A DNA stretch of 64,000 nt from Ignavibacteriota bacterium (GTDB taxonomy: Bacteria > Bacteroidota > Ignavibacteria > Tepidaquicellales > Tepidaquicellaceae), in NCBI GenBank assembly GCA_026390735.1, contig JAPLFJ010000029.1, forward strand, positions 1-64,000, given 5' to 3'. The translations under genes and the position numbers were made by a program. Shown one piece after another: positions 1 through 64,000 of the stretch. Every line of letters begins with the position of its first letter. Position 1 is the first letter of the stretch. The notes under the pieces were generated by a model. That model worked only from the letters and a program-made list of their open reading frames with translations. It did no database searches and was not told the DNA's origin.

Positions 1-192
1 AAACAGGGACTTGCTACATTGAGAATCTATGACGTACTTGGAAGAGAAGTAAGAACACTCGTTAATGAAGTTAAATCAGCAGGAAACTATTCAGTTGATT
101 TCAACGCATCTGAATATTCAAGTGGTGTATACTTCTATAGATTAGAGTCTGAAGGCTTCAGCGATATAAAGCGAATGATGCTTATCAAGTAA
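1..192 (+). CDS. C-terminal end of a T9SS-exported protein (5' part outside window)
   Basis: The window opens inside a reading frame whose last 63 residues are a type A T9SS sorting domain (LRIYDVLGREVRTLVNE, then SGVYFYRLES and a final KRMMLIK). The tail is nearly the same as those of the three complete genes that follow, so this is a fourth member of the tandem array. In this family the tail directs a periplasmic preprotein through the T9SS outer-membrane channel and is then removed as the protein is attached or released at the cell surface. The upstream domains cannot be seen, so whether the rest is also an Asp-box propeller is an inference from its neighbours. The stop codon is followed 38 bases later by a strong hairpin terminator. 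Confidence 0.9.
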   Translation, partial: KQGLATLRIYDVLGREVRTLVNEVKSAGNYSVDFNASEYSSGVYFYRLESEGFSDIKRMMLIK

Positions 193-230
193 GAGTAATA
201 CTTTTATACCTGCAATCACAGGTAATTATA

Positions 231-263
231 AAAAAAGGCAGTCTTACTCAGACTGCCTTTTTT
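231..263 (+). terminator. Rho-independent terminator after the first T9SS gene
   Basis: Stem ggcagtct / agactgcc (237-244 with 250-257), extended by A6/T6 pairs, with a 5-base loop and a T-tract. Same architecture as the terminators after the next three paralogs, but the stem core differs at the middle (ggcagtc rather than ggcggtc). Confidence 0.9.
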
Positions 264-383
264 GTTTGAAAAACCATTTATCTGTTGATTTTATGAAATT
301 AATCAGATAATTTTAATGAAATTCAAATTAGGGTGATATTTTAAATAAATTTTAAATTCTTTTAACTAACTAAATTGACAAAA

Positions 384-3314
384 ATGAAAAAAGCTCTCTC
401 TATTTTATCAATTTTTGTACTCGGTTTCATTATCTTTACCGGTCAAAAATTTGACAATGACAGCCCGAGATGGAACGTAAACCCTGCGATGACAAGGCTT
501 ACACCAGTCGGAAAGTATGTAGATTTACCTAGTTATCCTAATACAGGTGATTACGTAAATCCAAACACAATAACTTCTTATTACTACTCACCGAATGGTG
601 TTACAGCAGTAAGTCCAAACTTTATGGTTAAGCCATCAGTAGTTGCGGCTTCTACTCAGAGTGAAGTTAACATTACTTCGAGTTTAACAAACCCAAGTTT
701 GGTTTTAGCATCATGTAACTATTTTGATGGTGCATCAACATTTAGTACACCTGGTTATGTTTCTACAAACGGTGGATTAAATTTTGCAGGTAATGACGTA
801 TCGGTCAGTAACTATGGTGACCCTGCACCAATGATTGATAAAAATAATAATATGATTATTTCTTTTATCACATTAGCAGGTAGTATGGGTTCTACTCGTT
901 CAGTAAGTCCATACACAACCTGGTCAGCAGCTTATACTTTCCCTGGTGCATCAACAAGTGCAGATAAGAATTTATCCGGTACGAACTATGCAGCAGCAAG
1001 TCCTTATTATGGACACTCCTACACAGTTTATACAGAATTCGCAGGAACGTATATAAACAGAATAGTATTTACAAAAACAACAGACGGTGGCGTAACCTGG
1101 ACATCTATTGTTCCTTTAAGTCCAACACCTTCGTCAGGTCATCACCATCAGGGTTGTGACGTAACAGCAGGACCGGAAGGCAATGTCTATGCTATCTGGG
1201 CTAACTGTACAACAAACGGTCAGAACTCAACAGAAGATTCACTTGGCTTTGCAAAATCAACAGACGGTGGAACAACCTGGGCAATATCAAAAAATAATGC
1301 AGTAGATATGAATGGAATCAGAGCAGCATCTTTCGGCCCATGGGGTGTTAGAGTTGCAGGTTTCCCAAGAATAGACGTTGACAGAAGCGGCGGCGCAAGA
1401 AACGGTTGGATCTATGTAGTAGCTCCTCAAAAAACCGGATTAGCAAATGCAGACGCATCGGATATCTTTATGTGGAAATCAACTGACGTTGGCGTTACAT
1501 GGAGTGCTCCAATAAGAGTAAATCAGGACGCAGTCGGTTCAGGAAAATTACAATATCACGCAGCAGTTAACGTTGATGCAGGTGGTGGCGTAAACGTAGT
1601 ATATGAAGATTGCAGAAATTCAAACGCAAACGACTCAGTACAAACATATTTATCACGTTCGGTAGACGGTGGTGTAACATTTACAGACGTTTTAATCTCT
1701 GACCATAAATTCAGACCGGCTCCTATCTCAGGAACAGCAACAGGATATCAGGGTGACTACATTGGTATTACATCAGGTAATAACAAAATCATCCCTAACT
1801 GGGCAGAAAACAGAACAGGCAAATATCAAACATGGGCAGCCATAGTAGATATTGGTCCTTCAATCACACATACAGACCTTGGAAATACAGAACAAATTGC
1901 AGGTAACAGAGCAGTAAATTGTATAATTACTCCTGCGGGAAGTCCTATTACACCTGCATCAGTAAAATTGTATTATTCTTTAAATAGTCCAACACTTACT
2001 TCTTTCGTTACAATGACAAACAGTAGTGGTGATAACTGGACAGCAAACCTTCCGCTTTCAGGCGCAGGACTTTACAGATATTACATCACAGCAACAGACG
2101 GATTAGCAAGAACAGCAACATATCCTGCGGGCGCACCTGCAAACACAGTTCAGTTTACAGCATCACCTGACTTAACTCCGCCGGTTATTACAACAACTCC
2201 TATTGGACCAACACCAAAAGCAACATGGCCGATAGCAGTATCAGCTACAGTTACAGATAATATCGGTGTTGACTCTTCATGGGTTATATGGCGCATTAAT
2301 TCCGGTGTTAACAAACGTTTCAAATTAACTAACACATCAGGTAGTGTTTATTCAGCACTGTTCAATTCAGTAAACGGAGACGTAGCTGTTGGAAACACTA
2401 TTACTTACAAAATATATGCACAGGATAATTCTGCAAATCATAACAGAGATTCTTCTGCATCTATGAGTTTTAATATTATCAATCTGACTACTTCCTGCAT
2501 CGGAAACGGTACAGTTCAAATGGGAAGCGCAAGCGGTCCATTCAATACTTTCTGGTATGGAAACAGAACTAATTTACTCTGGACATCAGCTGAAATATTA
2601 GCTAATGGCGGAGCAGTTGGTAACATAACAAGAATCGGATTTGATATCGCTACAGTTGGTGGACAGGCAATGACAGGTTTAACATACAGATTCCAGAATA
2701 CAACAGCAACATCTCTTTCAGCATTCGTTTCGACTGGCTGGACAACAGCTTATTCAAACACATACACAGTTCCTGGAACAGGAATGCAATACATAGATTT
2801 AACGACACCATTCTACTGGAATGGAACAAATCTATTAATGGAAATTTGCTTCCAGAATACTTCGTATACAACAGCAACAGTTGTTAACGGTACAACTATT
2901 TCAGGAATGGAATGGACTGAATACCATGACTTATCGACAGCTTGTTCATACACAGGATTCACAGCAGGTACAGCACAGACAGCAAGAGCAAACGTATGTC
3001 TCGTGATAGCACCTGTAACAGGTATTGTTCCGAACAACGGTAATATCCCAACCAAGTTTAATTTATCACAAAACTATCCAAATCCTTTCAATCCGGTAAC
3101 CAAAATTAATTTTGCATTACCAAAACAGGGAATGGTAACTTTGAAGATTTATGACGTACTCGGAAGAGAAGTAAGAACACTCGTAAACGAAGTTAAATCA
3201 GCAGGACAGTTCTCAGTTGATTTCAACGCATCAGAATTTGCAAGTGGTGTATACTTCTACAGACTGGAATCAAACGGTTTCAGCGACATCAAGAGAATGA
3301 TGTTAATCAAGTAA
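384..3314 (+). CDS. T9SS-exported sialidase-like (Asp-box) beta-propeller protein, array copy 1
   Basis: Secreted protein of about 976 residues. The ATG at 384 is preferred over the in-frame TTG at 375 because ATGAAAAAAG and its leader (aactaaatt-acaaaa) recur in copy 2. It opens with a signal peptide (KK plus a hydrophobic stretch ending near FTG). Four Asp-box motifs (S/T-x-D-x-G-x-T-W/F: TTDGGVTW, STDGGTTW, STDVGVTW, SVDGGVTF) lie at about residues 235, 300, 370 and 430, typical of six-bladed sialidase-like propellers. Two Ig-like segments follow (about 490-700), then a module of about 180 residues starting CIGNGTV, then a type A T9SS sorting domain (about the last 75 residues). Asp-boxes mark a fold and not an activity, and no sialidase catalytic set was identified, so the role (adhesion, glycan binding or degradation) is open. 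Confidence 0.87.
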   Translation: MKKALSILSIFVLGFIIFTGQKFDNDSPRWNVNPAMTRLTPVGKYVDLPSYPNTGDYVNPNTITSYYYSPNGVTAVSPNFMVKPSVVAASTQSEVNITSSLTNPSLVLASCNYFDGASTFSTPGYVSTNGGLNFAGNDVSVSNYGDPAPMIDKNNNMIISFITLAGSMGSTRSVSPYTTWSAAYTFPGASTSADKNLSGTNYAAASPYYGHSYTVYTEFAGTYINRIVFTKTTDGGVTWTSIVPLSPTPSSGHHHQGCDVTAGPEGNVYAIWANCTTNGQNSTEDSLGFAKSTDGGTTWAISKNNAVDMNGIRAASFGPWGVRVAGFPRIDVDRSGGARNGWIYVVAPQKTGLANADASDIFMWKSTDVGVTWSAPIRVNQDAVGSGKLQYHAAVNVDAGGGVNVVYEDCRNSNANDSVQTYLSRSVDGGVTFTDVLISDHKFRPAPISGTATGYQGDYIGITSGNNKIIPNWAENRTGKYQTWAAIVDIGPSITHTDLGNTEQIAGNRAVNCIITPAGSPITPASVKLYYSLNSPTLTSFVTMTNSSGDNWTANLPLSGAGLYRYYITATDGLARTATYPAGAPANTVQFTASPDLTPPVITTTPIGPTPKATWPIAVSATVTDNIGVDSSWVIWRINSGVNKRFKLTNTSGSVYSALFNSVNGDVAVGNTITYKIYAQDNSANHNRDSSASMSFNIINLTTSCIGNGTVQMGSASGPFNTFWYGNRTNLLWTSAEILANGGAVGNITRIGFDIATVGGQAMTGLTYRFQNTTATSLSAFVSTGWTTAYSNTYTVPGTGMQYIDLTTPFYWNGTNLLMEICFQNTSYTTATVVNGTTISGMEWTEYHDLSTACSYTGFTAGTAQTARANVCLVIAPVTGIVPNNGNIPTKFNLSQNYPNPFNPVTKINFALPKQGMVTLKIYDVLGREVRTLVNEVKSAGQFSVDFNASEFASGVYFYRLESNGFSDIKRMMLIK

Positions 3315-3337
3315 GAAGGGTAAATATTTAATATAAT

Positions 3338-3368
3338 AAAGGCGGTCAAATCCAGACCGCCTTTTTTT
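3338..3368 (+). terminator. Rho-independent terminator after array copy 1
   Basis: Stem aaaggcggtc / gaccgccttt (3338-3347 with 3355-3364), 7-base loop, run of T. The ggcggtc/gaccgcc core is shared with the terminators after copies 2 and 3. Confidence 0.92.
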
Positions 3369-3581
3369 ATTCCCAAAACTGATTCAATCTTTTTAACAAA
3401 ACCACACTTCACTATTTCTCAATTGATTTTAAACTAATATTGCTTTAAATTATTATGCTATGATTAAAGTCATCATTAAGACAAACGGTTAACATCCGGG
3501 TAATTGTTTCGTTATTCTTACTTTAAATTTAGAAAAGATATTAATAACTATTATATTTTTCTATTAACTAAATTTACAAAA

Positions 3582-6503
3582 ATGAAAAAAGTTCTCTCCA
3601 CTTTGGGAATTCTTGTAATCGGTTTAATGATATTTACCGGTCAAAAATTCGAAGATAATCCCCGTTGGGTTAATAATCCCGCCTTTACTGAAATGAGGCA
3701 GGGAGTATATAATCAATTACCTGTCAATCAGGAAGTATATATACCAACAACATCACCAAGATATGTTATGTCACCTTCAGGTGTGACAGCGGTGAACCCG
3801 AGTTTCCGTGTTTTCCCTTCGACGATTACTCAGAATGAAGTTATTATAGTTTGCTGCAGGACAAATCAAAGCTGGATGTTTGCTTCTGCAAACACAATAC
3901 CAGGTTCGACTATTAATGCAGGTGATTATTATACAACTAACTCAGGTGTAAACTGGGCTGGCTTCGATTATATTAATAATGGTAACACTGCTAATCAGCG
4001 TTCGGACCCTGGTCCTGCTTACGATAAAAATGGTGTTTTGCTTTTTACGCATATTACAAGTGCGACTAATTTTGGTGCTGTTACGGGTATCGGCGGTGAG
4101 TATTCATCCAACAGAGGTGCAAACTTCTCCGCTACTTTTCAGATTGATAACAGTGCTGATGACGATAAAAACTTAGCAGGTACTGATGACAGTCCTTCGA
4201 GTCCTTACTATGGGAATTCATACGTAGCCTGGTGCAGGTTTACTGCAGGAAATTTCCCCGCTGTAATTTATGCTTCAAGAACAACAAATGGTGGCGTAAG
4301 CTGGGGTACACCTGTACTGGTGAATTCAACAAATGCAAACCACTTCTCACAGGGCTCAGACGTTTGTGTCGGTCCAAACGGATACGTTTATATAACATGG
4401 GCTCAGGAATCAAACGCAAGTCCTTATCCGGGTGACTCAATAGGTTTTGCAAGGTCTACTGACGGTGGCGTAACTTATACATCAAATAATAATGCTTTTG
4501 ACTGTGCCGGTACAAGAAGTTCTTCTTATAACGGATGGGGATTCAGAACTAATGACTTCCCGAGGATGGATGTAGATAAATCCGGCGGTTCGAGAAACGG
4601 CTGGATTTATGTAGTACGGCCGCAGATTAATCTTGCACCTGCTGGTACAGATGGAGATATAGTCTTAAACAGATCAACAGATAACGGTTTGACATGGTCT
4701 TCAGGTATCAGGGTTAATCAGGATCCGCTTAACAACGGAAAAGTTCAATGGTTCCCTGCGGTCAGAGTTGACGAATACGGCGGTGTAAACGTAATTTATT
4801 ATGATAACAGAAGTTGGGCTAATACAGGCGATTCTGCTACTATCTATGTCTCACGTTCTATTGACGGTGGAAATACTTTTACCGACATTAAATTATCAGA
4901 CCATAATTTCAAACCAAACTGGAGCACTCAGATTGGTGATTATATCGGTATCACTTCAGGTAATAATAAAGTGTGGGGAATCTGGATGGATAACAAAGCA
5001 GGTCCTTGCAACGCATGGGTTGCTTCAATAGATTTAGGTCCTACGATTAATCATACACCTCTTGGTAACACGGAGCAAACAGTTGGAAACAGAATAATTG
5101 ACGCAAGCATCATTCCTGCAGGAAGCGGTATAAATCCCTCTACTGCAAAATTGTATTATTCACAGGATAATCCGTCTATCACAACCAATATTGCCTTAAC
5201 ATATTCCAGCGGTACAAACTGGAGTGCAAATATGCCGATATACGGTCCGGGTCTTTACAGATATTATCTGATAGCAACTGACTCACTCGGAAGAACTGCA
5301 ACAGCACCTGCTGGCGCTCCTGCTAACTATTATTCTTTCATTTCTACACCAGATACTGTAAAACCTGTTATAGTTACTACACCTCTGGGAGATGTCCCAA
5401 AAACATTATGGCCAGCTACAGTTAGTGCAACAGTGACTGACAACATAGGTGTTGACTCAGTATGGGTAAAATGGTACAGGAACAACACAGGGACGGGAAT
5501 TAAACAATTCAGGCTTCCTTTCATTAGCGGATCGAACTATGGTGCAGCATTTAATTCATTAAATTCAGACGTACAATTTAACGATTCAATATTCTACAGA
5601 GTCTTTGCAAGAGATAACTCTTCAGGTCACAATGCAGACTCAACTGCACTTTACAAATTCAAGGTAATCAATCTGACAACTTCCTGTATCGGAAACGGCA
5701 CGGTTCAGATGGGAAGCGCAAGCGGTCCATTTAACACTTTCTGGTATGGAAACAGAACAAATATACTCTGGACTTCAGCTGAAATATTAGCTAATGGTGG
5801 AGCAGTAGGTAACATAACAAGAGTCGGCTTTAGTATTGCTGCCGTAGGTGGACAGGCAATGACAGGGCTGACATACAGATTCCAGAATACAACAGCGACA
5901 TCTCTTACAGGATTCACATCAACAGGATGGACAACTGCTTACTCAAACACATATACAGTCCCGGGAACAGGAATGCAATACATAGATTTAACAACACCAT
6001 TTTACTGGAATGGAACAAATCTTTTAATGGAAATTTGTTTTCAGAATACTACTTATACAACAGCAACGGTTGTTAACGGAACAACGATTTCAGGTATGGA
6101 ATGGACTGAGTACCATGACTTATCAACAGCATGTTCATACACAGGATTTACAGCTGGTACAGCACAGACCGCAAGAGCAAATGTATGTCTCGTGATATCA
6201 CCATTAACAGGTATTGTCCCGAACAACGGTAATATTCCAACAGTATATTCATTATCTCAGAACTATCCAAATCCTTTCAATCCGGTAACCAAGATTAATT
6301 TTGCATTACCAAAGCAAGGATTTGTTTCTTTAAAGATTTATGACGTACTCGGAAGAGAAGTAAGAACACTCGTAAACGAATTTAAATCTGCAGGTCAGTA
6401 TTCAGTTGATTTCAACGCCTCAGATTACTCAAGTGGTGTTTACTTCTATAGACTGGAATCGAATGGTTTCAGCGACATCAAGAGAATGATGTTAATTAAA
6501 TAA
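3582..6503 (+). CDS. T9SS-exported sialidase-like (Asp-box) beta-propeller protein, array copy 2
   Basis: Paralog of the preceding gene, about 973 residues from the ATG at 3582. The frame is open to 3504, but the signal peptide (MKKVLSTLGILVIGLMIFTG) starts at 3582. Asp-box-like motifs (TTNGGVSW, STDGGVTY, STDNGLTW, SIDGGNTF) sit at about residues 233, 291, 364 and 425. Family signatures shared by all three copies include SPYYG, D-K/R-SGG-x-RNGWIYVV and GDYIGITSGN. The region from about residue 695 to the stop (CIGNGTV module plus sorting domain) is almost identical to copy 1, with about eleven substitutions in 185 module residues by eye, whereas the propeller is far more diverged. Exported to the cell surface by T9SS; substrate unknown. 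Confidence 0.87.
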   Translation: MKKVLSTLGILVIGLMIFTGQKFEDNPRWVNNPAFTEMRQGVYNQLPVNQEVYIPTTSPRYVMSPSGVTAVNPSFRVFPSTITQNEVIIVCCRTNQSWMFASANTIPGSTINAGDYYTTNSGVNWAGFDYINNGNTANQRSDPGPAYDKNGVLLFTHITSATNFGAVTGIGGEYSSNRGANFSATFQIDNSADDDKNLAGTDDSPSSPYYGNSYVAWCRFTAGNFPAVIYASRTTNGGVSWGTPVLVNSTNANHFSQGSDVCVGPNGYVYITWAQESNASPYPGDSIGFARSTDGGVTYTSNNNAFDCAGTRSSSYNGWGFRTNDFPRMDVDKSGGSRNGWIYVVRPQINLAPAGTDGDIVLNRSTDNGLTWSSGIRVNQDPLNNGKVQWFPAVRVDEYGGVNVIYYDNRSWANTGDSATIYVSRSIDGGNTFTDIKLSDHNFKPNWSTQIGDYIGITSGNNKVWGIWMDNKAGPCNAWVASIDLGPTINHTPLGNTEQTVGNRIIDASIIPAGSGINPSTAKLYYSQDNPSITTNIALTYSSGTNWSANMPIYGPGLYRYYLIATDSLGRTATAPAGAPANYYSFISTPDTVKPVIVTTPLGDVPKTLWPATVSATVTDNIGVDSVWVKWYRNNTGTGIKQFRLPFISGSNYGAAFNSLNSDVQFNDSIFYRVFARDNSSGHNADSTALYKFKVINLTTSCIGNGTVQMGSASGPFNTFWYGNRTNILWTSAEILANGGAVGNITRVGFSIAAVGGQAMTGLTYRFQNTTATSLTGFTSTGWTTAYSNTYTVPGTGMQYIDLTTPFYWNGTNLLMEICFQNTTYTTATVVNGTTISGMEWTEYHDLSTACSYTGFTAGTAQTARANVCLVISPLTGIVPNNGNIPTVYSLSQNYPNPFNPVTKINFALPKQGFVSLKIYDVLGREVRTLVNEFKSAGQYSVDFNASDYSSGVYFYRLESNGFSDIKRMMLIK

Positions 6504-6540
6504 TTTCTGATTATAATCCTGCAAGAGCAGGAATCCATGT

Positions 6541-6568
6541 AAGGCGGTCTTTTGGGACCGCCTTTTTT
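6541..6568 (+). terminator. Rho-independent terminator after array copy 2
   Basis: Stem aaggcggtc / gaccgcctt (6541-6549 with 6556-6564), 6-base loop, T-tract. Same stem core as after copies 1 and 3. Confidence 0.92.
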
Positions 6569-6684
6569 ATTTGAAACTTTAATTGTTGTTTCCAGAGTTA
6601 TACATTTTATAGGAATAAAAATTATTTTGAGTTTTACAGTTGGAAGGAGGATAATTTTATTTCTAAACTTAAAATGGGACAACT

Positions 6685-9510
6685 ATGAAAAAAACTCTCT
6701 CCACTTTGTTCATTTTTGTTGTAGGTTTTCTAATCTTTACAGGGCAGAAAATTGATGACAGAAAATGGAATACAGACCCAAGGGTCGCATCTATTATGCC
6801 TTCGGGCGAATATACAGGTATGTTACCAGTGGTAACGCCTGTTACAAGCAAGATATTTACAGCACCAGTGGGATACAATACTCCTAATGGATTTATGCTG
6901 GTAAACCCAAACGTGAGGGTTCATCCTTCAGGGACAACCCAGTCAGAGGTGCCTATTACGAGACATCCTACAAATCAGCAGATATTATTCGCAAGTTCTA
7001 ATGCTGCAAGGATGTCGGGTTCTACACTTTCATTCATCAGTGAAGGTATGTATGTTTCAACTGACGGTGGATTAACCTGGGGTGGTTCTGACACAACTGC
7101 TGCTGCACCGCTAACTAATCACGGTGGTGACCCCGCACCTGCTATCGGTCCGAATGGTTATTTTTATCAGTCTTATTTAGGTTATACAACATCAGGTATT
7201 TTCACTTCTTATTCAACAAACAACGGTTCTACATGGGCAGCATCAAATACCGTTGTCACAGGTTCGCAGGATAAGAACCATACTTTTGTTAATGATGTTG
7301 TTGCAAGTCCTTACTACGGTAGAGTTTATGTTACCTGGTCTTTGTTTACAGCAGCGTCACCTAATTGCGTTGTTTCTTATTCGACAAACAATGGTTCAAC
7401 ATATTCAGGAGTTATCAGTGTTAATACTCCTCCATCCGGCCATTATGCGCAGGGCGTTAACGGTGCAGTGCTGCCGAACGGCGACGCAGTTATTTGCTGG
7501 CAGAGTCCGATTTCTGCATCACCATACACAGGTGATTATATAGGTTTCGGGAAATCAACTGACGGCGGAGTAACATGGGTAACTAATAATAATATTTATG
7601 ATTGTAATGGTATCAGAGGAACATTATTTGCAGCAGGTATCAGAGTAAATGATTTCCCCTGGATGGCAATTGACAGAAGCGGTGGTTCAAGAAACGGTTG
7701 GATTTATATTGTTGCAGCAGAGAAAAGTTTAGCACCTGCAGGGTCAGATGCAGACATAGTCATGCACAAGTCAACAGATGGTGGTACAACCTGGTCAGCA
7801 GGTATCAGAGTAAATCAGGATGTATTGAACAACGGTAAGGTTCAGTATATGCCGGCTTGCAGAGTTGATGAATCAGGTGGCGTTAACGTAATTTATTATG
7901 ATAACAGAAATGTTGGTGGCGATTCTGTTCAGGTATATGTATCACGTTCAGTAGATGGCGGCTCAACATTCTCAGATGTATTAGTCTCAGACCATAGTTT
8001 CAAACCTGGTTCTATTCCTGGTTTAGCAGGTGGCTATCAGGGAGATTATATTGGCATTACTTCAGGCAATAGCAAAATATACGCTTACTGGTCAGATAAT
8101 TCAAGCGGTCTATACCAGGCATGGATAAGTACAATCGATTTAGGCCCGGCAATCTCTCATACCAACCTTGGAAATACAGAACAAACAACGGGAACAAGGG
8201 TAGTTAATTGTGTAATTACCCCTGCAGGAAGTCCAATAAATCCAACAACAGTAAAATTGTATTATTCATTGAATAATCCGACTCTTACATCAAACGTATC
8301 ACTAACAAACAGCAGCGGTAATAACTGGTCTGCAAACCTGCCTATGTCAGGTGCAGGCCTTTACAGATATTACATTACAGCAACAGATAATTTAAGCAGA
8401 ACAGTTACATATCCTGCAGGAGCTCCTGCAAATACTGTATCATTTATTGCATCACCTGATACTGTAAAACCTGTAATAGTCTACACACCTTTAGCAAACC
8501 AACCCAAACAATCCTGGCCGGTGAATGTTTCAGCTTCGGTTACAGATAATATTGGAGTCGATTCCGTTTGGGTAAGATGGTATAAAAATAACACGGGAAC
8601 CGGTGTGAAACAGTTCAGACTAAATTTCACAAGCGGTACTAACTATTCATCATTGTTTAATTCAATTAATTCCGATGTAACACCCGGCGATTCTATTTTC
8701 TATCGTATTGTAGCCCAGGATAATTCATCAAACCATAACAGAGATTCTTCCGTGATGAATAGATTTGCTATAACAAATGTTGTCTCGACAAGCGTTTGCA
8801 GAAATGTATTTATTCCGATAAGAGATAATGTTACTAATTATGACAGTTTCCAGGTTGGAACACATTCTAATATCATAAAGGTTAATTTCACTATGGTCGA
8901 CCTGGTTCATACATGGGATGGTGATGTAACATTTTCTTTGAGGTCACCTTCAGGAACTGAAATAGTTCTTTCTGCTAACCATGGCAGCAGCGGTGATAAC
9001 TATACTAACACTTTGTTTAACGATTCAGCAACTTCACCAATCGCAGGAGGCACGCCACCGTATACAGGGACGTTTAATCCTGATAATCCACTTTCTGCTT
9101 TCGCGAATCAGGATCCTTTCGGATGGTGGAGATTCAGTGTTAATGATAATGCTGCAAGTGATACCGGGCACATTAGTCAGTATTGTGTGCAGATATTCGC
9201 CGGTGGTTTGGTAACCGGCACCAATAATAATGGTCAGGTTCTTCCTGTAAAATATGCATTGTCACAAAACTATCCGAATCCCTTCAACCCGGTAACAAAG
9301 ATAAATTTTGCATTGCCAAAACAAGGATTGGTTAATCTGAAAATATACGATATTCTTGGCAGGGAAGTTAAGACACTGGTAAATGAATTCAAATCACCGG
9401 GAGAATATTCTGTTGATTTCAATGGTTCAGATTTAGCCAGCGGAATTTACTTCTATAGGCTGGAATCGAATGGTTTCAGCGACATCAAGAGAATGATGTT
9501 AATCAAGTAA
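6685..9510 (+). CDS. T9SS-exported Asp-box propeller with P-domain, array copy 3
   Basis: Third complete paralog, 941 residues, with signal peptide MKKTLSTLFIFVVGFLIFTG. Five Asp-box-like motifs (YSTNNGSTW, YSTNNGSTY, STDGGVTW, STDGGTTW, SVDGGSTF) lie at about residues 174, 231, 290, 361 and 421. The Ig-like segments match copies 1 and 2. At about 704-843 the CIGNGTV module is absent and a proprotein-convertase P-domain (P/Homo B) stands in its place: HTWDGDVTFSLRSPSGTEI, NPLSAFANQDPFGWWRFSV and a closing DTGHISQYCVQIF. A type A sorting domain follows (about 857-941). P-domains usually accompany secreted proteases or act as stand-alone beta-sandwich modules; no protease domain is present here. 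A four-codon ORF (ATG 6674) overlaps the start as ATGA, and an AAGGAGG at 6644-6650 is too far upstream to serve 6685. Confidence 0.87.
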   Translation: MKKTLSTLFIFVVGFLIFTGQKIDDRKWNTDPRVASIMPSGEYTGMLPVVTPVTSKIFTAPVGYNTPNGFMLVNPNVRVHPSGTTQSEVPITRHPTNQQILFASSNAARMSGSTLSFISEGMYVSTDGGLTWGGSDTTAAAPLTNHGGDPAPAIGPNGYFYQSYLGYTTSGIFTSYSTNNGSTWAASNTVVTGSQDKNHTFVNDVVASPYYGRVYVTWSLFTAASPNCVVSYSTNNGSTYSGVISVNTPPSGHYAQGVNGAVLPNGDAVICWQSPISASPYTGDYIGFGKSTDGGVTWVTNNNIYDCNGIRGTLFAAGIRVNDFPWMAIDRSGGSRNGWIYIVAAEKSLAPAGSDADIVMHKSTDGGTTWSAGIRVNQDVLNNGKVQYMPACRVDESGGVNVIYYDNRNVGGDSVQVYVSRSVDGGSTFSDVLVSDHSFKPGSIPGLAGGYQGDYIGITSGNSKIYAYWSDNSSGLYQAWISTIDLGPAISHTNLGNTEQTTGTRVVNCVITPAGSPINPTTVKLYYSLNNPTLTSNVSLTNSSGNNWSANLPMSGAGLYRYYITATDNLSRTVTYPAGAPANTVSFIASPDTVKPVIVYTPLANQPKQSWPVNVSASVTDNIGVDSVWVRWYKNNTGTGVKQFRLNFTSGTNYSSLFNSINSDVTPGDSIFYRIVAQDNSSNHNRDSSVMNRFAITNVVSTSVCRNVFIPIRDNVTNYDSFQVGTHSNIIKVNFTMVDLVHTWDGDVTFSLRSPSGTEIVLSANHGSSGDNYTNTLFNDSATSPIAGGTPPYTGTFNPDNPLSAFANQDPFGWWRFSVNDNAASDTGHISQYCVQIFAGGLVTGTNNNGQVLPVKYALSQNYPNPFNPVTKINFALPKQGLVNLKIYDILGREVKTLVNEFKSPGEYSVDFNGSDLASGIYFYRLESNGFSDIKRMMLIK

Positions 9511-9536
9511 GCAGGGTAAATATTCAATGTAATAAG

Positions 9537-9563
9537 GGCGGTCTTTTTAAGACCGCCTTTTTT
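9537..9563 (+). terminator. Rho-independent terminator after array copy 3
   Basis: Stem ggcggtctt / aagaccgcc (9537-9545 with 9549-9557), 3-base loop, then T6. Closes the tandem T9SS array. Confidence 0.92.
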
Positions 9564-9696
9564 AATGATTTATATTAATCATCCCTGTAACATATTAAAT
9601 AATCTCTGCTTCTAACTCATAATTGTCTAAAATCATACTTCTTTTTACTCTTCATTATTGACTTAAATTCCAACTCTAAATTTGTTATTTTGCATT

Positions 9697-10536
9697 ATGA
9701 TGATTTGGAAGGAAAATCGGCAGATTGAGTTAATAGATGCTGAAAAGGCACTTATAAAAAGCGGTTGGGGAAATGAAACGCTTGAAAACGTTTCATTATC
9801 TAAGATTATATATAATTCTGAAGGTTATGATGTTGAAGGTTTTATTTGCAAACCCAAAGATTCTTCTGTAAAATATCCTTTAATTCTCTGGAACAGAGGA
9901 GGCGATGAGGATAACGGTAAACTTGATAATTTTCTTGCATGGGGGATTCTTGGTGAGATTGCATCATGGGGATACGTTGTTATCGCTTCGCAATACCGCA
10001 AAAATGATGAGTTTGGCGGTAAAGAGATTAATGATGTGATGAACATTCTGAAAATTGGTATGCTGCTTGAAGAGTATGACGGTATGAATATCGGAGTTGA
10101 GGGTTGGAGCAGGGGAGGAATGATGACTTATCAGTTATTAACAAAATTAAAGTTTATTAAATGTGCTGTTGTTGTTGCAGGACTCGCGGATTTACGGACA
10201 AATTTTGAAAGAAACCTGAAACTGAAGAATAAGTTCAATTCGTTATTCCCGAATGCAAGCGAAGAAAGAATTAATGAGGAAATCAGGAAACGTTCGGCAG
10301 TTGAGTTCCATAAGGATATAGATATGGACACCCCAATACTCTTAATACACGGTACAAATGACAATAAAGTGCTCTACGAAGATTCGGTTAATATGTATAT
10401 GAGATTGGTCGACCAGAGCAGGGCAGATATTAATTTCGAAACGATTCAAAAGGGTGACCACTATTTGAGCAGAAACAGGAAGGAAGTACAAACTCTTAGA
10501 AAACAATGGTTTGATAAATATTTGAAATTAAATTAA
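9697..10536 (+). CDS. Alpha/beta hydrolase, prolyl-oligopeptidase (S9)-like, cytoplasmic
   Basis: About 279 residues from ATG 9697; the frame is open to a TTG at 9682, and ATG 9700 is also possible. The alpha/beta-hydrolase fold is shown by the nucleophile elbow GWSRGG (Ser about 138), HGTND with an acid residue (Asp about 222) and GDHYLS (His about 255), in the order and spacing of the S9/dienelactone hydrolase-type C-terminal catalytic domain. There is no signal peptide and no N-terminal propeller, so it is a stand-alone hydrolase domain and probably acts on small esters or peptides in the cytoplasm. Substrate unknown. It is transcribed alone, after the array terminator and 44 bases before the bacilliredoxin gene. 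Confidence 0.8.
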   Translation: MMIWKENRQIELIDAEKALIKSGWGNETLENVSLSKIIYNSEGYDVEGFICKPKDSSVKYPLILWNRGGDEDNGKLDNFLAWGILGEIASWGYVVIASQYRKNDEFGGKEINDVMNILKIGMLLEEYDGMNIGVEGWSRGGMMTYQLLTKLKFIKCAVVVAGLADLRTNFERNLKLKNKFNSLFPNASEERINEEIRKRSAVEFHKDIDMDTPILLIHGTNDNKVLYEDSVNMYMRLVDQSRADINFETIQKGDHYLSRNRKEVQTLRKQWFDKYLKLN

Positions 10537-10547
10537 GGACAATAATG

Positions 10548-10581
10548 TTTTAACTTTAGTATAATTAAACTTAAGTTAAAA
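10548..10581 (+). promoter_or_regulatory. Inverted repeat reaching the start codon of the bacilliredoxin gene
   Basis: ttttaactt (10548-10556) pairs with aagttaaaa (10573-10581). After one mismatch, agt/act adds three more pairs, leaving an 8-base loop. The 3' arm includes the A of the ATG at 10581, so the folded mRNA would cover the start. No T-tract follows, which argues against a terminator. It could be an operator, a translational control hairpin, or chance in AT-rich DNA. Confidence 0.35.
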
Positions 10582-11027
10582 TGAAAATAGAATTTAGTAT
10601 GTATGATCCAAATTTAGTGAGGCCGATGAGAGATGAAGTTGTAACTCTTGGTTTCAAAGAACTATTAAATAAAGAAGAAGCAAAAAAAGAAATAGAAAGC
10701 GAAGGCACTGCACTTGTTTTCGTGAATTCAGTTTGCGGATGTGCAGCGGGAAAAGCAAGACCCGGATTAAAGATGGCAATTAATTGGGCAGCGGAAAACA
10801 ACTGCTTGCCTGACAGACTCCTGACTGTGTTTGCAGGGATGGAAAAAGAAGTTGTCGGAACTGTAAGAGGGTATCTTCAGAACAATCCTCCTTCATCACC
10901 GCAGATTGCAATGATGAAAGACGGTAAACTGGTTTCCATTATACAAAGACATGAAATTGAAAACTCAGACGAGTTTAAGGTGGCGGAAAAAATTGTAAAA
11001 TTATTACAGGATGGAAGAAAGGAATAA
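10581..11027 (+). CDS. BrxA/BrxB-family bacilliredoxin (YphP/YqiW-like)
   Basis: 148 residues, the usual family length. The signature MYDPNLVRPMRDE near the N-terminus and the redox motif SVCGCAAGKARPG (Cys-Gly-Cys at about 53-55) identify a bacilliredoxin. It has a thioredoxin-like fold and, in Bacillus, removes bacillithiol from mixed disulfides on oxidised proteins. Whether this organism makes bacillithiol cannot be told from the window, so the thiol partner is open. It lies 5 bases upstream of clpC and is probably cotranscribed, linking thiol repair with protein quality control. A possible hairpin covers its start codon. Confidence 0.9.
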   Translation: MKIEFSMYDPNLVRPMRDEVVTLGFKELLNKEEAKKEIESEGTALVFVNSVCGCAAGKARPGLKMAINWAAENNCLPDRLLTVFAGMEKEVVGTVRGYLQNNPPSSPQIAMMKDGKLVSIIQRHEIENSDEFKVAEKIVKLLQDGRKE

Positions 11028-11032
11028 ATATT

Positions 11033-13549
11033 ATGGATAGTAATTTTTCACAAAGAGTACAGGAAGTTATAAGATTAAGCCGTGAAGAAGCCATAAGGCT
11101 TGGTCACGATTATATCGGTACCGAACATTTACTGCTTGGTATCATAAGAGAAGGGGAAGGTCTCGCAATCAGTATCTTTAAAAATCTGAATGTGGATATT
11201 CCTACTCTCAAACAGAATATTGAGGATACCGTGAAACATACCGGCAGTACACTTACTATCGGTAATATACCTTTAACCAAACAGGCAGAGAAAGTTTTGA
11301 AGATTACATATCTTGAAGCGAAGTTGTTCAAGTCTGATATTATAGGCACGGAACATTTACTGCTTTCGATGCTTCGCGAAGATGATAACCTTGCCGCACA
11401 GATTTTACATCAGTTTAATGTTAACTACGATATAGTAAAAACCGAACTTGTGAATATTCTTACAGGTAAGCAGTCGTCTATTCCGTCTTTTCCTTCGGCA
11501 AAGGCTCCGGAAAAGAAAACAGATAAATCGAAAACTCCCGTTCTTGATAATTTCGGCAGGGATTTAACGAAACTTGCGATGGAGAATAAACTTGACCCGA
11601 TTGTCGGACGTGAGAAAGAAATTGAACGTGTCGCACAGGTACTGAGCAGAAGAAAGAAGAATAATCCTGTTTTGATTGGTGAACCGGGTGTCGGTAAAAC
11701 TGCTATCGCAGAAGGCCTTGCACTCAGGATTGTTCAGAAAACGGTTTCGCGCATACTCCACAATAAACGTGTAGTCACGCTTGATTTAGCTGCACTTGTT
11801 GCAGGTACAAAATACCGCGGGCAGTTTGAAGAAAGAATGAAAGCTGTAATGAATGAACTTGAAAAGGCAAAAGATGTAATACTTTTTATCGATGAATTGC
11901 ACACTATTGTCGGAGCAGGTGGTGCCAGCGGTTCTCTCGACGCTTCAAACATTTTTAAACCTGCACTATCACGTGGTGAACTTCAATGCATTGGTGCGAC
12001 TACATTAAATGAATACAGACAGTACATTGAAAAAGACGGAGCACTCGACAGAAGGTTCCAGAAGATTATGGTTGAGCCTACTTCGGTTGATGAGACAATA
12101 CAGATATTGAAAAATATAAAGAGCAAATACGAAGAACATCATTCAGTCAGATATTCTGATAAGGCTATCGAAGAAGCAGTACGCTTAAGCGACAGGTATA
12201 TCTCTGACAGATTTCTGCCTGATAAGGCTATAGACGTTATGGATGAAGCCGGCTCACGTGTTCACCTTGCACACATTATAGTCCCAGAAGATATTGCAAA
12301 ACTTGAGGCAGATATTGAATCGGTGAAACTGGAGAAGACAAGAGTTATTAAGACGCAAAATTATGAGGAAGCTGCCAAACTGAGGGACAGGGAGAAGAAC
12401 TTACTGTCTCAACTTGAAGAAACAAAGTTTGACTGGGATTTAAAGTCACAGAATACTTTCTATGAAGTATCAGAACAGAGTGTCGCAGACGTTGTTGCGA
12501 TGATGACCGGCATTCCGGTTAACAAGGTTGCAGAGTCTGAAACTCAAAGGCTTGTTCACATGGAAGACTATCTTAAGAAAGTTATCATCGGCCAGGACGA
12601 GAGTATTGAAAAAATTTCAAAGTCCATCCGCAGGGCACGTGCAGGGCTTAAAGACCCGAACAGACCTATCGGTTCTTTTATTTTCTTGGGACCTACCGGT
12701 GTCGGTAAAACTGAACTTGCAAAACAACTTGCTTTGTTCCTGTTTGAATCGGAAGATTCACTTATCAGGGTTGATATGAGTGAGTATATGGAAAAGTTTA
12801 ATGTTTCCAGACTCGTAGGAGCTCCTCCGGGATACGTAGGTTATGAAGAAGGGGGACAACTTACTGAAAAAGTCAGAAGAAAACCGTACAGTGTTGTGCT
12901 TCTTGATGAAGTTGAGAAAGCTCACCCTGATACGTTTAACGTTCTGCTTCAGGTACTCGACGAAGGTATGCTTACTGATGGTCTTGGAAGAAAAGTGGAC
13001 TTTAAAAACACGATTCTGATAATGACTTCAAACGTGGGCACAAAAGATATTAAACTTGATAAAGTTTTTGGTTTTGGTGATTCAAAAGATGAAACCAGAT
13101 ACGACAAAATGAAAACAGGGATTGACGACGCTGTTAAGAAAGCTTTTTCCCCTGAATTTTTAAATAGAATTGACGATTTTATTGTGTTCCATCAGCTTGA
13201 TAAAGATGCTATTTTAAAGATTGTGGACATTTCAATCGAAAGATTACAGAAGAGATTGAAACATCAGAATATTACTATTGAAATCACAAAACCTGTAAGG
13301 GAATATCTTGCTGATAAAGGTTACGACCAGAACTACGGTGCAAGGCCGCTCAGAAGGGCTATACAGAGATATCTTGAAGACCCTTTGAGTGAAGAGATAC
13401 TAAAGGGCACTATCAAAGAAAATACAAGGGTTCGTATAAAAACAAAGAAGGGCTCGGACGATTTCATTTTTGAACCTTCGAAGATAGAAACACCTGGTAC
13501 AAACCCGAATGATGAAATAATTGAAGAATCTAAAGAAAATAAAGGATAA
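11033..13549 (+). CDS. clpC: ClpC, AAA+ unfoldase of the Clp protease
   Basis: 838 residues, full length for ClpC. Domains in order: duplicated Clp-N repeat (1-150, [20 protein letters not shown]), first AAA+ module with Walker A GEPGVGKT (216-223) and Walker B FIDELHT, a UVR-type coiled middle region (about 435-470, [12 protein letters not shown]) that separates ClpC from ClpB, and a second AAA+ module with Walker A GPTGVGKT (553-560) and arginine-rich C-domain [11 protein letters not shown]. The loop KVFGFGD corresponds to the ClpP-docking GF loop, so it should deliver unfolded substrates to ClpP, which is not encoded here. Adaptor genes such as mcsB or mecA are also absent. Gaps to both neighbours are 4-5 bases, indicating an operon of bacilliredoxin, clpC and fabH. 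Confidence 0.96.
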
Positions 13550-13553
13550 TTAA

Positions 13554-14558
13554 ATGAGTCACAAAGGACCTTATAATGCGTATGTAAGTGCTGTTGGGCA
13601 TTATTTTCCCGACAAAGTAATACCTAATTCATATTATGAAAGTTATCTCGATACTACAGATGAATGGATTAAAACAAGAACAGGTATTTCTGAAAGAAGA
13701 TTTTTAGAGCCAAATCAACCGACATCTTTTATGGCAATCAGAGCCGCACAGATGGTTCTTGAAAAACGAGGCATTTCTGCCGATGAGATTGATGTCATCA
13801 TTGTTACAACTGTTACACCCGATATGTTATATCCTGCTACTGCGGTCATCGTTGCCGAAGCAATCGGTGCAAAGAATGCTTTTGGTTTCGACCTTTCAGC
13901 AGCATGTTCAGGGTTTATTTTCGGGCTTTCGACGGCTATTCAGTTTATTCAAAGCGGTGCTTTTAAAAAAGTTCTTATAATAGGTGCCGATAAAATGTCA
14001 TGCCTTGCTGATATGTCAGACAGGAACAATTGTGTTCTCTTTGGTGATGCAGCCGCGGCATTTTTACTCGAGCCGACTGAAGATAAAACAATCGGAATCA
14101 TCGACCACATACTTCATGTTGATGGTTCAGGAAAAGATTCGCTTTATCAGCTTGGTGGTGGAAGTCTGTATCCTCCTACACATGAGACAGTCGATAAGAA
14201 GATGCATTATATCTACCAGGATGGTAAGGTTGTATTCAAAGCTGCTGTTAAAGGTATGGCAGATATCTCTGCAGAGATGATGGAAAAACATAATCTGAAA
14301 CCTGAAGATGTTGCATACCTCGTTCCGCATCAGGCAAACATGAGAATCATACAGGCAACTGCTGACAGAATGGGGGTAGGACTTGATAAGGTTATGATAA
14401 ACATAAATAAATATGGCAATACTACATCTGCAACTATTCCGTCTTGTATTTCTGAATATTACTATGCTGGTAAAGTTAAGAAAGGTGATAATTTAATTCT
14501 TACTAGTTTCGGTGCCGGTTATACTTGGGGCTCGATACTTCTTAAATGGGCTATATAG
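13554..14558 (+). CDS. fabH: Beta-ketoacyl-ACP synthase III (FabH)
   Basis: 334 residues. Condenses acetyl-CoA (or a branched starter acyl-CoA) with malonyl-ACP to start fatty acid synthesis. The catalytic triad is visible: Cys118 in AACSGF, His259 in VPHQAN and Asn289 in NKYGNTT. The N-terminal DEWIKTRTGISERR and C-terminal TSFGAGYTWGSILLKW are classic FabH. It starts 4 bases after clpC, so it is probably in the same transcript, away from a usual fab cluster. Starter-unit preference cannot be read from the sequence. Confidence 0.95.
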   Translation: MSHKGPYNAYVSAVGHYFPDKVIPNSYYESYLDTTDEWIKTRTGISERRFLEPNQPTSFMAIRAAQMVLEKRGISADEIDVIIVTTVTPDMLYPATAVIVAEAIGAKNAFGFDLSAACSGFIFGLSTAIQFIQSGAFKKVLIIGADKMSCLADMSDRNNCVLFGDAAAAFLLEPTEDKTIGIIDHILHVDGSGKDSLYQLGGGSLYPPTHETVDKKMHYIYQDGKVVFKAAVKGMADISAEMMEKHNLKPEDVAYLVPHQANMRIIQATADRMGVGLDKVMININKYGNTTSATIPSCISEYYYAGKVKKGDNLILTSFGAGYTWGSILLKWAI

Positions 14559-14572
14559 GATTTTTTTAAATT

Positions 14573-14622
14573 AAGGTATTGTTGTAATTGCATTTTTGTT
14601 ATTAAGCAATACCTTTATTATA
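14573..14622 (+). terminator. Possible terminator between fabH and ispE
   Basis: aaggtattg (14573-14581) pairs with caatacctt (14607-14615), continued by a bulged taat/atta stem and a 12-base loop, then TTATTATATT. Weak, AT-rich and close to the ispE start, so attenuation or chance are alternatives. Confidence 0.35.
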
Positions 14623-14626
14623 TTCG

Positions 14627-15490
14627 ATGATGATATTAAAAGCACCGGCAAAAATAAACATAGGATTACGAATTCTGAATAAAAGGGAAGATGGTTTTCA
14701 TAACATTGAAACTATTTTCTATCCTGTAAGATTATTTGATGAAATTAATATTCATATCTCAAAGTCGGCTACTGATGCAAATTCCATTATTGTAAAAACC
14801 GAAAAACAAACCGTTCCTTTAAGCAGAAATAATACATGTTTTAAGGCTGTGGAAGCAGTCTTTAAAGCATTCAGAATAAGGGAAACATATAGGATGGAAA
14901 TCTTCCTTACAAAACATATTCCTGTAGGTGGTGGTTTAGGTGGTGGTAGTTCAGATGCGGGTGCTATTATAAGATATCTCTTAAAGTACTTTAATATTAA
15001 TCTTTCCGAAAACCGCGAAAAGGTTATGAATTCAGCACTCGAAGTTGGCAGCGATGTTCCTTTTTTTCTGATACAGAAACCCTGTTATGCAACTGGGAAG
15101 GGAGAGAAACTGCATCTGCTTAATAACTTCATTCTCGATTATGATATTTTGCTCGTGAATCCGAATCAGCATGTGTCAACAAAATGGGCTTATGAGAACC
15201 TGTATTTTAAAGAAAAAGACACTTTTGAGCCGGTTCTGTCAGGAGTGAATGCCTTTAACCCTGTGGATAAAGAGCTGTTCAGGAATGATTTTGAAAAAGT
15301 TGTATTTCGAAAATATCCTTTGCTTCAGAATACAAAAGAATCTCTTTTGAATAAGGGAGCAGTATTCTCTTCTATGAGCGGAAGCGGAGCAGTTATTTAT
15401 GGTTTATTTAATAAGTCAGATAAAGATAAACTTATTTCTGCCCGTGACGAATTTAAGAAAGCAGGTAACTTTACCGCAATCGTATCATGA
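14627..15490 (+). CDS. ispE: 4-diphosphocytidyl-2-C-methyl-D-erythritol kinase (IspE)
   Basis: 287 residues, normal family length. GHMP kinase that phosphorylates the 2-hydroxyl of CDP-methylerythritol in the MEP isoprenoid pathway. Seen: N-terminal APAKINIGLRIL substrate motif, the ATP-binding loop PVGGGLGGGSSDAGA (about 103-117) and the C-terminal glycine-rich SMSGSGAVIYGLF. ATG ATG at 14627/14630 both fit. It follows fabH by 68 bases. Its presence shows that the organism uses the MEP route, not mevalonate, for isoprenoids. Confidence 0.95.
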   Translation: MMILKAPAKINIGLRILNKREDGFHNIETIFYPVRLFDEINIHISKSATDANSIIVKTEKQTVPLSRNNTCFKAVEAVFKAFRIRETYRMEIFLTKHIPVGGGLGGGSSDAGAIIRYLLKYFNINLSENREKVMNSALEVGSDVPFFLIQKPCYATGKGEKLHLLNNFILDYDILLVNPNQHVSTKWAYENLYFKEKDTFEPVLSGVNAFNPVDKELFRNDFEKVVFRKYPLLQNTKESLLNKGAVFSSMSGSGAVIYGLFNKSDKDKLISARDEFKKAGNFTAIVS

Positions 15491-15493
15491 ATT

Positions 15494-15532
15494 ATTTTGT
15501 AAATCAACGAATGAATGATTAATTTACAAAAT
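15494..15532 (+). repeat. AT-rich inverted repeat between ispE and the glycosyltransferase gene
   Basis: attttgtaaat (15494-15504) and its exact reverse complement (15522-15532) are separated by 17 bases. It lies 4 bases after the ispE stop and 20 bases before the next start. It could be a weak ispE terminator (tatttcttt follows) or a binding site for a dimeric regulator. Confidence 0.4.
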
Positions 15533-15551
15533 TATTTCTTTAAACTAATTG

Positions 15552-16748
15552 ATGAAACGGAAGTTACTTTATCGTAAACTTGACAGGCTGATTGGAATCC
15601 CAATTCTGATGCTTCTTGCTTTGTTCTTTAAAAGGAAGAAAAATTTTCCGCAATTCGATATTAATAAAATCCTTGTAGTTAAATTTGCTGCCATCGGTGA
15701 CAGTATTATGCTTATTCCGATGCTCAGAACTCTTAGACGGGCATACCCTAAAGTTGAAATCACATTTCTCTGCTCCGACATCAATGTATCGATTATTCGT
15801 AAAGTCCCTTATCTGGATAAAGTCCTTGTTGAAAATGTTCATAATTTCCTTTCAAACCCGATGAAATTTATTAAAATGATTTATGAACTTCGTAAGAATA
15901 AATATTCCATTATTATAGATACAGAGCAGTGGTCGAGAATCAGCCCTATTATAATAGCTCTTTTAAAGTATGATTTTTCAATAGGTTTTAAAACCGAAGG
16001 GCAGTACAAACACTTTATGTTTAATCGTGTGATTAACCACTCGCGTGAAAAGCACGAACTTGATACTTTTATAGATTTGCTTACACCATTGTTTGTTACA
16101 GTATATAAGAGCGATTATGCACTTCAGTATTTTTTAAACGAAGGCAATGAAAGTACTGCGGATAAGTTCTTCGAGGATAACAATCTGTCAGGAAAACGTG
16201 TAATCACTCTCCATCCCGGGTGCGGGGGAATTGGGGCACCGCGTGAATGGGATATCGACAGATACGTAGCTTTAGGGAAAAGGCTTATTGAATACGATAA
16301 GGAAATTGTACTTTTAATTTCAGGGGCACCGAATGAGAAGGAAAAATGCGGAGAACTTGAAAATGGTTTGCGCGATATCTACGGGGACAGTCATAAAATA
16401 ATAAACTTTTCCGGAATTTATTCCCTAGACGATGTTGTTGCAATCATTAAACGTGTAACTCTGATAGTATGCAGTAACACAGGTATGCTTCATCTGGCAT
16501 CATGTATGGGAACAAAAACTATGGGGCTTCACGGCCCTACTAATCCTGCTAAGTGGGGTGCTTACAGTAAAAATACTGTGCTCATTCAAAGTGATAAGTA
16601 CTGCAGCCCTTGCCTCTATCTTGGACATGATTACGGCTGCAAGATTCCGTCCTGTATGAACCACATTTCAGTGGATGACGTTTTTATACATATCCGCAAA
16701 GCACTGAATCCTGAACTCTTCCCTGAAGAACTAAAAGTACTTAATTAA
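15552..16748 (+). CDS. Glycosyltransferase family 9 (ADP-heptose:LPS heptosyltransferase-like)
   Basis: About 398 residues from ATG 15552 (a TTG lies just before it at 15549). The GT-B fold of family 9 is recognised from the N-terminal ILVVKFAAIGDSIMLIPMLRTLRRAYP motif, the middle LHPGCGGIGAPREWD donor-site region and the C-terminal VCSNTGMLHLASCMGTKTMGLHGPTNPAKWGAY. Family members add heptose or related sugars from ADP-activated donors to the LPS inner core at the cytoplasmic face of the inner membrane. The N-terminal segment with RLIGIPILMLLALFF could help membrane association. A cysteine-rich stretch near the end (KYCSPCLYLGHDYGCKIPSCM) is also found in some family members. Donor and acceptor unknown. 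Confidence 0.85.
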   Translation: MKRKLLYRKLDRLIGIPILMLLALFFKRKKNFPQFDINKILVVKFAAIGDSIMLIPMLRTLRRAYPKVEITFLCSDINVSIIRKVPYLDKVLVENVHNFLSNPMKFIKMIYELRKNKYSIIIDTEQWSRISPIIIALLKYDFSIGFKTEGQYKHFMFNRVINHSREKHELDTFIDLLTPLFVTVYKSDYALQYFLNEGNESTADKFFEDNNLSGKRVITLHPGCGGIGAPREWDIDRYVALGKRLIEYDKEIVLLISGAPNEKEKCGELENGLRDIYGDSHKIINFSGIYSLDDVVAIIKRVTLIVCSNTGMLHLASCMGTKTMGLHGPTNPAKWGAYSKNTVLIQSDKYCSPCLYLGHDYGCKIPSCMNHISVDDVFIHIRKALNPELFPEELKVLN

Positions 16749-16778
16749 ACTATCATTCTATACTTATGATATTAATTA

Positions 16779-17924
16779 TCACTTAAGCAAAGTTTTTATT
16801 CCTCTGTCATTTACCGTAAAGAATTCATTACCCTCAAACCAAAGTGCATTCATAAACCCATTCTCAGTATTAATTCTGTGCTCTAAATCGATTGCGATAA
16901 CTTTTCTTCCGTATAAATATTTAATCTCATCAAATATCGTATGCCCGATTACCATTTTATTTGCTCCGAATGTACTGAGCACCTTATCCAAGTCATTTTG
17001 TTCCATTTTCCCGTCGGCAATTCCTCTGTACCAGATAGGGCTGTTTCTTCCAATAAAAACATCATTCCGTATTCCATCTTTTGTAAGTTCTGCATCTATA
17101 CGGTCTCTGAAACAGGAATTTATTCCATCTAACGAGTATTCCGTATAAGGAAAATCTTTGCTTATTCCGCCATGTACAAAAATCATATCGCCGATTCTCA
17201 CGATGCAGTTTTTACTCCTTATCCATCTTCCGAGTTCTGTATTCCTGTCATACCATTTACTGTAATCAAGTTTAAGAGAGTCGGCATTAACGAAATATTT
17301 CTGTCTGACGTACCTGTAATCTTTCTTCAGGTTCATTACTTCGTGATTTCCAAGAACAAAATGTACTTTTCCGCCCTTTTGCACGGATTCAGTCTCGAGT
17401 TTGTATAGAAGCCAAAGGCATTCAGTGACGTTCGGGCTTCTGTCGAAGATATCACCGACAAAAACAAGATGACCATTACCGAAAGTCCAATTGAATCCCG
17501 TATCAATAACTCCTGCACCTTTTAATATAGACTGAAATCCTTTGAAGTTTCCTTCGATGTCAGATACTATAATCATTTTATCGGGTAAATCATAAACAGA
17601 ATTATCGGCTATAATTGTATCTTTTAGTCTGAATGAAAAACTCTGTTGTATCTCATCAACGAAACAATATAACTTGCCAGACTTTTCAATTATCTGTTGA
17701 AGGGATTTAAAAGAATTGCCATCGGGAATAATCCTGTAATTAATAATTTTACCACTATCATAGACTATGACTGGCCCGTCACTGCAGTACAAAGAATCTT
17801 TATCATTCTGAGGTTTAGAACTGTCAGTATAACAATGGCTGAATCTGAAATCAAAAGTCCTCGAAAAAGCAACACTTGAATTCAGTATCAGAACTAGTAA
17901 AATGAAATACAGTTTATGAGTCAT
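16779..17924 (-). CDS. Exported calcineurin-like metallophosphoesterase
   Basis: 381 residues with an N-terminal signal peptide (MTHKLYFILLVLILNSSVAFS), so probably periplasmic. The five metallophosphoesterase blocks appear in order: SDIEGNF, GDIFDR, GNHEVM, FVHGGIS and VIGHT. The block order and the serine/threonine-phosphatase-like GDIFDRSPNVTECLWLLYKLE resemble Shewanella-like phosphatases. About 90 residues before the catalytic core hold no recognised domain. Convergent with the family 9 glycosyltransferase (30-base gap without a clear terminator) and divergent from gatE. Substrate unknown. Confidence 0.82.
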   Translation of the reverse strand: MTHKLYFILLVLILNSSVAFSRTFDFRFSHCYTDSSKPQNDKDSLYCSDGPVIVYDSGKIINYRIIPDGNSFKSLQQIIEKSGKLYCFVDEIQQSFSFRLKDTIIADNSVYDLPDKMIIVSDIEGNFKGFQSILKGAGVIDTGFNWTFGNGHLVFVGDIFDRSPNVTECLWLLYKLETESVQKGGKVHFVLGNHEVMNLKKDYRYVRQKYFVNADSLKLDYSKWYDRNTELGRWIRSKNCIVRIGDMIFVHGGISKDFPYTEYSLDGINSCFRDRIDAELTKDGIRNDVFIGRNSPIWYRGIADGKMEQNDLDKVLSTFGANKMVIGHTIFDEIKYLYGRKVIAIDLEHRINTENGFMNALWFEGNEFFTVNDRGIKTLLK

Positions 17925-18137
17925 AATTGCGAATATATTAGCATAATATACTTATAATGAAAAGTTTAATCTATTTATTAAAGTTAAGCGCTTTTATGAG
18001 CGAAATCCTTCCTTTCAGTACTGATATTGTCACTTCTTTCTTAAGATTTATTAATTTCAGTCTTTAATATGATATGTTGTTTTGGTAATTTTGCTAATGT
18101 ATAATTTTATGCTACAAAAACCTTCTGAGAATAATAT

Positions 18138-20060
18138 ATGAACGATTTTGTTTTTAAACCTTTTGATGAAATGACAGATGACGACTACCAGCAAGTGGGC
18201 TTTATGTCTGGTCTGGAAATTCATCAGCAACTTCTAACCGAAAAGAAACTCTTTTGCCGCTGTCCGGCGGGAATGTATAACCAAAAATTTGATGCAGAGA
18301 TTTTAAGGCATATGAGGCCTACTCTTTCAGAACTTGGCGAGTATGACGGTACAGCTTTAATGGAGTTTAAAACTAAGAAAGATATTATATATCATATTAA
18401 CAGGGATACGGTCTGCACTTATGAAATGGATGATACACCTCCTTTTGAAATCAATGAACAGGCACTGGATATTGCTCTTGAGATTGCATTGCTGTATCAG
18501 AGTGCAACTACGGATGAAATTCATATTGCGAGAAAGCAGTATCTAGACGGAAGTATTCCTACAGGTTTTCAGAGAACGGCAATCGTCAGCATTGGCGGAA
18601 AGATTCCTTACAAAGACAGAATGATAGATATTATTCAACTCTCGATTGAAGAGGATTCCTGCCGTGAAGTTAGCGATGTGGGGCATCGCAGAGTTTACAT
18701 TGCGGACAGGCTTGGAATGCCGCTGCTGGAAACTGTTACTGCACCTGATATGAAGACTCCGGTTGAAGTAGCAGAAGTTGGAAAGATACTAAGTAACATA
18801 GTAAAGAGTACAGGAAAAGTAAGAACAGGTGCCGGTGCTGCGAGGGAAGATGTAAACGTCAGCGTAACGGGCGGAACAAGGATTGAAATTAAAGGTGTGC
18901 CGAGTCTGAAGAGAATACCTTTACTTACGTACAATGAAGCAATGAGACAATGGAATTTACTTAGACTCAGGGAAGAACTTAAGAAAAGAGAAATTACAAC
19001 TGAAATTTTCAGGTCGAAATCAGACCACGTAACACGACTTTTAAGAAAGACAACTTATACACCTATTGCTGCTGCATTGCAGGAGGAAAAAGTTGTTGGT
19101 TCTGTCATTCTTCGCGGTTTCAAGGGATTACTGAACTGGCAGACGCAGACCGAAACATATTTCTCGAAAGAGATTTCTGACAGAGTTAGAGTCGTTGCCT
19201 GTTTAACAACATTGCCGAATATAATTCATTCTGATAGTACTTCGGAAACGATTTCGATTGCAGAGTGGCAAAAAGTGAAAAAAGCAATTGGTGCAACTGA
19301 TAAGGATACTGTTGTAATTGTCTGGGGAAATTCAATGGATGTGGATACTGCTATGAAAGAGATTGCCATCCGCGCAAAAGAAGCAACTTTAGGTGTACCT
19401 TCAGAAACCCGTCAGGCATTAAAAGATGGCACAACAGGTTTTGAAAGAATACTCCCTGGTCCTGAAAGAATGTATCCCGATACAGATTTACCACCAAAGA
19501 GAATCCCCGATGAAAGAATTGCAAAGATTAAATCACAATTGCCGGAATACTATTGGGAAAGGGTTAAGTGGTATAAGAAACTCGGAGTACCGCAGGACTG
19601 TATAGAACCTCTTGCAATTTCAAAACTTGCACTGCTTTTTAAAAAAGCCGTGAAGGAATTCGGGGTTAATCCGAAATTGGTTGCAGTGGTTTTAATCCAG
19701 CTTCCGAAACGCCTGAAGAAAATGCAGGTTGAGTTTGAAAGCATTGAAGAGAATGTCTTTGAAGGATTGCTGAGAGCATATAAAGAAGGACTTGTTGCTA
19801 AAGAGGGAATTCTTCCTGCTCTTTATGATGCAGTGAAGTATGGTGTGTTTGACCTTGATAATTTACCTCCTCCGATTGAAGATAAAGACATAAAAGGTTT
19901 TGTAGAAAACAGTCTTACTGAAATAAGAGTAAAAACATTACGCGATGAAGATAATTTTGAAGCAGTTTATAAGGGAATTGTGATGAATAAAGTCCGGGGC
20001 AGGATTGACGGAACGGTTGTTTCAAAAGCAGTTATAAAATACGTAAAGGAGATTAAATAA
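18138..20060 (+). CDS. gatE: Archaeal-type Glu-tRNA(Gln) amidotransferase subunit E (GatE)
   Basis: 640 residues, the size of archaeal GatE and much longer than bacterial GatB (about 480). GatE binds Glu-tRNA(Gln), activates the glutamate with ATP and transfers ammonia to make Gln-tRNA(Gln). Seen: GatB/E signature GFMSGLEIHQQL near residue 24 with a nearby CRCP, kinase-core motifs (YLDGSIPTGFQRT, EEDSCREV, TGAGAAREDVNVSV), an insertion at about 270-420 in the place of the GAD domain that separates GatE from GatB, the GatE-type GFERILPGPERMYPDTD, and a YqeY-like helical tail (VAKEGILPALYDAVKYG). It overlaps gatD by one base (TAATG). GatE is regarded as an archaeal protein, so its presence among clearly bacterial genes suggests transfer or an old lineage trait. 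Confidence 0.92.
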   Translation: MNDFVFKPFDEMTDDDYQQVGFMSGLEIHQQLLTEKKLFCRCPAGMYNQKFDAEILRHMRPTLSELGEYDGTALMEFKTKKDIIYHINRDTVCTYEMDDTPPFEINEQALDIALEIALLYQSATTDEIHIARKQYLDGSIPTGFQRTAIVSIGGKIPYKDRMIDIIQLSIEEDSCREVSDVGHRRVYIADRLGMPLLETVTAPDMKTPVEVAEVGKILSNIVKSTGKVRTGAGAAREDVNVSVTGGTRIEIKGVPSLKRIPLLTYNEAMRQWNLLRLREELKKREITTEIFRSKSDHVTRLLRKTTYTPIAAALQEEKVVGSVILRGFKGLLNWQTQTETYFSKEISDRVRVVACLTTLPNIIHSDSTSETISIAEWQKVKKAIGATDKDTVVIVWGNSMDVDTAMKEIAIRAKEATLGVPSETRQALKDGTTGFERILPGPERMYPDTDLPPKRIPDERIAKIKSQLPEYYWERVKWYKKLGVPQDCIEPLAISKLALLFKKAVKEFGVNPKLVAVVLIQLPKRLKKMQVEFESIEENVFEGLLRAYKEGLVAKEGILPALYDAVKYGVFDLDNLPPPIEDKDIKGFVENSLTEIRVKTLRDEDNFEAVYKGIVMNKVRGRIDGTVVSKAVIKYVKEIK

Positions 20061-21442
20061 TGGCTGACGATTATAAAGGATATAAAGACGAAGCATTAGC
20101 AGTATTAATGAAATATGAAGCAATGGTATGGTGTGACGTTGTGGTATCAACTGCACAGACTAATTTTATAGGAATTATTCTTCCTCGTTCCGAAACATCT
20201 GACCACTTGCACATAGTTTTGAAATTGCGTTCGGGCTATAATGTTGGAATACTTGCTGATAAAGTTACAGATATTAAAATTGAAGGCAGAAAAGAAGCTA
20301 TATACAAAATTCCTGAGAAGGAGTTTCCTTATGACCCTGTAAAACCTAACGTGAAACTGCTGGGTACAGGCGGTACGATTGCCAGCAGACTGGATTACAG
20401 AACAGGGGCAGTTATTCCTGCCTTTACTCCCGGAGAACTTTACGGTTCGGTCCCTGAACTTGCTGATATTTGTAATCTTGATACTGAGAAACTTTATGGC
20501 GTGTTCAGTGAGAATATGGGACCTGAACAATGGAAAGGAACAGCTCTTGCAATTGGTAAAGCTATTGAATCAGGAGTCGCAGGAATTGTTGTAGGACACG
20601 GAACGGATACAATGCACCACACTGCAGCGATACTTTCGTTTATGGTACAGAATTCACCCGTGCCTATTGTGATGGTTGGCTCGCAGCGTTCAAGCGACAG
20701 ACCTTCATCCGATGCAGCTTTGAATTTAATGTACAGCGTGAAGACCGCAGCAGAAAGTGACATCGCAGAGGTACTCGTATGTATGTTTGGTCCGACTTCT
20801 GATGAATATGGATTGCTTCACAGAGGTACGAGGGTAAGAAAAATGCATTCTTCTTACCGTTCGACTTTCAGAACGATTGGTGATATACCTGTGGCGATGG
20901 TAAGCAGAAAAGAAATCACACCTTTGAGACAGGATTATAAGAGGCGCCGCAGTGACAAGAATGTAATTATAAATACTGCGTTTGAAGAAAAAGTAGGAAT
21001 AGTATATTACTACCCGAACATGAAACCTGATGTGATTGATTCACTCATTGATAACGGTTACAGAGGGATTGTTATTGCAGGTACCGGATTAGGTCACGTA
21101 AATAAACCTCTTTATCCTGCACTTCAGAGAGCGAAAGAAAAAAACATTGCTGTATACATGACAGTTCAGACTCTTTGGGGTTATGTCCAGATGTACGTTT
21201 ATGATACAGGCCGAGATATGATGGAACTTGGAGTTGTGCCTACTGCTAATATGCTTCCGGAAGTTGCATACGTTAAACTTGGATGGGCGCTCGGCCAGAC
21301 AGATGATATGGAAGAAGTTAAGAGAATTATGCTTACTCCTATAAACGGTGAGATAACAGAACGCGAACCGAGTAACGGTTATTTAATATATCAGGGAGGT
21401 ATTCCTGAAGTAGAAGAATTTATTTCAAAACACAGAAAATAG
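20060..21442 (+). CDS. gatD: Archaeal-type Glu-tRNA(Gln) amidotransferase subunit D (GatD)
   Basis: 460 residues, usual for GatD. The asparaginase-like subunit releases ammonia from glutamine (or asparagine) and channels it to GatE. The first 90 residues form the small GatD-specific beta domain that plain asparaginases lack. The asparaginase core keeps the catalytic set: Thr103 in GTGGTIAS, Thr182-Asp183 in GHGTDT and Lys261 in RVRKMHSS. The start overlaps the gatE stop by one base, implying coupled translation and a 1:1 complex. A good terminator follows. A stand-alone L-asparaginase is excluded by the N-terminal domain and the gatE partner. Confidence 0.93.
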   Translation: MADDYKGYKDEALAVLMKYEAMVWCDVVVSTAQTNFIGIILPRSETSDHLHIVLKLRSGYNVGILADKVTDIKIEGRKEAIYKIPEKEFPYDPVKPNVKLLGTGGTIASRLDYRTGAVIPAFTPGELYGSVPELADICNLDTEKLYGVFSENMGPEQWKGTALAIGKAIESGVAGIVVGHGTDTMHHTAAILSFMVQNSPVPIVMVGSQRSSDRPSSDAALNLMYSVKTAAESDIAEVLVCMFGPTSDEYGLLHRGTRVRKMHSSYRSTFRTIGDIPVAMVSRKEITPLRQDYKRRRSDKNVIINTAFEEKVGIVYYYPNMKPDVIDSLIDNGYRGIVIAGTGLGHVNKPLYPALQRAKEKNIAVYMTVQTLWGYVQMYVYDTGRDMMELGVVPTANMLPEVAYVKLGWALGQTDDMEEVKRIMLTPINGEITEREPSNGYLIYQGGIPEVEEFISKHRK

Positions 21443-21450
21443 TCTTTAGA

Positions 21451-21475
21451 ACCCGCGGTGGGTACGCGGGTTTTT
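21451..21475 (+). terminator. Rho-independent terminator after gatD
   Basis: GC-rich stem acccgcg / cgcgggt (21451-21457 with 21465-21471), 7-base loop, followed by TTTT. It closes the gatED transcript. Confidence 0.92.
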
Positions 21476-21512
21476 GTTTACCCCTTAACGAATAATATTT
21501 ATATTTCATTTT

Positions 21513-22736
21513 ATGGAACGAAAGAAGTGGGTCGTTTTTACTGCCGCTATATTAATAAGTCTTGCACTCGGTATTCTTTATACATGGAGCATCTTAAAAA
21601 GCACGATTGAAGCATCAATAAATCAGCATACCTCTGGTGGATTTAACTGGGATATTTCAACTCTCAACGATCCTTACTCAGTTGCGATACTTGTGTTCGC
21701 ATTCGTGATGATAATATCGGGGAAAGTTTTTGATAAAGTCGGCCCGAAGATAACTTCATTGATAGGCGGAGCACTTGTAACTGCCGGATTGCTGGTTTCA
21801 GCATCTTCAACGGGTTATGGAAGCTGGATACTCGGTTATGGAGTTCTTATCGGTGCAGGTACAGGTTTCGGTTATGCAGTGATTACACCTGTTACCATTA
21901 AATGGTTTCCCCCTAATAAAACAGGTTTAATAACAGGTCTTGTTGTTGCAGGATTCGGAATGTCATCCGTTTATATGGCGCCGCTCTTTACTTTCCTGAT
22001 TAAAGATTTCGGACTTTCACATGCACTAACAGTTTATTCTATTGCCTTTGCTATTGTAATCGGAATTTGCTCTTTCCTCTTATTAAATCCGCCAAAAGAA
22101 GAAGTAGGAAAAGCAATAGTAAATCCTGCATCAGCTAAAGATGACATAAAAGTATCTGAAATTTTTAAGAAGTCGGAGTTCTATATCTTGTGGACTCTTT
22201 TCTTTATTGGTTCTGGAGCAGGTTTGATGGTTATAGGTTTTGTATCAGATATGGTGAAGAAGGGTCTGGGTGAACAGGCATTCCTTGGAGTTGCAATTAT
22301 TGCAATTGGCAATTCCAGCGGAAGAGTGCTGGCAGGGTATTTATCAGATAAGATTGGAAGATTTAAGACTCTTTTAATAATGTTTTCATTCCAGTGTACT
22401 TTAATGGTAACTGCAGCTATAGTTACGGATAAAGGAACCAGCCCGGTTTTGCTTCTGATAATGGCAACGTTTATCGGACTTAATTATGGTTCTAATCTAT
22501 CCCTGTTTCCTTCAATTGCTAAAGATTTATGGGGGCTTAAAAATTTTGGTACGAATTACGGAGTACTCTTTACTGCCTGGGGAGTAGGAGGGTTTGTCTT
22601 AAGCCGTGTTTCACAGATGATAAAAGCAACTACAGGCTCACTTGAGTATTCGTTCTGGCTTGCAGGAATTCTGCTTGCATTGGGGAGTATATTGCTGATT
22701 TTCTTTGAGAGATTAATGAAACAAAGAACCCTTTAA
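21513..22736 (+). CDS. MFS transporter, oxalate/formate antiporter (OFA) family-like
   Basis: 407 residues with about 12 hydrophobic segments. The beginning KKWVVFTAAILISLALGILYTWSILKS and the loop GKVFDKVGPKITSLIGG are typical of the OFA family of MFS carriers, as is a second copy of the MFS loop in the C-half (GYLSDKIGRFKTLL). The family exchanges small carboxylates such as oxalate/formate or monocarboxylates across the inner membrane. Substrate here is inferred at family level only. The gene has its own upstream region after the gatD terminator and no clear operon partner. Confidence 0.85.
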   Translation: MERKKWVVFTAAILISLALGILYTWSILKSTIEASINQHTSGGFNWDISTLNDPYSVAILVFAFVMIISGKVFDKVGPKITSLIGGALVTAGLLVSASSTGYGSWILGYGVLIGAGTGFGYAVITPVTIKWFPPNKTGLITGLVVAGFGMSSVYMAPLFTFLIKDFGLSHALTVYSIAFAIVIGICSFLLLNPPKEEVGKAIVNPASAKDDIKVSEIFKKSEFYILWTLFFIGSGAGLMVIGFVSDMVKKGLGEQAFLGVAIIAIGNSSGRVLAGYLSDKIGRFKTLLIMFSFQCTLMVTAAIVTDKGTSPVLLLIMATFIGLNYGSNLSLFPSIAKDLWGLKNFGTNYGVLFTAWGVGGFVLSRVSQMIKATTGSLEYSFWLAGILLALGSILLIFFERLMKQRTL

Positions 22737-22750
22737 GAGAGTATATTGGA

Positions 22751-22776
22751 TATACAATTTTGTATAGCTATTTTTA
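22751..22776 (+). terminator. Possible weak terminator after the OFA transporter gene
   Basis: tatacaa / ttgtata (22751-22757 with 22760-22766) around a 2-base loop that would open to more in reality, followed by gctattttt. AT-only stem, so efficiency is doubtful. Confidence 0.35.
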
Positions 22777-22807
22777 AATTAAATTTTTACAAACTAACAA
22801 AATAATA

Positions 22808-23314
22808 ATGATTAAGAAGACATTTTTATCGCTCATAATTGCAGCGATGTTTTTCTCGGCAAATTTATTTGCAACAGATTACCCGGGCGATATAGCCGGC
22901 GCAAGAGCAGATTATCTTTATAAAAAGCTCAAATTAACGAATGAACAGTACTCCTCTGTTTATACAGCTTTCTTTGATGCAGCATCAAAGATGGATGCAA
23001 TGAAATTAAACAAAATGGCTGACGACGCAAAGAAAGATCAAATGACCAAGTTGCACGACGAAACAATGAAGAGCATTGAAAAGATTCTAACAAAAGACCA
23101 GTTAACAAAATGGGGTGTTGCAAAAGAAAAAGTATGCAAAGTAAAACCAAGAAAAGTTGTAAAGAAAGTAACAGATGAGAAAAAGGAAGAAGTAAAAAAG
23201 GAAGGAGTAAAGAAGGACGAAAAGAAAGAAGTAAAGAAGGACGTTAAGAAAGAAGATAAAAAAGATGTAAAGAAAGACGTTAAGAAAGAAGAAAAGAAAG
23301 ACGCAAAGAAATAA
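22808..23314 (+). CDS. Exported small protein with lysine-rich tetrapeptide-repeat tail
   Basis: 168 residues in three parts. First comes a signal peptide (about 1-22, ending SANLFA). Then comes a predicted helical region (about 25-110) with LTNEQYSSVYTAFFDAASKMD and LTKDQLTKWG, loosely like the LTxEQ helices of Spy/CpxP-type periplasmic proteins. The tail of about 55 residues is built almost entirely of K, E, D and V, with a KK(D/E)x repeat of period four near the end (KKDVKKEDKKDVKKDV). The tail would be highly basic overall and could form a long charged helix or bind anionic polymers such as peptidoglycan or LPS. No known family is assigned. Clear terminator downstream. Confidence 0.7.
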   Translation: MIKKTFLSLIIAAMFFSANLFATDYPGDIAGARADYLYKKLKLTNEQYSSVYTAFFDAASKMDAMKLNKMADDAKKDQMTKLHDETMKSIEKILTKDQLTKWGVAKEKVCKVKPRKVVKKVTDEKKEEVKKEGVKKDEKKEVKKDVKKEDKKDVKKDVKKEEKKDAKK

Positions 23315-23330
23315 TGTAGGTTGATATTAT

Positions 23331-23362
23331 CCCGTGAGTATAAATTATTCACGGGATTTTTA
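23331..23362 (+). terminator. Terminator after the Lys-rich exported protein
   Basis: cccgtga (23331-23337) pairs with tcacggg (23349-23355) around an 11-base AT-rich loop; atttttat follows. Confidence 0.8.
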
Positions 23363-23403
23363 TATATTTATTAAAACATTTAATTCATTAATCAATTCTT
23401 TAT

Positions 23404-23940
23404 ATGCCATTAAATGAGTGGAAGCACAAGTCAACTAAATCCATGTTCAAAAATCTATGGTGGGAGTATTTAAGGGATGAGTGTTATATCCCTAACGGAA
23501 AAGAATATGAATACCATTATGTTCATACCGGAGGTTCTGTAATGACAGTCCCTGTGATGGATGACGGAAGAATAATACTGGTTAAGCAATACCGCTATTT
23601 AAACAGAAGGTTTAGCGTAGAATTCCCGTCGGGAGGCATCAAACCTAACCAGGAACCTATTGTTATTGCGCATAAAGAATTAATTGAGGAAACAGGGTAT
23701 GACGGGGAATTCCAGAAAATCGGTATTTTTAATCCTTATAATGGAATTACCGATGAATACTGCCATGTTTATATTGCAAGGAAATTATTTGAATCGGAAA
23801 AAGAAACAAAAGACGAGCAGGAAGAATTTGAATACCTGTATTTGACCCCCCAGGAAATAGATGAAATGGTAACTTCAAATGAAATTACGGACGGTATGAC
23901 GATGGCTGTTTGGGCTATGGTAAAACAGTATTTTATCTGA
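23404..23940 (+). CDS. Nudix hydrolase, ADP-ribose pyrophosphatase-like
   Basis: 178 residues. The Nudix box is at about 77-99 (GGIKPNQEP then HKELIEETGY), with the metal-binding KELIEE core intact (Glu92, Glu95, Glu96). Aligned with the consensus, the first glutamate of the box is glutamine (Gln83), a small departure. The upstream VKQYRYLNRRFSVEFPSGG, with its conserved Y/R and E-P-G-like strand, resembles the ADP-ribose/NDP-sugar pyrophosphatase branch (NudF-like), so it may hydrolyse ADP-ribose or sugar nucleotides in the cytoplasm. It appears to be a single-gene unit between a terminator and the TonB receptor gene. Confidence 0.88.
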   Translation: MPLNEWKHKSTKSMFKNLWWEYLRDECYIPNGKEYEYHYVHTGGSVMTVPVMDDGRIILVKQYRYLNRRFSVEFPSGGIKPNQEPIVIAHKELIEETGYDGEFQKIGIFNPYNGITDEYCHVYIARKLFESEKETKDEQEEFEYLYLTPQEIDEMVTSNEITDGMTMAVWAMVKQYFI

Positions 23941-24040
23941 AAATTGGATTAAACCTTTTTGCCGCTCTATTTGTCAAATAATCAGAAATTATAGCAAAGT
24001 TTACTTTGTTTTCATATAGTATAAAAATTAAATCAGAATA

Positions 24041-26557
24041 ATGAGATATTTATTTTTAGTTGTGTTATTTGTGTTTATGTCTGCCAGTTCGTTTTCTCAG
24101 GAAATTGAAAACCAACCCAAAAAGAAAGATTTTTCAAACGTTAAAACTAAAATTACGGGCAGAGTTTTAGATGCCGAAAGCAGCAAACCAATCGAATCAG
24201 CAACAGTTCAGATATATTCGCTGAAAGATACAACAAAGTTAGTTAAGGGAAATGCTACAGACAAGGACGGTAATTTTGTTCTTGCTGATTTCAGACCCGG
24301 AAGATATGAGTTAAGAGTGTCGGTAATCGGTTATAATACTTCTAAGATAAAAGAGGTTGATGTACTGCCTGCGAATCCGGAAGTATCCGTAGGAGACATA
24401 AAAATTAAGGCCGGAAGTGAATTTGTAACTTCTGAAATTACTGTAGAAGCTGAGAAGAACCTTATGGAAATGGGAATTGATAAGAAAATATTTAACGTTG
24501 AGAAGGATATTATGAGTCAGAGTGGTTCAGCAACTGATATACTGAGGAATATTCCTTCTATAACTGTTGACAGTGACGGCAATGTAAGTTTAAGAGGAAG
24601 CGGTAATGTTAAGATTTTGATAAACGGTAAACCCTCAGGCCTTTTAAGTTCAGACCCGGCATCTGTACTCGAACAGATACCGGCAAACACAATTGAGAGG
24701 GTAGAAGTAATAAATAACCCTTCTGCAAAATATGACCCGGAAGGAATGGCTGGAATTATTAACATCGTCCTGAAAAAGGGACAGCAGGAAACAACGGGCT
24801 ATAATTTTAATCTGAACCTGAATGCAGGCACCAAAGATAAGTATAATGTAACAACAGGATTAGCATACAAAACAAAGGGCTGGAATTTCTATGGAAATTA
24901 CAGCCTGAGATTCTTTCATATGTATCCAACAGGAACGCTGGAAAGAACAAATTTCCTGAGTGATTCATCATTTTACCTTAAAGAGACGGATAATTCTTAC
25001 ATGAAAATGTTAGGTCATTTAGGTACTGTTGGAATTGATTATGATATTAATAAGGATAATTTTGTCGGTGCATCTGTAAGTTATAGTCACAGAGACAGGA
25101 ATAGAAATTCTACAAGTTTATACCAGAACTATAATCAGATATATAATCCAACATTCTATTATGACAGAAATAATTCTGATGATGAAGTTGAATCAGGAAT
25201 TGATGCCAATCTGAACTATAAAAAGAAGTTTGAAAAACGGGGACAGGAATTATCCGCTTCTTTCCAGTATTCAAATTCGATTGAGAATAACACACTCAAC
25301 ATAGTCCAGAGGGATCTTGATTTTAATAATAATCCTTTGCCAGGTAATAACTACAGGGAGAATGATTATACGAATGAAAGGTTTGACTCTTATTCAATTC
25401 AGGCAGACTATACACATCCTTTAAAAGAAGATATTGCAAACCCTACAAAAACAAAGAGTAAGTTTGAAGTAGGTTTTAAAAGTCTTTTCAGAAAAACTGA
25501 TTCTGATTTCAAGGTAGAAGATTATGATTATACCACGAACTCTTTTCTGCCGAATAATTTCTTATCGAATGATTTCTTATACAAAGAACAGATTCATGCA
25601 GTATACGGAACTTTCGATAATAATTATAAAAATTTCGGATACCAGATTGGTCTGAGGCTTGAAGAGGCAATAACCAGGTCTGAACAGAAAGTTACAAACT
25701 CGGTATATGATAATAACTATTTCAGTTGGTTCCCGAATATTTTTATGAAGCAGGGGATTTCCACTACAACAGAGGCGCAAATTAGTTTTACGAGAAGGAT
25801 TAACAGGCCCCGTTTACAGAATCTGAATCCTTTTGTAGATTATTCTGACCCTCAGAATTTAAGATATGGAAATCCTTATCTTAAACCTGAATATATAAAT
25901 GGTGTAGAACTTGGTTTCGTAAAGTATCTTACAACTGTTGCTTTAACATCATCAGTATTTTACAGAATTACAGAAGATGTTATAACCCGTTATATTACTG
26001 TCGATTCAAACGGCATCTCAACAATGACTCCTAAAAACCTTAACAAGGCAACAAGTTATGGTTTGGAATTAATAGGTAACGGTTCATTGACAAAATGGTG
26101 GTACTTTAATGCCAGTGCTTCATATTTCAGAACTTTGCTTGATGGTAATCTGAATTCAACCGAACTTAATAACAGTGGGTACAGCTGGACAGCGAAACTG
26201 GTTTCAAATATGACCTTCCCGAAGATAATCGACGTTCAGTTGTCGATGTTTTTGCAGGGTAAAAATGTTACACCACAGGGATATACTGAGCCAATGTTCT
26301 CGGCAGATTTAGCATTTAAGAAAGATTTTTTGAAGAAAAGAATTGCTCTCGGTCTAAGAATCAGTGATTTATTCAATACACAAAAATTTGGTTTTAATTC
26401 TAATACAAGTACGTTTAATACTACTTTCGAAAGAAGAAGAGATTCCAGAACTCTGTTCTTAACTTTTACGTACAGAATGGGTACTGATGAAAAGAAACAG
26501 CAAAAGAAGAAACCAAATCAGGAAGAAAATAATGACAGAGAAGGCCAGGAATTTTAA
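24041..26557 (+). CDS. TonB-dependent receptor / outer-membrane beta-barrel protein with carboxypeptidase-regulatory domain
   Basis: 838 residues with a signal peptide (MRYLFLVVLFVFMSASSFSQ). An N-terminal carboxypeptidase-regulatory-like beta-sandwich (about 37-130, ITGRVLDAESSKPIESATVQIY ending at GRYELRVSVIGY) is followed by a plug domain (about 140-245: DILRNIPSITVDSDGNVSLRGS, ILINGKPSG, PANTIERVEVINNPSAKYDPEG). A barrel of about 580 residues, rich in aromatic/Asn alternations, follows. The layout matches the outer-membrane beta-barrel family (OMP_b-brl_3) common in Bacteroidota. No SusD partner follows, so it is not a typical glycan SusCD pair. The C-terminus is a short charged tail (KKQQKKKPNQEENNDREGQEF) after the last strand. 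Ligand unknown. Confidence 0.88.
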   Translation: MRYLFLVVLFVFMSASSFSQEIENQPKKKDFSNVKTKITGRVLDAESSKPIESATVQIYSLKDTTKLVKGNATDKDGNFVLADFRPGRYELRVSVIGYNTSKIKEVDVLPANPEVSVGDIKIKAGSEFVTSEITVEAEKNLMEMGIDKKIFNVEKDIMSQSGSATDILRNIPSITVDSDGNVSLRGSGNVKILINGKPSGLLSSDPASVLEQIPANTIERVEVINNPSAKYDPEGMAGIINIVLKKGQQETTGYNFNLNLNAGTKDKYNVTTGLAYKTKGWNFYGNYSLRFFHMYPTGTLERTNFLSDSSFYLKETDNSYMKMLGHLGTVGIDYDINKDNFVGASVSYSHRDRNRNSTSLYQNYNQIYNPTFYYDRNNSDDEVESGIDANLNYKKKFEKRGQELSASFQYSNSIENNTLNIVQRDLDFNNNPLPGNNYRENDYTNERFDSYSIQADYTHPLKEDIANPTKTKSKFEVGFKSLFRKTDSDFKVEDYDYTTNSFLPNNFLSNDFLYKEQIHAVYGTFDNNYKNFGYQIGLRLEEAITRSEQKVTNSVYDNNYFSWFPNIFMKQGISTTTEAQISFTRRINRPRLQNLNPFVDYSDPQNLRYGNPYLKPEYINGVELGFVKYLTTVALTSSVFYRITEDVITRYITVDSNGISTMTPKNLNKATSYGLELIGNGSLTKWWYFNASASYFRTLLDGNLNSTELNNSGYSWTAKLVSNMTFPKIIDVQLSMFLQGKNVTPQGYTEPMFSADLAFKKDFLKKRIALGLRISDLFNTQKFGFNSNTSTFNTTFERRRDSRTLFLTFTYRMGTDEKKQQKKKPNQEENNDREGQEF

Positions 26558-26572
26558 ATATGATTTAAATTG

Positions 26573-26606
26573 AAAAGGGAAGGGGACTTATCAAAGTTCC
26601 CTTTTT
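26573..26606 (+). terminator. Terminator between the TonB receptor gene and meaB (convergent)
   Basis: ggggactt / aaagttccc-type stem (26582-26589 with 26594-26601, one G.T pair), 4-base loop, then T5. An alternative outer pairing aaaagggaa / ttccctttt also exists. It ends 3 bases before the meaB stop, so it may serve both strands. Confidence 0.82.
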
Positions 26607-26609
26607 GAT

Positions 26610-27725
26610 TTACTTAAAACTTTTGTAAAGACTCAAAAGCCGTTCAGCGCCCTCAGTTGGAAGAATCTCCCCGTTGAGGATTTTACTGTTAATCAGATTA
26701 AACTCTTTCTTTATTTTATCATTGTTAAAAAATTCCGAATGTAATCTTTCTTCAATCATTTTATTCATCCATTCAATTGCCTGGTTCTTTCTTCTGTCGT
26801 AAAATACACCGTTCGCTTTTGTTGTCTCCTGAAACTTTCTCACGACTTCCCAGAACTCTTTAACACCTTCACCCGTGAGCGCGGAACAGATATGTGCTTC
26901 TGTCTGCCATCCTTTCGTTGCAGGCTGAATGTAGTGTAAGGCCATTCCAAAATCTGATTTAGCAAGTAGGGCTTTAGGTTTATTATCTCCGTCCGCTTTA
27001 TTTATTAATAATGTATCTGCCAGTTCTATAACACCTTTTTTTATACCCTGCAATTCGTCACCTGCACCTGCTATCATAACCAGTAAGAAGAAATCAACCA
27101 TCGAACGGACTGTGGTTTCGCTTTGACCAACTCCTACTGTTTCTATTAGAATGGTATCATATCCGGCAGCTTCACATACAAGCATTGTTTCCCTTGTCTT
27201 TGTTGCAACACCTCCAAGTGTTCCGCTTGAAGGTGAAGGTCTAATAAAACAGTTTTGCTCACGTGATAGTTTTTCCATCCTTGTTTTATCGCCGAGAATA
27301 CTTCCTTTTGTGACTGTGCTCGAAGGATCAATCGCTAATACGGCTATTTTATGCCCCTGATTAATCAGGTAAATTCCAAGAGTCTCAATTAAAGAACTTT
27401 TTCCCGCACCCGGAAAACCTGTTATCCCGATTCTTAATGAATTTCCTGTGCCTGGAAGAATTTGTTTCAGTACTTTTTGTGCTGTTTCATTATGATCAGG
27501 TGAATTACTCTCTATTAAAGTAATTGTCCTTGCAAGAATTGTCCTGTCGTTTTCTAAAACTCCTTCAATATAATCAGCGATACTGAGATTTAGTCTCTTT
27601 TTTCCTGATTTCTGTTTCTTAACAACGTCATCCATATCAACTCCCCGTATAACTTTTGTTGCAAAAGCTTCACTGGCATTTTCAGGAACCCAGTCAGGAT
27701 TATATGATTTATTTTTCTTGGCCAT
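26610..27725 (-). CDS. meaB: MeaB-type GTPase, methylmalonyl-CoA mutase chaperone
   Basis: 371 residues. G3E-family P-loop GTPase that loads and protects the adenosylcobalamin cofactor of methylmalonyl-CoA mutase. Seen: Walker A GFPGAGKS (103-110), AVLAIDPSSTVTKGSILGDKTRM, ETVGVGQSE (the G3-type switch region) and the NKAD base-specificity motif. Its partner enzyme is encoded 2 kb further along on the same strand, with one oppositely oriented T9SS gene between. The older name ArgK is historical. The surrounding mutase genes make the MeaB assignment firm. Confidence 0.94.
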   Translation of the reverse strand: MAKKNKSYNPDWVPENASEAFATKVIRGVDMDDVVKKQKSGKKRLNLSIADYIEGVLENDRTILARTITLIESNSPDHNETAQKVLKQILPGTGNSLRIGITGFPGAGKSSLIETLGIYLINQGHKIAVLAIDPSSTVTKGSILGDKTRMEKLSREQNCFIRPSPSSGTLGGVATKTRETMLVCEAAGYDTILIETVGVGQSETTVRSMVDFFLLVMIAGAGDELQGIKKGVIELADTLLINKADGDNKPKALLAKSDFGMALHYIQPATKGWQTEAHICSALTGEGVKEFWEVVRKFQETTKANGVFYDRRKNQAIEWMNKMIEERLHSEFFNNDKIKKEFNLINSKILNGEILPTEGAERLLSLYKSFK

Positions 27726-27864
27726 TATTACAATATTGGAAAATAAAGTAATACCTTAAAGGAAAAAATGTATGCAAGAGATAAAATCCATTTTTCGTTT
27801 GTAGATAAGTTCTTTATTTTTAAAGCGAAGTTGGTTATATTTTAATAACTTAAATTCTATAATA

Positions 27865-29583
27865 ATGAAAAAAATTATTTTACTACTTTTAATAGTAATC
27901 AGTTCCGGAACTTTGTATGCTCAGTGGTCATCAAATCCTGCGGTAAATCTTACTATTTGTGATACAACAGGGGATCAGGTGTTACCAAAAATAGCAGCTA
28001 CATCAGATGGTGGTTGTTATATCGGTTGGTTCGACGCAAGAGGAGGAAGCTATGCTGTTTATTTGCAAAAGCTGAATTCACTAGGTATTAAGCAGTTTCC
28101 TGCGGGCGGTTTACTTATAAGTAACAATCCTCAAAGTTCATCATTAGTTGACTGGGATCTGGCAGTGGATGATAGTAATTGCTGTGTACTCTCATTTACG
28201 GATACAAGAGCAGGCAGTTCAATTAATCCTTTTGCTTACAGAATAAGTCCTTCAGGTCAGTTTCTCTGGGGAGCAAATGGAATTGCATTAACAGATTCAG
28301 TTGCGGTTTATCAGGCAAACCCGAAAGTTATTTGTACATCCGACGGTAACTTCATCATTCCGTGGCAGTACAGTAATAAAATCGGAGTGCAGAAAATTAG
28401 TAAGGCAGGAACAAAAGTATGGGGTAACGTTCCGCTTATGGTAATTGGTAATCCCGGAATCAATGAGAAATTTAATTATCCGGCAGGTGTTAAATCTGAT
28501 AACGGTAATTTCATTCTTTACTGGATTGGTTATACAGGTTCATTCATCAGCCCTGCAAATTACAAACTCTATACTCAAAAGTATTCTCCCGCAGGTACAG
28601 GTCTCTGGGGAAGTCCTCAGGATACAATCTGGAATTTGGGAAATGCACAAGGAACGTATCAACCTTCAATTTATCCTGACGGTAATAACGGCGCAGTTTA
28701 CGTATGGCAAAGTTATGTAACAGGTCCTACTGTTTGTTATGTTCAGAGGAAAAATTCTGCCGGTGCAATACAGTTTCCTGTAAATGGTTCTGCGGTTACA
28801 ACAACAGGTGCGACAATGCTTAACTTTGCTCCTGCGGCATCATACATGCCTTCGACAGGTGAAACGTTTGTATTCTGGCAGAGAAAGAATTCTTTACAGT
28901 CAGTAATCGGAGTTTACGGACAAAAGTTTTCGGCAACAGGTACAAGGCTTTGGGCAGATTCAGGATTAGCTGTAAAACCTCTTGACGGTAACTCATTCGC
29001 AAGTCTTTCATCCTTTACAAAAGACACAAGTGTGATGGGATATTATATGGAAATAGTTACTGCAGGAAACACAGGTTTAGCAAAGGCTTTTAAATTGAAC
29101 AGGGATGGAGTCTTGCAATGGGGCGGAAGCATTATAACTCCAGGTGCTTGTGTAAGCGGCAAGGGAAGAATGAGCACTGCTATTAATTCAAGCGGAATGT
29201 CAATGCTTGCATTTCAGGATAACAGAAATGATGCAGGCGGGATGTATGCACAGAATATAAATTTCAACGGAACTTTTGGTGCACCAACAGGAATTATTAA
29301 TCTGAGCGGATTAGCACCAGAAAAATATTTATTGTCGCAGAATTATCCGAATCCGTTTAATCCTTCAACTAAGATTAAATTTGAAATTGCCAAGAACAGT
29401 TTAGTAAGTATTAAAATATTTGACGTATTAGGCCGCGAAGTTAAAAACCTAGTTAATGATAATTTCAAAGCAGGAAGTTATGAAGTAACATTTAATGCAA
29501 GTGAACTTTCTAGCGGAGCATATTTCTATAAAATGGTAAGTGGAGATTTCTCTCAGATTAAAAAATTGATGCTATTAAAATAA
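27865..29583 (+). CDS. T9SS-exported repeat protein (beta-propeller-like) within the mutase region
   Basis: 572 residues. Signal peptide MKKIILLLLIVISSGTLYAQ, then irregular repeats of about 50 residues with aromatic/Gly motifs such as DGGCYIGWFDARGG, YRISPSGQFLWG and VQKISKAGTKVWG, which suggest a propeller or other beta-repeat fold. It ends in a type A T9SS sorting domain (about 483-572: YPNPFNPSTKIKFEI, IFDVLGREVKNLV, SGAYFYKMVSG, LMLLK) clearly diverged from those of the array at the left edge. It has no Asp-boxes. The gene stands on the opposite strand between meaB and mutB; nothing links it to propionate metabolism. Function unknown. Confidence 0.82.
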   Translation: MKKIILLLLIVISSGTLYAQWSSNPAVNLTICDTTGDQVLPKIAATSDGGCYIGWFDARGGSYAVYLQKLNSLGIKQFPAGGLLISNNPQSSSLVDWDLAVDDSNCCVLSFTDTRAGSSINPFAYRISPSGQFLWGANGIALTDSVAVYQANPKVICTSDGNFIIPWQYSNKIGVQKISKAGTKVWGNVPLMVIGNPGINEKFNYPAGVKSDNGNFILYWIGYTGSFISPANYKLYTQKYSPAGTGLWGSPQDTIWNLGNAQGTYQPSIYPDGNNGAVYVWQSYVTGPTVCYVQRKNSAGAIQFPVNGSAVTTTGATMLNFAPAASYMPSTGETFVFWQRKNSLQSVIGVYGQKFSATGTRLWADSGLAVKPLDGNSFASLSSFTKDTSVMGYYMEIVTAGNTGLAKAFKLNRDGVLQWGGSIITPGACVSGKGRMSTAINSSGMSMLAFQDNRNDAGGMYAQNINFNGTFGAPTGIINLSGLAPEKYLLSQNYPNPFNPSTKIKFEIAKNSLVSIKIFDVLGREVKNLVNDNFKAGSYEVTFNASELSSGAYFYKMVSGDFSQIKKLMLLK

Positions 29584-29623
29584 TTGAAGTTTACTTTCTT
29601 AAATAATTTTGTATTTTTAGAGC

Positions 29624-29692
29624 ACGACAATTGACGTGTCGTAAAGCATTCATCCAAAGAAGTGTTGTGAAGATTCCTTCCAACACTTCTTT
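29624..29692. terminator. Hairpins downstream of the T9SS gene
   Basis: Two inverted repeats in series: acgaca / tgtcgt (29624-29629 with 29637-29642), then a 12-bp stem aaagaagtgttg / caacacttcttt (29656-29667 with 29681-29692). The second is followed by cttgtatg, not a T-run. Together with the next hairpin they separate two convergent genes. Confidence 0.55.
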
Positions 29693-29723
29693 CTTGTATG
29701 TGAAGTTGTTTCATCTTTAAATG

Positions 29724-29748
29724 AAAAAGGGGCTGTAAGCCCCTTTTT
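29724..29748. terminator. Bidirectional terminator between the T9SS gene and mutB
   Basis: aaaaaggggct (29724-29734) pairs with agccccttttt (29738-29748) around a 3-base loop. The A-run and T-run make it usable from both strands. It sits 25 bases past the mutB stop and would end both transcripts. Confidence 0.88.
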
Positions 29749-29772
29749 GTTTATTGAAGTCAGAATTGAGTT

Positions 29773-31947
29773 TTAAAACCTTTTGATTACTTCTTCCATT
29801 ATTGTTATTGCAGCTTCGGGGATTTTTGTTCCCGGGCCGAAAATAGCAGTTGCTCCATGTTTGTAAAGGAAGTCATAATCCTGTGCAGGGATAACTCCGC
29901 CGACTATTACGATGATGTCTTCACGTCCGAGTTTCTTTAGTTCATCTATAAGCTGCGGAAGCAATGTTTTATGTCCTGCAGCGAGTGAACTCATACCGAT
30001 TATGTGTACGTCATTTTCAACTGCCTGCCGTGCTGTTTCTTCGGGAGTCTGGAATAGGGGACCCATATCAACATCAAAACCCATATCGGCATATGCGGTT
30101 GCAACTACTTTTGCGCCGCGGTCGTGTCCATCCTGTCCCATCTTTGCAATCATAATTCTTGGTCTGCGACCTTCTTTCTTTGCGAATTCATCTGTCAGCT
30201 TCTTTGCTTCTGCAACTTTGCTGTCGCTATCCGATGAATATTCTGTGCTGTACACACCTGATATTGTTCTTGTCACGGCTTGAAACCTCCCCCATATTTT
30301 TTCTAATGAATAAGATATTTCCCCTAATGTTGCACGGAATCTTGCTGCCTTTATTGCAAGGTCGAGCAGGTTGCCTTCGCCTGTTTCAGCACATTTGGTT
30401 AATGCTTCAAGCGCTGACTGAACATCAGCATCGTTTCGGCTTGCCTTCATTTCATTTATACGTTTTATCTGTGAAATACGTACTGCGGAATTATCCACTT
30501 CAAGTATTTCCATCGGTGCTTCTTTGTCGAGACAGTATTTGTTGACTCCGACGATTGTTTCGCGCGAAGAATCAATCCTTGCCTGACGGCGTGCCGATGC
30601 TTCTTCAATTCGAAGTTTTGGAATTCCAGCTTCGATTGCCTTTGTCATTCCGCCGTATGATTCAACTTCGAGTATGTGCTTCCATCCTTGCTTTAATAAT
30701 TCGTTCGTTAGACTTTCTACATAATATGAACCGCCCCACGGGTCTATGACTTTGCATATATTTGTTTCGTCCTGTAAATATAACTGTGTGTTACGTGCAA
30801 TTCGTGCTGAGAAATCTGTCGGTAGTGCAATTGCTTCATCGAGTGAATTTGTGTGAAGCGACTGTGTATGTCCGAGTGCCGCTGCCATTGCTTCAACGCA
30901 GGTTCTTACTACGTTGTTGTATGGGTCCTGTTCTGTAAGACTCCAGCCCGATGTCTGCGAGTGTGTGCGAAGCGCCATTGATTTAGGATTCTTTGGGTCA
31001 AACATCTTAATCAACTTAGCCCAGATAACTCTTGCTGCACGGAGTTTTGCAACTTCCATAAAGTAATTCATACCTTCTGCCCAGAAGAATGAAAGTCTTG
31101 GTGCGAATGTATCAACATCCATTCCTGATTGAATACCTGTACGGACATATTCCAGTCCGTCTGCAAGAGTGTATGCCATTTCAAGGTCGGCAGTTGCACC
31201 TGCTTCCTGCATGTGATAGCCTGAAATACTTATGCTGTTGTACTTCGGCATAAAGTCGGAAGTGTATTTAAAAATATCAGCGATGATTTTTATCGAAGGT
31301 GTAGGAGGATATATGTAAGTATTGCGAACCATATATTCCTTTAGAATATCATTTTGAATCGTGCCTGTAAGCTGTTCCAGTTTTGCGCCCTGTTCTTCGG
31401 CGGCAACTATAAAGAATGCGAGAACGGGAAGAACGGCACCGTTCATAGTCATTGAGACTGACATCTTATCGAGCGGGATGCCTGAAAACAAAATCTTCAT
31501 ATCTTCAATCGAATCTATTGCAACGCCTGCTTTACCAACATCACCAACTACTCTCTGATGGTCTGAATCATATCCGCGGTGAGTTGCAAGGTCAAATGCT
31601 ACCGATAGTCCCATCTGTCCTGCTGCGAGATTTCGTCTGTAAAAAGCATTGCTTTCTTCGGCAGTTGAGAATCCTGCATATTGACGGACAGTCCATGGAC
31701 GCTGAACGTACATAGTCGAGTATGGACCTCTTAAGAAAGGAGGTACACCTGCCATATAATTTATATGTTCGTAATCCTTGATGTCTTCTTTTGTATAAAG
31801 AGGTTGAACGTCAATCTGTTCCATTGTTTGCCAGATGAATTCGTCGACGTCTTTTCCTGTATCTTTCTTGAATTTCTTTTTCCAGTCTTCGTAAGAAGTT
31901 TTCTTAGAAGAGAGGTCAAGATTAATATTTGCAAAATCGGGTTTCAT
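29773..31947 (-). CDS. mutB: Methylmalonyl-CoA mutase, catalytic (large) subunit
   Basis: 724 residues, full length. Interconverts succinyl-CoA and (R)-methylmalonyl-CoA with adenosylcobalamin. The N-terminal two-thirds is the substrate-binding TIM barrel ([47 protein letters not shown]). The C-terminal quarter is the B12 domain with the cobalt-ligand motif DGHDRG (His608) in [16 protein letters not shown]. The gene lies 41 bases downstream of the small subunit on the minus strand, indicating one transcript mutA-mutB. It ends at a bidirectional hairpin. With meaB nearby it points to propionate use or production through succinyl-CoA. Confidence 0.96.
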
Positions 31948-31988
31948 ATATAATGAGTAATTTTAATTTTTAAAGTAATGAATCATAA

Positions 31989-34118
31989 TTAAAGACTGTT
32001 CAAGAGCATTTTGTTAATCTCGTACACATCCGCACCAAGGAATATAAAATCATCAACTCCGTTTTTCTTGTGCTCATCAATTTGTTCTTTAGGATAACCA
32101 GCAAGAATAACCTTCACGTCTTTCAACTTCGATTTCAAATCCTTTATGTAAGCAGGAACAAGCTCAGGATATGTATCGTCTGTAGAACAGATAACAAATA
32201 TCTTTGCACCGGATTTTACTGATTCTGCGGCTGCTTCTTCAATCGTATCAAATCCTTTTCTGTATATAACATCAAAACCGCCAACTTCAAAGAATCCTCT
32301 GGCAAAGTCAACGCGCGGTTTATGCTGTTTCAGCGGACCGAACGATGCAAGAAACATTTTCGGAAGATATCCGTTCTTATCCTTGTAACTGAATGATATG
32401 TCCCTTAATTCTTCGAATATTTCCGAAGCTCTCTTTAACTTTAACGGCTTAAACTGAAAGTCCGATGCTTTTCTTTGTAACGATTTCCCAACTTCACCAA
32501 TCGTTGCACCGTTTGTAAATGCATCAATCGTAACATCCACTAAATTATCGGGGTTTGAAGAAATCTCCTGTAATAGTCCCATAACTTTATTATGTACTTT
32601 ATCTTCACCCATTACTCTGAAATTCTTAATGTAATCTTTGCGTGACAATTCAAATTCTTTTAAATCGTTTTCTTTTGGTGTAACTTTATCTTCTTTAATG
32701 TTTGCGTACATATTGTTCCCGACGAGAACATTCTTTCTTTTCGCATAATCCTTGTGTTTGCTTGCGAATACCTTTTCAATCTCGTTTTGTGGAACAGCGT
32801 CTTTCAATGCTTTCAGCATTCCGCCATTAGATTCGATTGATTTGAGTAATTCCCACGACTTTGTTGCAACATCAGAAGTAAGTGTTTCAACATAATATGA
32901 ACCGCCCGCCGGGTCTATCACATTATTAAGGTGTGACTCTTCTCTTAAAACTATTTGTGTATTACGTGCAAGTCTTCTTGAGAACTCATCGGGTAAACCA
33001 ATGGTTTCATCGAAAGGTGATGTGTAAATACTGTCTGCACCGCCAACTACAGCAGAGAATGCCTCTGTAGTAGATCTCAGAAGATTCACATAAATATCAT
33101 TCTGCGTTTGATTGTAAACAGATGTTTTCGAGTGTATGAAAATATCTTTGGACTCTTCTTTGCCTTTATATGCATCTATAATATTCGACCAAAGAACTCT
33201 GGCAGCACGAAGCTTTGCAACTTCCATAAAGTAAAAAGTTGTGGTGCCAAATGTAAAATGAATTCGAGGTGCTATATCATCAATGGTAAGTCCTCTTTTT
33301 ATCATCTGGTTGATGTACTCAATCGCCGATGACATTGCGTAAGCAAGTTCCTGAACAGCACTTGCACCTGCGTTAATGTATTCATATCCGCAGATACCGA
33401 TTGTCTTGATATTAGCTTTATTATCAACAGACCATTTTGTCATTTTGTAAATCTCATCGAATGCTGCGTCAACATCAAAAGGAGTCGTACCGCTCGCCAT
33501 TGCATAAACAAATGGGTCTGATAAAAATGTAGCATTAATTTTCTTTAAGTTAATGCCTGTCTTCTTGAAATATGAAATAAAAAGTGAAAATATTGGTAAC
33601 GCAGAATAACCGCCATTTATAACTAACGGATATTTTGTTATGTCTACATTCTTAAAGCACGCTTCAATATCTTCGTAAGTAGAAACTGAAGTACCTCCGA
33701 AACCGATTTCATTTTCATCGGCAGTATCAGGGTCTTTAGAAAGCAATGTTGCTTTATCAAGTTTAAAGTTAATTGTAGAAAGTCCTCGGGGCAGGTCGAA
33801 TTTCAGTGCTGCATTGTATTCTGCAGGACTGTAATAGGGAAGTTCCTGCGATACCAGCCAACTGTTCTCAACATTACCTTTTGCTTTATTTCCGCGAACA
33901 TGATTATGAAATCCGGGAAAGCTGTTTACGAGAGGATTATTGCTTAAATCATCATTTGTGTAAATCGGCTGGAGATCTATTCCCTCATAAGTTTTAGTGA
34001 TTAGTTTTTTATCGAAAGGCAGACCCTTCAGGTCTTTTTCTGCTACTTTTTTCCATTCATCAAAAGACGTATAAGGGAAATCTTTCTTGAGGTCTAAATT
34101 ATCTGAAAGTTTGCTCAT
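31989..34118 (-). CDS. mutA: Methylmalonyl-CoA mutase, small subunit
   Basis: 709 residues. Homologous along its length to the large subunit, but the B12-ligand motif is lost: the place of D-x-H-x-x-G reads LKQHKPRVDF, as expected for the non-catalytic subunit of the heterodimer. Conserved barrel segments such as YLIYSTYEDIEACFK-type motifs, [14 protein letters not shown] and LPDEFSRRLARNTQIVLREESHLNNVIDPAGGSYYVE-like blocks are visible. First gene of the mutA-mutB unit; its upstream region (34119-34256) is shared with the divergent small His/Cys protein gene. No cobalamin riboswitch was recognised there. Confidence 0.94.
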   Translation of the reverse strand: MSKLSDNLDLKKDFPYTSFDEWKKVAEKDLKGLPFDKKLITKTYEGIDLQPIYTNDDLSNNPLVNSFPGFHNHVRGNKAKGNVENSWLVSQELPYYSPAEYNAALKFDLPRGLSTINFKLDKATLLSKDPDTADENEIGFGGTSVSTYEDIEACFKNVDITKYPLVINGGYSALPIFSLFISYFKKTGINLKKINATFLSDPFVYAMASGTTPFDVDAAFDEIYKMTKWSVDNKANIKTIGICGYEYINAGASAVQELAYAMSSAIEYINQMIKRGLTIDDIAPRIHFTFGTTTFYFMEVAKLRAARVLWSNIIDAYKGKEESKDIFIHSKTSVYNQTQNDIYVNLLRSTTEAFSAVVGGADSIYTSPFDETIGLPDEFSRRLARNTQIVLREESHLNNVIDPAGGSYYVETLTSDVATKSWELLKSIESNGGMLKALKDAVPQNEIEKVFASKHKDYAKRKNVLVGNNMYANIKEDKVTPKENDLKEFELSRKDYIKNFRVMGEDKVHNKVMGLLQEISSNPDNLVDVTIDAFTNGATIGEVGKSLQRKASDFQFKPLKLKRASEIFEELRDISFSYKDKNGYLPKMFLASFGPLKQHKPRVDFARGFFEVGGFDVIYRKGFDTIEEAAAESVKSGAKIFVICSTDDTYPELVPAYIKDLKSKLKDVKVILAGYPKEQIDEHKKNGVDDFIFLGADVYEINKMLLNSL

Positions 34119-34256
34119 ATAAACGGTTTGTTTTAATTAAATATGTACACAAATATCTGAATTTTAAACTTAAGATTAAATTCAAAAAGTAATATAAAGT
34201 ATATTCCGAAACGATTTATAAGGATTAAGTGTTTTAAAATTTGTATATTAATTTAG

Positions 34257-34541
34257 ATGAAAAGCTATAATAAAATATTGTTAGCAATATTAATCTCTCT
34301 GTCATTGTTCCTGATGTTAGAGATGGATGTTTTTCATCATCATATTGGCAGTAATTCTCACAGTGAATGCCCTTTATGTGTTCTAAATTCAGTAATCACT
34401 TCAATTGCAATTTTAACAGTTTCTACAATATTATTTAGGCCATTATTTAGTTTCGATACAGTTATTCCTGTTTTGAAAATAAATATTGCTCAAAACTATT
34501 CCTCTTATTATTATCCTGACCGCGCTCCTCCAGTAGCATAA
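34257..34541 (+). CDS. Small His/Cys-motif membrane-associated protein upstream of a TonB receptor
   Basis: 94 residues. One N-terminal hydrophobic helix (about 6-22), then the motif DVFHHHIGSNSHSECPLCVLNS with three adjacent histidines, a further His and a CPLC pair. A second hydrophobic stretch (about 46-62) and a C-terminus reading PDRAPPVA follow. The His cluster, CxxC and R-A-P-P ending resemble small DUF2946-type proteins often found beside outer-membrane metal receptors; this family match is from memory and not certain. It lies 50 bases upstream of the TonB receptor gene in the same direction, so the two are probably cotranscribed. A metal-sensing or metal-handling role is inference. 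Confidence 0.65.
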   Translation: MKSYNKILLAILISLSLFLMLEMDVFHHHIGSNSHSECPLCVLNSVITSIAILTVSTILFRPLFSFDTVIPVLKINIAQNYSSYYYPDRAPPVA

Positions 34542-34591
34542 CGCGTCATTCGTTCCATTCTAAATAAATTTTAAAAAACATAAAAATTACT

Positions 34592-36907
34592 ATGTATAGA
34601 ATAATAATTTTAGCGATGCTAATATTTGTCGGTACTTCAAATGCAGAAGTATTAACCGGAGAATTAAAGGGGAAAGTATATGATACTGATAATAAACCTC
34701 TAAAGTATGTAAAAGTTACATTGACAGAACCTGGTATTTCAGTAATAACCGACGATAAAGGTGAATATAGCTTTAAAGAAATACCTTATGGCTTGTATAA
34801 TATATTGATTAGCAAGACTGGCTATGTTTCAAAGAACCAATTGATTGAAGTGAAAGAGGCTTTAATGAATTTAAATTATCAATTAGAAAGTAGTTTGATA
34901 GAAACATCTATAATTGATGTCACAAGTTCTTTCGAAGCTCAGGACATATCTCAAAGCACGTTTTCATTATCCACATTAAATTTAAAAACATTAACACAAG
35001 AGCGCTCACATAATTTAAGCACAACTATTGAAAATATTCCCGGTGTAAATTCAATCTCTACAGGTATTGGAATAGGGAAACCCGTTATAAGAGGTCTTTC
35101 CTCAAACAGTGTATTAATTGTTCACGATGGTGTGAAGCACGAATCCCAGCAATGGGGTGATGAGCATTCACCCGAGGTTAGTTTGTATGATTTAGACAGA
35201 ATAGAAATATTAAGAGGACCCGCGAGTTTACTGTATGGTTCGGAAGGTATTGGCGGAGTAGTGAATATTATTTCTAAGCCATTGCAGTTTTCAGGTACAG
35301 GTAAAAATTTAATTTATGGCGATGTTGACCTTGGTGGATTTTCTGTGAATAATGAAGGAACGGGAAATGTGATGCTCGGGCTTGGTCTTAAAAATGTCGG
35401 TTTTAAAGGGCATTTGGGTTATAGAAAATCTGGTGATGTAAGTACTCCCGATGGAACTCTGCTGGTGAATACACTGAATCCATTAATCAAAGATACAATT
35501 AATGGAGGTATGTTATCTAACAGCGGTGCTAATGAAATTGAAGGCGGGGTATCGTTAGGTTACAGAGGTAGTTTCGGATATTTAGATGCGGGTTTTGAAA
35601 CATTCGACAGAGAAATACAGATGCATGATGCAGACCCTCTTGCTACCGGCAATCAGAAACTTAATACTAAGCAATTTGAATTAAGCGGCAATTTCAAGTT
35701 GAGTAAAAAATATCATTTGGAAACGATATTGTCATATCAGATTCATGGCAGAAAAGAATTTGAGACCATAGAGGATAAGGATTTAAATAATCCAAACTTA
35801 AACTGGAAGTTAAATACTTTTCAGGGTGACCTGAGATTGCATAATGATTTGAATAAATACTTATCAGGTACTTTTGGTATTTCTTTAACAAATATGGTGA
35901 ATCAAAGTCTCGGTATCGAAAAACTGATTCCTAACTTTAATTCAACAAGTTTTGGAATTTATGGATTTGAAAAATATAATATGAATAAATTTACATTCTC
36001 AGCAGGTTTAAGATATGATTTTAAAAAGGATAACATAGAATCCACGATTATGGAAACTGATTCGGTTGGTAATATAACGAAACAAATTAATCCGAGAAGC
36101 ATAGACTTCAGCGCTTTTTCAGGTTCATTTGGTATTGTATTCAGACCTAATGATATGGTAGATATATTCTCAAACGTCGGACGAGGATGGAGGGCACCTT
36201 CGGAATTCGAATTATATGTTGACGGTGTACACGAAGGTACCAACAGAGTAGAAAGGGGAATCATAACTCAAAATCCGGATGCATCGCCTATACCAGAATC
36301 ATCTTTAAATATAGATTTAGGTATCCGAACAAGGTTTAAAAATATAAATGCAGAAGTATCTTTGTTTAATAACGTTGTAAACGATTTTATATATCCATCA
36401 CCTACGAATGAAGTTGACCCTGTAAGCGGATTGCCGATATTTAATGTAAAGCAGGATAAAAGTACATTCAGAGGTTTGGAATATTCTTTCCAGTATCAAC
36501 CTGTTAGTTATTTACTGTTGTCTCTAAATGGTGATTATGTATTTACAAATAATAAAGCAAACGGAAGCCCATTACCATTCACTCCACCCATGAAAAACAT
36601 TATTGAATTGAGATTTCAAAAACAACAGATAGGTGATATTTATAATCCATATTTTAAATTATCGGCAAAGATTGTTTCCGGTCAGAATAACGTAGACCCT
36701 TTTGAGACTACTACAGATGGTTATACTATATTCAATGCCGGAATTGGGATGGACGTTATATTTGCAAAAACTGTTGCATCAATTGATTTAAGTGCTGACA
36801 ATCTTGCAGATACAAAATATGTAGACCACTTAAGCAGGTTCAAAAGTTTTGCTATGAACCCCGGCAGGAGTTTTAATTTAAAAGTGACAGTCCCATTTCA
36901 GTTTTGA
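34592..36907 (+). CDS. TonB-dependent receptor, probably for a metal or metal complex
   Basis: 771 residues. Signal peptide (MYRIIILAMLIFVGTSNA), carboxypeptidase-regulatory domain (about 25-105: GKVYDTDNKPLKYVKVTL, GEYSFKEIPYGLYNILISKTGY), plug domain (about 125-230: ENIPGVNSISTGIGIGKPVIRGLSSNSVLIVHDGVKHE in pieces, then LDRIEILRGPASLLYGSEGIGGVVNIIS), and a 22-strand-type barrel ending in the typical aromatic residue (VTVPFQF). The plug segment QQWGDEHSPEV is characteristic of a receptor subgroup I associate with metal uptake (ZnuD-like or copper-related), but the ligand is not proven. Likely in one transcript with the small His/Cys protein. Confidence 0.88.
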   Translation: MYRIIILAMLIFVGTSNAEVLTGELKGKVYDTDNKPLKYVKVTLTEPGISVITDDKGEYSFKEIPYGLYNILISKTGYVSKNQLIEVKEALMNLNYQLESSLIETSIIDVTSSFEAQDISQSTFSLSTLNLKTLTQERSHNLSTTIENIPGVNSISTGIGIGKPVIRGLSSNSVLIVHDGVKHESQQWGDEHSPEVSLYDLDRIEILRGPASLLYGSEGIGGVVNIISKPLQFSGTGKNLIYGDVDLGGFSVNNEGTGNVMLGLGLKNVGFKGHLGYRKSGDVSTPDGTLLVNTLNPLIKDTINGGMLSNSGANEIEGGVSLGYRGSFGYLDAGFETFDREIQMHDADPLATGNQKLNTKQFELSGNFKLSKKYHLETILSYQIHGRKEFETIEDKDLNNPNLNWKLNTFQGDLRLHNDLNKYLSGTFGISLTNMVNQSLGIEKLIPNFNSTSFGIYGFEKYNMNKFTFSAGLRYDFKKDNIESTIMETDSVGNITKQINPRSIDFSAFSGSFGIVFRPNDMVDIFSNVGRGWRAPSEFELYVDGVHEGTNRVERGIITQNPDASPIPESSLNIDLGIRTRFKNINAEVSLFNNVVNDFIYPSPTNEVDPVSGLPIFNVKQDKSTFRGLEYSFQYQPVSYLLLSLNGDYVFTNNKANGSPLPFTPPMKNIIELRFQKQQIGDIYNPYFKLSAKIVSGQNNVDPFETTTDGYTIFNAGIGMDVIFAKTVASIDLSADNLADTKYVDHLSRFKSFAMNPGRSFNLKVTVPFQF

Positions 36908-37036
36908 AATGTTTGCCAATGATTATTTTATATATTGATTAATCTTTAATATATTGATATTTTAGACAAGACTTAAACAGTAATTATAAGTTTGACGTAT
37001 TGTAATTACCGCATAAGTATTGATTAATTTAAATAC

Positions 37037-37042
37037 AAGGAG
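37037..37042 (+). promoter_or_regulatory. Shine-Dalgarno site of the YtxH gene
   Basis: AAGGAG ends 8 bases before the ATG at 37051. It stands out because most genes in the window, including all T9SS genes, have A-rich leaders without such a site at the right distance. Confidence 0.7.
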
Positions 37043-37050
37043 TTAAAAAA

Positions 37051-37476
37051 ATGGAAGAAAATAAAATGTCTAAAGGTCTATTAATGGGATTTTTAGCGGG
37101 TGGAATAGTTGGTGCAGCGGTTGCACTTTTGTATGCACCTAAATCAGGTAAAGAATTAAGAAGCGACATAAAAATCAGGAAAGATGAATTCCTCGATGAT
37201 TCTGCCGAGTACATGAAGATTGCTAAATCTAAGGCAAGTGATTTAATCAATGATGGTAAGCATAAATCTGAACAAATTATCAAGGAAGCAAAAGAAAAAG
37301 CAAGTAATCTGCTTGATGATGCCAATTCAGTACTGAACGAAGCAAAGAGCAAAGCTACAGATAAATTTGGAACCGCAAAAGACAAAATATCTCTGGAAAC
37401 CGACAGGATTAAAGATGCTTTTAAAGCAGGAATAGACGCTTACAAAGACGAAAAATCTAAAGGTACCGAAATTTAA
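37051..37476 (+). CDS. YtxH domain-containing protein
   Basis: 141 residues. The N-terminal signature GLLMGFLAGGIVGAAVALLYAPKSGKELR is the YtxH domain: one glycine-rich membrane helix followed by APKSGKE. The rest (about 40-141) is an Ala/Lys/Asp/Glu-rich amphipathic helix (KASDLINDG, KEKASNLLDDANSVLNEAKSKATD) resembling late-embryogenesis or apolipoprotein-like coils. Family members are small envelope proteins, some stress-induced; biochemical role unknown. It has a good Shine-Dalgarno and is followed after 11 bases by the DUF948-like gene, a pairing that suggests joint function at the membrane. Confidence 0.87.
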   Translation: MEENKMSKGLLMGFLAGGIVGAAVALLYAPKSGKELRSDIKIRKDEFLDDSAEYMKIAKSKASDLINDGKHKSEQIIKEAKEKASNLLDDANSVLNEAKSKATDKFGTAKDKISLETDRIKDAFKAGIDAYKDEKSKGTEI

Positions 37477-37487
37477 TCACAACAGAA

Positions 37488-38045
37488 TTGACATTAGAAA
37501 TATTAAATATTGTTTCTGTCATAATTCAGATAATTCTTTTTGTCGCGTTAATCATTACTGTAGTCTCGTTAACCAAGTATGTTAAATTATTAATGGTAAG
37601 GGTTGATGGATTACAGGAAGATCTCAACAAGTTCAAAACAAGTGTTGACCCACTGATTGAAGATACCCGCACTATGATTCAAAAGATTAATAAGGTATCT
37701 GATAAAGTGGATGAGAATTTTGTGTATGTTACAAAAACATTAGAGAAGTTAGGTAATGCTACTGATGATATCATTAACTTCAAAGACAGAATTCTTAGAA
37801 AAGCTGAACCTCCAATCTTTGATACTATAAGTGCATTTGCAGGAATAGTAAAAGGTGTAAAAGTCTTTACAGATACCTGGAAAAGTAACAGACCTGTAAG
37901 GTCACATCAGCACCATATTGAAGAAGATAATTTGCTCTTTGATGCAAATGGTGAAAGTGATTTTGAACTTGAAAGAGAGTACGACGACATAAACAAGGAA
38001 CTGAATGAAGTCAGAAAGAAACTTGAGGAGATGAAAAGAGTCTAA
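37488..38045 (+). CDS. DUF948-like membrane-anchored coiled-coil protein
   Basis: 185 residues, read from a TTG at 37488 because no ATG or GTG precedes the membrane helix and the gap to the YtxH gene is only 11 bases. One N-terminal transmembrane helix (about 5-28, NIVSVIIQIILFVALIITVVSL) is followed by heptad-like helices (DGLQEDLNKFKTSVDPLIEDTRTMIQKINKVSDKVD). The end is charged (DDINKELNEVRKKLEEMKRV). The layout matches DUF948 proteins, often found next to YtxH proteins. Role unknown. The transcript ends at the palindromic terminator at 38074. Confidence 0.75.
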   Translation: MTLEILNIVSVIIQIILFVALIITVVSLTKYVKLLMVRVDGLQEDLNKFKTSVDPLIEDTRTMIQKINKVSDKVDENFVYVTKTLEKLGNATDDIINFKDRILRKAEPPIFDTISAFAGIVKGVKVFTDTWKSNRPVRSHQHHIEEDNLLFDANGESDFELEREYDDINKELNEVRKKLEEMKRV

Positions 38046-38073
38046 CTCTTCTTATCTTGCTTTATGGAATTTG

Positions 38074-38109
38074 AAAAAGGTTAATTGCAAATTGCAATTA
38101 ACCTTTTTT
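38074..38109. terminator. Bidirectional terminator overlapping the xth stop codon
   Basis: aaaaaggttaattgcaa and its reverse complement meet at a single central base (38074-38090 with 38092-38108). The minus-strand xth stop codon (38098-38100) and its last two codons lie within the stem. Flanking A and T runs let it act on both convergent genes. Confidence 0.88.
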
Positions 38110-38889
38110 AGTCTTAATCTCAATAGAAATAGGGCAGTGGTCGCTGCCATATATATCATTGTGTATCTTTGCATTTACCACATTCTTTTTGAAGTCATTT
38201 GACACCATAAAATAATCTATCCTCCAGCCTACATTCCTTTCTCTTGCACGTGTAAAAACATCCCAGTAAGTATACCAGTTTGGTTCTTTATTATATTCCC
38301 TGAATATATCTGTGTAACCTAAGTTAATAATCTTATCAATCCATTCACGTTCTTCGGGTAGGAATCCTGTATTGGTTTCATTAGGTTTTGGTCTTGCGAG
38401 GTCTATTTCTTTATGTGCAGTGTTGAAATCACCTGTTATGATTACACCTTTTCTGTTATAGTATTTCCTCTGAAGCAGAAAGAACAGTTCATCATAGAAA
38501 TCGAGTTTGTATTTCACCCTGTCGGGTCCTCTGCCGCCGTTAGGGAAGTAACAGTTTACGAGTACAAAATCCTTGAACTCTAATAAGATTGCTCTCCCTT
38601 CATCGTCAAATAAATCATTTCCGATACCTAAATTTACATTCTCTGGTTCAATTTTACTGTATATCGCAACACCTGAATAACCCTTCTTTTTAGCTGAATG
38701 GAAGTGCGATTTATATCCTTTTATTTCCTTTAGTTCTCCCGGAAGCTGCTCGAAGTGCGCCTTCGTTTCCTGCAAACATACAATGTCAGGTTTAGCAGAA
38801 GCCATCCAGTCAAGGAAACCCTTTTTTAGCGCTGCCCTGATGCCGTTCACATTCCAGGAATATATCTTAATGTTGTTGTTTTTGGCCAT
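38098..38889 (-). CDS. xth: Exodeoxyribonuclease III (AP endonuclease, Xth/ExoA type)
   Basis: 263 residues. Mg-dependent AP endonuclease and 3'-5' exonuclease of base-excision repair. Conserved endonuclease/exonuclease/phosphatase blocks: YSWNVNGIRAALKKG (metal-binding Asn), CLQETKA (catalytic Glu), GDFNTAHKEIDLARPK (Asp/Asn), and GSDHCPISIE (Asp-His). RNVGWRIDYFMVS is the RRIDYxxxS block of the ExoA branch. Convergent with the DUF948 gene, and its last codons lie in the shared terminator. It diverges from the acyl-CoA synthetase gene, about 100 bases apart. Confidence 0.95.
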   Translation of the reverse strand: MAKNNNIKIYSWNVNGIRAALKKGFLDWMASAKPDIVCLQETKAHFEQLPGELKEIKGYKSHFHSAKKKGYSGVAIYSKIEPENVNLGIGNDLFDDEGRAILLEFKDFVLVNCYFPNGGRGPDRVKYKLDFYDELFFLLQRKYYNRKGVIITGDFNTAHKEIDLARPKPNETNTGFLPEEREWIDKIINLGYTDIFREYNKEPNWYTYWDVFTRARERNVGWRIDYFMVSNDFKKNVVNAKIHNDIYGSDHCPISIEIKTKKG

Positions 38890-38991
38890 GGATGAAGATA
38901 CAAATTATTATAGTAATTTTTTATTCCATTTCTTTTGCAAACCATTTAGAGTAAATTTGTATATCAAATAATCAATCATTCTTACTCATAG

Positions 38992-41682
38992 ATGGGAGTT
39001 CATAAGTTAGATAGTTTCTTCAATCCCCGTAGAATTGCTATTACCGGGGTTTCCATTAATCCTAACAGTGTTAGCGGTAAAGTTGTTACAAACCTTGTCG
39101 GCAGCGGTTTTAAAGGTGTCGTTTATCCCATAAATCCAAACAGCGAAGCAGTATTCGGTATTCCGTGTTATCAGGATTTAAAAAGCATCCCTAAGACTCC
39201 CGATCTGGTAGTCATTTGCAATGCATCTAAAGAAGTGCCTGATGTTGTCGAAGAAGCAGGTGAAATTGGTGTACGGAATATCATAGTGATGTCAGCAGGT
39301 TTTAAAGAAATTGGTGAAGAAGGTATAAAACTTGAAGAGAAAATTAAACTTTTATTAAAGAAGTACGATGGGTTAAGAATATTGGGCCCAAACTGTCTGG
39401 GAATCATTGTTCCAAGCTTAAACCTCAACGTTAGTTTTGCTTCTGGAATCCCTAAGTCAGGTAATATAGCATTTATTTCACAGTCAGGTGCGCTTTGTAC
39501 TTCGGTTCTTGACTGGGCTATCGAAAAGAAAATAGGTTTCTCATACTTTATTTCAATAGGCAATACACTCGATGTTGATTATGCGGACTTAATAGACTTT
39601 ATCGGTGAAGATGATAAAACAAAATCTATAGTACTTTACATAGAATCTGTTTCTCAGGTCAGGAAGTTTATGACAGCTGCACGTTCTTTCGCAAGGACAA
39701 AACCAATTGTTGTTTATAAAGCAGGGAGGTTTCCTGAATCTGCAAAGGTTGCTGCATCGCACACAGGTGCTATGGCAGCAGAAGATGCAATATATGATGC
39801 TGCATTTAAACGTGTTGGTATTACAAGGGTGTTTGATATCGGTGACATTTTTGATGTCGTGGAATTAATAAGCAGGAATAAAATCCCTAAAGGCCCGAGA
39901 CTCGGTATTGTTACAAATGCAGGTGGTCCCGGAGTTATGGCAACGGATGCTTTGATTGCGGAAGACGGATTGCTTGCTGAACTTAGCGAGGATACGTACA
40001 ATAAACTGAATGAGAGTTTACCTGCTTACTGGTCGAAGAGCAATCCCGTTGATGTACTTGGAGATGCAAACTCAAAAAGAATTGCAAAAGCCACACAGAT
40101 ATTATTCGATGATAAGTCTATAGATGCCGTATTAGTTATATTGACCCCACAGGCAATGACGAATCCGACTGCTGTGGCCTCTGAATTGAATAAAATAGCC
40201 GAAGGGTGCAAAAAGCCTTTGCTCGCTGCTTTTCTTGGCGGTGAGAAAATGAGGGAAGGCGTAAGATTATTAAATGATAAGGGTATTCCTGTCTATTCTA
40301 CTCCTGAACAGGCTATCCGCGCATTTATGAAGTTAGTTGCATACGCAAGAAACCTTGAAATACTCTATGAAACTCCTAAAGATATTAACGTAAACTTCTC
40401 ACCTGATATTAATAAACTAAGAGAAAATTTTGATCAGTTAATTTCTGAAAAGACTAATATTCTGTCCGAAGATTTATCAAAGTCAGTACTCGAAACGTAT
40501 GGCATAAAAACTTCTAGGCCGGTAAAAGTTAGCAATGCGGATGAACTGAAACAGGTAGCTGATAAAATAGGTTATCCTTTAGTAATGAAGATTGATTCTC
40601 CTGATATATCTCATAAAACCGATGTAGGTGGAGTTATACTGAACATTGAAGATTATGAAATACTATCAGCTTCTTATAAAAGAATGCTTACAAGTGTTAA
40701 TGAGAAAATGCCTGAAGCAAAAATAAGCGGTGTTACTCTCCAGCAAATGGTTAAGGTAAAGGATTCTGTTGAACTGATACTAGGAATCAAACGCGATGAT
40801 ACATTCGGAACTGTGATTATGGTTGGTATGGGAGGTACAGGTGCAGAATTGTTTAAGGACAGAGTTATCGGCTTCCCGCCGTTGAATGAAAGTCTTGCTT
40901 ATCAGATGCTTGAATCCCTTAAGATATTTCCTCTGCTTAAAGGTTACAGGGGAAGCAAGCCTGTTAATATGGAAAATCTTATAGAAACATTAATAAGACT
41001 TTCTTATCTGGCAGCAGACTATCCTGAGATTGTTGAACTCGATATTAATCCATTGCTGGTTTACGGCGAAGGTGCTACTGCACTCGATGCAAGAGTGGTC
41101 GTGGATAAATCACTATCGACAAATGACAAGCATTCATATAATCATCTTGCAATAAAGCCATATCCTGAAGAGTATGTTAAAGAGATTAAACTGAGCGACG
41201 GAAAAGATATTACATTCAGACCTATAAAGCCTGAAGATGAACCGTTGTGGACAGAACTTCTTGCAAGTTGCTCAAAGGAATCAATCTACTCAAGGTTCAG
41301 GTATTTCTTTCAGTGGGACTCGCACGAAGTTGCTGCAAGATATTGCTATATAGACTATGACAGGGAGATTGCAATAGTTGCTGAAATAATTGAGAATAAT
41401 GTTCGGAAACTTGTTGGTGTCGGAAGACTTATTGCCGACCCTGACCACGAAACAGTTGAGTATGCAATTCTTATACTCGATACATTCCAGAACAAGGATC
41501 TTGGCGGACTTCTGACAGATTACTGTTTTGAGATTGCCAAGAAATGGGGATTAAAGAAAATTGTAGCTCAGACTACTGCTGATAACAAAAGAATGATAGC
41601 AGTGTTCGAAAAGAGGGGATTCGAGATTGAGATGGATCCCAGAACTTCGCTCGTTGAAGTATCAAAACCATTGGATAATTAA
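38992..41682 (+). CDS. ADP-forming acyl-CoA synthetase (alpha-beta fusion) with C-terminal GNAT domain
   Basis: 896 residues. Domains in order: CoA-binding Rossmann domain (about 8-135, FFNPRRIAITGVSINPNSV), succinyl-CoA-synthetase-like flavodoxin domains with FISQSGALCTSV and the phosphohistidine loop ASHTGAMAAEDA (His257), ATP-grasp beta part (about 490-710, IGYPLVMKIDSPDISHKTDVGGV), and a GNAT acetyltransferase domain (about 735-890, ITFRPIKPEDEPLW ... CFEIAKKWGLKKIVAQTTADNKRMIAVFEKRGF). The enzyme class converts acyl-CoA, ADP and Pi to acid, CoA and ATP. The same layout occurs in the protein acetyltransferase Pat, where the synthetase part is inactive; here His257 and the ATP-grasp motif remain, so both activities are possible. 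Followed after 16 bases by a paralog. Confidence 0.9.
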   Translation: MGVHKLDSFFNPRRIAITGVSINPNSVSGKVVTNLVGSGFKGVVYPINPNSEAVFGIPCYQDLKSIPKTPDLVVICNASKEVPDVVEEAGEIGVRNIIVMSAGFKEIGEEGIKLEEKIKLLLKKYDGLRILGPNCLGIIVPSLNLNVSFASGIPKSGNIAFISQSGALCTSVLDWAIEKKIGFSYFISIGNTLDVDYADLIDFIGEDDKTKSIVLYIESVSQVRKFMTAARSFARTKPIVVYKAGRFPESAKVAASHTGAMAAEDAIYDAAFKRVGITRVFDIGDIFDVVELISRNKIPKGPRLGIVTNAGGPGVMATDALIAEDGLLAELSEDTYNKLNESLPAYWSKSNPVDVLGDANSKRIAKATQILFDDKSIDAVLVILTPQAMTNPTAVASELNKIAEGCKKPLLAAFLGGEKMREGVRLLNDKGIPVYSTPEQAIRAFMKLVAYARNLEILYETPKDINVNFSPDINKLRENFDQLISEKTNILSEDLSKSVLETYGIKTSRPVKVSNADELKQVADKIGYPLVMKIDSPDISHKTDVGGVILNIEDYEILSASYKRMLTSVNEKMPEAKISGVTLQQMVKVKDSVELILGIKRDDTFGTVIMVGMGGTGAELFKDRVIGFPPLNESLAYQMLESLKIFPLLKGYRGSKPVNMENLIETLIRLSYLAADYPEIVELDINPLLVYGEGATALDARVVVDKSLSTNDKHSYNHLAIKPYPEEYVKEIKLSDGKDITFRPIKPEDEPLWTELLASCSKESIYSRFRYFFQWDSHEVAARYCYIDYDREIAIVAEIIENNVRKLVGVGRLIADPDHETVEYAILILDTFQNKDLGGLLTDYCFEIAKKWGLKKIVAQTTADNKRMIAVFEKRGFEIEMDPRTSLVEVSKPLDN

Positions 41683-41698
41683 AACTAAATAATATTAT

Positions 41699-43807
41699 AT
41701 GAGTACAGACTTAAGCAAATTCTTCTATCCGAAATCGATTGCTGTAATAGGTGCTTCTTCAAAGCCTGGAACGCTTGGCTATGAACTGCTGGGGAATTTA
41801 ATGAACTTTGGGTATAATGGGAAACTGTTTCCTGTGAATCCAAAAGCAGATGCTATACACAGCATTAAATCATATAAATCGCTCCTTGAAATAAAGGATG
41901 ATGTTGATTTAGCTGTGATTATGCTCGGGAAGCATTTAGTTCTTACTGCAATAGATGAATGCAAAAAGAAGAAAGTGAAATCTGTAATAGTTATTACTGC
42001 AGGATTTAAAGAAGTTGGCGAGGAAGGTGTAACACTCGAAAAAGAACTGATAGCAAAGACAAAGAAATACGGGATGAGAATGCTTGGACCTAATTGTATG
42101 GGTATTATCAACACAAAGAAAGAAGTACAGATGAATGGTACCTTCATAAAAGGAACACCTGTCCCGGGCGGTATTGGCTTTGTCTCGCAGAGTGGAGCGC
42201 TTGGTGCAGCTGTGCTAAGGATTATAGAAAAGTATGATATTGGATTCTCACAGTTTGTCAGTATTGGTAATAAGGCAGACGTATCGGAAAATGATGTTAT
42301 TGATTACTGGAAAGATAATGATGATGTAAATGTTATAACTGTTTACCTTGAATCATTCTCAGACCCTAAAGAATTTCTGAGGATATGCAAGGAAGTTACA
42401 AAGACTAAACCTGTCATCGCTATCAAAGCTGCAAAGACAAATGCAGGTATGAAAGCTGCTTCCTCACATACAGGTGCATTAGCAAGTGCAGATACTGTAG
42501 CAGAAACTTTGTTCGAACAATCAGGCGTTATCAGAGTCAACACAGTAGAGGATATGTTTAACCTCGGTAAAGCATTCGACAGGGCTAGACTTCCTGTTGG
42601 TAACAGAGTTGCTATTCTGACTAATGCAGGTGGACCAGCAATTCTTACTGTCGATGAAGCAGACAGATGCGGACTCGATGTCGTCAATCTATCGGAGAAA
42701 ACCAAAAAGAAACTTCGTGAAATAGTCGTAGCAGAAGCGTCGGTGAATAATCCTGTTGATTTATTGCCATCTGCAAATGCGGATGTTTATAAAAAAGCGA
42801 CAGAACTGCTTCTTGCAGATGAAAATGTGGATGCCGCAGTGCTTATTCTCGGACCTCCGTTGATGTTTGACACTGTAGAGATAACAAAATATATGTGCGA
42901 GGCAGTTAATAAGAGCAATAAGTGTGCGATTGTCGTTGTAATGTCTCAGGACGAAATAATTGCGGAAGTCGCAAAGCAAATGCCTGTTCATCCTCCTATA
43001 TTCAACAGTGCTGAAAAAGCTGCCTGGGCCATCGGCGAGATGCTCAAATATAAAGCCTGGAAAGAATCACCAGATGGGAAAGTAAAACAATTTAACGTAA
43101 ACACAAAAGGTGTCAGAAGTATAATAAAGAAATACAAGACGGGTAATGTTTATCTTGATTTCGATGATGTATATGATATACTGAATCATTATAAGATGCC
43201 AATTGTCGAAACTCTTATCGCAAGGAATGTACAGCAGTCAATCTATGATGCTAATAAAATAGGCTTTCCTGTAGTTGCAAAAGTTTTCGGAAGGGAACTT
43301 GTTCATAAATCTGACGTTGGCGGAGTCGCTTTAAACATTCAGGATGAAGATGAACTGATAAATGTGGAAAGCAGAATTATTGCCAATCTGAAAGAGAAGG
43401 GGATTGATGATAAGCTTGAGGGATTCATACTCCAGCCTTTTGCAAAGATAGAGGATGGTGTTGAAACAATCCTTGGTGCAGTGAAGGATGCAAATGCGGG
43501 CCATTTGCTTATGTTTGGACTCGGCGGTATATTCGTTGAAGTATTTAAAGATGTTAAGTTTAAGATTGCTCCATTGACTACAGCAGATGCAAAGTCGATA
43601 GTGCGTTCGATAAAGAGTTATGAAATTCTCAAAGGTGTTCGTGGTAAAAAATCAGTCGATATAGATTTCGTTGAAGAGAACATCCTGAAGCTCTCTAAGC
43701 TTGTAACAGACTTCCCTGAGTTTACTGAGATTGATTTGAATCCATTTGTTTTCTCACCAAACAGGAATAAATCTAAGATTCTTGACGCAAGAATAAAACT
43801 TGGATAG
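41699..43807 (+). CDS. ADP-forming acetate--CoA ligase family protein (alpha-beta fusion)
   Basis: 702 residues. Paralog of the preceding gene without the GNAT domain: CoA-binding domain (FFYPKSIAVIGASSKPGTLGYELLGNL), SSL domains with FVSQSGALGAAV and the phosphohistidine loop ASSHTGALASADT (His257), then ATP-grasp (about 480-700, IGFPVVAKVFGRELVHKSDVGGVALNI). In anaerobes and archaea such enzymes (ACD) make ATP from acetyl-CoA or other acyl-CoAs. With methylmalonyl-CoA mutase 8 kb away, acetate or propionate formation or activation is plausible. Sixteen bases separate it from the upstream paralog, and a strong terminator follows, so the two form one transcript. Confidence 0.9.
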   Translation: MSTDLSKFFYPKSIAVIGASSKPGTLGYELLGNLMNFGYNGKLFPVNPKADAIHSIKSYKSLLEIKDDVDLAVIMLGKHLVLTAIDECKKKKVKSVIVITAGFKEVGEEGVTLEKELIAKTKKYGMRMLGPNCMGIINTKKEVQMNGTFIKGTPVPGGIGFVSQSGALGAAVLRIIEKYDIGFSQFVSIGNKADVSENDVIDYWKDNDDVNVITVYLESFSDPKEFLRICKEVTKTKPVIAIKAAKTNAGMKAASSHTGALASADTVAETLFEQSGVIRVNTVEDMFNLGKAFDRARLPVGNRVAILTNAGGPAILTVDEADRCGLDVVNLSEKTKKKLREIVVAEASVNNPVDLLPSANADVYKKATELLLADENVDAAVLILGPPLMFDTVEITKYMCEAVNKSNKCAIVVVMSQDEIIAEVAKQMPVHPPIFNSAEKAAWAIGEMLKYKAWKESPDGKVKQFNVNTKGVRSIIKKYKTGNVYLDFDDVYDILNHYKMPIVETLIARNVQQSIYDANKIGFPVVAKVFGRELVHKSDVGGVALNIQDEDELINVESRIIANLKEKGIDDKLEGFILQPFAKIEDGVETILGAVKDANAGHLLMFGLGGIFVEVFKDVKFKIAPLTTADAKSIVRSIKSYEILKGVRGKKSVDIDFVEENILKLSKLVTDFPEFTEIDLNPFVFSPNRNKSKILDARIKLG

Positions 43808-43826
43808 AAATATCATTCAATATTAT

Positions 43827-43860
43827 AAAAGCAGAAAAGTAATATCACTTTTCTGCTTTT
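43827..43860. terminator. Bidirectional terminator between the acyl-CoA ligase and beta-lactamase genes
   Basis: aaaagcagaaaagt (43827-43840) pairs perfectly with acttttctgctttt (43847-43860) around a 6-base loop. It sits between convergent genes, 19 bases after one stop and 11 before the other. Confidence 0.9.
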
Positions 43861-43871
43861 TGTATTAAGAA

Positions 43872-44768
43872 TTACTTGTCTGTCTTGGAAATAAAATAAT
43901 CGTAAGTAGCTTTGGATATATTTGCTATGATTGCTTCATTCGTTTCATACGATTCGTATGTATTCGATACAAAAACGGCAATTGAATAAACCTTTCCACT
44001 TGGGAGTACTACAACTCCAATATCATTTATTGCAAATGTCATACCTCCGTCATTAGAATCAGAAGTCCCTGTTTTGTGTGCTACAACAGTCCCTTCCGGT
44101 AAAAGTCCCTTCAGACGTTTTGGCCCGGTTGATGTTTCAGTCATTAATTGCCAGAGATATTTATGTGTCTCATTCTGAGCATAATTGCTTGTGAATTTAT
44201 TGAGAAGCATACATGCAGCTTTAGAAGTACTCCAGTTAGTAAATTGCGCATCCATATCTTTATGCATCTGTTCTTCTGTTGCAGATATTGACACATCATT
44301 TATTCCGATTGAATGAATGAAATCATTTACTACCTTGGTTCCGCCTATAAGTTTAAATAATATATCGCACCCGTTATTATCACTATGCGAAACAGTATAT
44401 TTAAGTATCTCTTCCAGTGCTAAGTTAACATTACCATCGGGAAATTTATCCCTTAAAGGACTCCACGTATCAGTTTGTAAGTCGGATTTGGGTACAAAAA
44501 CATTTTGCTTTAATGATAACTTACAATTCTCAACGTGAGATAAAACTGCAAGAGCAAGGTGAAACTTGAAAACACTTTGCATTACGAATTGCTCGTTACC
44601 ATTTATTGAAAGTGTATCTTTTGTCTCAAGACTGCTTATTGCAACACCCACTTTGGCTCTTTTACCGCTTAATATATTCTCAATTTTGGAACGAAGTAAA
44701 TCAATCTGCGAAAATACGGCGCTGTTTGAAAGAACAAATATTAAAATTAGAATAATTTTGCTTATCAT
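43872..44768 (-). CDS. Class A beta-lactamase (PER/CfxA-like subclass A2)
   Basis: About 298 residues from the ATG at 44768; the frame extends to a TTG at 44807, but the signal peptide (MISKIILILIFVLSNSAVFS) starts at 44768. Periplasmic serine hydrolase that opens beta-lactam rings. Active-site elements in order: S-V-F-K with nucleophile Ser65 and Lys68, the SDN loop (HSDNNGCD), the omega-loop region ATEEQMHKDMDAQFTNWST, which resembles PER-type enzymes (E-x-QM ... NW) and includes the expected general-base Glu, and HKTGTSDSNDG (KTG). It is chromosomal with no mobile element nearby, so it is probably intrinsic. Spectrum cannot be told. Confidence 0.93.
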   Translation of the reverse strand: MISKIILILIFVLSNSAVFSQIDLLRSKIENILSGKRAKVGVAISSLETKDTLSINGNEQFVMQSVFKFHLALAVLSHVENCKLSLKQNVFVPKSDLQTDTWSPLRDKFPDGNVNLALEEILKYTVSHSDNNGCDILFKLIGGTKVVNDFIHSIGINDVSISATEEQMHKDMDAQFTNWSTSKAACMLLNKFTSNYAQNETHKYLWQLMTETSTGPKRLKGLLPEGTVVAHKTGTSDSNDGGMTFAINDIGVVVLPSGKVYSIAVFVSNTYESYETNEAIIANISKATYDYFISKTDK

Positions 44769-44920
44769 AAAAGTAGCTGGTTTAATTGTTTCATTCAATA
44801 TATGCAATTAATATTAATTAAAATATTGATACGGAATAACTATAAATTGTGCAATACATATTGAATAGTTTAAAACTTACATATTAAATATATTTGCATA
44901 ATTAAATTACAGACAGACAA

Positions 44921-45343
44921 ATGAAGATAGCAAAAGAATTCAGGTGGGAAATGGGACATCGTTTGCCGGAACACACAGGGCTTTGCAGAAACATACACGG
45001 ACACTCGTACCGAATGGTTGTTGAGATTACAGGTGAAATACTCGCAAACGGAATGATAATAGACTTTTATGACCTTGGAAAAGTAGTGAAGCCATTACTC
45101 GATGAATTAGACCATTGTTTTCTGGTATATTCAAAAGATAAAGTGGTGCTGGATTTCCTGAAGAAACATAAGATGAAGATGGTTGTTGTTGATTACCTTG
45201 CAACAGTTGAAAACATCTGTGCGGATGTATCAGCGAAGATAGTTACTGCATTTAAGAAAAAGAAGATAAAGAACATCAGTGAAATATCAGTAAAGATATT
45301 CGAGACTCCGAACTCCTTTGCACAGATGAGTCTGAAGATGTGA
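44921..45343 (+). CDS. queD: 6-carboxy-tetrahydropterin synthase (QueD) / PTPS family
   Basis: 140 residues. Zinc-dependent T-fold enzyme. Zinc ligands His13, His26 and His28 are seen in MGHRLPEH and NIHGHSY, and the catalytic Cys22 in GLCRNIHGH. IDFYDLGKVVKPLLDELDHCFL carries the partner Asp-His pair, and the C-terminal ISVKIFETPNSFAQM carries the substrate Glu. The family includes QueD (queuosine precursor from 7,8-dihydroneopterin triphosphate) and 6-pyruvoyl-tetrahydropterin synthase; the short length and single Cys favour QueD. No other queuosine gene lies in the window, so the pathway is inferred. Confidence 0.85.
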   Translation: MKIAKEFRWEMGHRLPEHTGLCRNIHGHSYRMVVEITGEILANGMIIDFYDLGKVVKPLLDELDHCFLVYSKDKVVLDFLKKHKMKMVVVDYLATVENICADVSAKIVTAFKKKKIKNISEISVKIFETPNSFAQMSLKM

Positions 45344-45363
45344 CCTTTAGTAATGGATGTTTA

Positions 45364-45900
45364 TCAAAGAGTGAATGACATATTTAAGTTACCAAGGAAA
45401 TAGCTGGAACTTTGTGAACCGCTTAAAGACATATATTTAAGATTAATACCTGCTGCGACTATTTTTGTAAAACTATAATCAACTCTTAAAGTCACTCCGA
45501 ATCCTGATTTTACTTTTGCTAATTCATTTATGTTAAAATCTACGGACGGTCCAAAGTATAAAAACATCCTTCCGCTATTATCACTCTTCCCGAAAAGGGG
45601 ACTGAATGAAAAGTTTTTTGATGTTACATCTTTGTTAGTGTTTTCATGTTTAATGTATTCAGGATAAATGTTTGCAGCGAATTCTATAAACAGATATTTC
45701 GTAATTGGTTTTAAAGTAAACCTTAAATGAAAACTGTATGAGTTTCTTATCGGCACTTTACTATCCATATCAACTGCAACTATTCCGTAACCGACTCCAA
45801 ACCTTGATTTTATATTATTAGCAGAATCAATTTCATACTGGGAATGCGCTGAACATACAGAGATTACGAAAATTGTTAATGTAATAAGTAGTTTCTTCAT
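45364..45900 (-). CDS. Exported hypothetical protein, predicted small outer-membrane beta-barrel
   Basis: 178 residues. Signal peptide MKKLLITLTIFVISVCSAHS, then a sequence rich in alternating hydrophobic/polar stretches with Tyr/Phe/Gly turns (FGVGYGIVAVDMD, SFHLRFTLKPITKYLFIEFAANIYP, MFLYFGPSVDFNI, FGVTLRVDYSF, AAGINLKYMSLSG), ending in a strand with a C-terminal hydrophobic residue (LNMSFTL). This is the pattern of an 8-strand outer-membrane barrel. No family recognised. Convergent with queD (20-base gap). Function unknown. Confidence 0.65.
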   Translation of the reverse strand: MKKLLITLTIFVISVCSAHSQYEIDSANNIKSRFGVGYGIVAVDMDSKVPIRNSYSFHLRFTLKPITKYLFIEFAANIYPEYIKHENTNKDVTSKNFSFSPLFGKSDNSGRMFLYFGPSVDFNINELAKVKSGFGVTLRVDYSFTKIVAAGINLKYMSLSGSQSSSYFLGNLNMSFTL

Positions 45901-46032
45901 AGTAATTATTAAGTTGGGACTAATTTATACTTTCATAAATAATAATATCTTATGTGGGAAAATAAATCTATGCATTAAAGGGTACATAAAGATTTTGGAT
46001 AATAATTAATGATTATGAATTATTAAACGAAC

Positions 46033-46758
46033 CTATGCTTTGGTAACCGATATCCCTAATTTACAAGTAGAAGTCCATGACCATAGCGGAGGTAAATCAG
46101 GAAGGTTAGCGGTAACAATGGCAAAGTAAATGATGGCGTCACTGAATTCGTTTAAAGTATCCCTTTGTATGGTTTTATTGGTTAAAAGATGCTTTAGGGG
46201 CTTACTTTGAATAATGTCTATAATCCTTTCCTCTGCCGATACAAGAACATATTTCTTCTTTGCAGAATCATTAACAGGATTGTATGCAAAGATGACTGTT
46301 TCCATATAAAGCGGATAATCAGACAACTTGTATTTCGGATGCTTGTATATTGAATATTCTATCTGCAAACCTTTAGGCTTAAATGCGGCTTTAAAACTTT
46401 CGAGGGCTAAACTGCGATAGTTAAGTACATCCATACCCGGGGTTATATCGTTGGATGTAGTAAGCATATTGGGGTCTGACATTTTAATATTTGCTTTCAG
46501 TATTTTTGTGTAAGAATTCTTCCCCGGCATTTTAGCAAACTTCCATACGTCGTTTAAAAGCGACGACCGCTTTATAACTTTAGCAAGTTCAACTGCGATT
46601 TTGAAAGTTTTACGAGCATTCTTCAAAGTTACGGATTTAGTAGTCTTGTACTTTTTAGGTTTTGAGTAAATAACTTCCTTGCCGTATCTGTGACGGATAA
46701 TAAACTCTCCAACCTTACCGCTTGGAATCCCTATCATAGGATTTTTAAGAATACCCAT
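46033..46758 (-). CDS. DUF6266-like protein of unknown function
   Basis: 241 residues without signal peptide or membrane helix. The N-terminus (MGILKNPMIGIPSGKVGEFIIRHRYGKEVIYSKPKK) closely follows the pattern G-x2-G-x2-SGKVG-x-(V/I)-x5-(Y/G)-x3-(V/I)-R/Y-S-K-P that I associate with DUF6266, a family common in Bacteroidota. A Lys/Arg-rich helical part (SVTLKNARKTFKIAVELAKVIKRSSLLNDVWK) follows and then a beta-rich C-terminal half. Single-gene unit with a 328-base upstream intergenic region. The family has no function known to me. Confidence 0.6.
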   Translation of the reverse strand: MGILKNPMIGIPSGKVGEFIIRHRYGKEVIYSKPKKYKTTKSVTLKNARKTFKIAVELAKVIKRSSLLNDVWKFAKMPGKNSYTKILKANIKMSDPNMLTTSNDITPGMDVLNYRSLALESFKAAFKPKGLQIEYSIYKHPKYKLSDYPLYMETVIFAYNPVNDSAKKKYVLVSAEERIIDIIQSKPLKHLLTNKTIQRDTLNEFSDAIIYFAIVTANLPDLPPLWSWTSTCKLGISVTKA

Positions 46759-47086
46759 ACTATTATGCTTTAATGTTAAAACTATGATTATAACTCATTG
46801 TAATACAATATTAGTTATTCTATTACATAGTTACAATTCTAATCTATAATATATAAAACAAATAGGGAAGGTTTCTCGGACGTGTCTGAAACGTATCTGA
46901 GAATTTTAACTTACTGTATTAACAGTAATAGACAAGCTTAGGATATTAGCTGAAAAACAGCTAAGGGATATAGAGAACAGTAATATTTGGCGTTGAAAAT
47001 CCATACCTGCAAATATAACAAAAGAAATGTTAAAAGTCAAGAAAAAAATATCATATCGGTAAAATAATTGTATGCCGGCAACAGCA
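46759..47086. other. 328-base intergenic region with several short repeats
   Basis: No gene found. It holds two direct copies of an 11-base unit (acgtgtctgaa at 46880 and acgtatctgag at 46891), a ttactgt / acagtaa inverted repeat (46911-46928) and a ttagctg / cagctaa hairpin (46946-46964). It contains the promoter region of the DUF6266-like gene (minus strand) and whatever lies downstream of the rhodanese gene. A small RNA or operator is possible but not shown. Confidence 0.5.
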
Positions 47087-47422
47087 CTACCTTACCAAAG
47101 GTTTACCTGCTCTGTGCCAGGACATTATTCCGCCTGAGAGGTTTAAAGCAGTTTTGATTCCTGCTTTGTTCATTTTTGAAACTGCTGAAGTGCTTCTGCT
47201 GCCACTTGCACAATATACGAGGTACTTGCCTTCTTTGTCGAGTTCGTTAATTATTGAGATGAAGTCGGATTTGTATATATCGATTAGTTGAGCACCCTGT
47301 ATGCGTGCGTCATTGAATTCCTGTTGTGTGCGGACGTCAATTATTGTGTAACCTTCTTTTATGAGTTCGTCGAATTTTTCTGCATTGATTGATTCTACTG
47401 ATGAACCGAATATGTTAAACAT
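47087..47422 (-). CDS. Single-domain rhodanese-like sulfurtransferase
   Basis: 111 residues covering one rhodanese domain: IIDVRTQQEFNDARIQGAQLIDI at the N-side and the active loop CASGSRS with Cys71 (persulfide-forming). The loop of six residues after Cys and the closing GGIMSWHRAGKPLV match small GlpE/PspE-type proteins. It has no signal peptide, so it is cytoplasmic. Downstream of aconitase on the same strand but separated by a hairpin, so it may be independently transcribed. Physiological sulfur acceptor unknown. Confidence 0.9.
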   Translation of the reverse strand: MFNIFGSSVESINAEKFDELIKEGYTIIDVRTQQEFNDARIQGAQLIDIYKSDFISIINELDKEGKYLVYCASGSRSTSAVSKMNKAGIKTALNLSGGIMSWHRAGKPLVR

Positions 47423-47453
47423 TATTTTGTAATAATTTGATTTTAAATTATAA

Positions 47454-47480
47454 GCCTTCCCGAAGAATATTCGGGAAGGC
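47454..47480 (-). terminator. Terminator after the aconitase gene
   Basis: Perfect 11-bp stem gccttcccgaa / ttcgggaaggc (47454-47464 with 47470-47480), 5-base loop. Read on the minus strand it is followed by a T/A-rich run. It is 24 bases past the acn stop. Confidence 0.8.
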
Positions 47481-47503
47481 AGTATTGTGTATGTTTTACT
47501 TAA

Positions 47504-49753
47504 TTACTTATTTCCCGAAATTATGTTAAGTGCTGAGCCTGATTTAAACCACAGGATTTGCTGTTCGTTGAATGTGTGATTCAGCATTATTTCATCTGTT
47601 GTATCGTCGCTGTGCTTGATGATTGCTTTTACCTGACTGCCAGGAGCGATGTCTTTTACATGTAATGTTATTAAATCGTCTTCTTTGATTAAATCGTAAT
47701 CAGAAGGATTAGCAAATGTCAGCGGAAGCATTCCCTGTTTCTTTAGATTTGTTTCGTGAATACGTGCGAAAGATTTCACAATGATTGCCTTGCCGCCAAG
47801 GAAGCGTGGTTCCATTGCTGCGTGTTCACGTGAAGAACCTTCGCCGTAGTTTTCTTCGCCGACAACAACCCAGGGGATGTTGTTTGCTTTGTAGTCACGT
47901 GCAACCTTTGGAACCTCATCGTACGACCCTGTGATAAAGTTCTTTACTGTATTCATCTTATCATTAAAGAAATTTATTGCACCGATGAACATATTGTTTG
48001 AGATGTTATCAAGATGCCCTCTGAATTTAAGCCAGGGGCCTGCCATAGAAATATGGTCGGTTGTACATTTGCCCTTTGCCTTAATGAGGATTCTCATATA
48101 ACTAAAATCCTTTTCGAAATCAGGAGCGGTGAATGCTTTAAGTATCTGAAGACGCTTGCTGTTTACATCAACTATAACATCAATTCCTTTACCGTCTGCC
48201 GGCGGTGCTATGAAAACTAAATTACCTGCATCAAATCCTTTTACAGGAAGTTCGTTACCTGTAGGAGGTCTAAGCATTATATCTTCGCCTTTTGAATTCT
48301 TAATGGTATCAGTTAAAGGATTGAAAGTTATTCTGCCTGCGAGTGCAAGTGCAGTTACTATTTCAGGAGATGCAACAAATGAATGTGTTGCAGCGTTTCC
48401 ATCGTTACGTTTTGAAAAATTCCTGTTGTATGAAGTTATGATAGAATTCTTTTCGCCTTCAGCAATGTCGTGGCGTTTCCACTGACCGATGCAAGGACCA
48501 CAGGCATTTGAAAGAACAACTCCTCCGATTTTCTCAAAAATTCCGAGTTGACCATCGCGTTCTATTGTTGCGCGTACTTGCTCTGAGCCTGGGGTTATTA
48601 CAAATTCTGATTTTGCCTTTAGTCCGTTTTCAAAAGCCTGTTTGGCTAATGATGCGGCACGGTCCATGTCTTCGTATGATGAGTTTGTACAGCTACCAAT
48701 GAGGCCGACTTTCAGTTCTTCAGGATAATCGTTTTCTTTAACTGCAATCTTGAACTCAGAAAGTGTACGAGCAAGGTCCGGTGTGAAAGGACCGTTGATA
48801 TACGGTTCGAGTTCATCCAAATTTATTTCAATAACTTTATCATAGTATTTTTCTGAACCTTCGTCGTATGTTAAACACTCTTTGATGCTGTCTGCGAGGT
48901 CTGCAATGTCTTTTCTTCCTGTGCTTCTTAAGTAATCATAAATCTTTGAATCATAAGGGAAGAGGGAAGTGGTTGCACCTATTTCGGCACCCATATTGCA
49001 GATTGTTGCCTTGCCTGTACAGGAAAGTGTTTTAGTACCTTCACCGAAGTATTCAACAATTGCACCTGTGCCTCCTTTAACTGTGAGTATTCCTGCGAGT
49101 TTAAGAATAATATCCTTTGGCGAAGCCCATCCACTTAATTTACCAATGAGCTTAACACCGATGAGTTTAGGAAATTTTAATTCCCACGCAAAGCCTGCCA
49201 TAACATCGACTGCGTCTGCACCACCAACGCCTATTGCAATCATACCAAGACCGCCTGCGTTTGGAGTGTGTGAGTCTGTACCTATCATCATACCGCCTGG
49301 AAAGGCGTAGTTTTCAAGCACAACCTGATGAATGATACCAGAGCCTGGTTTCCAGAAACCTATTCCGAATTTAGCTGATACTGATTCCAGAAAATCATAA
49401 ACTTCTTTATTGTCTGTAACTGCTTTAAATAAATCCTTTTCAGCACCGACTTCTGCCTGAATAAGGTGGTCACAGTGAACTGTAGATGGTACTGCAACTT
49501 TAGGCATTCCTGCTGACATAAATTGAAGGAGAGCCATCTGTGCAGTAGCATCCTGCATTGCGACTCTATCTGGTTTGAAGTCAACGAAGTCGTTACCTCT
49601 TTCAAAAGGCTGTTTAAATCCGTTATCCCAGATATGAGCGTAGAGAATCTTCTCTGCGTAGGTCATATCGCGGCCTAATAACTTTTTAGCGTAATTAACT
49701 TTGTCTTTAAAGTTAGAATAAACATTCCTGATTAAATCAAGATCGAATGCCAT
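47504..49753 (-). CDS. acn: Aconitate hydratase (mitochondrial-type)
   Basis: 749 residues. Interconverts citrate and isocitrate in the TCA cycle. The three [4Fe-4S] ligands are present: Cys355 in [10 protein letters not shown], Cys418 and Cys421 in [10 protein letters not shown]. Substrate-binding [34 protein letters not shown] and the swivel-domain [23 protein letters not shown] are also visible. Its length and start ([23 protein letters not shown]) match the mitochondrial-like clade found in Bacteroidota, not the 890-residue AcnA or AcnB of enterobacteria. It starts 12 bases after the yyaL-like gene, so the two are probably cotranscribed. Confidence 0.95.
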
Positions 49754-49765
49754 GATTAATTTTCC

Positions 49766-51868
49766 TTATAAATTATTTAATAAATTTGTTAATTCTTCTT
49801 TGGTTGCAACGGGTAAGTTACAAGCGAAATTCTGACAGACATAAACTTTGTTCTTATCCAGTTCTGTTACTATATCATTCAGGTAAGGAATCATCTTTGC
49901 CGAAACATTATTATAATAGATCAAATTCTTATTAGGGAAATACTTCTTCTTGATTTCTGAATGAAAAACGTTAAACAAGTCTGACCTTAAATCACCACTC
50001 AATATAATACTTGTATTATATTTTAAAAAGTTAAACAGTGCGTTTAAATAAAAAGGACTTGAGAACGGATTTTCAGACACTTTTTGGTAGAAAAACTTAA
50101 AACCCTTCTCGGCGATGCTGAAGTACTTGTCATCTTTATATATAATGAACAGACGATTGAGATTATCGAGCATAACTGAGTTGCCAGATGGTTCTGCACC
50201 GTCATAAATATCCTTGGTGCGAAGAATGACGTCTTCTCTGTCCTTCCCGGTATCGAAGAAACCTCCGTTTGATTCGTCGTAGAAATCAATGATTGCTTTA
50301 TCTGTAAGTTTCCTGGCGAGAGCAAGAAGTTTCCCGCTGAATGATATGTTATGGAAATCGAGCAGGGCTTTAATCAGGAAAGCATAATCTTCTAGTGTCG
50401 CATCGAACATCACCTCACCGTCAATATAACGGTGGTAAAGTTTTTCTTCTTTATCGTTGTAAAGATTATAAATCACAAAACTTACAGCACGAACTGCGAG
50501 TTTCTTATATTCTTCATTCTCTGTAACCATATAACCCTTGACGAATGCTGAAATAATAAGAGAATTCCAGGTGGTAAGAATCTTTTTGTCAAGAAATGGT
50601 CTTGGTCTTTTGTCACGTTCAATTTTAAGTAAAGCGATTGACTCTTTTAATATGACATCTATGTTTTCAGGAGTTGTTTCAAACTTCTTTGCTATATCGA
50701 ATATATCGTTTGTTTTATAAAGAACGTTTGAAGTGCCGAATATATTATGCGGGTCGGCTATAGTGTTACCTTTGTGCATAATACCAAAACAGGCGCAGAA
50801 TATTTCTGCGTTTGTAGTGCCGAGAAGTTTAAAGATATCATCTCTTTGCCAGATATAGAAATAACCTTCCTGCTTTTTAGTTAAGTCATCTTTGGAAATT
50901 GCACTCTCTGCATCTTCAGCAGAGTAGAAGCCGCCTTTTTCATCGAGAAGAAAGTTCTTAACGTAATCAAGAGTATCACAAGCAGCTGATTTAAAGTAAT
51001 TAGTTTTAGTAATTGAATATGCGTCAAAGTAAGTGTTTGCTACCTGAGCCTGGTCGTAGAGCATCTTTTCAAAATGCGGAACGCGCCAGTATTTATCAAC
51101 TGAGTACCTGTGAAAACCCTTATCAATGTTATCGAAAATACCGCCATCGTGCATTTTCTTTAATGTATACGTTACAATATCGAGCGCTGACTTGTCTTTT
51201 GTAGAATGATAATACGTAAGAAGAAAATCGAGTAAAACTGGTCTTGGGAATTTGTTGCCCGAACCAAAGCCACCTTGTTCTTCATCGTATAACTGAGTTG
51301 AATAATTATAAGCGTCTGAAAAGACCTCTTCGTTTAAATCTGAATCAGACTGTGAAGCTGTGTTGCTTAGCACTTCTGTAATTTTTAAAGAACTGTTAAT
51401 AATATCTGTTCTCTGGTTTTTCCAGAGTTCTTTTATCTGGTTTATTACATCTTCGAATCCTGACCTGCCGTACTTTGCTTTTGGCGGAATGTAAGTAGCA
51501 CCATAGAATGGTTTTAAATCAGGAGTGAGAAACATACTCATAGGCCATCCGCCGGAACCTGAAATTGACTGAAGTGCTGACATATAAATACGATCGATAT
51601 CAGGTCTTTCTTCGCGGTCTACTTTGATGTTTACAAATGTATCGTTTAGTAATTCAGCGATTTCCTGATTCTCAAAGCACTCACGCTCCATAACGTGGCA
51701 CCAGTAGCAGGTGGAATATCCGATGGAAAGGAAAATCGGTTTATCGAGTTCTTTTGCGAGTTGCAGAGTTTCGTTATTCCATGCATTCCAGTTTACAGGA
51801 TTGTAAGCGTGCTGCAATAAATACGGACTTTTTTCGTTTATTAATTTGTTTGGTTTTAAATCAGACAT
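49766..51868 (-). CDS. yyaL: Thioredoxin-domain / (alpha/alpha)6-barrel protein, YyaL (SPATA20) family
   Basis: 700 residues. The N-terminal thioredoxin-like domain (about 1-165) begins with the family hallmark NKLINEKSPYLLQHAYNPVNW and carries C54-YW-C57-H and the following VDREERPDIDRIYM. The rest is an alpha/alpha toroid similar to N-acylglucosamine 2-epimerase/cellobiose epimerase barrels (GGFGSGNKFPRP, DGGIFDNIDKGFHRYSVD, WRVPHFEKMLYDQAQ, GGFYSAEDAES, ILTTWNSLIISAF). Highly conserved from bacteria to man, with no settled biochemical function. Upstream of acn in the same transcript. Confidence 0.9.
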   Translation of the reverse strand: MSDLKPNKLINEKSPYLLQHAYNPVNWNAWNNETLQLAKELDKPIFLSIGYSTCYWCHVMERECFENQEIAELLNDTFVNIKVDREERPDIDRIYMSALQSISGSGGWPMSMFLTPDLKPFYGATYIPPKAKYGRSGFEDVINQIKELWKNQRTDIINSSLKITEVLSNTASQSDSDLNEEVFSDAYNYSTQLYDEEQGGFGSGNKFPRPVLLDFLLTYYHSTKDKSALDIVTYTLKKMHDGGIFDNIDKGFHRYSVDKYWRVPHFEKMLYDQAQVANTYFDAYSITKTNYFKSAACDTLDYVKNFLLDEKGGFYSAEDAESAISKDDLTKKQEGYFYIWQRDDIFKLLGTTNAEIFCACFGIMHKGNTIADPHNIFGTSNVLYKTNDIFDIAKKFETTPENIDVILKESIALLKIERDKRPRPFLDKKILTTWNSLIISAFVKGYMVTENEEYKKLAVRAVSFVIYNLYNDKEEKLYHRYIDGEVMFDATLEDYAFLIKALLDFHNISFSGKLLALARKLTDKAIIDFYDESNGGFFDTGKDREDVILRTKDIYDGAEPSGNSVMLDNLNRLFIIYKDDKYFSIAEKGFKFFYQKVSENPFSSPFYLNALFNFLKYNTSIILSGDLRSDLFNVFHSEIKKKYFPNKNLIYYNNVSAKMIPYLNDIVTELDKNKVYVCQNFACNLPVATKEELTNLLNNL

Positions 51869-51993
51869 TAAAAGTATTTGAATTTGTTAAAAAATACAAC
51901 AATTACAGATATTTAATAATTCAAAAAATGTATTAAATTAACTTTATTTTGAGTTAATACTTATTTATTTTTAAAAAAATTAACTATTTAAAT

Positions 51994-52290
51994 ATGAATA
52001 TTCTATTCGAGATTAAATACACTATTAAAGACAGTAAGAGGGAAGACTATTTAAACCTTCTTGCTAAGATTAAAGAGTATTACAAAAAAGACGGTATTGA
52101 CAGATATATGACCTTTGAGGACGAGAAGAAAAAGAATGAATTCACAGAGATATTTATTTTCTCGAGTGAGTCTGACTTTGAAAAATTCGAAGAGGGTGCT
52201 ACAGAAGAGATAAACGATATGCTCTCAAAACTTGTGAGCGAGATGGTTGTTGATAAGAAAATCAGGTACAGAACGAAGAAGGAAGTTTAA
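51994..52290 (+). CDS. Small hypothetical protein, possibly dimeric alpha/beta-barrel type
   Basis: 98 residues, no signal peptide. It starts with a hydrophobic strand (MNILFEIKYTIKD), a charged helix (SKREDYLNLLAKIKEYYKKDG), a second strand pattern (TEIFIFSSESDFEKFEE) and a second helix (EEINDMLSKLVSEMV). This strand-helix-strand-helix order, with the helix motif after a first strand, recalls small ABM/NIPSNAP-like dimeric barrel proteins, but no specific motif supports a family. It lies 28 bases upstream of the 7TM-HD gene in the same direction and may be cotranscribed. Confidence 0.6.
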   Translation: MNILFEIKYTIKDSKREDYLNLLAKIKEYYKKDGIDRYMTFEDEKKKNEFTEIFIFSSESDFEKFEEGATEEINDMLSKLVSEMVVDKKIRYRTKKEV

Positions 52291-52318
52291 GATAAGTATT
52301 TAATATACATATCACATT

Positions 52319-54556
52319 ATGCAAAAGTCCGGCAAACCTGTTAATATTTGGGATAAACTAAATATTTCAGAACCTATTACTAATATTAACGTCAAAGTTA
52401 CGCTAGCAGTCGTAACCGTTTTAATAATTAGTCTATTCCTGCCATCATACAAAAGTATAGACACAAACTTCGAGGTTGGAACGATTTGGTCTAATGAAGA
52501 CCTTATCGCTACTTTTACATTCCCTATATATAAAAATGACGACGTACTAGAAAAGGAAAAGAAGGAAGTAATTAACAACGTGATTCCTGTTTTTCTTGAA
52601 ACCGATTTTCATAACGGAGAACTAAAGGATTCATTGAAAACATATTTGTCTTTGTTGAATGATTACCTTAGGGAGAATACAAAGCAGGAAAAGAATCCTT
52701 CAAAGGTAAATGATTTAAAAATAAGACTTGGACTGAGTATCAGCGATGAACAATGGGCCTATCTTCTTAAGTATTACAAAGGAGAATTCAAAGATGAACC
52801 GGTAAGATACGGTGCTTACACAGATATTATAAGGAAATCCATTGAAGAATTAATCAAAACTCAGATAATAAATTATAAAAAGGCCGACATACTTTCAAAT
52901 AAAATGGCGGTTAAGCGCGTTGATGATAAATTACAGAGGATTGAATCGCTCGAAAAGGTTAATACTGTCAGCGAAGTACTGCTGAAGTTTGATGTAAAAA
53001 TAGGAACAGTTATTAAAGATAATAATCTTAAGATAATTGCGAGTGAGATAGCAAGAGTATTCCTTAAGGAAAATTTAATATACGACAAGGAGTTAACAGA
53101 TTTAGAAATACAGAACAGGGTTGAACAGATACCGAAGACTATAGGGATTGTGAAAGAAAACGAGAGAATTATAAGTAAGCATGACCCGATTACTGAAATG
53201 ACTAAACAGAAACTGGATTCGTACAAGAAAGTAAGGTTTGAAAGGATTGGAGTTCAGGATTATTTCTCGCAGATAATCGGAAAGGTACTTGCGGTAATAG
53301 TTCTGATAATAATACTCGGATTTTATTTATTCTATTTACGGAAAGATATATTTAATGACAATCTGAAGTTATCGCTGATTAGCTCGCTGATGATACTTGT
53401 GAGTTTCTTTGCATTTATGAGTATGCGGTTGAAAGTGAACTCACCTATAGAGCTATTAATATTTATTTCTGTTGCATCAATACTACTTACGATTATTTTT
53501 GATTCCAGACTTTCATTCTTTGTTATAGTGATTATTACGTTCCTAATCTCTGCAATCAGGGGAGGGGATTATACAATAACCTTTATTTCATTCTGCGGTT
53601 CCGTACTTGCTATATTCAGTGTCAGGGACATAAAGAACAGGTCGCAGATATTCCGCTCATTCTTTTTCATATTAGGCGGTTACATAATAGCAATATTAGC
53701 GATAGGGCTGGACAGGTCAGAGGGGTTTTCGAAAATAGCTGTAAACCTGGCTTACGTGGGAATCAATTCTGTAATGTCACCCGTAATAGCATATGGGTTG
53801 CTGATATTCTATGAAAAGGTATTCAGGATAACGACTGATTTAACATTGATTGAGTTAGCAGATTTTAACCAACCTCTGCTAAGACAACTCTCGACAAAAG
53901 CACCAGGAACATTCCACCACAGTGTCGTGATGGGAAATCTTGCTGAAGAAGCTGCGGCATCTATAGGCGCAAACAGAATACTTGCGAGGGTCGGATGTTA
54001 TTATCACGACATTGGGAAAATTGCTAAACCGGATTTCTTTGTCGAAAATCAGCTTGAGAAAATAAACAAACACGAAGCACTAAACCCCAATTTAAGTGCA
54101 AGGATAATAATCGGACACGTGAAAGAGGGAATTGAGTTAGGGAAGAAATTCAAATTACCTCAGGAGGTGATTAATTTTATACCGATGCATCACGGAACAA
54201 CTCTTGTTTCATATTTTTACAATAAGGCAAAGAACTCGACGGATGAAAATAAAGAAGATGTGTTGGATTATATATACAGGTATCCAGGCCCAAAACCTTC
54301 ATCCAGGGAGACGGCAATTGCTATGTTAGCAGATACAGTTGAAGCTGCAACGAAAGTTGTTGAAGACCCGACACCGAAAAAGCTTGAGGATAAGATTGAT
54401 GAAATAATCAAGAAAAGGTTTATTGAGGGTGAGCTGGATGAATGCGAATTGACTCTGAGGGATTTAACAAAGATCAAAAAGAGTTTTCTTAAGATATTAA
54501 TAGGAATTTACCATCAAAGGATAAAATATCCTGAAGAGAAGAAGCTAGATGAGTGA
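52319..54556 (+). CDS. pgpH: PgpH-like 7TM-HD phosphodiesterase (c-di-AMP hydrolase family)
   Basis: 745 residues. One N-terminal membrane helix (about 24-42), a large extracytoplasmic 7TMR-HDED domain (about 45-310), a block of 6-7 membrane helices (about 320-495), and a cytoplasmic HD domain (about 520-700) with HSVVMGNLAEEAA, metal-binding His563-Asp564 in YYHDIGK, and MHHGTTLVSYFY. PgpH enzymes hydrolyse cyclic di-AMP to pApA; the assignment is by architecture. No c-di-AMP cyclase gene is in the window. Its stop overlaps the xer gene start by 8 bases, implying translational coupling with the recombinase. Confidence 0.9.
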   Translation: MQKSGKPVNIWDKLNISEPITNINVKVTLAVVTVLIISLFLPSYKSIDTNFEVGTIWSNEDLIATFTFPIYKNDDVLEKEKKEVINNVIPVFLETDFHNGELKDSLKTYLSLLNDYLRENTKQEKNPSKVNDLKIRLGLSISDEQWAYLLKYYKGEFKDEPVRYGAYTDIIRKSIEELIKTQIINYKKADILSNKMAVKRVDDKLQRIESLEKVNTVSEVLLKFDVKIGTVIKDNNLKIIASEIARVFLKENLIYDKELTDLEIQNRVEQIPKTIGIVKENERIISKHDPITEMTKQKLDSYKKVRFERIGVQDYFSQIIGKVLAVIVLIIILGFYLFYLRKDIFNDNLKLSLISSLMILVSFFAFMSMRLKVNSPIELLIFISVASILLTIIFDSRLSFFVIVIITFLISAIRGGDYTITFISFCGSVLAIFSVRDIKNRSQIFRSFFFILGGYIIAILAIGLDRSEGFSKIAVNLAYVGINSVMSPVIAYGLLIFYEKVFRITTDLTLIELADFNQPLLRQLSTKAPGTFHHSVVMGNLAEEAAASIGANRILARVGCYYHDIGKIAKPDFFVENQLEKINKHEALNPNLSARIIIGHVKEGIELGKKFKLPQEVINFIPMHHGTTLVSYFYNKAKNSTDENKEDVLDYIYRYPGPKPSSRETAIAMLADTVEAATKVVEDPTPKKLEDKIDEIIKKRFIEGELDECELTLRDLTKIKKSFLKILIGIYHQRIKYPEEKKLDE

Positions 54557-55466
54557 TGTAAGTTTTTTCAGGAAACAGTTTGTAAATTATTTAAGGCTTG
54601 AGAAATCACTATCCGAAAATACACTTTCCAATTACCTGTTCGATTTGGACAGGTTCATTAACTATTTAAAAGATGAAAAGTCTATAGTAAACGTAAATGA
54701 AGTAACGGACAAGACGATTGAATCATACGTTTATTACTTAAGGAATAAGAAAAGTAAGACTGGCGACTACTATTCGGTAAAATCCATAAACAGGCATATC
54801 TCATCACTAAAAACATTTTTCAAGTATCTGCTGGCAGAGAAAAATATAGAAACAAATCCAACAGATATTATCGATTCTCCCAAGACCACAAGAAAATTAC
54901 CGGATGTCTTAACGATCCAGGAGATTGATAAAATGTTTATGCAAACTAAACTTGACGATAAATTTGAATTAAGGGACAGGGCAATCATGGAAACTATGTA
55001 TGCATCGGGATTAAGAGTTAGTGAAACTGTGAACTTAAGGATAAATGATATATTCTTTAAAGAGGGAATCCTTAGAGTCTTTGGTAAAGGTTCGAAAGAA
55101 AGAATAGTACCGATAGGTAGTTCGGCAATAAGATTCATTAATCAATATCTGGAAAACAGCAGACCATATTTTGCAAAGTCTGTATCTGAGGATTTTGTAT
55201 TCCTTAATTTCAGAGGAAAGTATCTAACCAGAATGGCAATATGGAACATAATCCAGAAGTATTCAAAGAAAGCTGGAATAAAAAAAGCAATGCACCCGCA
55301 TATACTGAGACATTCATTCGCGACACATCTGCTTGAAGGCGGAGCGGATATAAGAATAATCCAGGAAATGCTCGGACATAGTGATATATCGACAACACAA
55401 ATTTACACACACATCGACCGAGAATATTTAATCGAAGTACACAAGACATTTCACCCCAGAGGATAA
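54549..55466 (+). CDS. xerD: Tyrosine recombinase XerC/XerD
   Basis: 305 residues, the usual Xer length. N-terminal SAM-like core-binding domain (about 5-100: LRLEKSLSENTLSNYLFDLDRFINYL) and catalytic domain with the full set Arg156 (SGLRVSE), Lys180 (FGKGSKER), His251 (HPHILRH), Arg254, His277 (LGHSDIS) and nucleophile Tyr286 (QIYTHI). This is a housekeeping recombinase that resolves chromosome dimers at dif, probably with FtsK. XerC and XerD cannot be told apart with certainty; the TQIYTH form and length favour XerD. No mobile element around it. Overlaps the pgpH gene by 8 bases. Confidence 0.88.
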   Translation: MSDVSFFRKQFVNYLRLEKSLSENTLSNYLFDLDRFINYLKDEKSIVNVNEVTDKTIESYVYYLRNKKSKTGDYYSVKSINRHISSLKTFFKYLLAEKNIETNPTDIIDSPKTTRKLPDVLTIQEIDKMFMQTKLDDKFELRDRAIMETMYASGLRVSETVNLRINDIFFKEGILRVFGKGSKERIVPIGSSAIRFINQYLENSRPYFAKSVSEDFVFLNFRGKYLTRMAIWNIIQKYSKKAGIKKAMHPHILRHSFATHLLEGGADIRIIQEMLGHSDISTTQIYTHIDREYLIEVHKTFHPRG

Positions 55467-55753
55467 TCAATCAGGTTTAAAGATTAAGGTATAAACAGAA
55501 TTCTTGAAAAATAACTTTAATGGTTTGACTATTTAAGTTTATTTTTAAATAGGTTAGTAGTCTTTTCAGATAAATTAAAATCTTGAATATAGCAGTGTAA
55601 TTAATTAACTTTGATGCAATAATATAAACAATTTTAGTATAAGGATAATTGGATTATTTTGGAAATGTAACACATACAGCGGAGCTATATCTAATCCAAT
55701 TTATTGTACATTAATATATTGAAAAAACATAGTTTAATTAAATAGTAAGAACA

Positions 55754-58009
55754 ATGAAAAACACTGACCAATTCGACAGTGAACTTTTTGAAAAAGAGTT
55801 TGAAAGTGACAGACCAAAGATTATCGATTATGTCGGAATTATACGTGCGAGTATATTACCGATAATTCTGATTTTTGCAATATCTATGATTGTTACTGTG
55901 ATATACCTCAGAAATTTTCCTATCAATTACAGAGCAACGACTATTGTAAGAGTTGAAAAGCCAAGAAACGGAATACTTGAATCGCAGAGTTTGTCGTTCA
56001 ACTTATCGGTAACAGAAGCCTCGGACAGATACCTGTCGAATCAAATTGAAATATTAAAGGGATATTTCATTCGTGATAAAGTAGCTAGAACAATACTTGA
56101 TTCACTGACAGCTTCGCCTAGTTATAGTAGTTTTTATTATGTAGTTGACAAAGTATCTGAGACAGAAAAGAAACTTACAACCCAGGAATCTTTACGACGG
56201 AGGCTTCTTGATATAGTAAAAATAGATATCAAAAAAGGTGTTGATGCTCTAACGATAACAGTTGAGGGGCTTTCCTTCCATGAAATACAAATGATTGTTA
56301 ATATATACGCTAATGTGTTCGTAGAATATTCAAAAGAAATTAATAAAGAAGATTTAATAAATGTTAAGAAGTTTCTTGAGATTGAAAAAGAAAAGAAATA
56401 TACTGATTTAAATAATTCAGAAACTTCCTTGGAGGATTTTCAGAAAAAATCAGGGTTCGTTACATTAGATGATCAATCAAAATTGCTCATTGATGCAATC
56501 TCGAAGTATGATGCTATGAAAAATGAGTCGAACATTGAATTGAAAGCTGTCGAGAATGAACTTCTTAACTTGAAAAGGGAATCAGAAAGGGTTGATACTA
56601 AACTCTATGATTATGTTTCCGGTCAGATTGCACAACCTTATATAACCGAACTTCAAAGACAGATAGCGGAACTGGAAGTTAAAAGAGACATCGAAATAAC
56701 TACATCTACAGACCCAAAAGTCAGAGATAAAATTATAAATGACACAAAAATTAAGTTAGACAAACTTAATAAAACTTTAGTTGAAAAGACTGAAATACTC
56801 AGAACAGGTTTGGTTTCGGAAACACCTCAGGAAGTCAGGGCAATATCGGAAAATATCCTGACTAATAATCTTAAATCCAATGCATTAAAGACGAAAATAC
56901 GAAGTGTTGGCGAAGTTTTAGGTAAATATGAAATTGAGTTTAATAAACTTCCGTCACAAAGTATTGAGTATGCAAAGCTTGAAAGAGTAAGGAAATCAAA
57001 TGAGAAATTATATTTAGCTCTGGAAGAAAAATATCAGGAAGCAACGATTAATGAAAGGTCCAGATTGGGATATGCGTCATTACTGGATCCTGGAGTGGAC
57101 AGCGTAGGGCCGATTTCACCTAATAAAAGTTTAATCATGCTGACAGGTGTGATAATAGGAATTGCCCTTGGTATCATATTTGCATTCACAAGAAATTATC
57201 TTGATAAATCAATTAAAACACCTGAGCAACTTGAGAATCAGGGTGCAAGTGTACTTTCCTGGATACCAAGTTTTAAAGAGTTAGTTGAAGAACATTCACC
57301 CGAAACAGATTTCATAGTAGAATTAAAACCTTCGTCCTCTGTATCTGAAGCGTTTAAAGCTTTAAGAACGCGGATACAGTATTCCAAGATTGCTGATAAA
57401 CCATTGAAAGTAATACTGGTAACGAGTACGATTCCGTCTGAAGGCAAAACAATTGTCTCGACTAACCTTGCGGGAAGTTTTGCACAGGCTGGAAACAGAA
57501 CACTTTTGCTCGACTGTGACTTGCGTAAACCAAGGGTTCATAACGTAATGCAAAGTGACAGGTATCCTGGCTTAAGTGATAAATTGTTTAAAAATGTTAC
57601 GATGGAAGAAATAATTCGACCTACTAAATTAGCAAATATGAGTTATATTACGAGTGGAACAATTCCTCCAAATCCGTCTGAATTACTCGGCTCTCAGCAG
57701 ATGATTGAGTTTATAAATGAGATTCGGGAATTGTTCGATATAGTCATTATTGACTCTCCTCCATTTGTTTCGGTTACTGATTCTGAAATTTTATTTAATA
57801 TTACAGATGGAACAATTTTAGTATCAAGAGCTAACTTAACGCCTCTGGAGACTTTTGTAAAAACTTATTCCAGATTGTATAAGATTAATTCACGTAACCT
57901 GTTAGGTTGTGTTCTTAATGATTTTGCATTCAAGAGCTCTTACGGATACTATTACAATTATTATTACTATTATTCAAAGCCAGAAGCAAAAAAGACTACT
58001 AAAAAATAA
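55754..58009 (+). CDS. Wzc-type polysaccharide copolymerase / bacterial tyrosine autokinase
   Basis: 751 residues. N-terminal Wzz domain with two membrane helices (about 35-54 and 455-475) enclosing a periplasmic coiled-coil region, with the GNVR-like segment and PISPNKSLI before the second helix. A cytoplasmic BY-kinase domain follows: Walker A STIPSEGKT (Lys565), Walker A' LLLDCDLRKPR and Walker B DIVIIDSPPF. The tail (730-740) holds nine tyrosines in eleven residues (YGYYYNYYYYY), the autophosphorylation cluster that controls chain length and export. Such proteins sit in the inner membrane and work with a Wza outer-membrane channel, not found in this window. A 287-base non-coding stretch precedes it, and nothing was recognised there. 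Confidence 0.93.
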   Translation: MKNTDQFDSELFEKEFESDRPKIIDYVGIIRASILPIILIFAISMIVTVIYLRNFPINYRATTIVRVEKPRNGILESQSLSFNLSVTEASDRYLSNQIEILKGYFIRDKVARTILDSLTASPSYSSFYYVVDKVSETEKKLTTQESLRRRLLDIVKIDIKKGVDALTITVEGLSFHEIQMIVNIYANVFVEYSKEINKEDLINVKKFLEIEKEKKYTDLNNSETSLEDFQKKSGFVTLDDQSKLLIDAISKYDAMKNESNIELKAVENELLNLKRESERVDTKLYDYVSGQIAQPYITELQRQIAELEVKRDIEITTSTDPKVRDKIINDTKIKLDKLNKTLVEKTEILRTGLVSETPQEVRAISENILTNNLKSNALKTKIRSVGEVLGKYEIEFNKLPSQSIEYAKLERVRKSNEKLYLALEEKYQEATINERSRLGYASLLDPGVDSVGPISPNKSLIMLTGVIIGIALGIIFAFTRNYLDKSIKTPEQLENQGASVLSWIPSFKELVEEHSPETDFIVELKPSSSVSEAFKALRTRIQYSKIADKPLKVILVTSTIPSEGKTIVSTNLAGSFAQAGNRTLLLDCDLRKPRVHNVMQSDRYPGLSDKLFKNVTMEEIIRPTKLANMSYITSGTIPPNPSELLGSQQMIEFINEIRELFDIVIIDSPPFVSVTDSEILFNITDGTILVSRANLTPLETFVKTYSRLYKINSRNLLGCVLNDFAFKSSYGYYYNYYYYYSKPEAKKTTKK

Positions 58010-58041
58010 TTCCAAAACAAATGTTTTGGTAACGGTTTTTA

Positions 58042-58809
58042 ATGATGTATAACGATTTTACATACAATAAGTACAGAGAACTTATGGAAGCTATTTGCCG
58101 CATAGGTTATAATTGTTATACTGTCTGCGGATGGATCGATGAGTTGCCGGAAAAAGGTGTACTTCTGAGACATGATGTTGACAGATATCCAAAAAATTCT
58201 CTTCAAACAGCTGTTATTGAAAAAGAACTTGGAATAAGATCAACTTATTATTTCCGTGCAAATAAATGTTCCTTTAATATTGAAATAGTAAAAGAAATTA
58301 GTTCTATGGGGCATGAGATTGGTTACCACTATGAAGATTTGTCAGAGGCAAAAGGTGATTATAATAAAGCTATAAAGTTGTTTCAGTATAACCTGAATAA
58401 GTTAAGGGAGATAGCTCAGGTAAAAACTATATCCATGCACGGAAGGCCAATGTCGAATTTTGATAACAGGAATTTATGGAAGAAAAACAGTTTTTTGGAT
58501 TACGGGCTAACAGGCGAAGCATATATTACTATTAATTATCAGGATATGTATTACTTCTCGGACACGGGCAGAACCTGGAACAGTAATGGAATGAATGTAA
58601 GGGATAATGTATCAGTAAGTTTAAAAACAGATTTGTCTGATACTGATAGCTTAATCACATTTCTTGAAAATGAAAACCCTCAGAGAATGGCAATTCTAAC
58701 TCATCCTGAAAGATGGAATGATAATCCATATTCTTGGTATAAGTACTATTCCAGAGATTTAGTTTCAAATAATGCTAAAAGAATCGTTAAATTTTTCAGA
58801 AAGAAATAA
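58042..58809 (+). CDS. Polysaccharide-deacetylase-like protein (NodB-fold) in the polysaccharide locus
   Basis: 255 residues, no signal peptide. NodB-like motifs: LLRHDVDR (Asp/His motif 1), STYYFRANKCSFN, MGHEIGYHYED (motif 2 His pair) and TISMHGRPMSNFD. In CE4 enzymes these bind a divalent metal and remove acetyl groups; here several positions differ from the classical TFDD and H-S-H-x2 forms, so activity towards N- or O-acetyl groups is not certain. It lies 32 bases after the kinase gene and ahead of the polymerase-like gene, suggesting that it edits a cytoplasmic sugar or a lipid-linked repeat unit. Related proteins often occur in O-antigen clusters. Confidence 0.75.
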   Translation: MMYNDFTYNKYRELMEAICRIGYNCYTVCGWIDELPEKGVLLRHDVDRYPKNSLQTAVIEKELGIRSTYYFRANKCSFNIEIVKEISSMGHEIGYHYEDLSEAKGDYNKAIKLFQYNLNKLREIAQVKTISMHGRPMSNFDNRNLWKKNSFLDYGLTGEAYITINYQDMYYFSDTGRTWNSNGMNVRDNVSVSLKTDLSDTDSLITFLENENPQRMAILTHPERWNDNPYSWYKYYSRDLVSNNAKRIVKFFRKK

Positions 58810-58865
58810 AGTTTAACTTATTGATAATTTCTTATAACAGTTTCAGGAAACATCTTATTTAAAGT

Positions 58866-60398
58866 TTGAAAGTTAATAATTATCTAAAACAAAAGTTCAG
58901 TAACTACAGTAATGGTTATGATATTTTCATAATGTCAATAACTATTTATCTGTTGTTTTGGCTTTCAGTACTATTTGTTTATAAGTTTCCGATCGGGCTT
59001 GATAAATTATATTTTGCTATAATATTATTCATTTTCTGGTACTCAAAAGTTGATTACTTCTGGTTTGCTTTTTTTATTATCATTGCTTCTTTCCCAGGCA
59101 GCTTTTTCATTGAATCTTCCGGAGATGCAGTCAGAAGATTACCAATTTTTACTATAATTCCAAAAGTATCATTCTCAGTATTTGACATATTCCTGATTGT
59201 ATCCCTTGTAAAGGCAATAATAAAGGGAAGAAAGTTGCGAATTAAAGATGTATTGAATATAAAATATGCTTCAATATTCTTGATATATACTCTCGTTATT
59301 ACAGTTTTCTATGGTGTATCATTAAAGACATTTGTTAGTTTGCCATTAAGAGGACTATTCTTCTATACATTTTTCTATTCGTTTCCAGCGTTAGTGTTCA
59401 CAAGGAAGGATACATATATGTTTATGTATATGTTTTTTCCATTTGTATTTAACGAGTTATTTACTCAGGCATATTTACTCTCTACCGGAAAGAATTTAGT
59501 AAATGAGTTTTATTCAGGTGCAACATCACTTGTTGTGCTGGATAAACTTATGGGCGAAAACATCAGAGCAATAGCTAACGGTCATGCTATAGTTGTATTA
59601 TCATTCATATTTGCACTTGCGTTGATGAATGATTCCGATAAATATGCTTCAAAAGGGTATCTGTCTCTGATAATAATAGTCTCATTCCTTTCTGTTATAT
59701 TTTCTGCAACCCGTCAATCTATGATTATGCTAGCTTTTATGTTCATATTGTATTTGATTTTTGTTAATAAGGTCAAACCCGGACTGGTATTGCAACTCTT
59801 TTTTGTGGGTGTTATCATATTTTTCCTTATAGATGTTCTGAATGTGTTTAATGTCGGAAGAATTATTAATGCTTCCTTTGACAGACTAACTGGTGCTATT
59901 AACTTTTCAGGCGGTTCGATAGAAGCTGAGGATACTCTTGATTATAGGCTTAGTGTCAGACTGCCGATAATTCTGGAGAATATCAAAGGGAGTATGTTCT
60001 TAGGGTATGGTTTTTCAGACAAATTCTTTTTATACAACGATGGACATTTAGGAGGTGTTCTAATTGGGGTTCTGCAAATGGGGATTATTGGTTATTCAGC
60101 ATTAACTTTGTTCGTATTTACCATTTATTCAACATCAATATCGTACGTTAAAAGGTTTGGCGAATTTAACACTTCTTCAGCAATGATAAAGACGTTTTTA
60201 ATTGGAATGAGTGGGTATTTTCTTTTAAACCTTTTTATCAATCCAACTATTGTTTTTAATGTTAAAGCTACCCCACAGGAATTTTTCATACTAATGGTTC
60301 TAATATCCCAATTCCTGAAGTATGGTAGAATTGAAAATTTTTATAAAAACAGGAAATCTTTAAAAAATATTTCTCAATATGATAGAATCAAGAATTGA
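58866..60398 (+). CDS. Multi-spanning O-antigen polymerase/ligase-like membrane protein (Wzy-like)
   Basis: About 510 residues with 10-12 predicted membrane helices, few conserved motifs, and a long periplasmic loop near GRIINASFDRLTGAINFSGGSIEAEDTLDYRLSVRLPIILENIKG cut into pieces (about 340-385). This loop placement and an R-x-R-type element are typical of the Wzy_C/O-antigen ligase group. It would polymerise lipid-linked repeat units in the periplasm or ligate the polymer. Start uncertain: TTG at 58866 is used, and an in-frame ATG at 58935 would lose a short cytoplasmic stretch. Next to the Wzc-type gene, so a Wzx/Wzy-dependent pathway is inferred; no flippase is in the window. Confidence 0.75.
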   Translation: MKVNNYLKQKFSNYSNGYDIFIMSITIYLLFWLSVLFVYKFPIGLDKLYFAIILFIFWYSKVDYFWFAFFIIIASFPGSFFIESSGDAVRRLPIFTIIPKVSFSVFDIFLIVSLVKAIIKGRKLRIKDVLNIKYASIFLIYTLVITVFYGVSLKTFVSLPLRGLFFYTFFYSFPALVFTRKDTYMFMYMFFPFVFNELFTQAYLLSTGKNLVNEFYSGATSLVVLDKLMGENIRAIANGHAIVVLSFIFALALMNDSDKYASKGYLSLIIIVSFLSVIFSATRQSMIMLAFMFILYLIFVNKVKPGLVLQLFFVGVIIFFLIDVLNVFNVGRIINASFDRLTGAINFSGGSIEAEDTLDYRLSVRLPIILENIKGSMFLGYGFSDKFFLYNDGHLGGVLIGVLQMGIIGYSALTLFVFTIYSTSISYVKRFGEFNTSSAMIKTFLIGMSGYFLLNLFINPTIVFNVKATPQEFFILMVLISQFLKYGRIENFYKNRKSLKNISQYDRIKN

Positions 60399-60480
60399 AA
60401 TACTATCTTCGTTCCGTAAATTAATATTCAACGGATCGCCATTTTTGAATCAACAATATATAAATTAATTTAATTATTAT

Positions 60481-61260
60481 ATGAAAGTTGTAATCCTATG
60501 CGGTGGAATGGGCACCAGGCTGAGAGAAGAAACAGAGTTTAAGCCTAAGCCCATGGTTGAAATCGGAGGTAAGCCGATTTTATGGCATATAATGAAAATA
60601 TATTCTCATTATGGCTTTAATGAATTTGTCCTTGCTTTAGGGTATAAAGGTAGTTTTATAAGGGACTATTTCCTGAATTATAAATATTATAACAGCGATT
60701 TTACTATAGATATTGGAAATGACAGCAGCAAAGTATTTCATGACGGTATTCAGGAAGACTGGAAAGTAACACTTGTTGATACAGGAGATGAAGCAATGAC
60801 AGGATACAGATTGAAGATATGTGAAAAGTATATTAGCGATGATACATTTATGCTTACATATGGTGATGCTGTTAGTGATGTTAATATTCATCAGTTACTT
60901 GATTTCCATAAGAAGCAGAATACTGTTGGTACAGTTTCGGGAGTTTATCCTTCGTCCAGATTTGGGGATTTGGAAGTATCAGGAAATAAGATTACTAATT
61001 TTAAAGAAAAGCTGATTGATTTAAACAGTAAGAATCCGATTAACGGCGGTTTCTTTGTTTTTAACAAAGGTATATTTGACTACATTGATAATGATTTATC
61101 ATGTGATTTGGAAAAACTTCCGATGTCTAAACTTACATCCGAAGGGCAATTGTCTTTCTATGACCATAAAGGATACTGGCAGTGTATGGATACATACCGA
61201 GACTTTATAAATTTAAATAACGAATGGAAGAATAATCCTAAATGGAAGCTTTGGGTATAA
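60481..61260 (+). CDS. rfbF: Glucose-1-phosphate cytidylyltransferase (RfbF)
   Basis: 259 residues, normal length. Makes CDP-D-glucose from CTP and glucose-1-phosphate. The nucleotidyltransferase signature CGGMGTRLREETEFKPKPMVEIGGKPILWHIMK is seen in pieces at 7-38, with the cytidylyltransferase-specific EETEFKPKPM. Also seen are LTYGDAVSDV (metal-binding Asp) and GGFFVFN. First of three closely packed sugar-nucleotide genes; 3 bases separate it from rfbG. The product feeds CDP-6-deoxy sugars such as those of O-antigens. Confidence 0.95.
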   Translation: MKVVILCGGMGTRLREETEFKPKPMVEIGGKPILWHIMKIYSHYGFNEFVLALGYKGSFIRDYFLNYKYYNSDFTIDIGNDSSKVFHDGIQEDWKVTLVDTGDEAMTGYRLKICEKYISDDTFMLTYGDAVSDVNIHQLLDFHKKQNTVGTVSGVYPSSRFGDLEVSGNKITNFKEKLIDLNSKNPINGGFFVFNKGIFDYIDNDLSCDLEKLPMSKLTSEGQLSFYDHKGYWQCMDTYRDFINLNNEWKNNPKWKLWV

Positions 61261-61263
61261 TAT

Positions 61264-62325
61264 ATGTTTGAGTGTTATAAAAATAAGAAAGTAATGATTA
61301 CAGGTATAACCGGCTTCAAAGGCAGCTGGATGTATCTATGGCTGAAAGATATAGGTGCAGAAGTATCTGGTTTTGGTCTGTTACCTAATTCATCTCCAAG
61401 TATGTATGAAATTCTCGGGATGTCCGGAGATGAGAGAGTCAGCATTGGTGACATAAGAGATAAGAATTATGTGGTGGAAAATATTAAAATCCAGAAGCCT
61501 GAAATAATATTCCACTTGGCTGCTCAGCCTTTGGTGAATGTTTCATATGAAAATCCCGAAGAGACCTTCGAAATAAATATAACAGGTCTGATTAATTTAT
61601 TCGAAGCGTTAAAAAACAGCAATTCGGTTACGTCTTTAGTGGTTGTTACGAGTGATAAATGTTACAGGAATTCTGGAGAGAAGAAGAAATTTACTGAGGA
61701 TGATGCTTTAGGTGGCATTGACCCTTACAGTGCTAGTAAGTCATGTGCGGAAATAATTACAAGTTCATATGCAAATACAATAATAAATGAAAAAGACATT
61801 TATGTAAGTAGCGTCAGAGCAGGAAATATAATTGGTGGCGGTGACTGGTCGCGATACAGATTAATTCCGGATATTGTCAGAGCCATAATCAGCAAAACCA
61901 AATTGGTAATAAGATACCCTAATTCAATAAGACCATGGCAATATGTACTGGATGCATTAAGAGGGTATTTAATTGTTGGCGAAAGATTGATTAACAGAGA
62001 TATTGAAAAAGTGTCAACGTTTAATTTTGGCCCTGCAGACCTAAAAACATTTAATGTCCTGGAAATCGCAAAGATTTTAATATCCACATTTGATAAGAAC
62101 ATTGACGAATTAATTGAAATTGAGAATCCTAAATATTATGAATCTGATTACCTGCAACTTGACAGTACAAAAGCTAATAAAGTATTGAAGTGGAATCCAT
62201 TATTTGATATTGAGAAAAGCATAAAATCAACATCTGAATGGTATAAAGATTATTATTCAAGCAACAAACCGAAAGAAATAAGCATCAAGCATTTGAAAGA
62301 ATACATAAAATTATTAAATATATGA
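61264..62325 (+). CDS. rfbG: CDP-glucose 4,6-dehydratase (RfbG)
   Basis: 353 residues. Extended short-chain dehydrogenase that converts CDP-glucose to CDP-4-keto-6-deoxyglucose. NAD-binding GITGFKG (14-20), substrate loop HLAAQPLVNVSYENP, catalytic Tyr155 and Lys159 in DPYSASKSCAE, and the CDP-sugar-specific IRPWQYVLDALRGYL. It follows rfbF by 3 bases and overlaps the epimerase gene by 4 (ATGA), so all three are translated from one message. Confidence 0.95.
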   Translation: MFECYKNKKVMITGITGFKGSWMYLWLKDIGAEVSGFGLLPNSSPSMYEILGMSGDERVSIGDIRDKNYVVENIKIQKPEIIFHLAAQPLVNVSYENPEETFEINITGLINLFEALKNSNSVTSLVVVTSDKCYRNSGEKKKFTEDDALGGIDPYSASKSCAEIITSSYANTIINEKDIYVSSVRAGNIIGGGDWSRYRLIPDIVRAIISKTKLVIRYPNSIRPWQYVLDALRGYLIVGERLINRDIEKVSTFNFGPADLKTFNVLEIAKILISTFDKNIDELIEIENPKYYESDYLQLDSTKANKVLKWNPLFDIEKSIKSTSEWYKDYYSSNKPKEISIKHLKEYIKLLNI

Positions 62326-62894
62326 ATATAATAGAGAAAAAAATTAAAGGAGTTTTTGAAATATCATTGTCTCCACAGAATGATGAAAGAGGATTCTTTA
62401 TGAGGGCTTATGATAACAAGATATTTGATTATTTTGGGATAGACAGAACCTGGGTTCAGGAGAACCATTCAAGGACAGACAAAAGGGGAGTTGTAAGGGG
62501 ATTACACTTTCAACGTAGTCCATATGAAGAATCAAAATTAATAAGATGCATCAAAGGTTCAATTTACGATGTATATGTTGATCTGCGAAAAAAATCTCCT
62601 ACATTCGGTAAATGGGATTCAGTTGAATTGTCGGAGCAGAACAGAAAAATGCTATTTCTTCCGAGAGGTTTTGCTCATGGATTTTGTACACTGAGCGAAG
62701 TAAGTGAAGTTGTTTATAAAGTTGATAACTATTACAATAAAGATCATGAATCAGGATTAATTTGGAACGATAAAGATCTGCACATTTCCTGGCCTGTAGA
62801 AGAACCAATACTTTCGGAAAAAGATAAGAAAAATTTAACTTTTGCTGAGTTTGTTTCAAAATCAACTAATGAGGTAGACGAAATATGTCTGTAA
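62322..62894 (+). CDS. rfbC: RmlC-type sugar-nucleotide 3,5-epimerase
   Basis: 190 residues, full-length cupin epimerase. Motifs: RGFFMRAYD, VQENHSRTDKRGVVRGLHFQ with catalytic His62, LRKKSPTFGKW, LPRGFAHGF and Tyr132 of VYKVDNYYN. The family usually acts on dTDP-4-keto-6-deoxyglucose, but sitting inside a CDP-glucose operon (4-base overlap with rfbG, 10-base overlap with the aminotransferase gene) it probably works on the CDP-4-keto sugar at C3, C5 or both. The rfbC symbol is by family only. Confidence 0.88.
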   Translation: MNIIEKKIKGVFEISLSPQNDERGFFMRAYDNKIFDYFGIDRTWVQENHSRTDKRGVVRGLHFQRSPYEESKLIRCIKGSIYDVYVDLRKKSPTFGKWDSVELSEQNRKMLFLPRGFAHGFCTLSEVSEVVYKVDNYYNKDHESGLIWNDKDLHISWPVEEPILSEKDKKNLTFAEFVSKSTNEVDEICL

Positions 62895-64000
62895 GATTAT
62901 TTGCACCTTATCTCGGTGAAGATGAACTGAATGAGATAAGAGATTCGTTTGAGAAATCCTGGGTAGGATTAGGTGAAAAAGTATTTAAATTTGAAAATGC
63001 CTTCTCAGAATACTTAAAATGTAAAAACAGTATTGGTGTTAATTCTGCTACAGCTGGATTACATTTAGCACTTAACGCTTTTCGCTTCGAAAAAGGTAAA
63101 AAAGTTCTTGTCCCTGATATAACTTTTGCATCAACTGCTTTTGCACCTATATACAACGGTCTTGAACCTGTGTTTGTGGATGTTTGTGAAGATACAGTCA
63201 CAATGTCTGTGGAAGATTTGCAAAAGAAATACAATAAGGATTGTGTTGCTGTAATGCCAGTCCATTACGGTGGGCAGCCCGCAGTTATGGAAAAGATTAC
63301 TGATTTTGCAAAAGATCATAATCTTAAAATTGTAGAAGATTGTGCTCACACGATTGGAGCAAGTTATAAAGGAAAGAAATTAGGCCTTTGGGGGGACGTA
63401 GGCTGCTTTAGTTTTGAAGAAAAGAAAGCGATGACAACAGGTGACGGCGGAATGATTTGTACGAATGATACTGAAATTGCTGAAAGAATAAAATCTCCAA
63501 GATGGCTGGGTATAGATAAGGACACATACAAAAGAAGTTCGGGATATACATCAGTGGAAGAACTTGATGTTAAGCACTGGTATTATGACATTAATGAATT
63601 AGGGTTTAAGTACAATATGAATGATTTGTCGGCATCTATTGGATTGATTCAGTTGAAGAAGCTTAACTGGATGAATAACAGGAGGAGTGAAATCATAAGA
63701 AAATATCTTGATTCAATGAAAGACTTAAAGTATATAAGACCGATACTCCCGTTTGAACCGGAAAAATATTCGTACTGGTTGTTTGGTGTTAGATGCGGCA
63801 AGAGGGATGAATTAATTAAATCACTAAAGAGCAAGAAAATTGCAACAGGAGTTCATTACGTTCCACTAACACAGGTTAATTATTTCAAGAAATGGAAATC
63901 AGATTGTCCTGTAGCAGAGAAAATATGGAATGACTTTGTTACACTGCCATTGCACGTAATGTTAAGTGACAACGAAATTGAATTTGTCGTTGAGAGTTTG
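62885..64000 (+). CDS. DegT/DnrJ/EryC1/StrS sugar aminotransferase (3' end outside window)
   Basis: At least 372 residues; the reading frame is open at the right edge. The ATG at 62885 overlaps the epimerase gene end by 10 bases. PLP fold-type I: GVNSATAGLHLALNAF (phosphate-binding), VPDITFASTAFAPIYNGLEPVFVD, VEDCAHTIGASYKGKKLG (Asp pairing with pyridine N), and CFSFEEKKAMTTGDGG with the Schiff-base Lys181. The lysine excludes the RfbH-type 3-dehydratase, where it is His, so this should transfer an amino group to a 4-keto (or 3-keto) nucleotide sugar. The probable product is a CDP-amino-dideoxyhexose. Confidence 0.9.
   Translation, partial: MSVRLFAPYLGEDELNEIRDSFEKSWVGLGEKVFKFENAFSEYLKCKNSIGVNSATAGLHLALNAFRFEKGKKVLVPDITFASTAFAPIYNGLEPVFVDVCEDTVTMSVEDLQKKYNKDCVAVMPVHYGGQPAVMEKITDFAKDHNLKIVEDCAHTIGASYKGKKLGLWGDVGCFSFEEKKAMTTGDGGMICTNDTEIAERIKSPRWLGIDKDTYKRSSGYTSVEELDVKHWYYDINELGFKYNMNDLSASIGLIQLKKLNWMNNRRSEIIRKYLDSMKDLKYIRPILPFEPEKYSYWLFGVRCGKRDELIKSLKSKKIATGVHYVPLTQVNYFKKWKSDCPVAEKIWNDFVTLPLHVMLSDNEIEFVVESL

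Follow-up and report, generated by a model that had tools for sequence, protein, structure and literature searches.

The gatE-gatD locus

The window, i.e., the whole 64,000 nt stretch of DNA analysed, is part of a 139 kb contig in an Ignavibacteriota genome of 4.02 Mb that is 97% complete. It carries two consecutive genes, gatE and gatD (Table 1), which are on the same strand and have base 20060 in common in their open reading frames. The coordinates agree exactly with the original prediction, made from the sequence alone, of a GatE-GatD pair of these lengths with a one-base overlap. For GatE, the equivalog models NF003107 and TIGR00134 give 537.6 and 468.5 bits (cut-offs 456 and 319.6), while the GatB equivalog models match it at 48–138 bits. 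GatD scores 514.5 and 510.9 bits against the GatD equivalog models (cut-offs 310 and 324). The closest solved structures by sequence are chains 1zq1_C and 2d6f_C for GatE and the GatD subunits of the same two entries for GatD, in each case over nearly the full length. By both subunits, their domain order and their catalytic residues, the bacterial pair reads as a member of the GatDE family. With the equivalog cut-offs passed and the catalytic tetrad complete, the proposal of an intact, coupled, archaeal-type GatDE in a bacterial chromosome is well borne out.

Table 1. Genes, domains and tails of the gatE-gatD locus (positions within the window).
Feature	Position	Strand	Description
gatE	18138..20060	+	640 aa; Glu-tRNA(Gln) amidotransferase subunit E family (kinase/transamidase, tRNA-binding subunit)
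GatE cradle, GatB_N catalytic domain, residues 1-295	18138..19022	+	Pfam PF02934; conservation
AspRS-like insertion domain of GatE, residues about 288-418	18999..19391	+	VIA-align Z 11-14 to AspRS structures
GatE tail domain, residues 501-640	19638..20057	+	predicted helical, GatB/YqeY-like; PF02637 below cut-off; pLDDT about 75-95
gatD	20060..21442	+	460 aa; Glu-tRNA(Gln) amidotransferase subunit D family (ammonia-releasing asparaginase-type subunit)
GatD-specific N-terminal domain, residues 27-73	20138..20278	+	Pfam PF18195
Asparaginase N-terminal domain with T103, T182, D183, K261	20348..20923	+	Pfam PF00710
Asparaginase C-terminal domain, residues 311-424	20990..21331	+	Pfam PF17763
Bacterial-specific GatD C-terminal tail, residues 435-460, REPSNGYLIYQGGIPEVEEFISKHRK	21362..21439	+	near-invariant, no known domain

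The GC contents of gatE and gatD are 0.398 and 0.411, and their codon usage is within the spread of the adjacent genes. A codon-usage break at the pair, named previously as the sign of a contig chimera with archaeal DNA, was not found, the composition being in the range of the neighbours. The downstream NUDIX and TonB genes are also present in a close relative (L007), and two related records are complete bacterial chromosomes (L015, CP054675.1; L044, CP053447.1). Composition, synteny and the two complete chromosomes all speak against a chimera.

GatE domains and their conservation

A GatE structure was modelled with AF2 using 44 bacterial sequences; with a mean pLDDT of 81, it was matched best by VIA-align to 2d6f_D (Z 33.1), followed by 1zq1_C (Z 29.4). 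In the cradle, residues E27, H29, E171 and E172 and the motif GFQR are the same in bacteria and in three archaea; by comparison with GatB, these four residues are assigned to the metal/ATP site. Overall, 94 GatE positions are common to the bacteria and all three archaea, and 29 are fixed differently between the two, many of them in the cradle and the AspRS-like insert. This insert is the mid-protein insertion that had been noticed at the outset, and is identified by VIA-align as an AspRS-type domain.

The GatE tail had been described as YqeY-like. It has a predicted helical fold that resembles GatB/YqeY, with matches of the modelled structure to YqeY and to the GlnRS N-terminal domain, and its sequence is strongly diverged. 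At a cradle identity of 70–85%, tail identity in these lineages is 27–32% for GatE compared to 51–69% for GatB. The charge of the tail is +5.5 in GatE and +1.2 in GatB, so that the bacterial GatE tail is basic though variable in sequence. In six close pairs, dN/dS was 0.02–0.035 for the GatE cradle and 0.06–0.15 for the tail (the L021/L035 tail and L051/L079 values were discarded as alignment artefacts). Judged by these comparisons, the GatE tail is fast-evolving but remains basic and under purifying selection, with its fold retained in the model. In archaeal GatE, the tail is the part that reads the elbow of tRNA-Gln (PMC4810234).

GatD and its C-terminal tail

In the structure comparison for GatD, known GatD proteins rank first and asparaginases follow. 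The private N-terminal domain and the complete asparaginase catalytic set that had been proposed are both present: the former is matched by PF18195, and the tetrad T103/T182/D183/K261 is identical in 70/70 bacterial GatD proteins. For GatD, all close pairs that permitted a dN/dS estimate gave 0.014–0.043.

The last residues of GatD form a tail (REPSNGYLIYQGGIPEVEEFISKHRK) in which 69% of positions are conserved at ≥97% across the 70 proteins, at a constant distance to the stop codon. It gave no significant match to Pfam or the PDB. In the archaeal structures, GatD (435 and 438 aa) ends close to the point where the tail begins, as do the family models, and no archaeal counterpart was present in the structures and models checked. 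The tail is unplaced in the monomer model (pLDDT about 40), a low confidence that would fit docking on GatE or on another partner. It offers a concrete handle on the system, through deletion or as a bait.

Distribution and phylogeny of bacterial GatDE

A genome scan found 97 stretches encoding a relative; the best 80 of these loci are all bacterial, corresponding to at least 80 bacterial genomes. Among these best 80, most are from Ignavibacteria and Kapabacteria, and others carry KSB1, Aminicenantes, Acidobacteriota, Marinimicrobia and Chlorobiota labels, the taxon labels of such metagenome-assembled records not always being reliable. All 71 loci with both genes have gatE and gatD on the same strand, in most cases overlapping or directly adjacent, and no other neighbour gene or operon partner is conserved across the 71 loci. 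In the original prediction the pair was seen as possibly a lineage-specific second route; the notion of a second route fits best, but the restriction to one lineage does not hold for a clade of this breadth.

The tree of GatE with archaeal homologs, which had been proposed as a check, places 79/79 bacterial GatE sequences in one clan with a long stem, apart from an archaeal sample of just three sequences, one of them frameshifted. In plasmids, the one archaeal GatE of full length was a frameshifted copy from Natrinema, and two scans of viral contigs found no relative. These sequences lend no support to a recent acquisition from a known archaeon.

Among 43 GatE genomes searched, GlnRS is present in 40 (of which 39 exceed the cut-off and one is split), GatB in 19 and AsnRS above the cut-off in 41. 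The three without GlnRS all have GatCAB, both genomes lacking AsnRS possess GatB, and genomes that lack GatB always have both GlnRS and AsnRS. GatDE is never the sole route to Gln-tRNA or Asn-tRNA in these 43 genomes, and a role as the only Gln route is ruled out by the presence of GlnRS or GatCAB in 43/43.

The 43 genomes were picked for the presence of GatE, and the background rate of GlnRS comes from relatives of the host only. In 39 such relatives, GlnRS occurs in 8/9 genomes with GatE versus 2/30 without it (Fisher 6e-6); the ninth GatE genome, lacking GlnRS, is 77% complete and does not even give GluRS matches. When mapped on an AspRS tree, GatE changes three times and GlnRS four times, leaving only 2–3 independent contrasts, and the link is not significant. 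A claim of statistical coupling between GatDE and GlnRS was dropped for this reason. One 93% complete genome (G008) has GlnRS with neither GatDE nor GatCAB.

Routes to Gln-tRNA in the host

The host genome has an intact GlnRS gene adjoining that of GluRS (gltX) on contig 42, and also AsnRS and AspRS. There is no amidase-family (PF01425) match in the genome that could represent GatA, the sole PF02934 match is GatE itself rather than a GatB, and the sole asparaginase-family (PF00710) match is GatD itself. The direct pathway to Gln-tRNA is therefore complete in the host, which lacks GatCAB and carries GatDE in addition. This excludes the earlier idea of a replacement for GlnRS. The idea of a replacement for GatCAB is no more than half correct, since the host lacks GatA and GatB but GatB is kept in the 19 GatE genomes given above.

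Two tRNA-Gln genes (CUG, UUG) were found in the host by ARAGORN, both with U1-A72 and A73. The U1:A72 pair had previously been assigned to archaeal substrates, which is the reverse of the published situation: archaeal tRNA-Gln has A1:U72 (PMC9499178) and U1-A72 is the bacterial pair (PMC9976931). The same pair was read in tRNA-Gln(UUG) of related genomes, including four Aminicenantes/Acidobacteriota rows after correction of the register, ARAGORN having started one base early. Within the order of the host, tRNA-Gln is essentially alike in GatDE and GatCAB genomes. A73 marks the family and order of the host with or without GatDE (G73 elsewhere), and co-adaptation of tRNA-Gln to GatDE was rejected, A73 being independent of GatDE presence.

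Type of GluRS

The PDB entries nearest the host GluRS are 6brl and 6b1z, both from Elizabethkingia. The residue Arg358 of T. thermophilus GluRS has been called specific to discriminating GluRS, and the residue at this position was without effect in H. pylori GluRS1 (PMC3927822). Arginine is found at this position in the GluRS of all GatE genomes tested, and tyrosine in 12/12 tested GatCAB-only members of the family of the host. The split between tested GatE genomes (Arg) and GatCAB-only genomes with a single GluRS (Tyr) is perfect; in the sister family, three members carry two copies, one with Arg and one with Tyr. The marker does not by itself prove discrimination, as three GatE genomes without GlnRS (G075, G077 and G080) carry an Arg358-type GluRS together with GatCAB, and in view of the H. 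pylori result. Identity of the host GluRS is about 46–53% to GatCAB-only family members and 70–91% to GlnRS-bearing members and G004. The latter is a genome in which neither GatCAB nor GlnRS was found. In most sampled Bacteroidetes, gatCAB is absent and GluRS is discriminating (PMC3927822). From these residues and identities, the host GluRS is predicted to be of the discriminating kind.

Possible functions of the bacterial GatDE

GatD proteins hydrolyse glutamine or asparagine, and GatE phosphorylates and amidates glutamate bound to tRNA. The bacterial pair is probably either a backup or clean-up route or an enzyme with a changed task. The best explanation, in which we place about even confidence, is a working GatDE heterodimer beside GlnRS that would clean up Glu-tRNA(Gln). 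A working enzyme is suggested by the apparently intact residues that it needs, strong selection and the coupling of the genes, and the way GatDE tracks GlnRS fits a role around tRNA-Gln. GatD would release ammonia from glutamine or asparagine, GatE with ATP would activate the side chain of the tRNA-Gln-bound glutamate, which the ammonia would then convert to give Gln-tRNA(Gln). The substrate would come from tRNA-Gln mischarged by GluRS (or GlnRS), and GatDE would do the job of GatCAB as a second route. Several observations count against clean-up. Little Glu-tRNA(Gln) is expected where a discriminating-type GluRS and GlnRS are present, and G008 has GlnRS and neither amidotransferase. In addition, the elbow-reading tail of GatE evolves far faster than that of GatB, tRNA-Gln is without adaptation to GatDE, and the GatDE-GlnRS link loses significance once phylogeny is considered.

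The main rival, possible though rather less likely, is that the ammonia-channelling kinase/amidotransferase chassis was kept and its target is no longer Glu-tRNA(Gln), or the tRNA is recognised anew, with the new GatD tail docking the substrate or a partner. The clade would then be a tentative case of re-purposing towards another aminoacyl-tRNA or a non-tRNA substrate, in which the invariant tail serves recognition or partner binding. This would accommodate the near-invariance of that tail and its restriction to the bacterial proteins relative to the archaeal structures and models checked, the 29 altered positions and their placement, the long stem of the clan, the relaxation of the tRNA-elbow tail relative to GatB, the predicted discriminating GluRS and the finding that GatDE is never the sole Gln or Asn route. 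It sits less easily with a GatE tail that has kept its helical fold and basic charge under purifying selection, with the tie to tRNA-Gln suggested by co-occurrence with GlnRS and with the lack of any conserved neighbour gene hinting at another substrate across the 71 loci; the archaeal comparison behind it comprises three sequences.

Doubtful in comparison is a GluRS that is non-discriminating in practice, making GatDE a full second supply of Gln-tRNA(Gln). The combination of Arg358-type GluRS and GatCAB in the three genomes without GlnRS means that the residue alone is no proof, in line with its lack of effect in H. pylori, and archaeal GatDE increases the affinity of its GluRS for tRNA-Gln (PMC9499178), but the perfect Arg versus Tyr split, the nearest structures of the host GluRS and the discriminating GluRS and absence of gatCAB in most sampled Bacteroidetes (PMC3927822) argue for the opposite. 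Formation of Asn-tRNA(Asn) from Asp-tRNA(Asn) is conceivable in that GatB-type enzymes are capable of both reactions and the AspRS-like insert can be read that way; it is very improbable, and was rejected as the Asn route, given AsnRS in 41/43 GatE genomes, GatB in the remaining two, and both AsnRS and AspRS in the host. Equally slight is the chance of a decaying leftover, an archaeal contig chimera or a GatD that is merely the cellular asparaginase. As the only PF00710 protein of the host, GatD could be taken for the last of these, but dN/dS is far under 1 in both subunits, the genes are kept together in 71 loci, and the complete chromosomes, normal GC and codon usage and downstream synteny with relatives all oppose it.

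Comparison with known systems

The peptidoglycan amidotransferase MurT/GatD (PMC6085368) shares only the name GatD and is a different enzyme. Bacterial GatCAB performs the same class of reaction, and its GatB subunit has the cradle and tail in common with GatE; GatE is distinguished from GatB by the AspRS-like insert, and the ammonia subunit of GatDE is the asparaginase-type GatD, not an amidase. Deinococcus, Thermus and Bdellovibrio have GlnRS and GatCAB (PMC4206432), and likewise combine a synthetase and an amidotransferase in one cell, theirs being GatCAB and the one described here GatDE.

According to a 2022 review, GatDE now occurs in archaea alone, a statement that underlies an argument on LUCA and on why GlnRS never entered archaea (PMC9499178). 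No report of a bacterial GatDE was found in the open-licence literature, while in sequence databases the bacterial genes are already nameable through NCBIfam models. A bacterial GatDE clade that occurs with GlnRS and U1-A72 tRNA-Gln contradicts the archaea-only statement (PMC9499178), and weakens the idea that GatDE is bound to archaeal tRNA-Gln and shuts out GlnRS. The bacterial pair resembles the archaeal GatDE of P. abyssi (1zq1) and M. thermautotrophicus (2d6f) in its subunits, domain order, catalytic residues, AspRS-like insert and GatE tail. It differs by the additional GatD C-terminal tail, the 29 differing positions, the faster GatE tail and its separate clan, and by a host tRNA-Gln with U1-A72, not A1-U72. 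In its archaeal setting, GatDE is partnered by a non-discriminating GluRS; the GatE genomes tested all have the Arg358-type GluRS, three of them in the absence of GlnRS. The archaeal enzyme operates in a setting without GlnRS, whereas GlnRS is present in the host described here and in 40/43 GatE genomes, making the bacterial clade a natural test of the role of the amidotransferase when glutamine codons can be read without it.

Amidotransferases and synthetases in related genomes

Three genomes (G075, G077 and G080; records L222, L224 and L228) carry GatDE, GatCAB and AsnRS, lack GlnRS, and have one GluRS each, of the Arg358 type. Judging from this gene content their tRNA-Gln must be glutamylated, which makes them the best natural test for Gln-tRNA synthesis by GatDE. 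Sister-family genomes that have GatCAB and no GlnRS each encode two GluRS (records L232, L233, L234, L235, L267 and L268), with Arg at the Arg358 position in one copy and Tyr in the other, as if one served tRNA-Glu and the other tRNA-Gln. A 93% complete relative (G008, L202) has GlnRS and neither GatDE nor GatCAB, suggesting that GatDE can be lost.

A GatE-like gene on a plasmid of the haloarchaeon Natrinema thermotolerans, unannotated in the plasmid table, has its reading split over two frames and is probably a broken copy. In the window, each of three related tandem proteins carries a C-terminal NYPNPFNP-type sorting domain.

Locations of the features described
Feature	Location	Detail
tRNA-Gln, window's genome	L143:101-172	discriminator A73
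tRNA-Gln, window's genome	L136:1500-1572	discriminator A73
GatE-like gene, plasmid CP031304.1	L332:1501-3104	
Tandem of three proteins	window 375-9510	941-999 aa each

tRNA-Gln discriminator base

Comparison across related genomes showed that tRNA-Gln in the host's order, with or without GlnRS, has A73 and not G73. GlnRS there must tolerate A73. The other GatDE lineages have G73, the discriminator reported for bacterial GlnRS identity.
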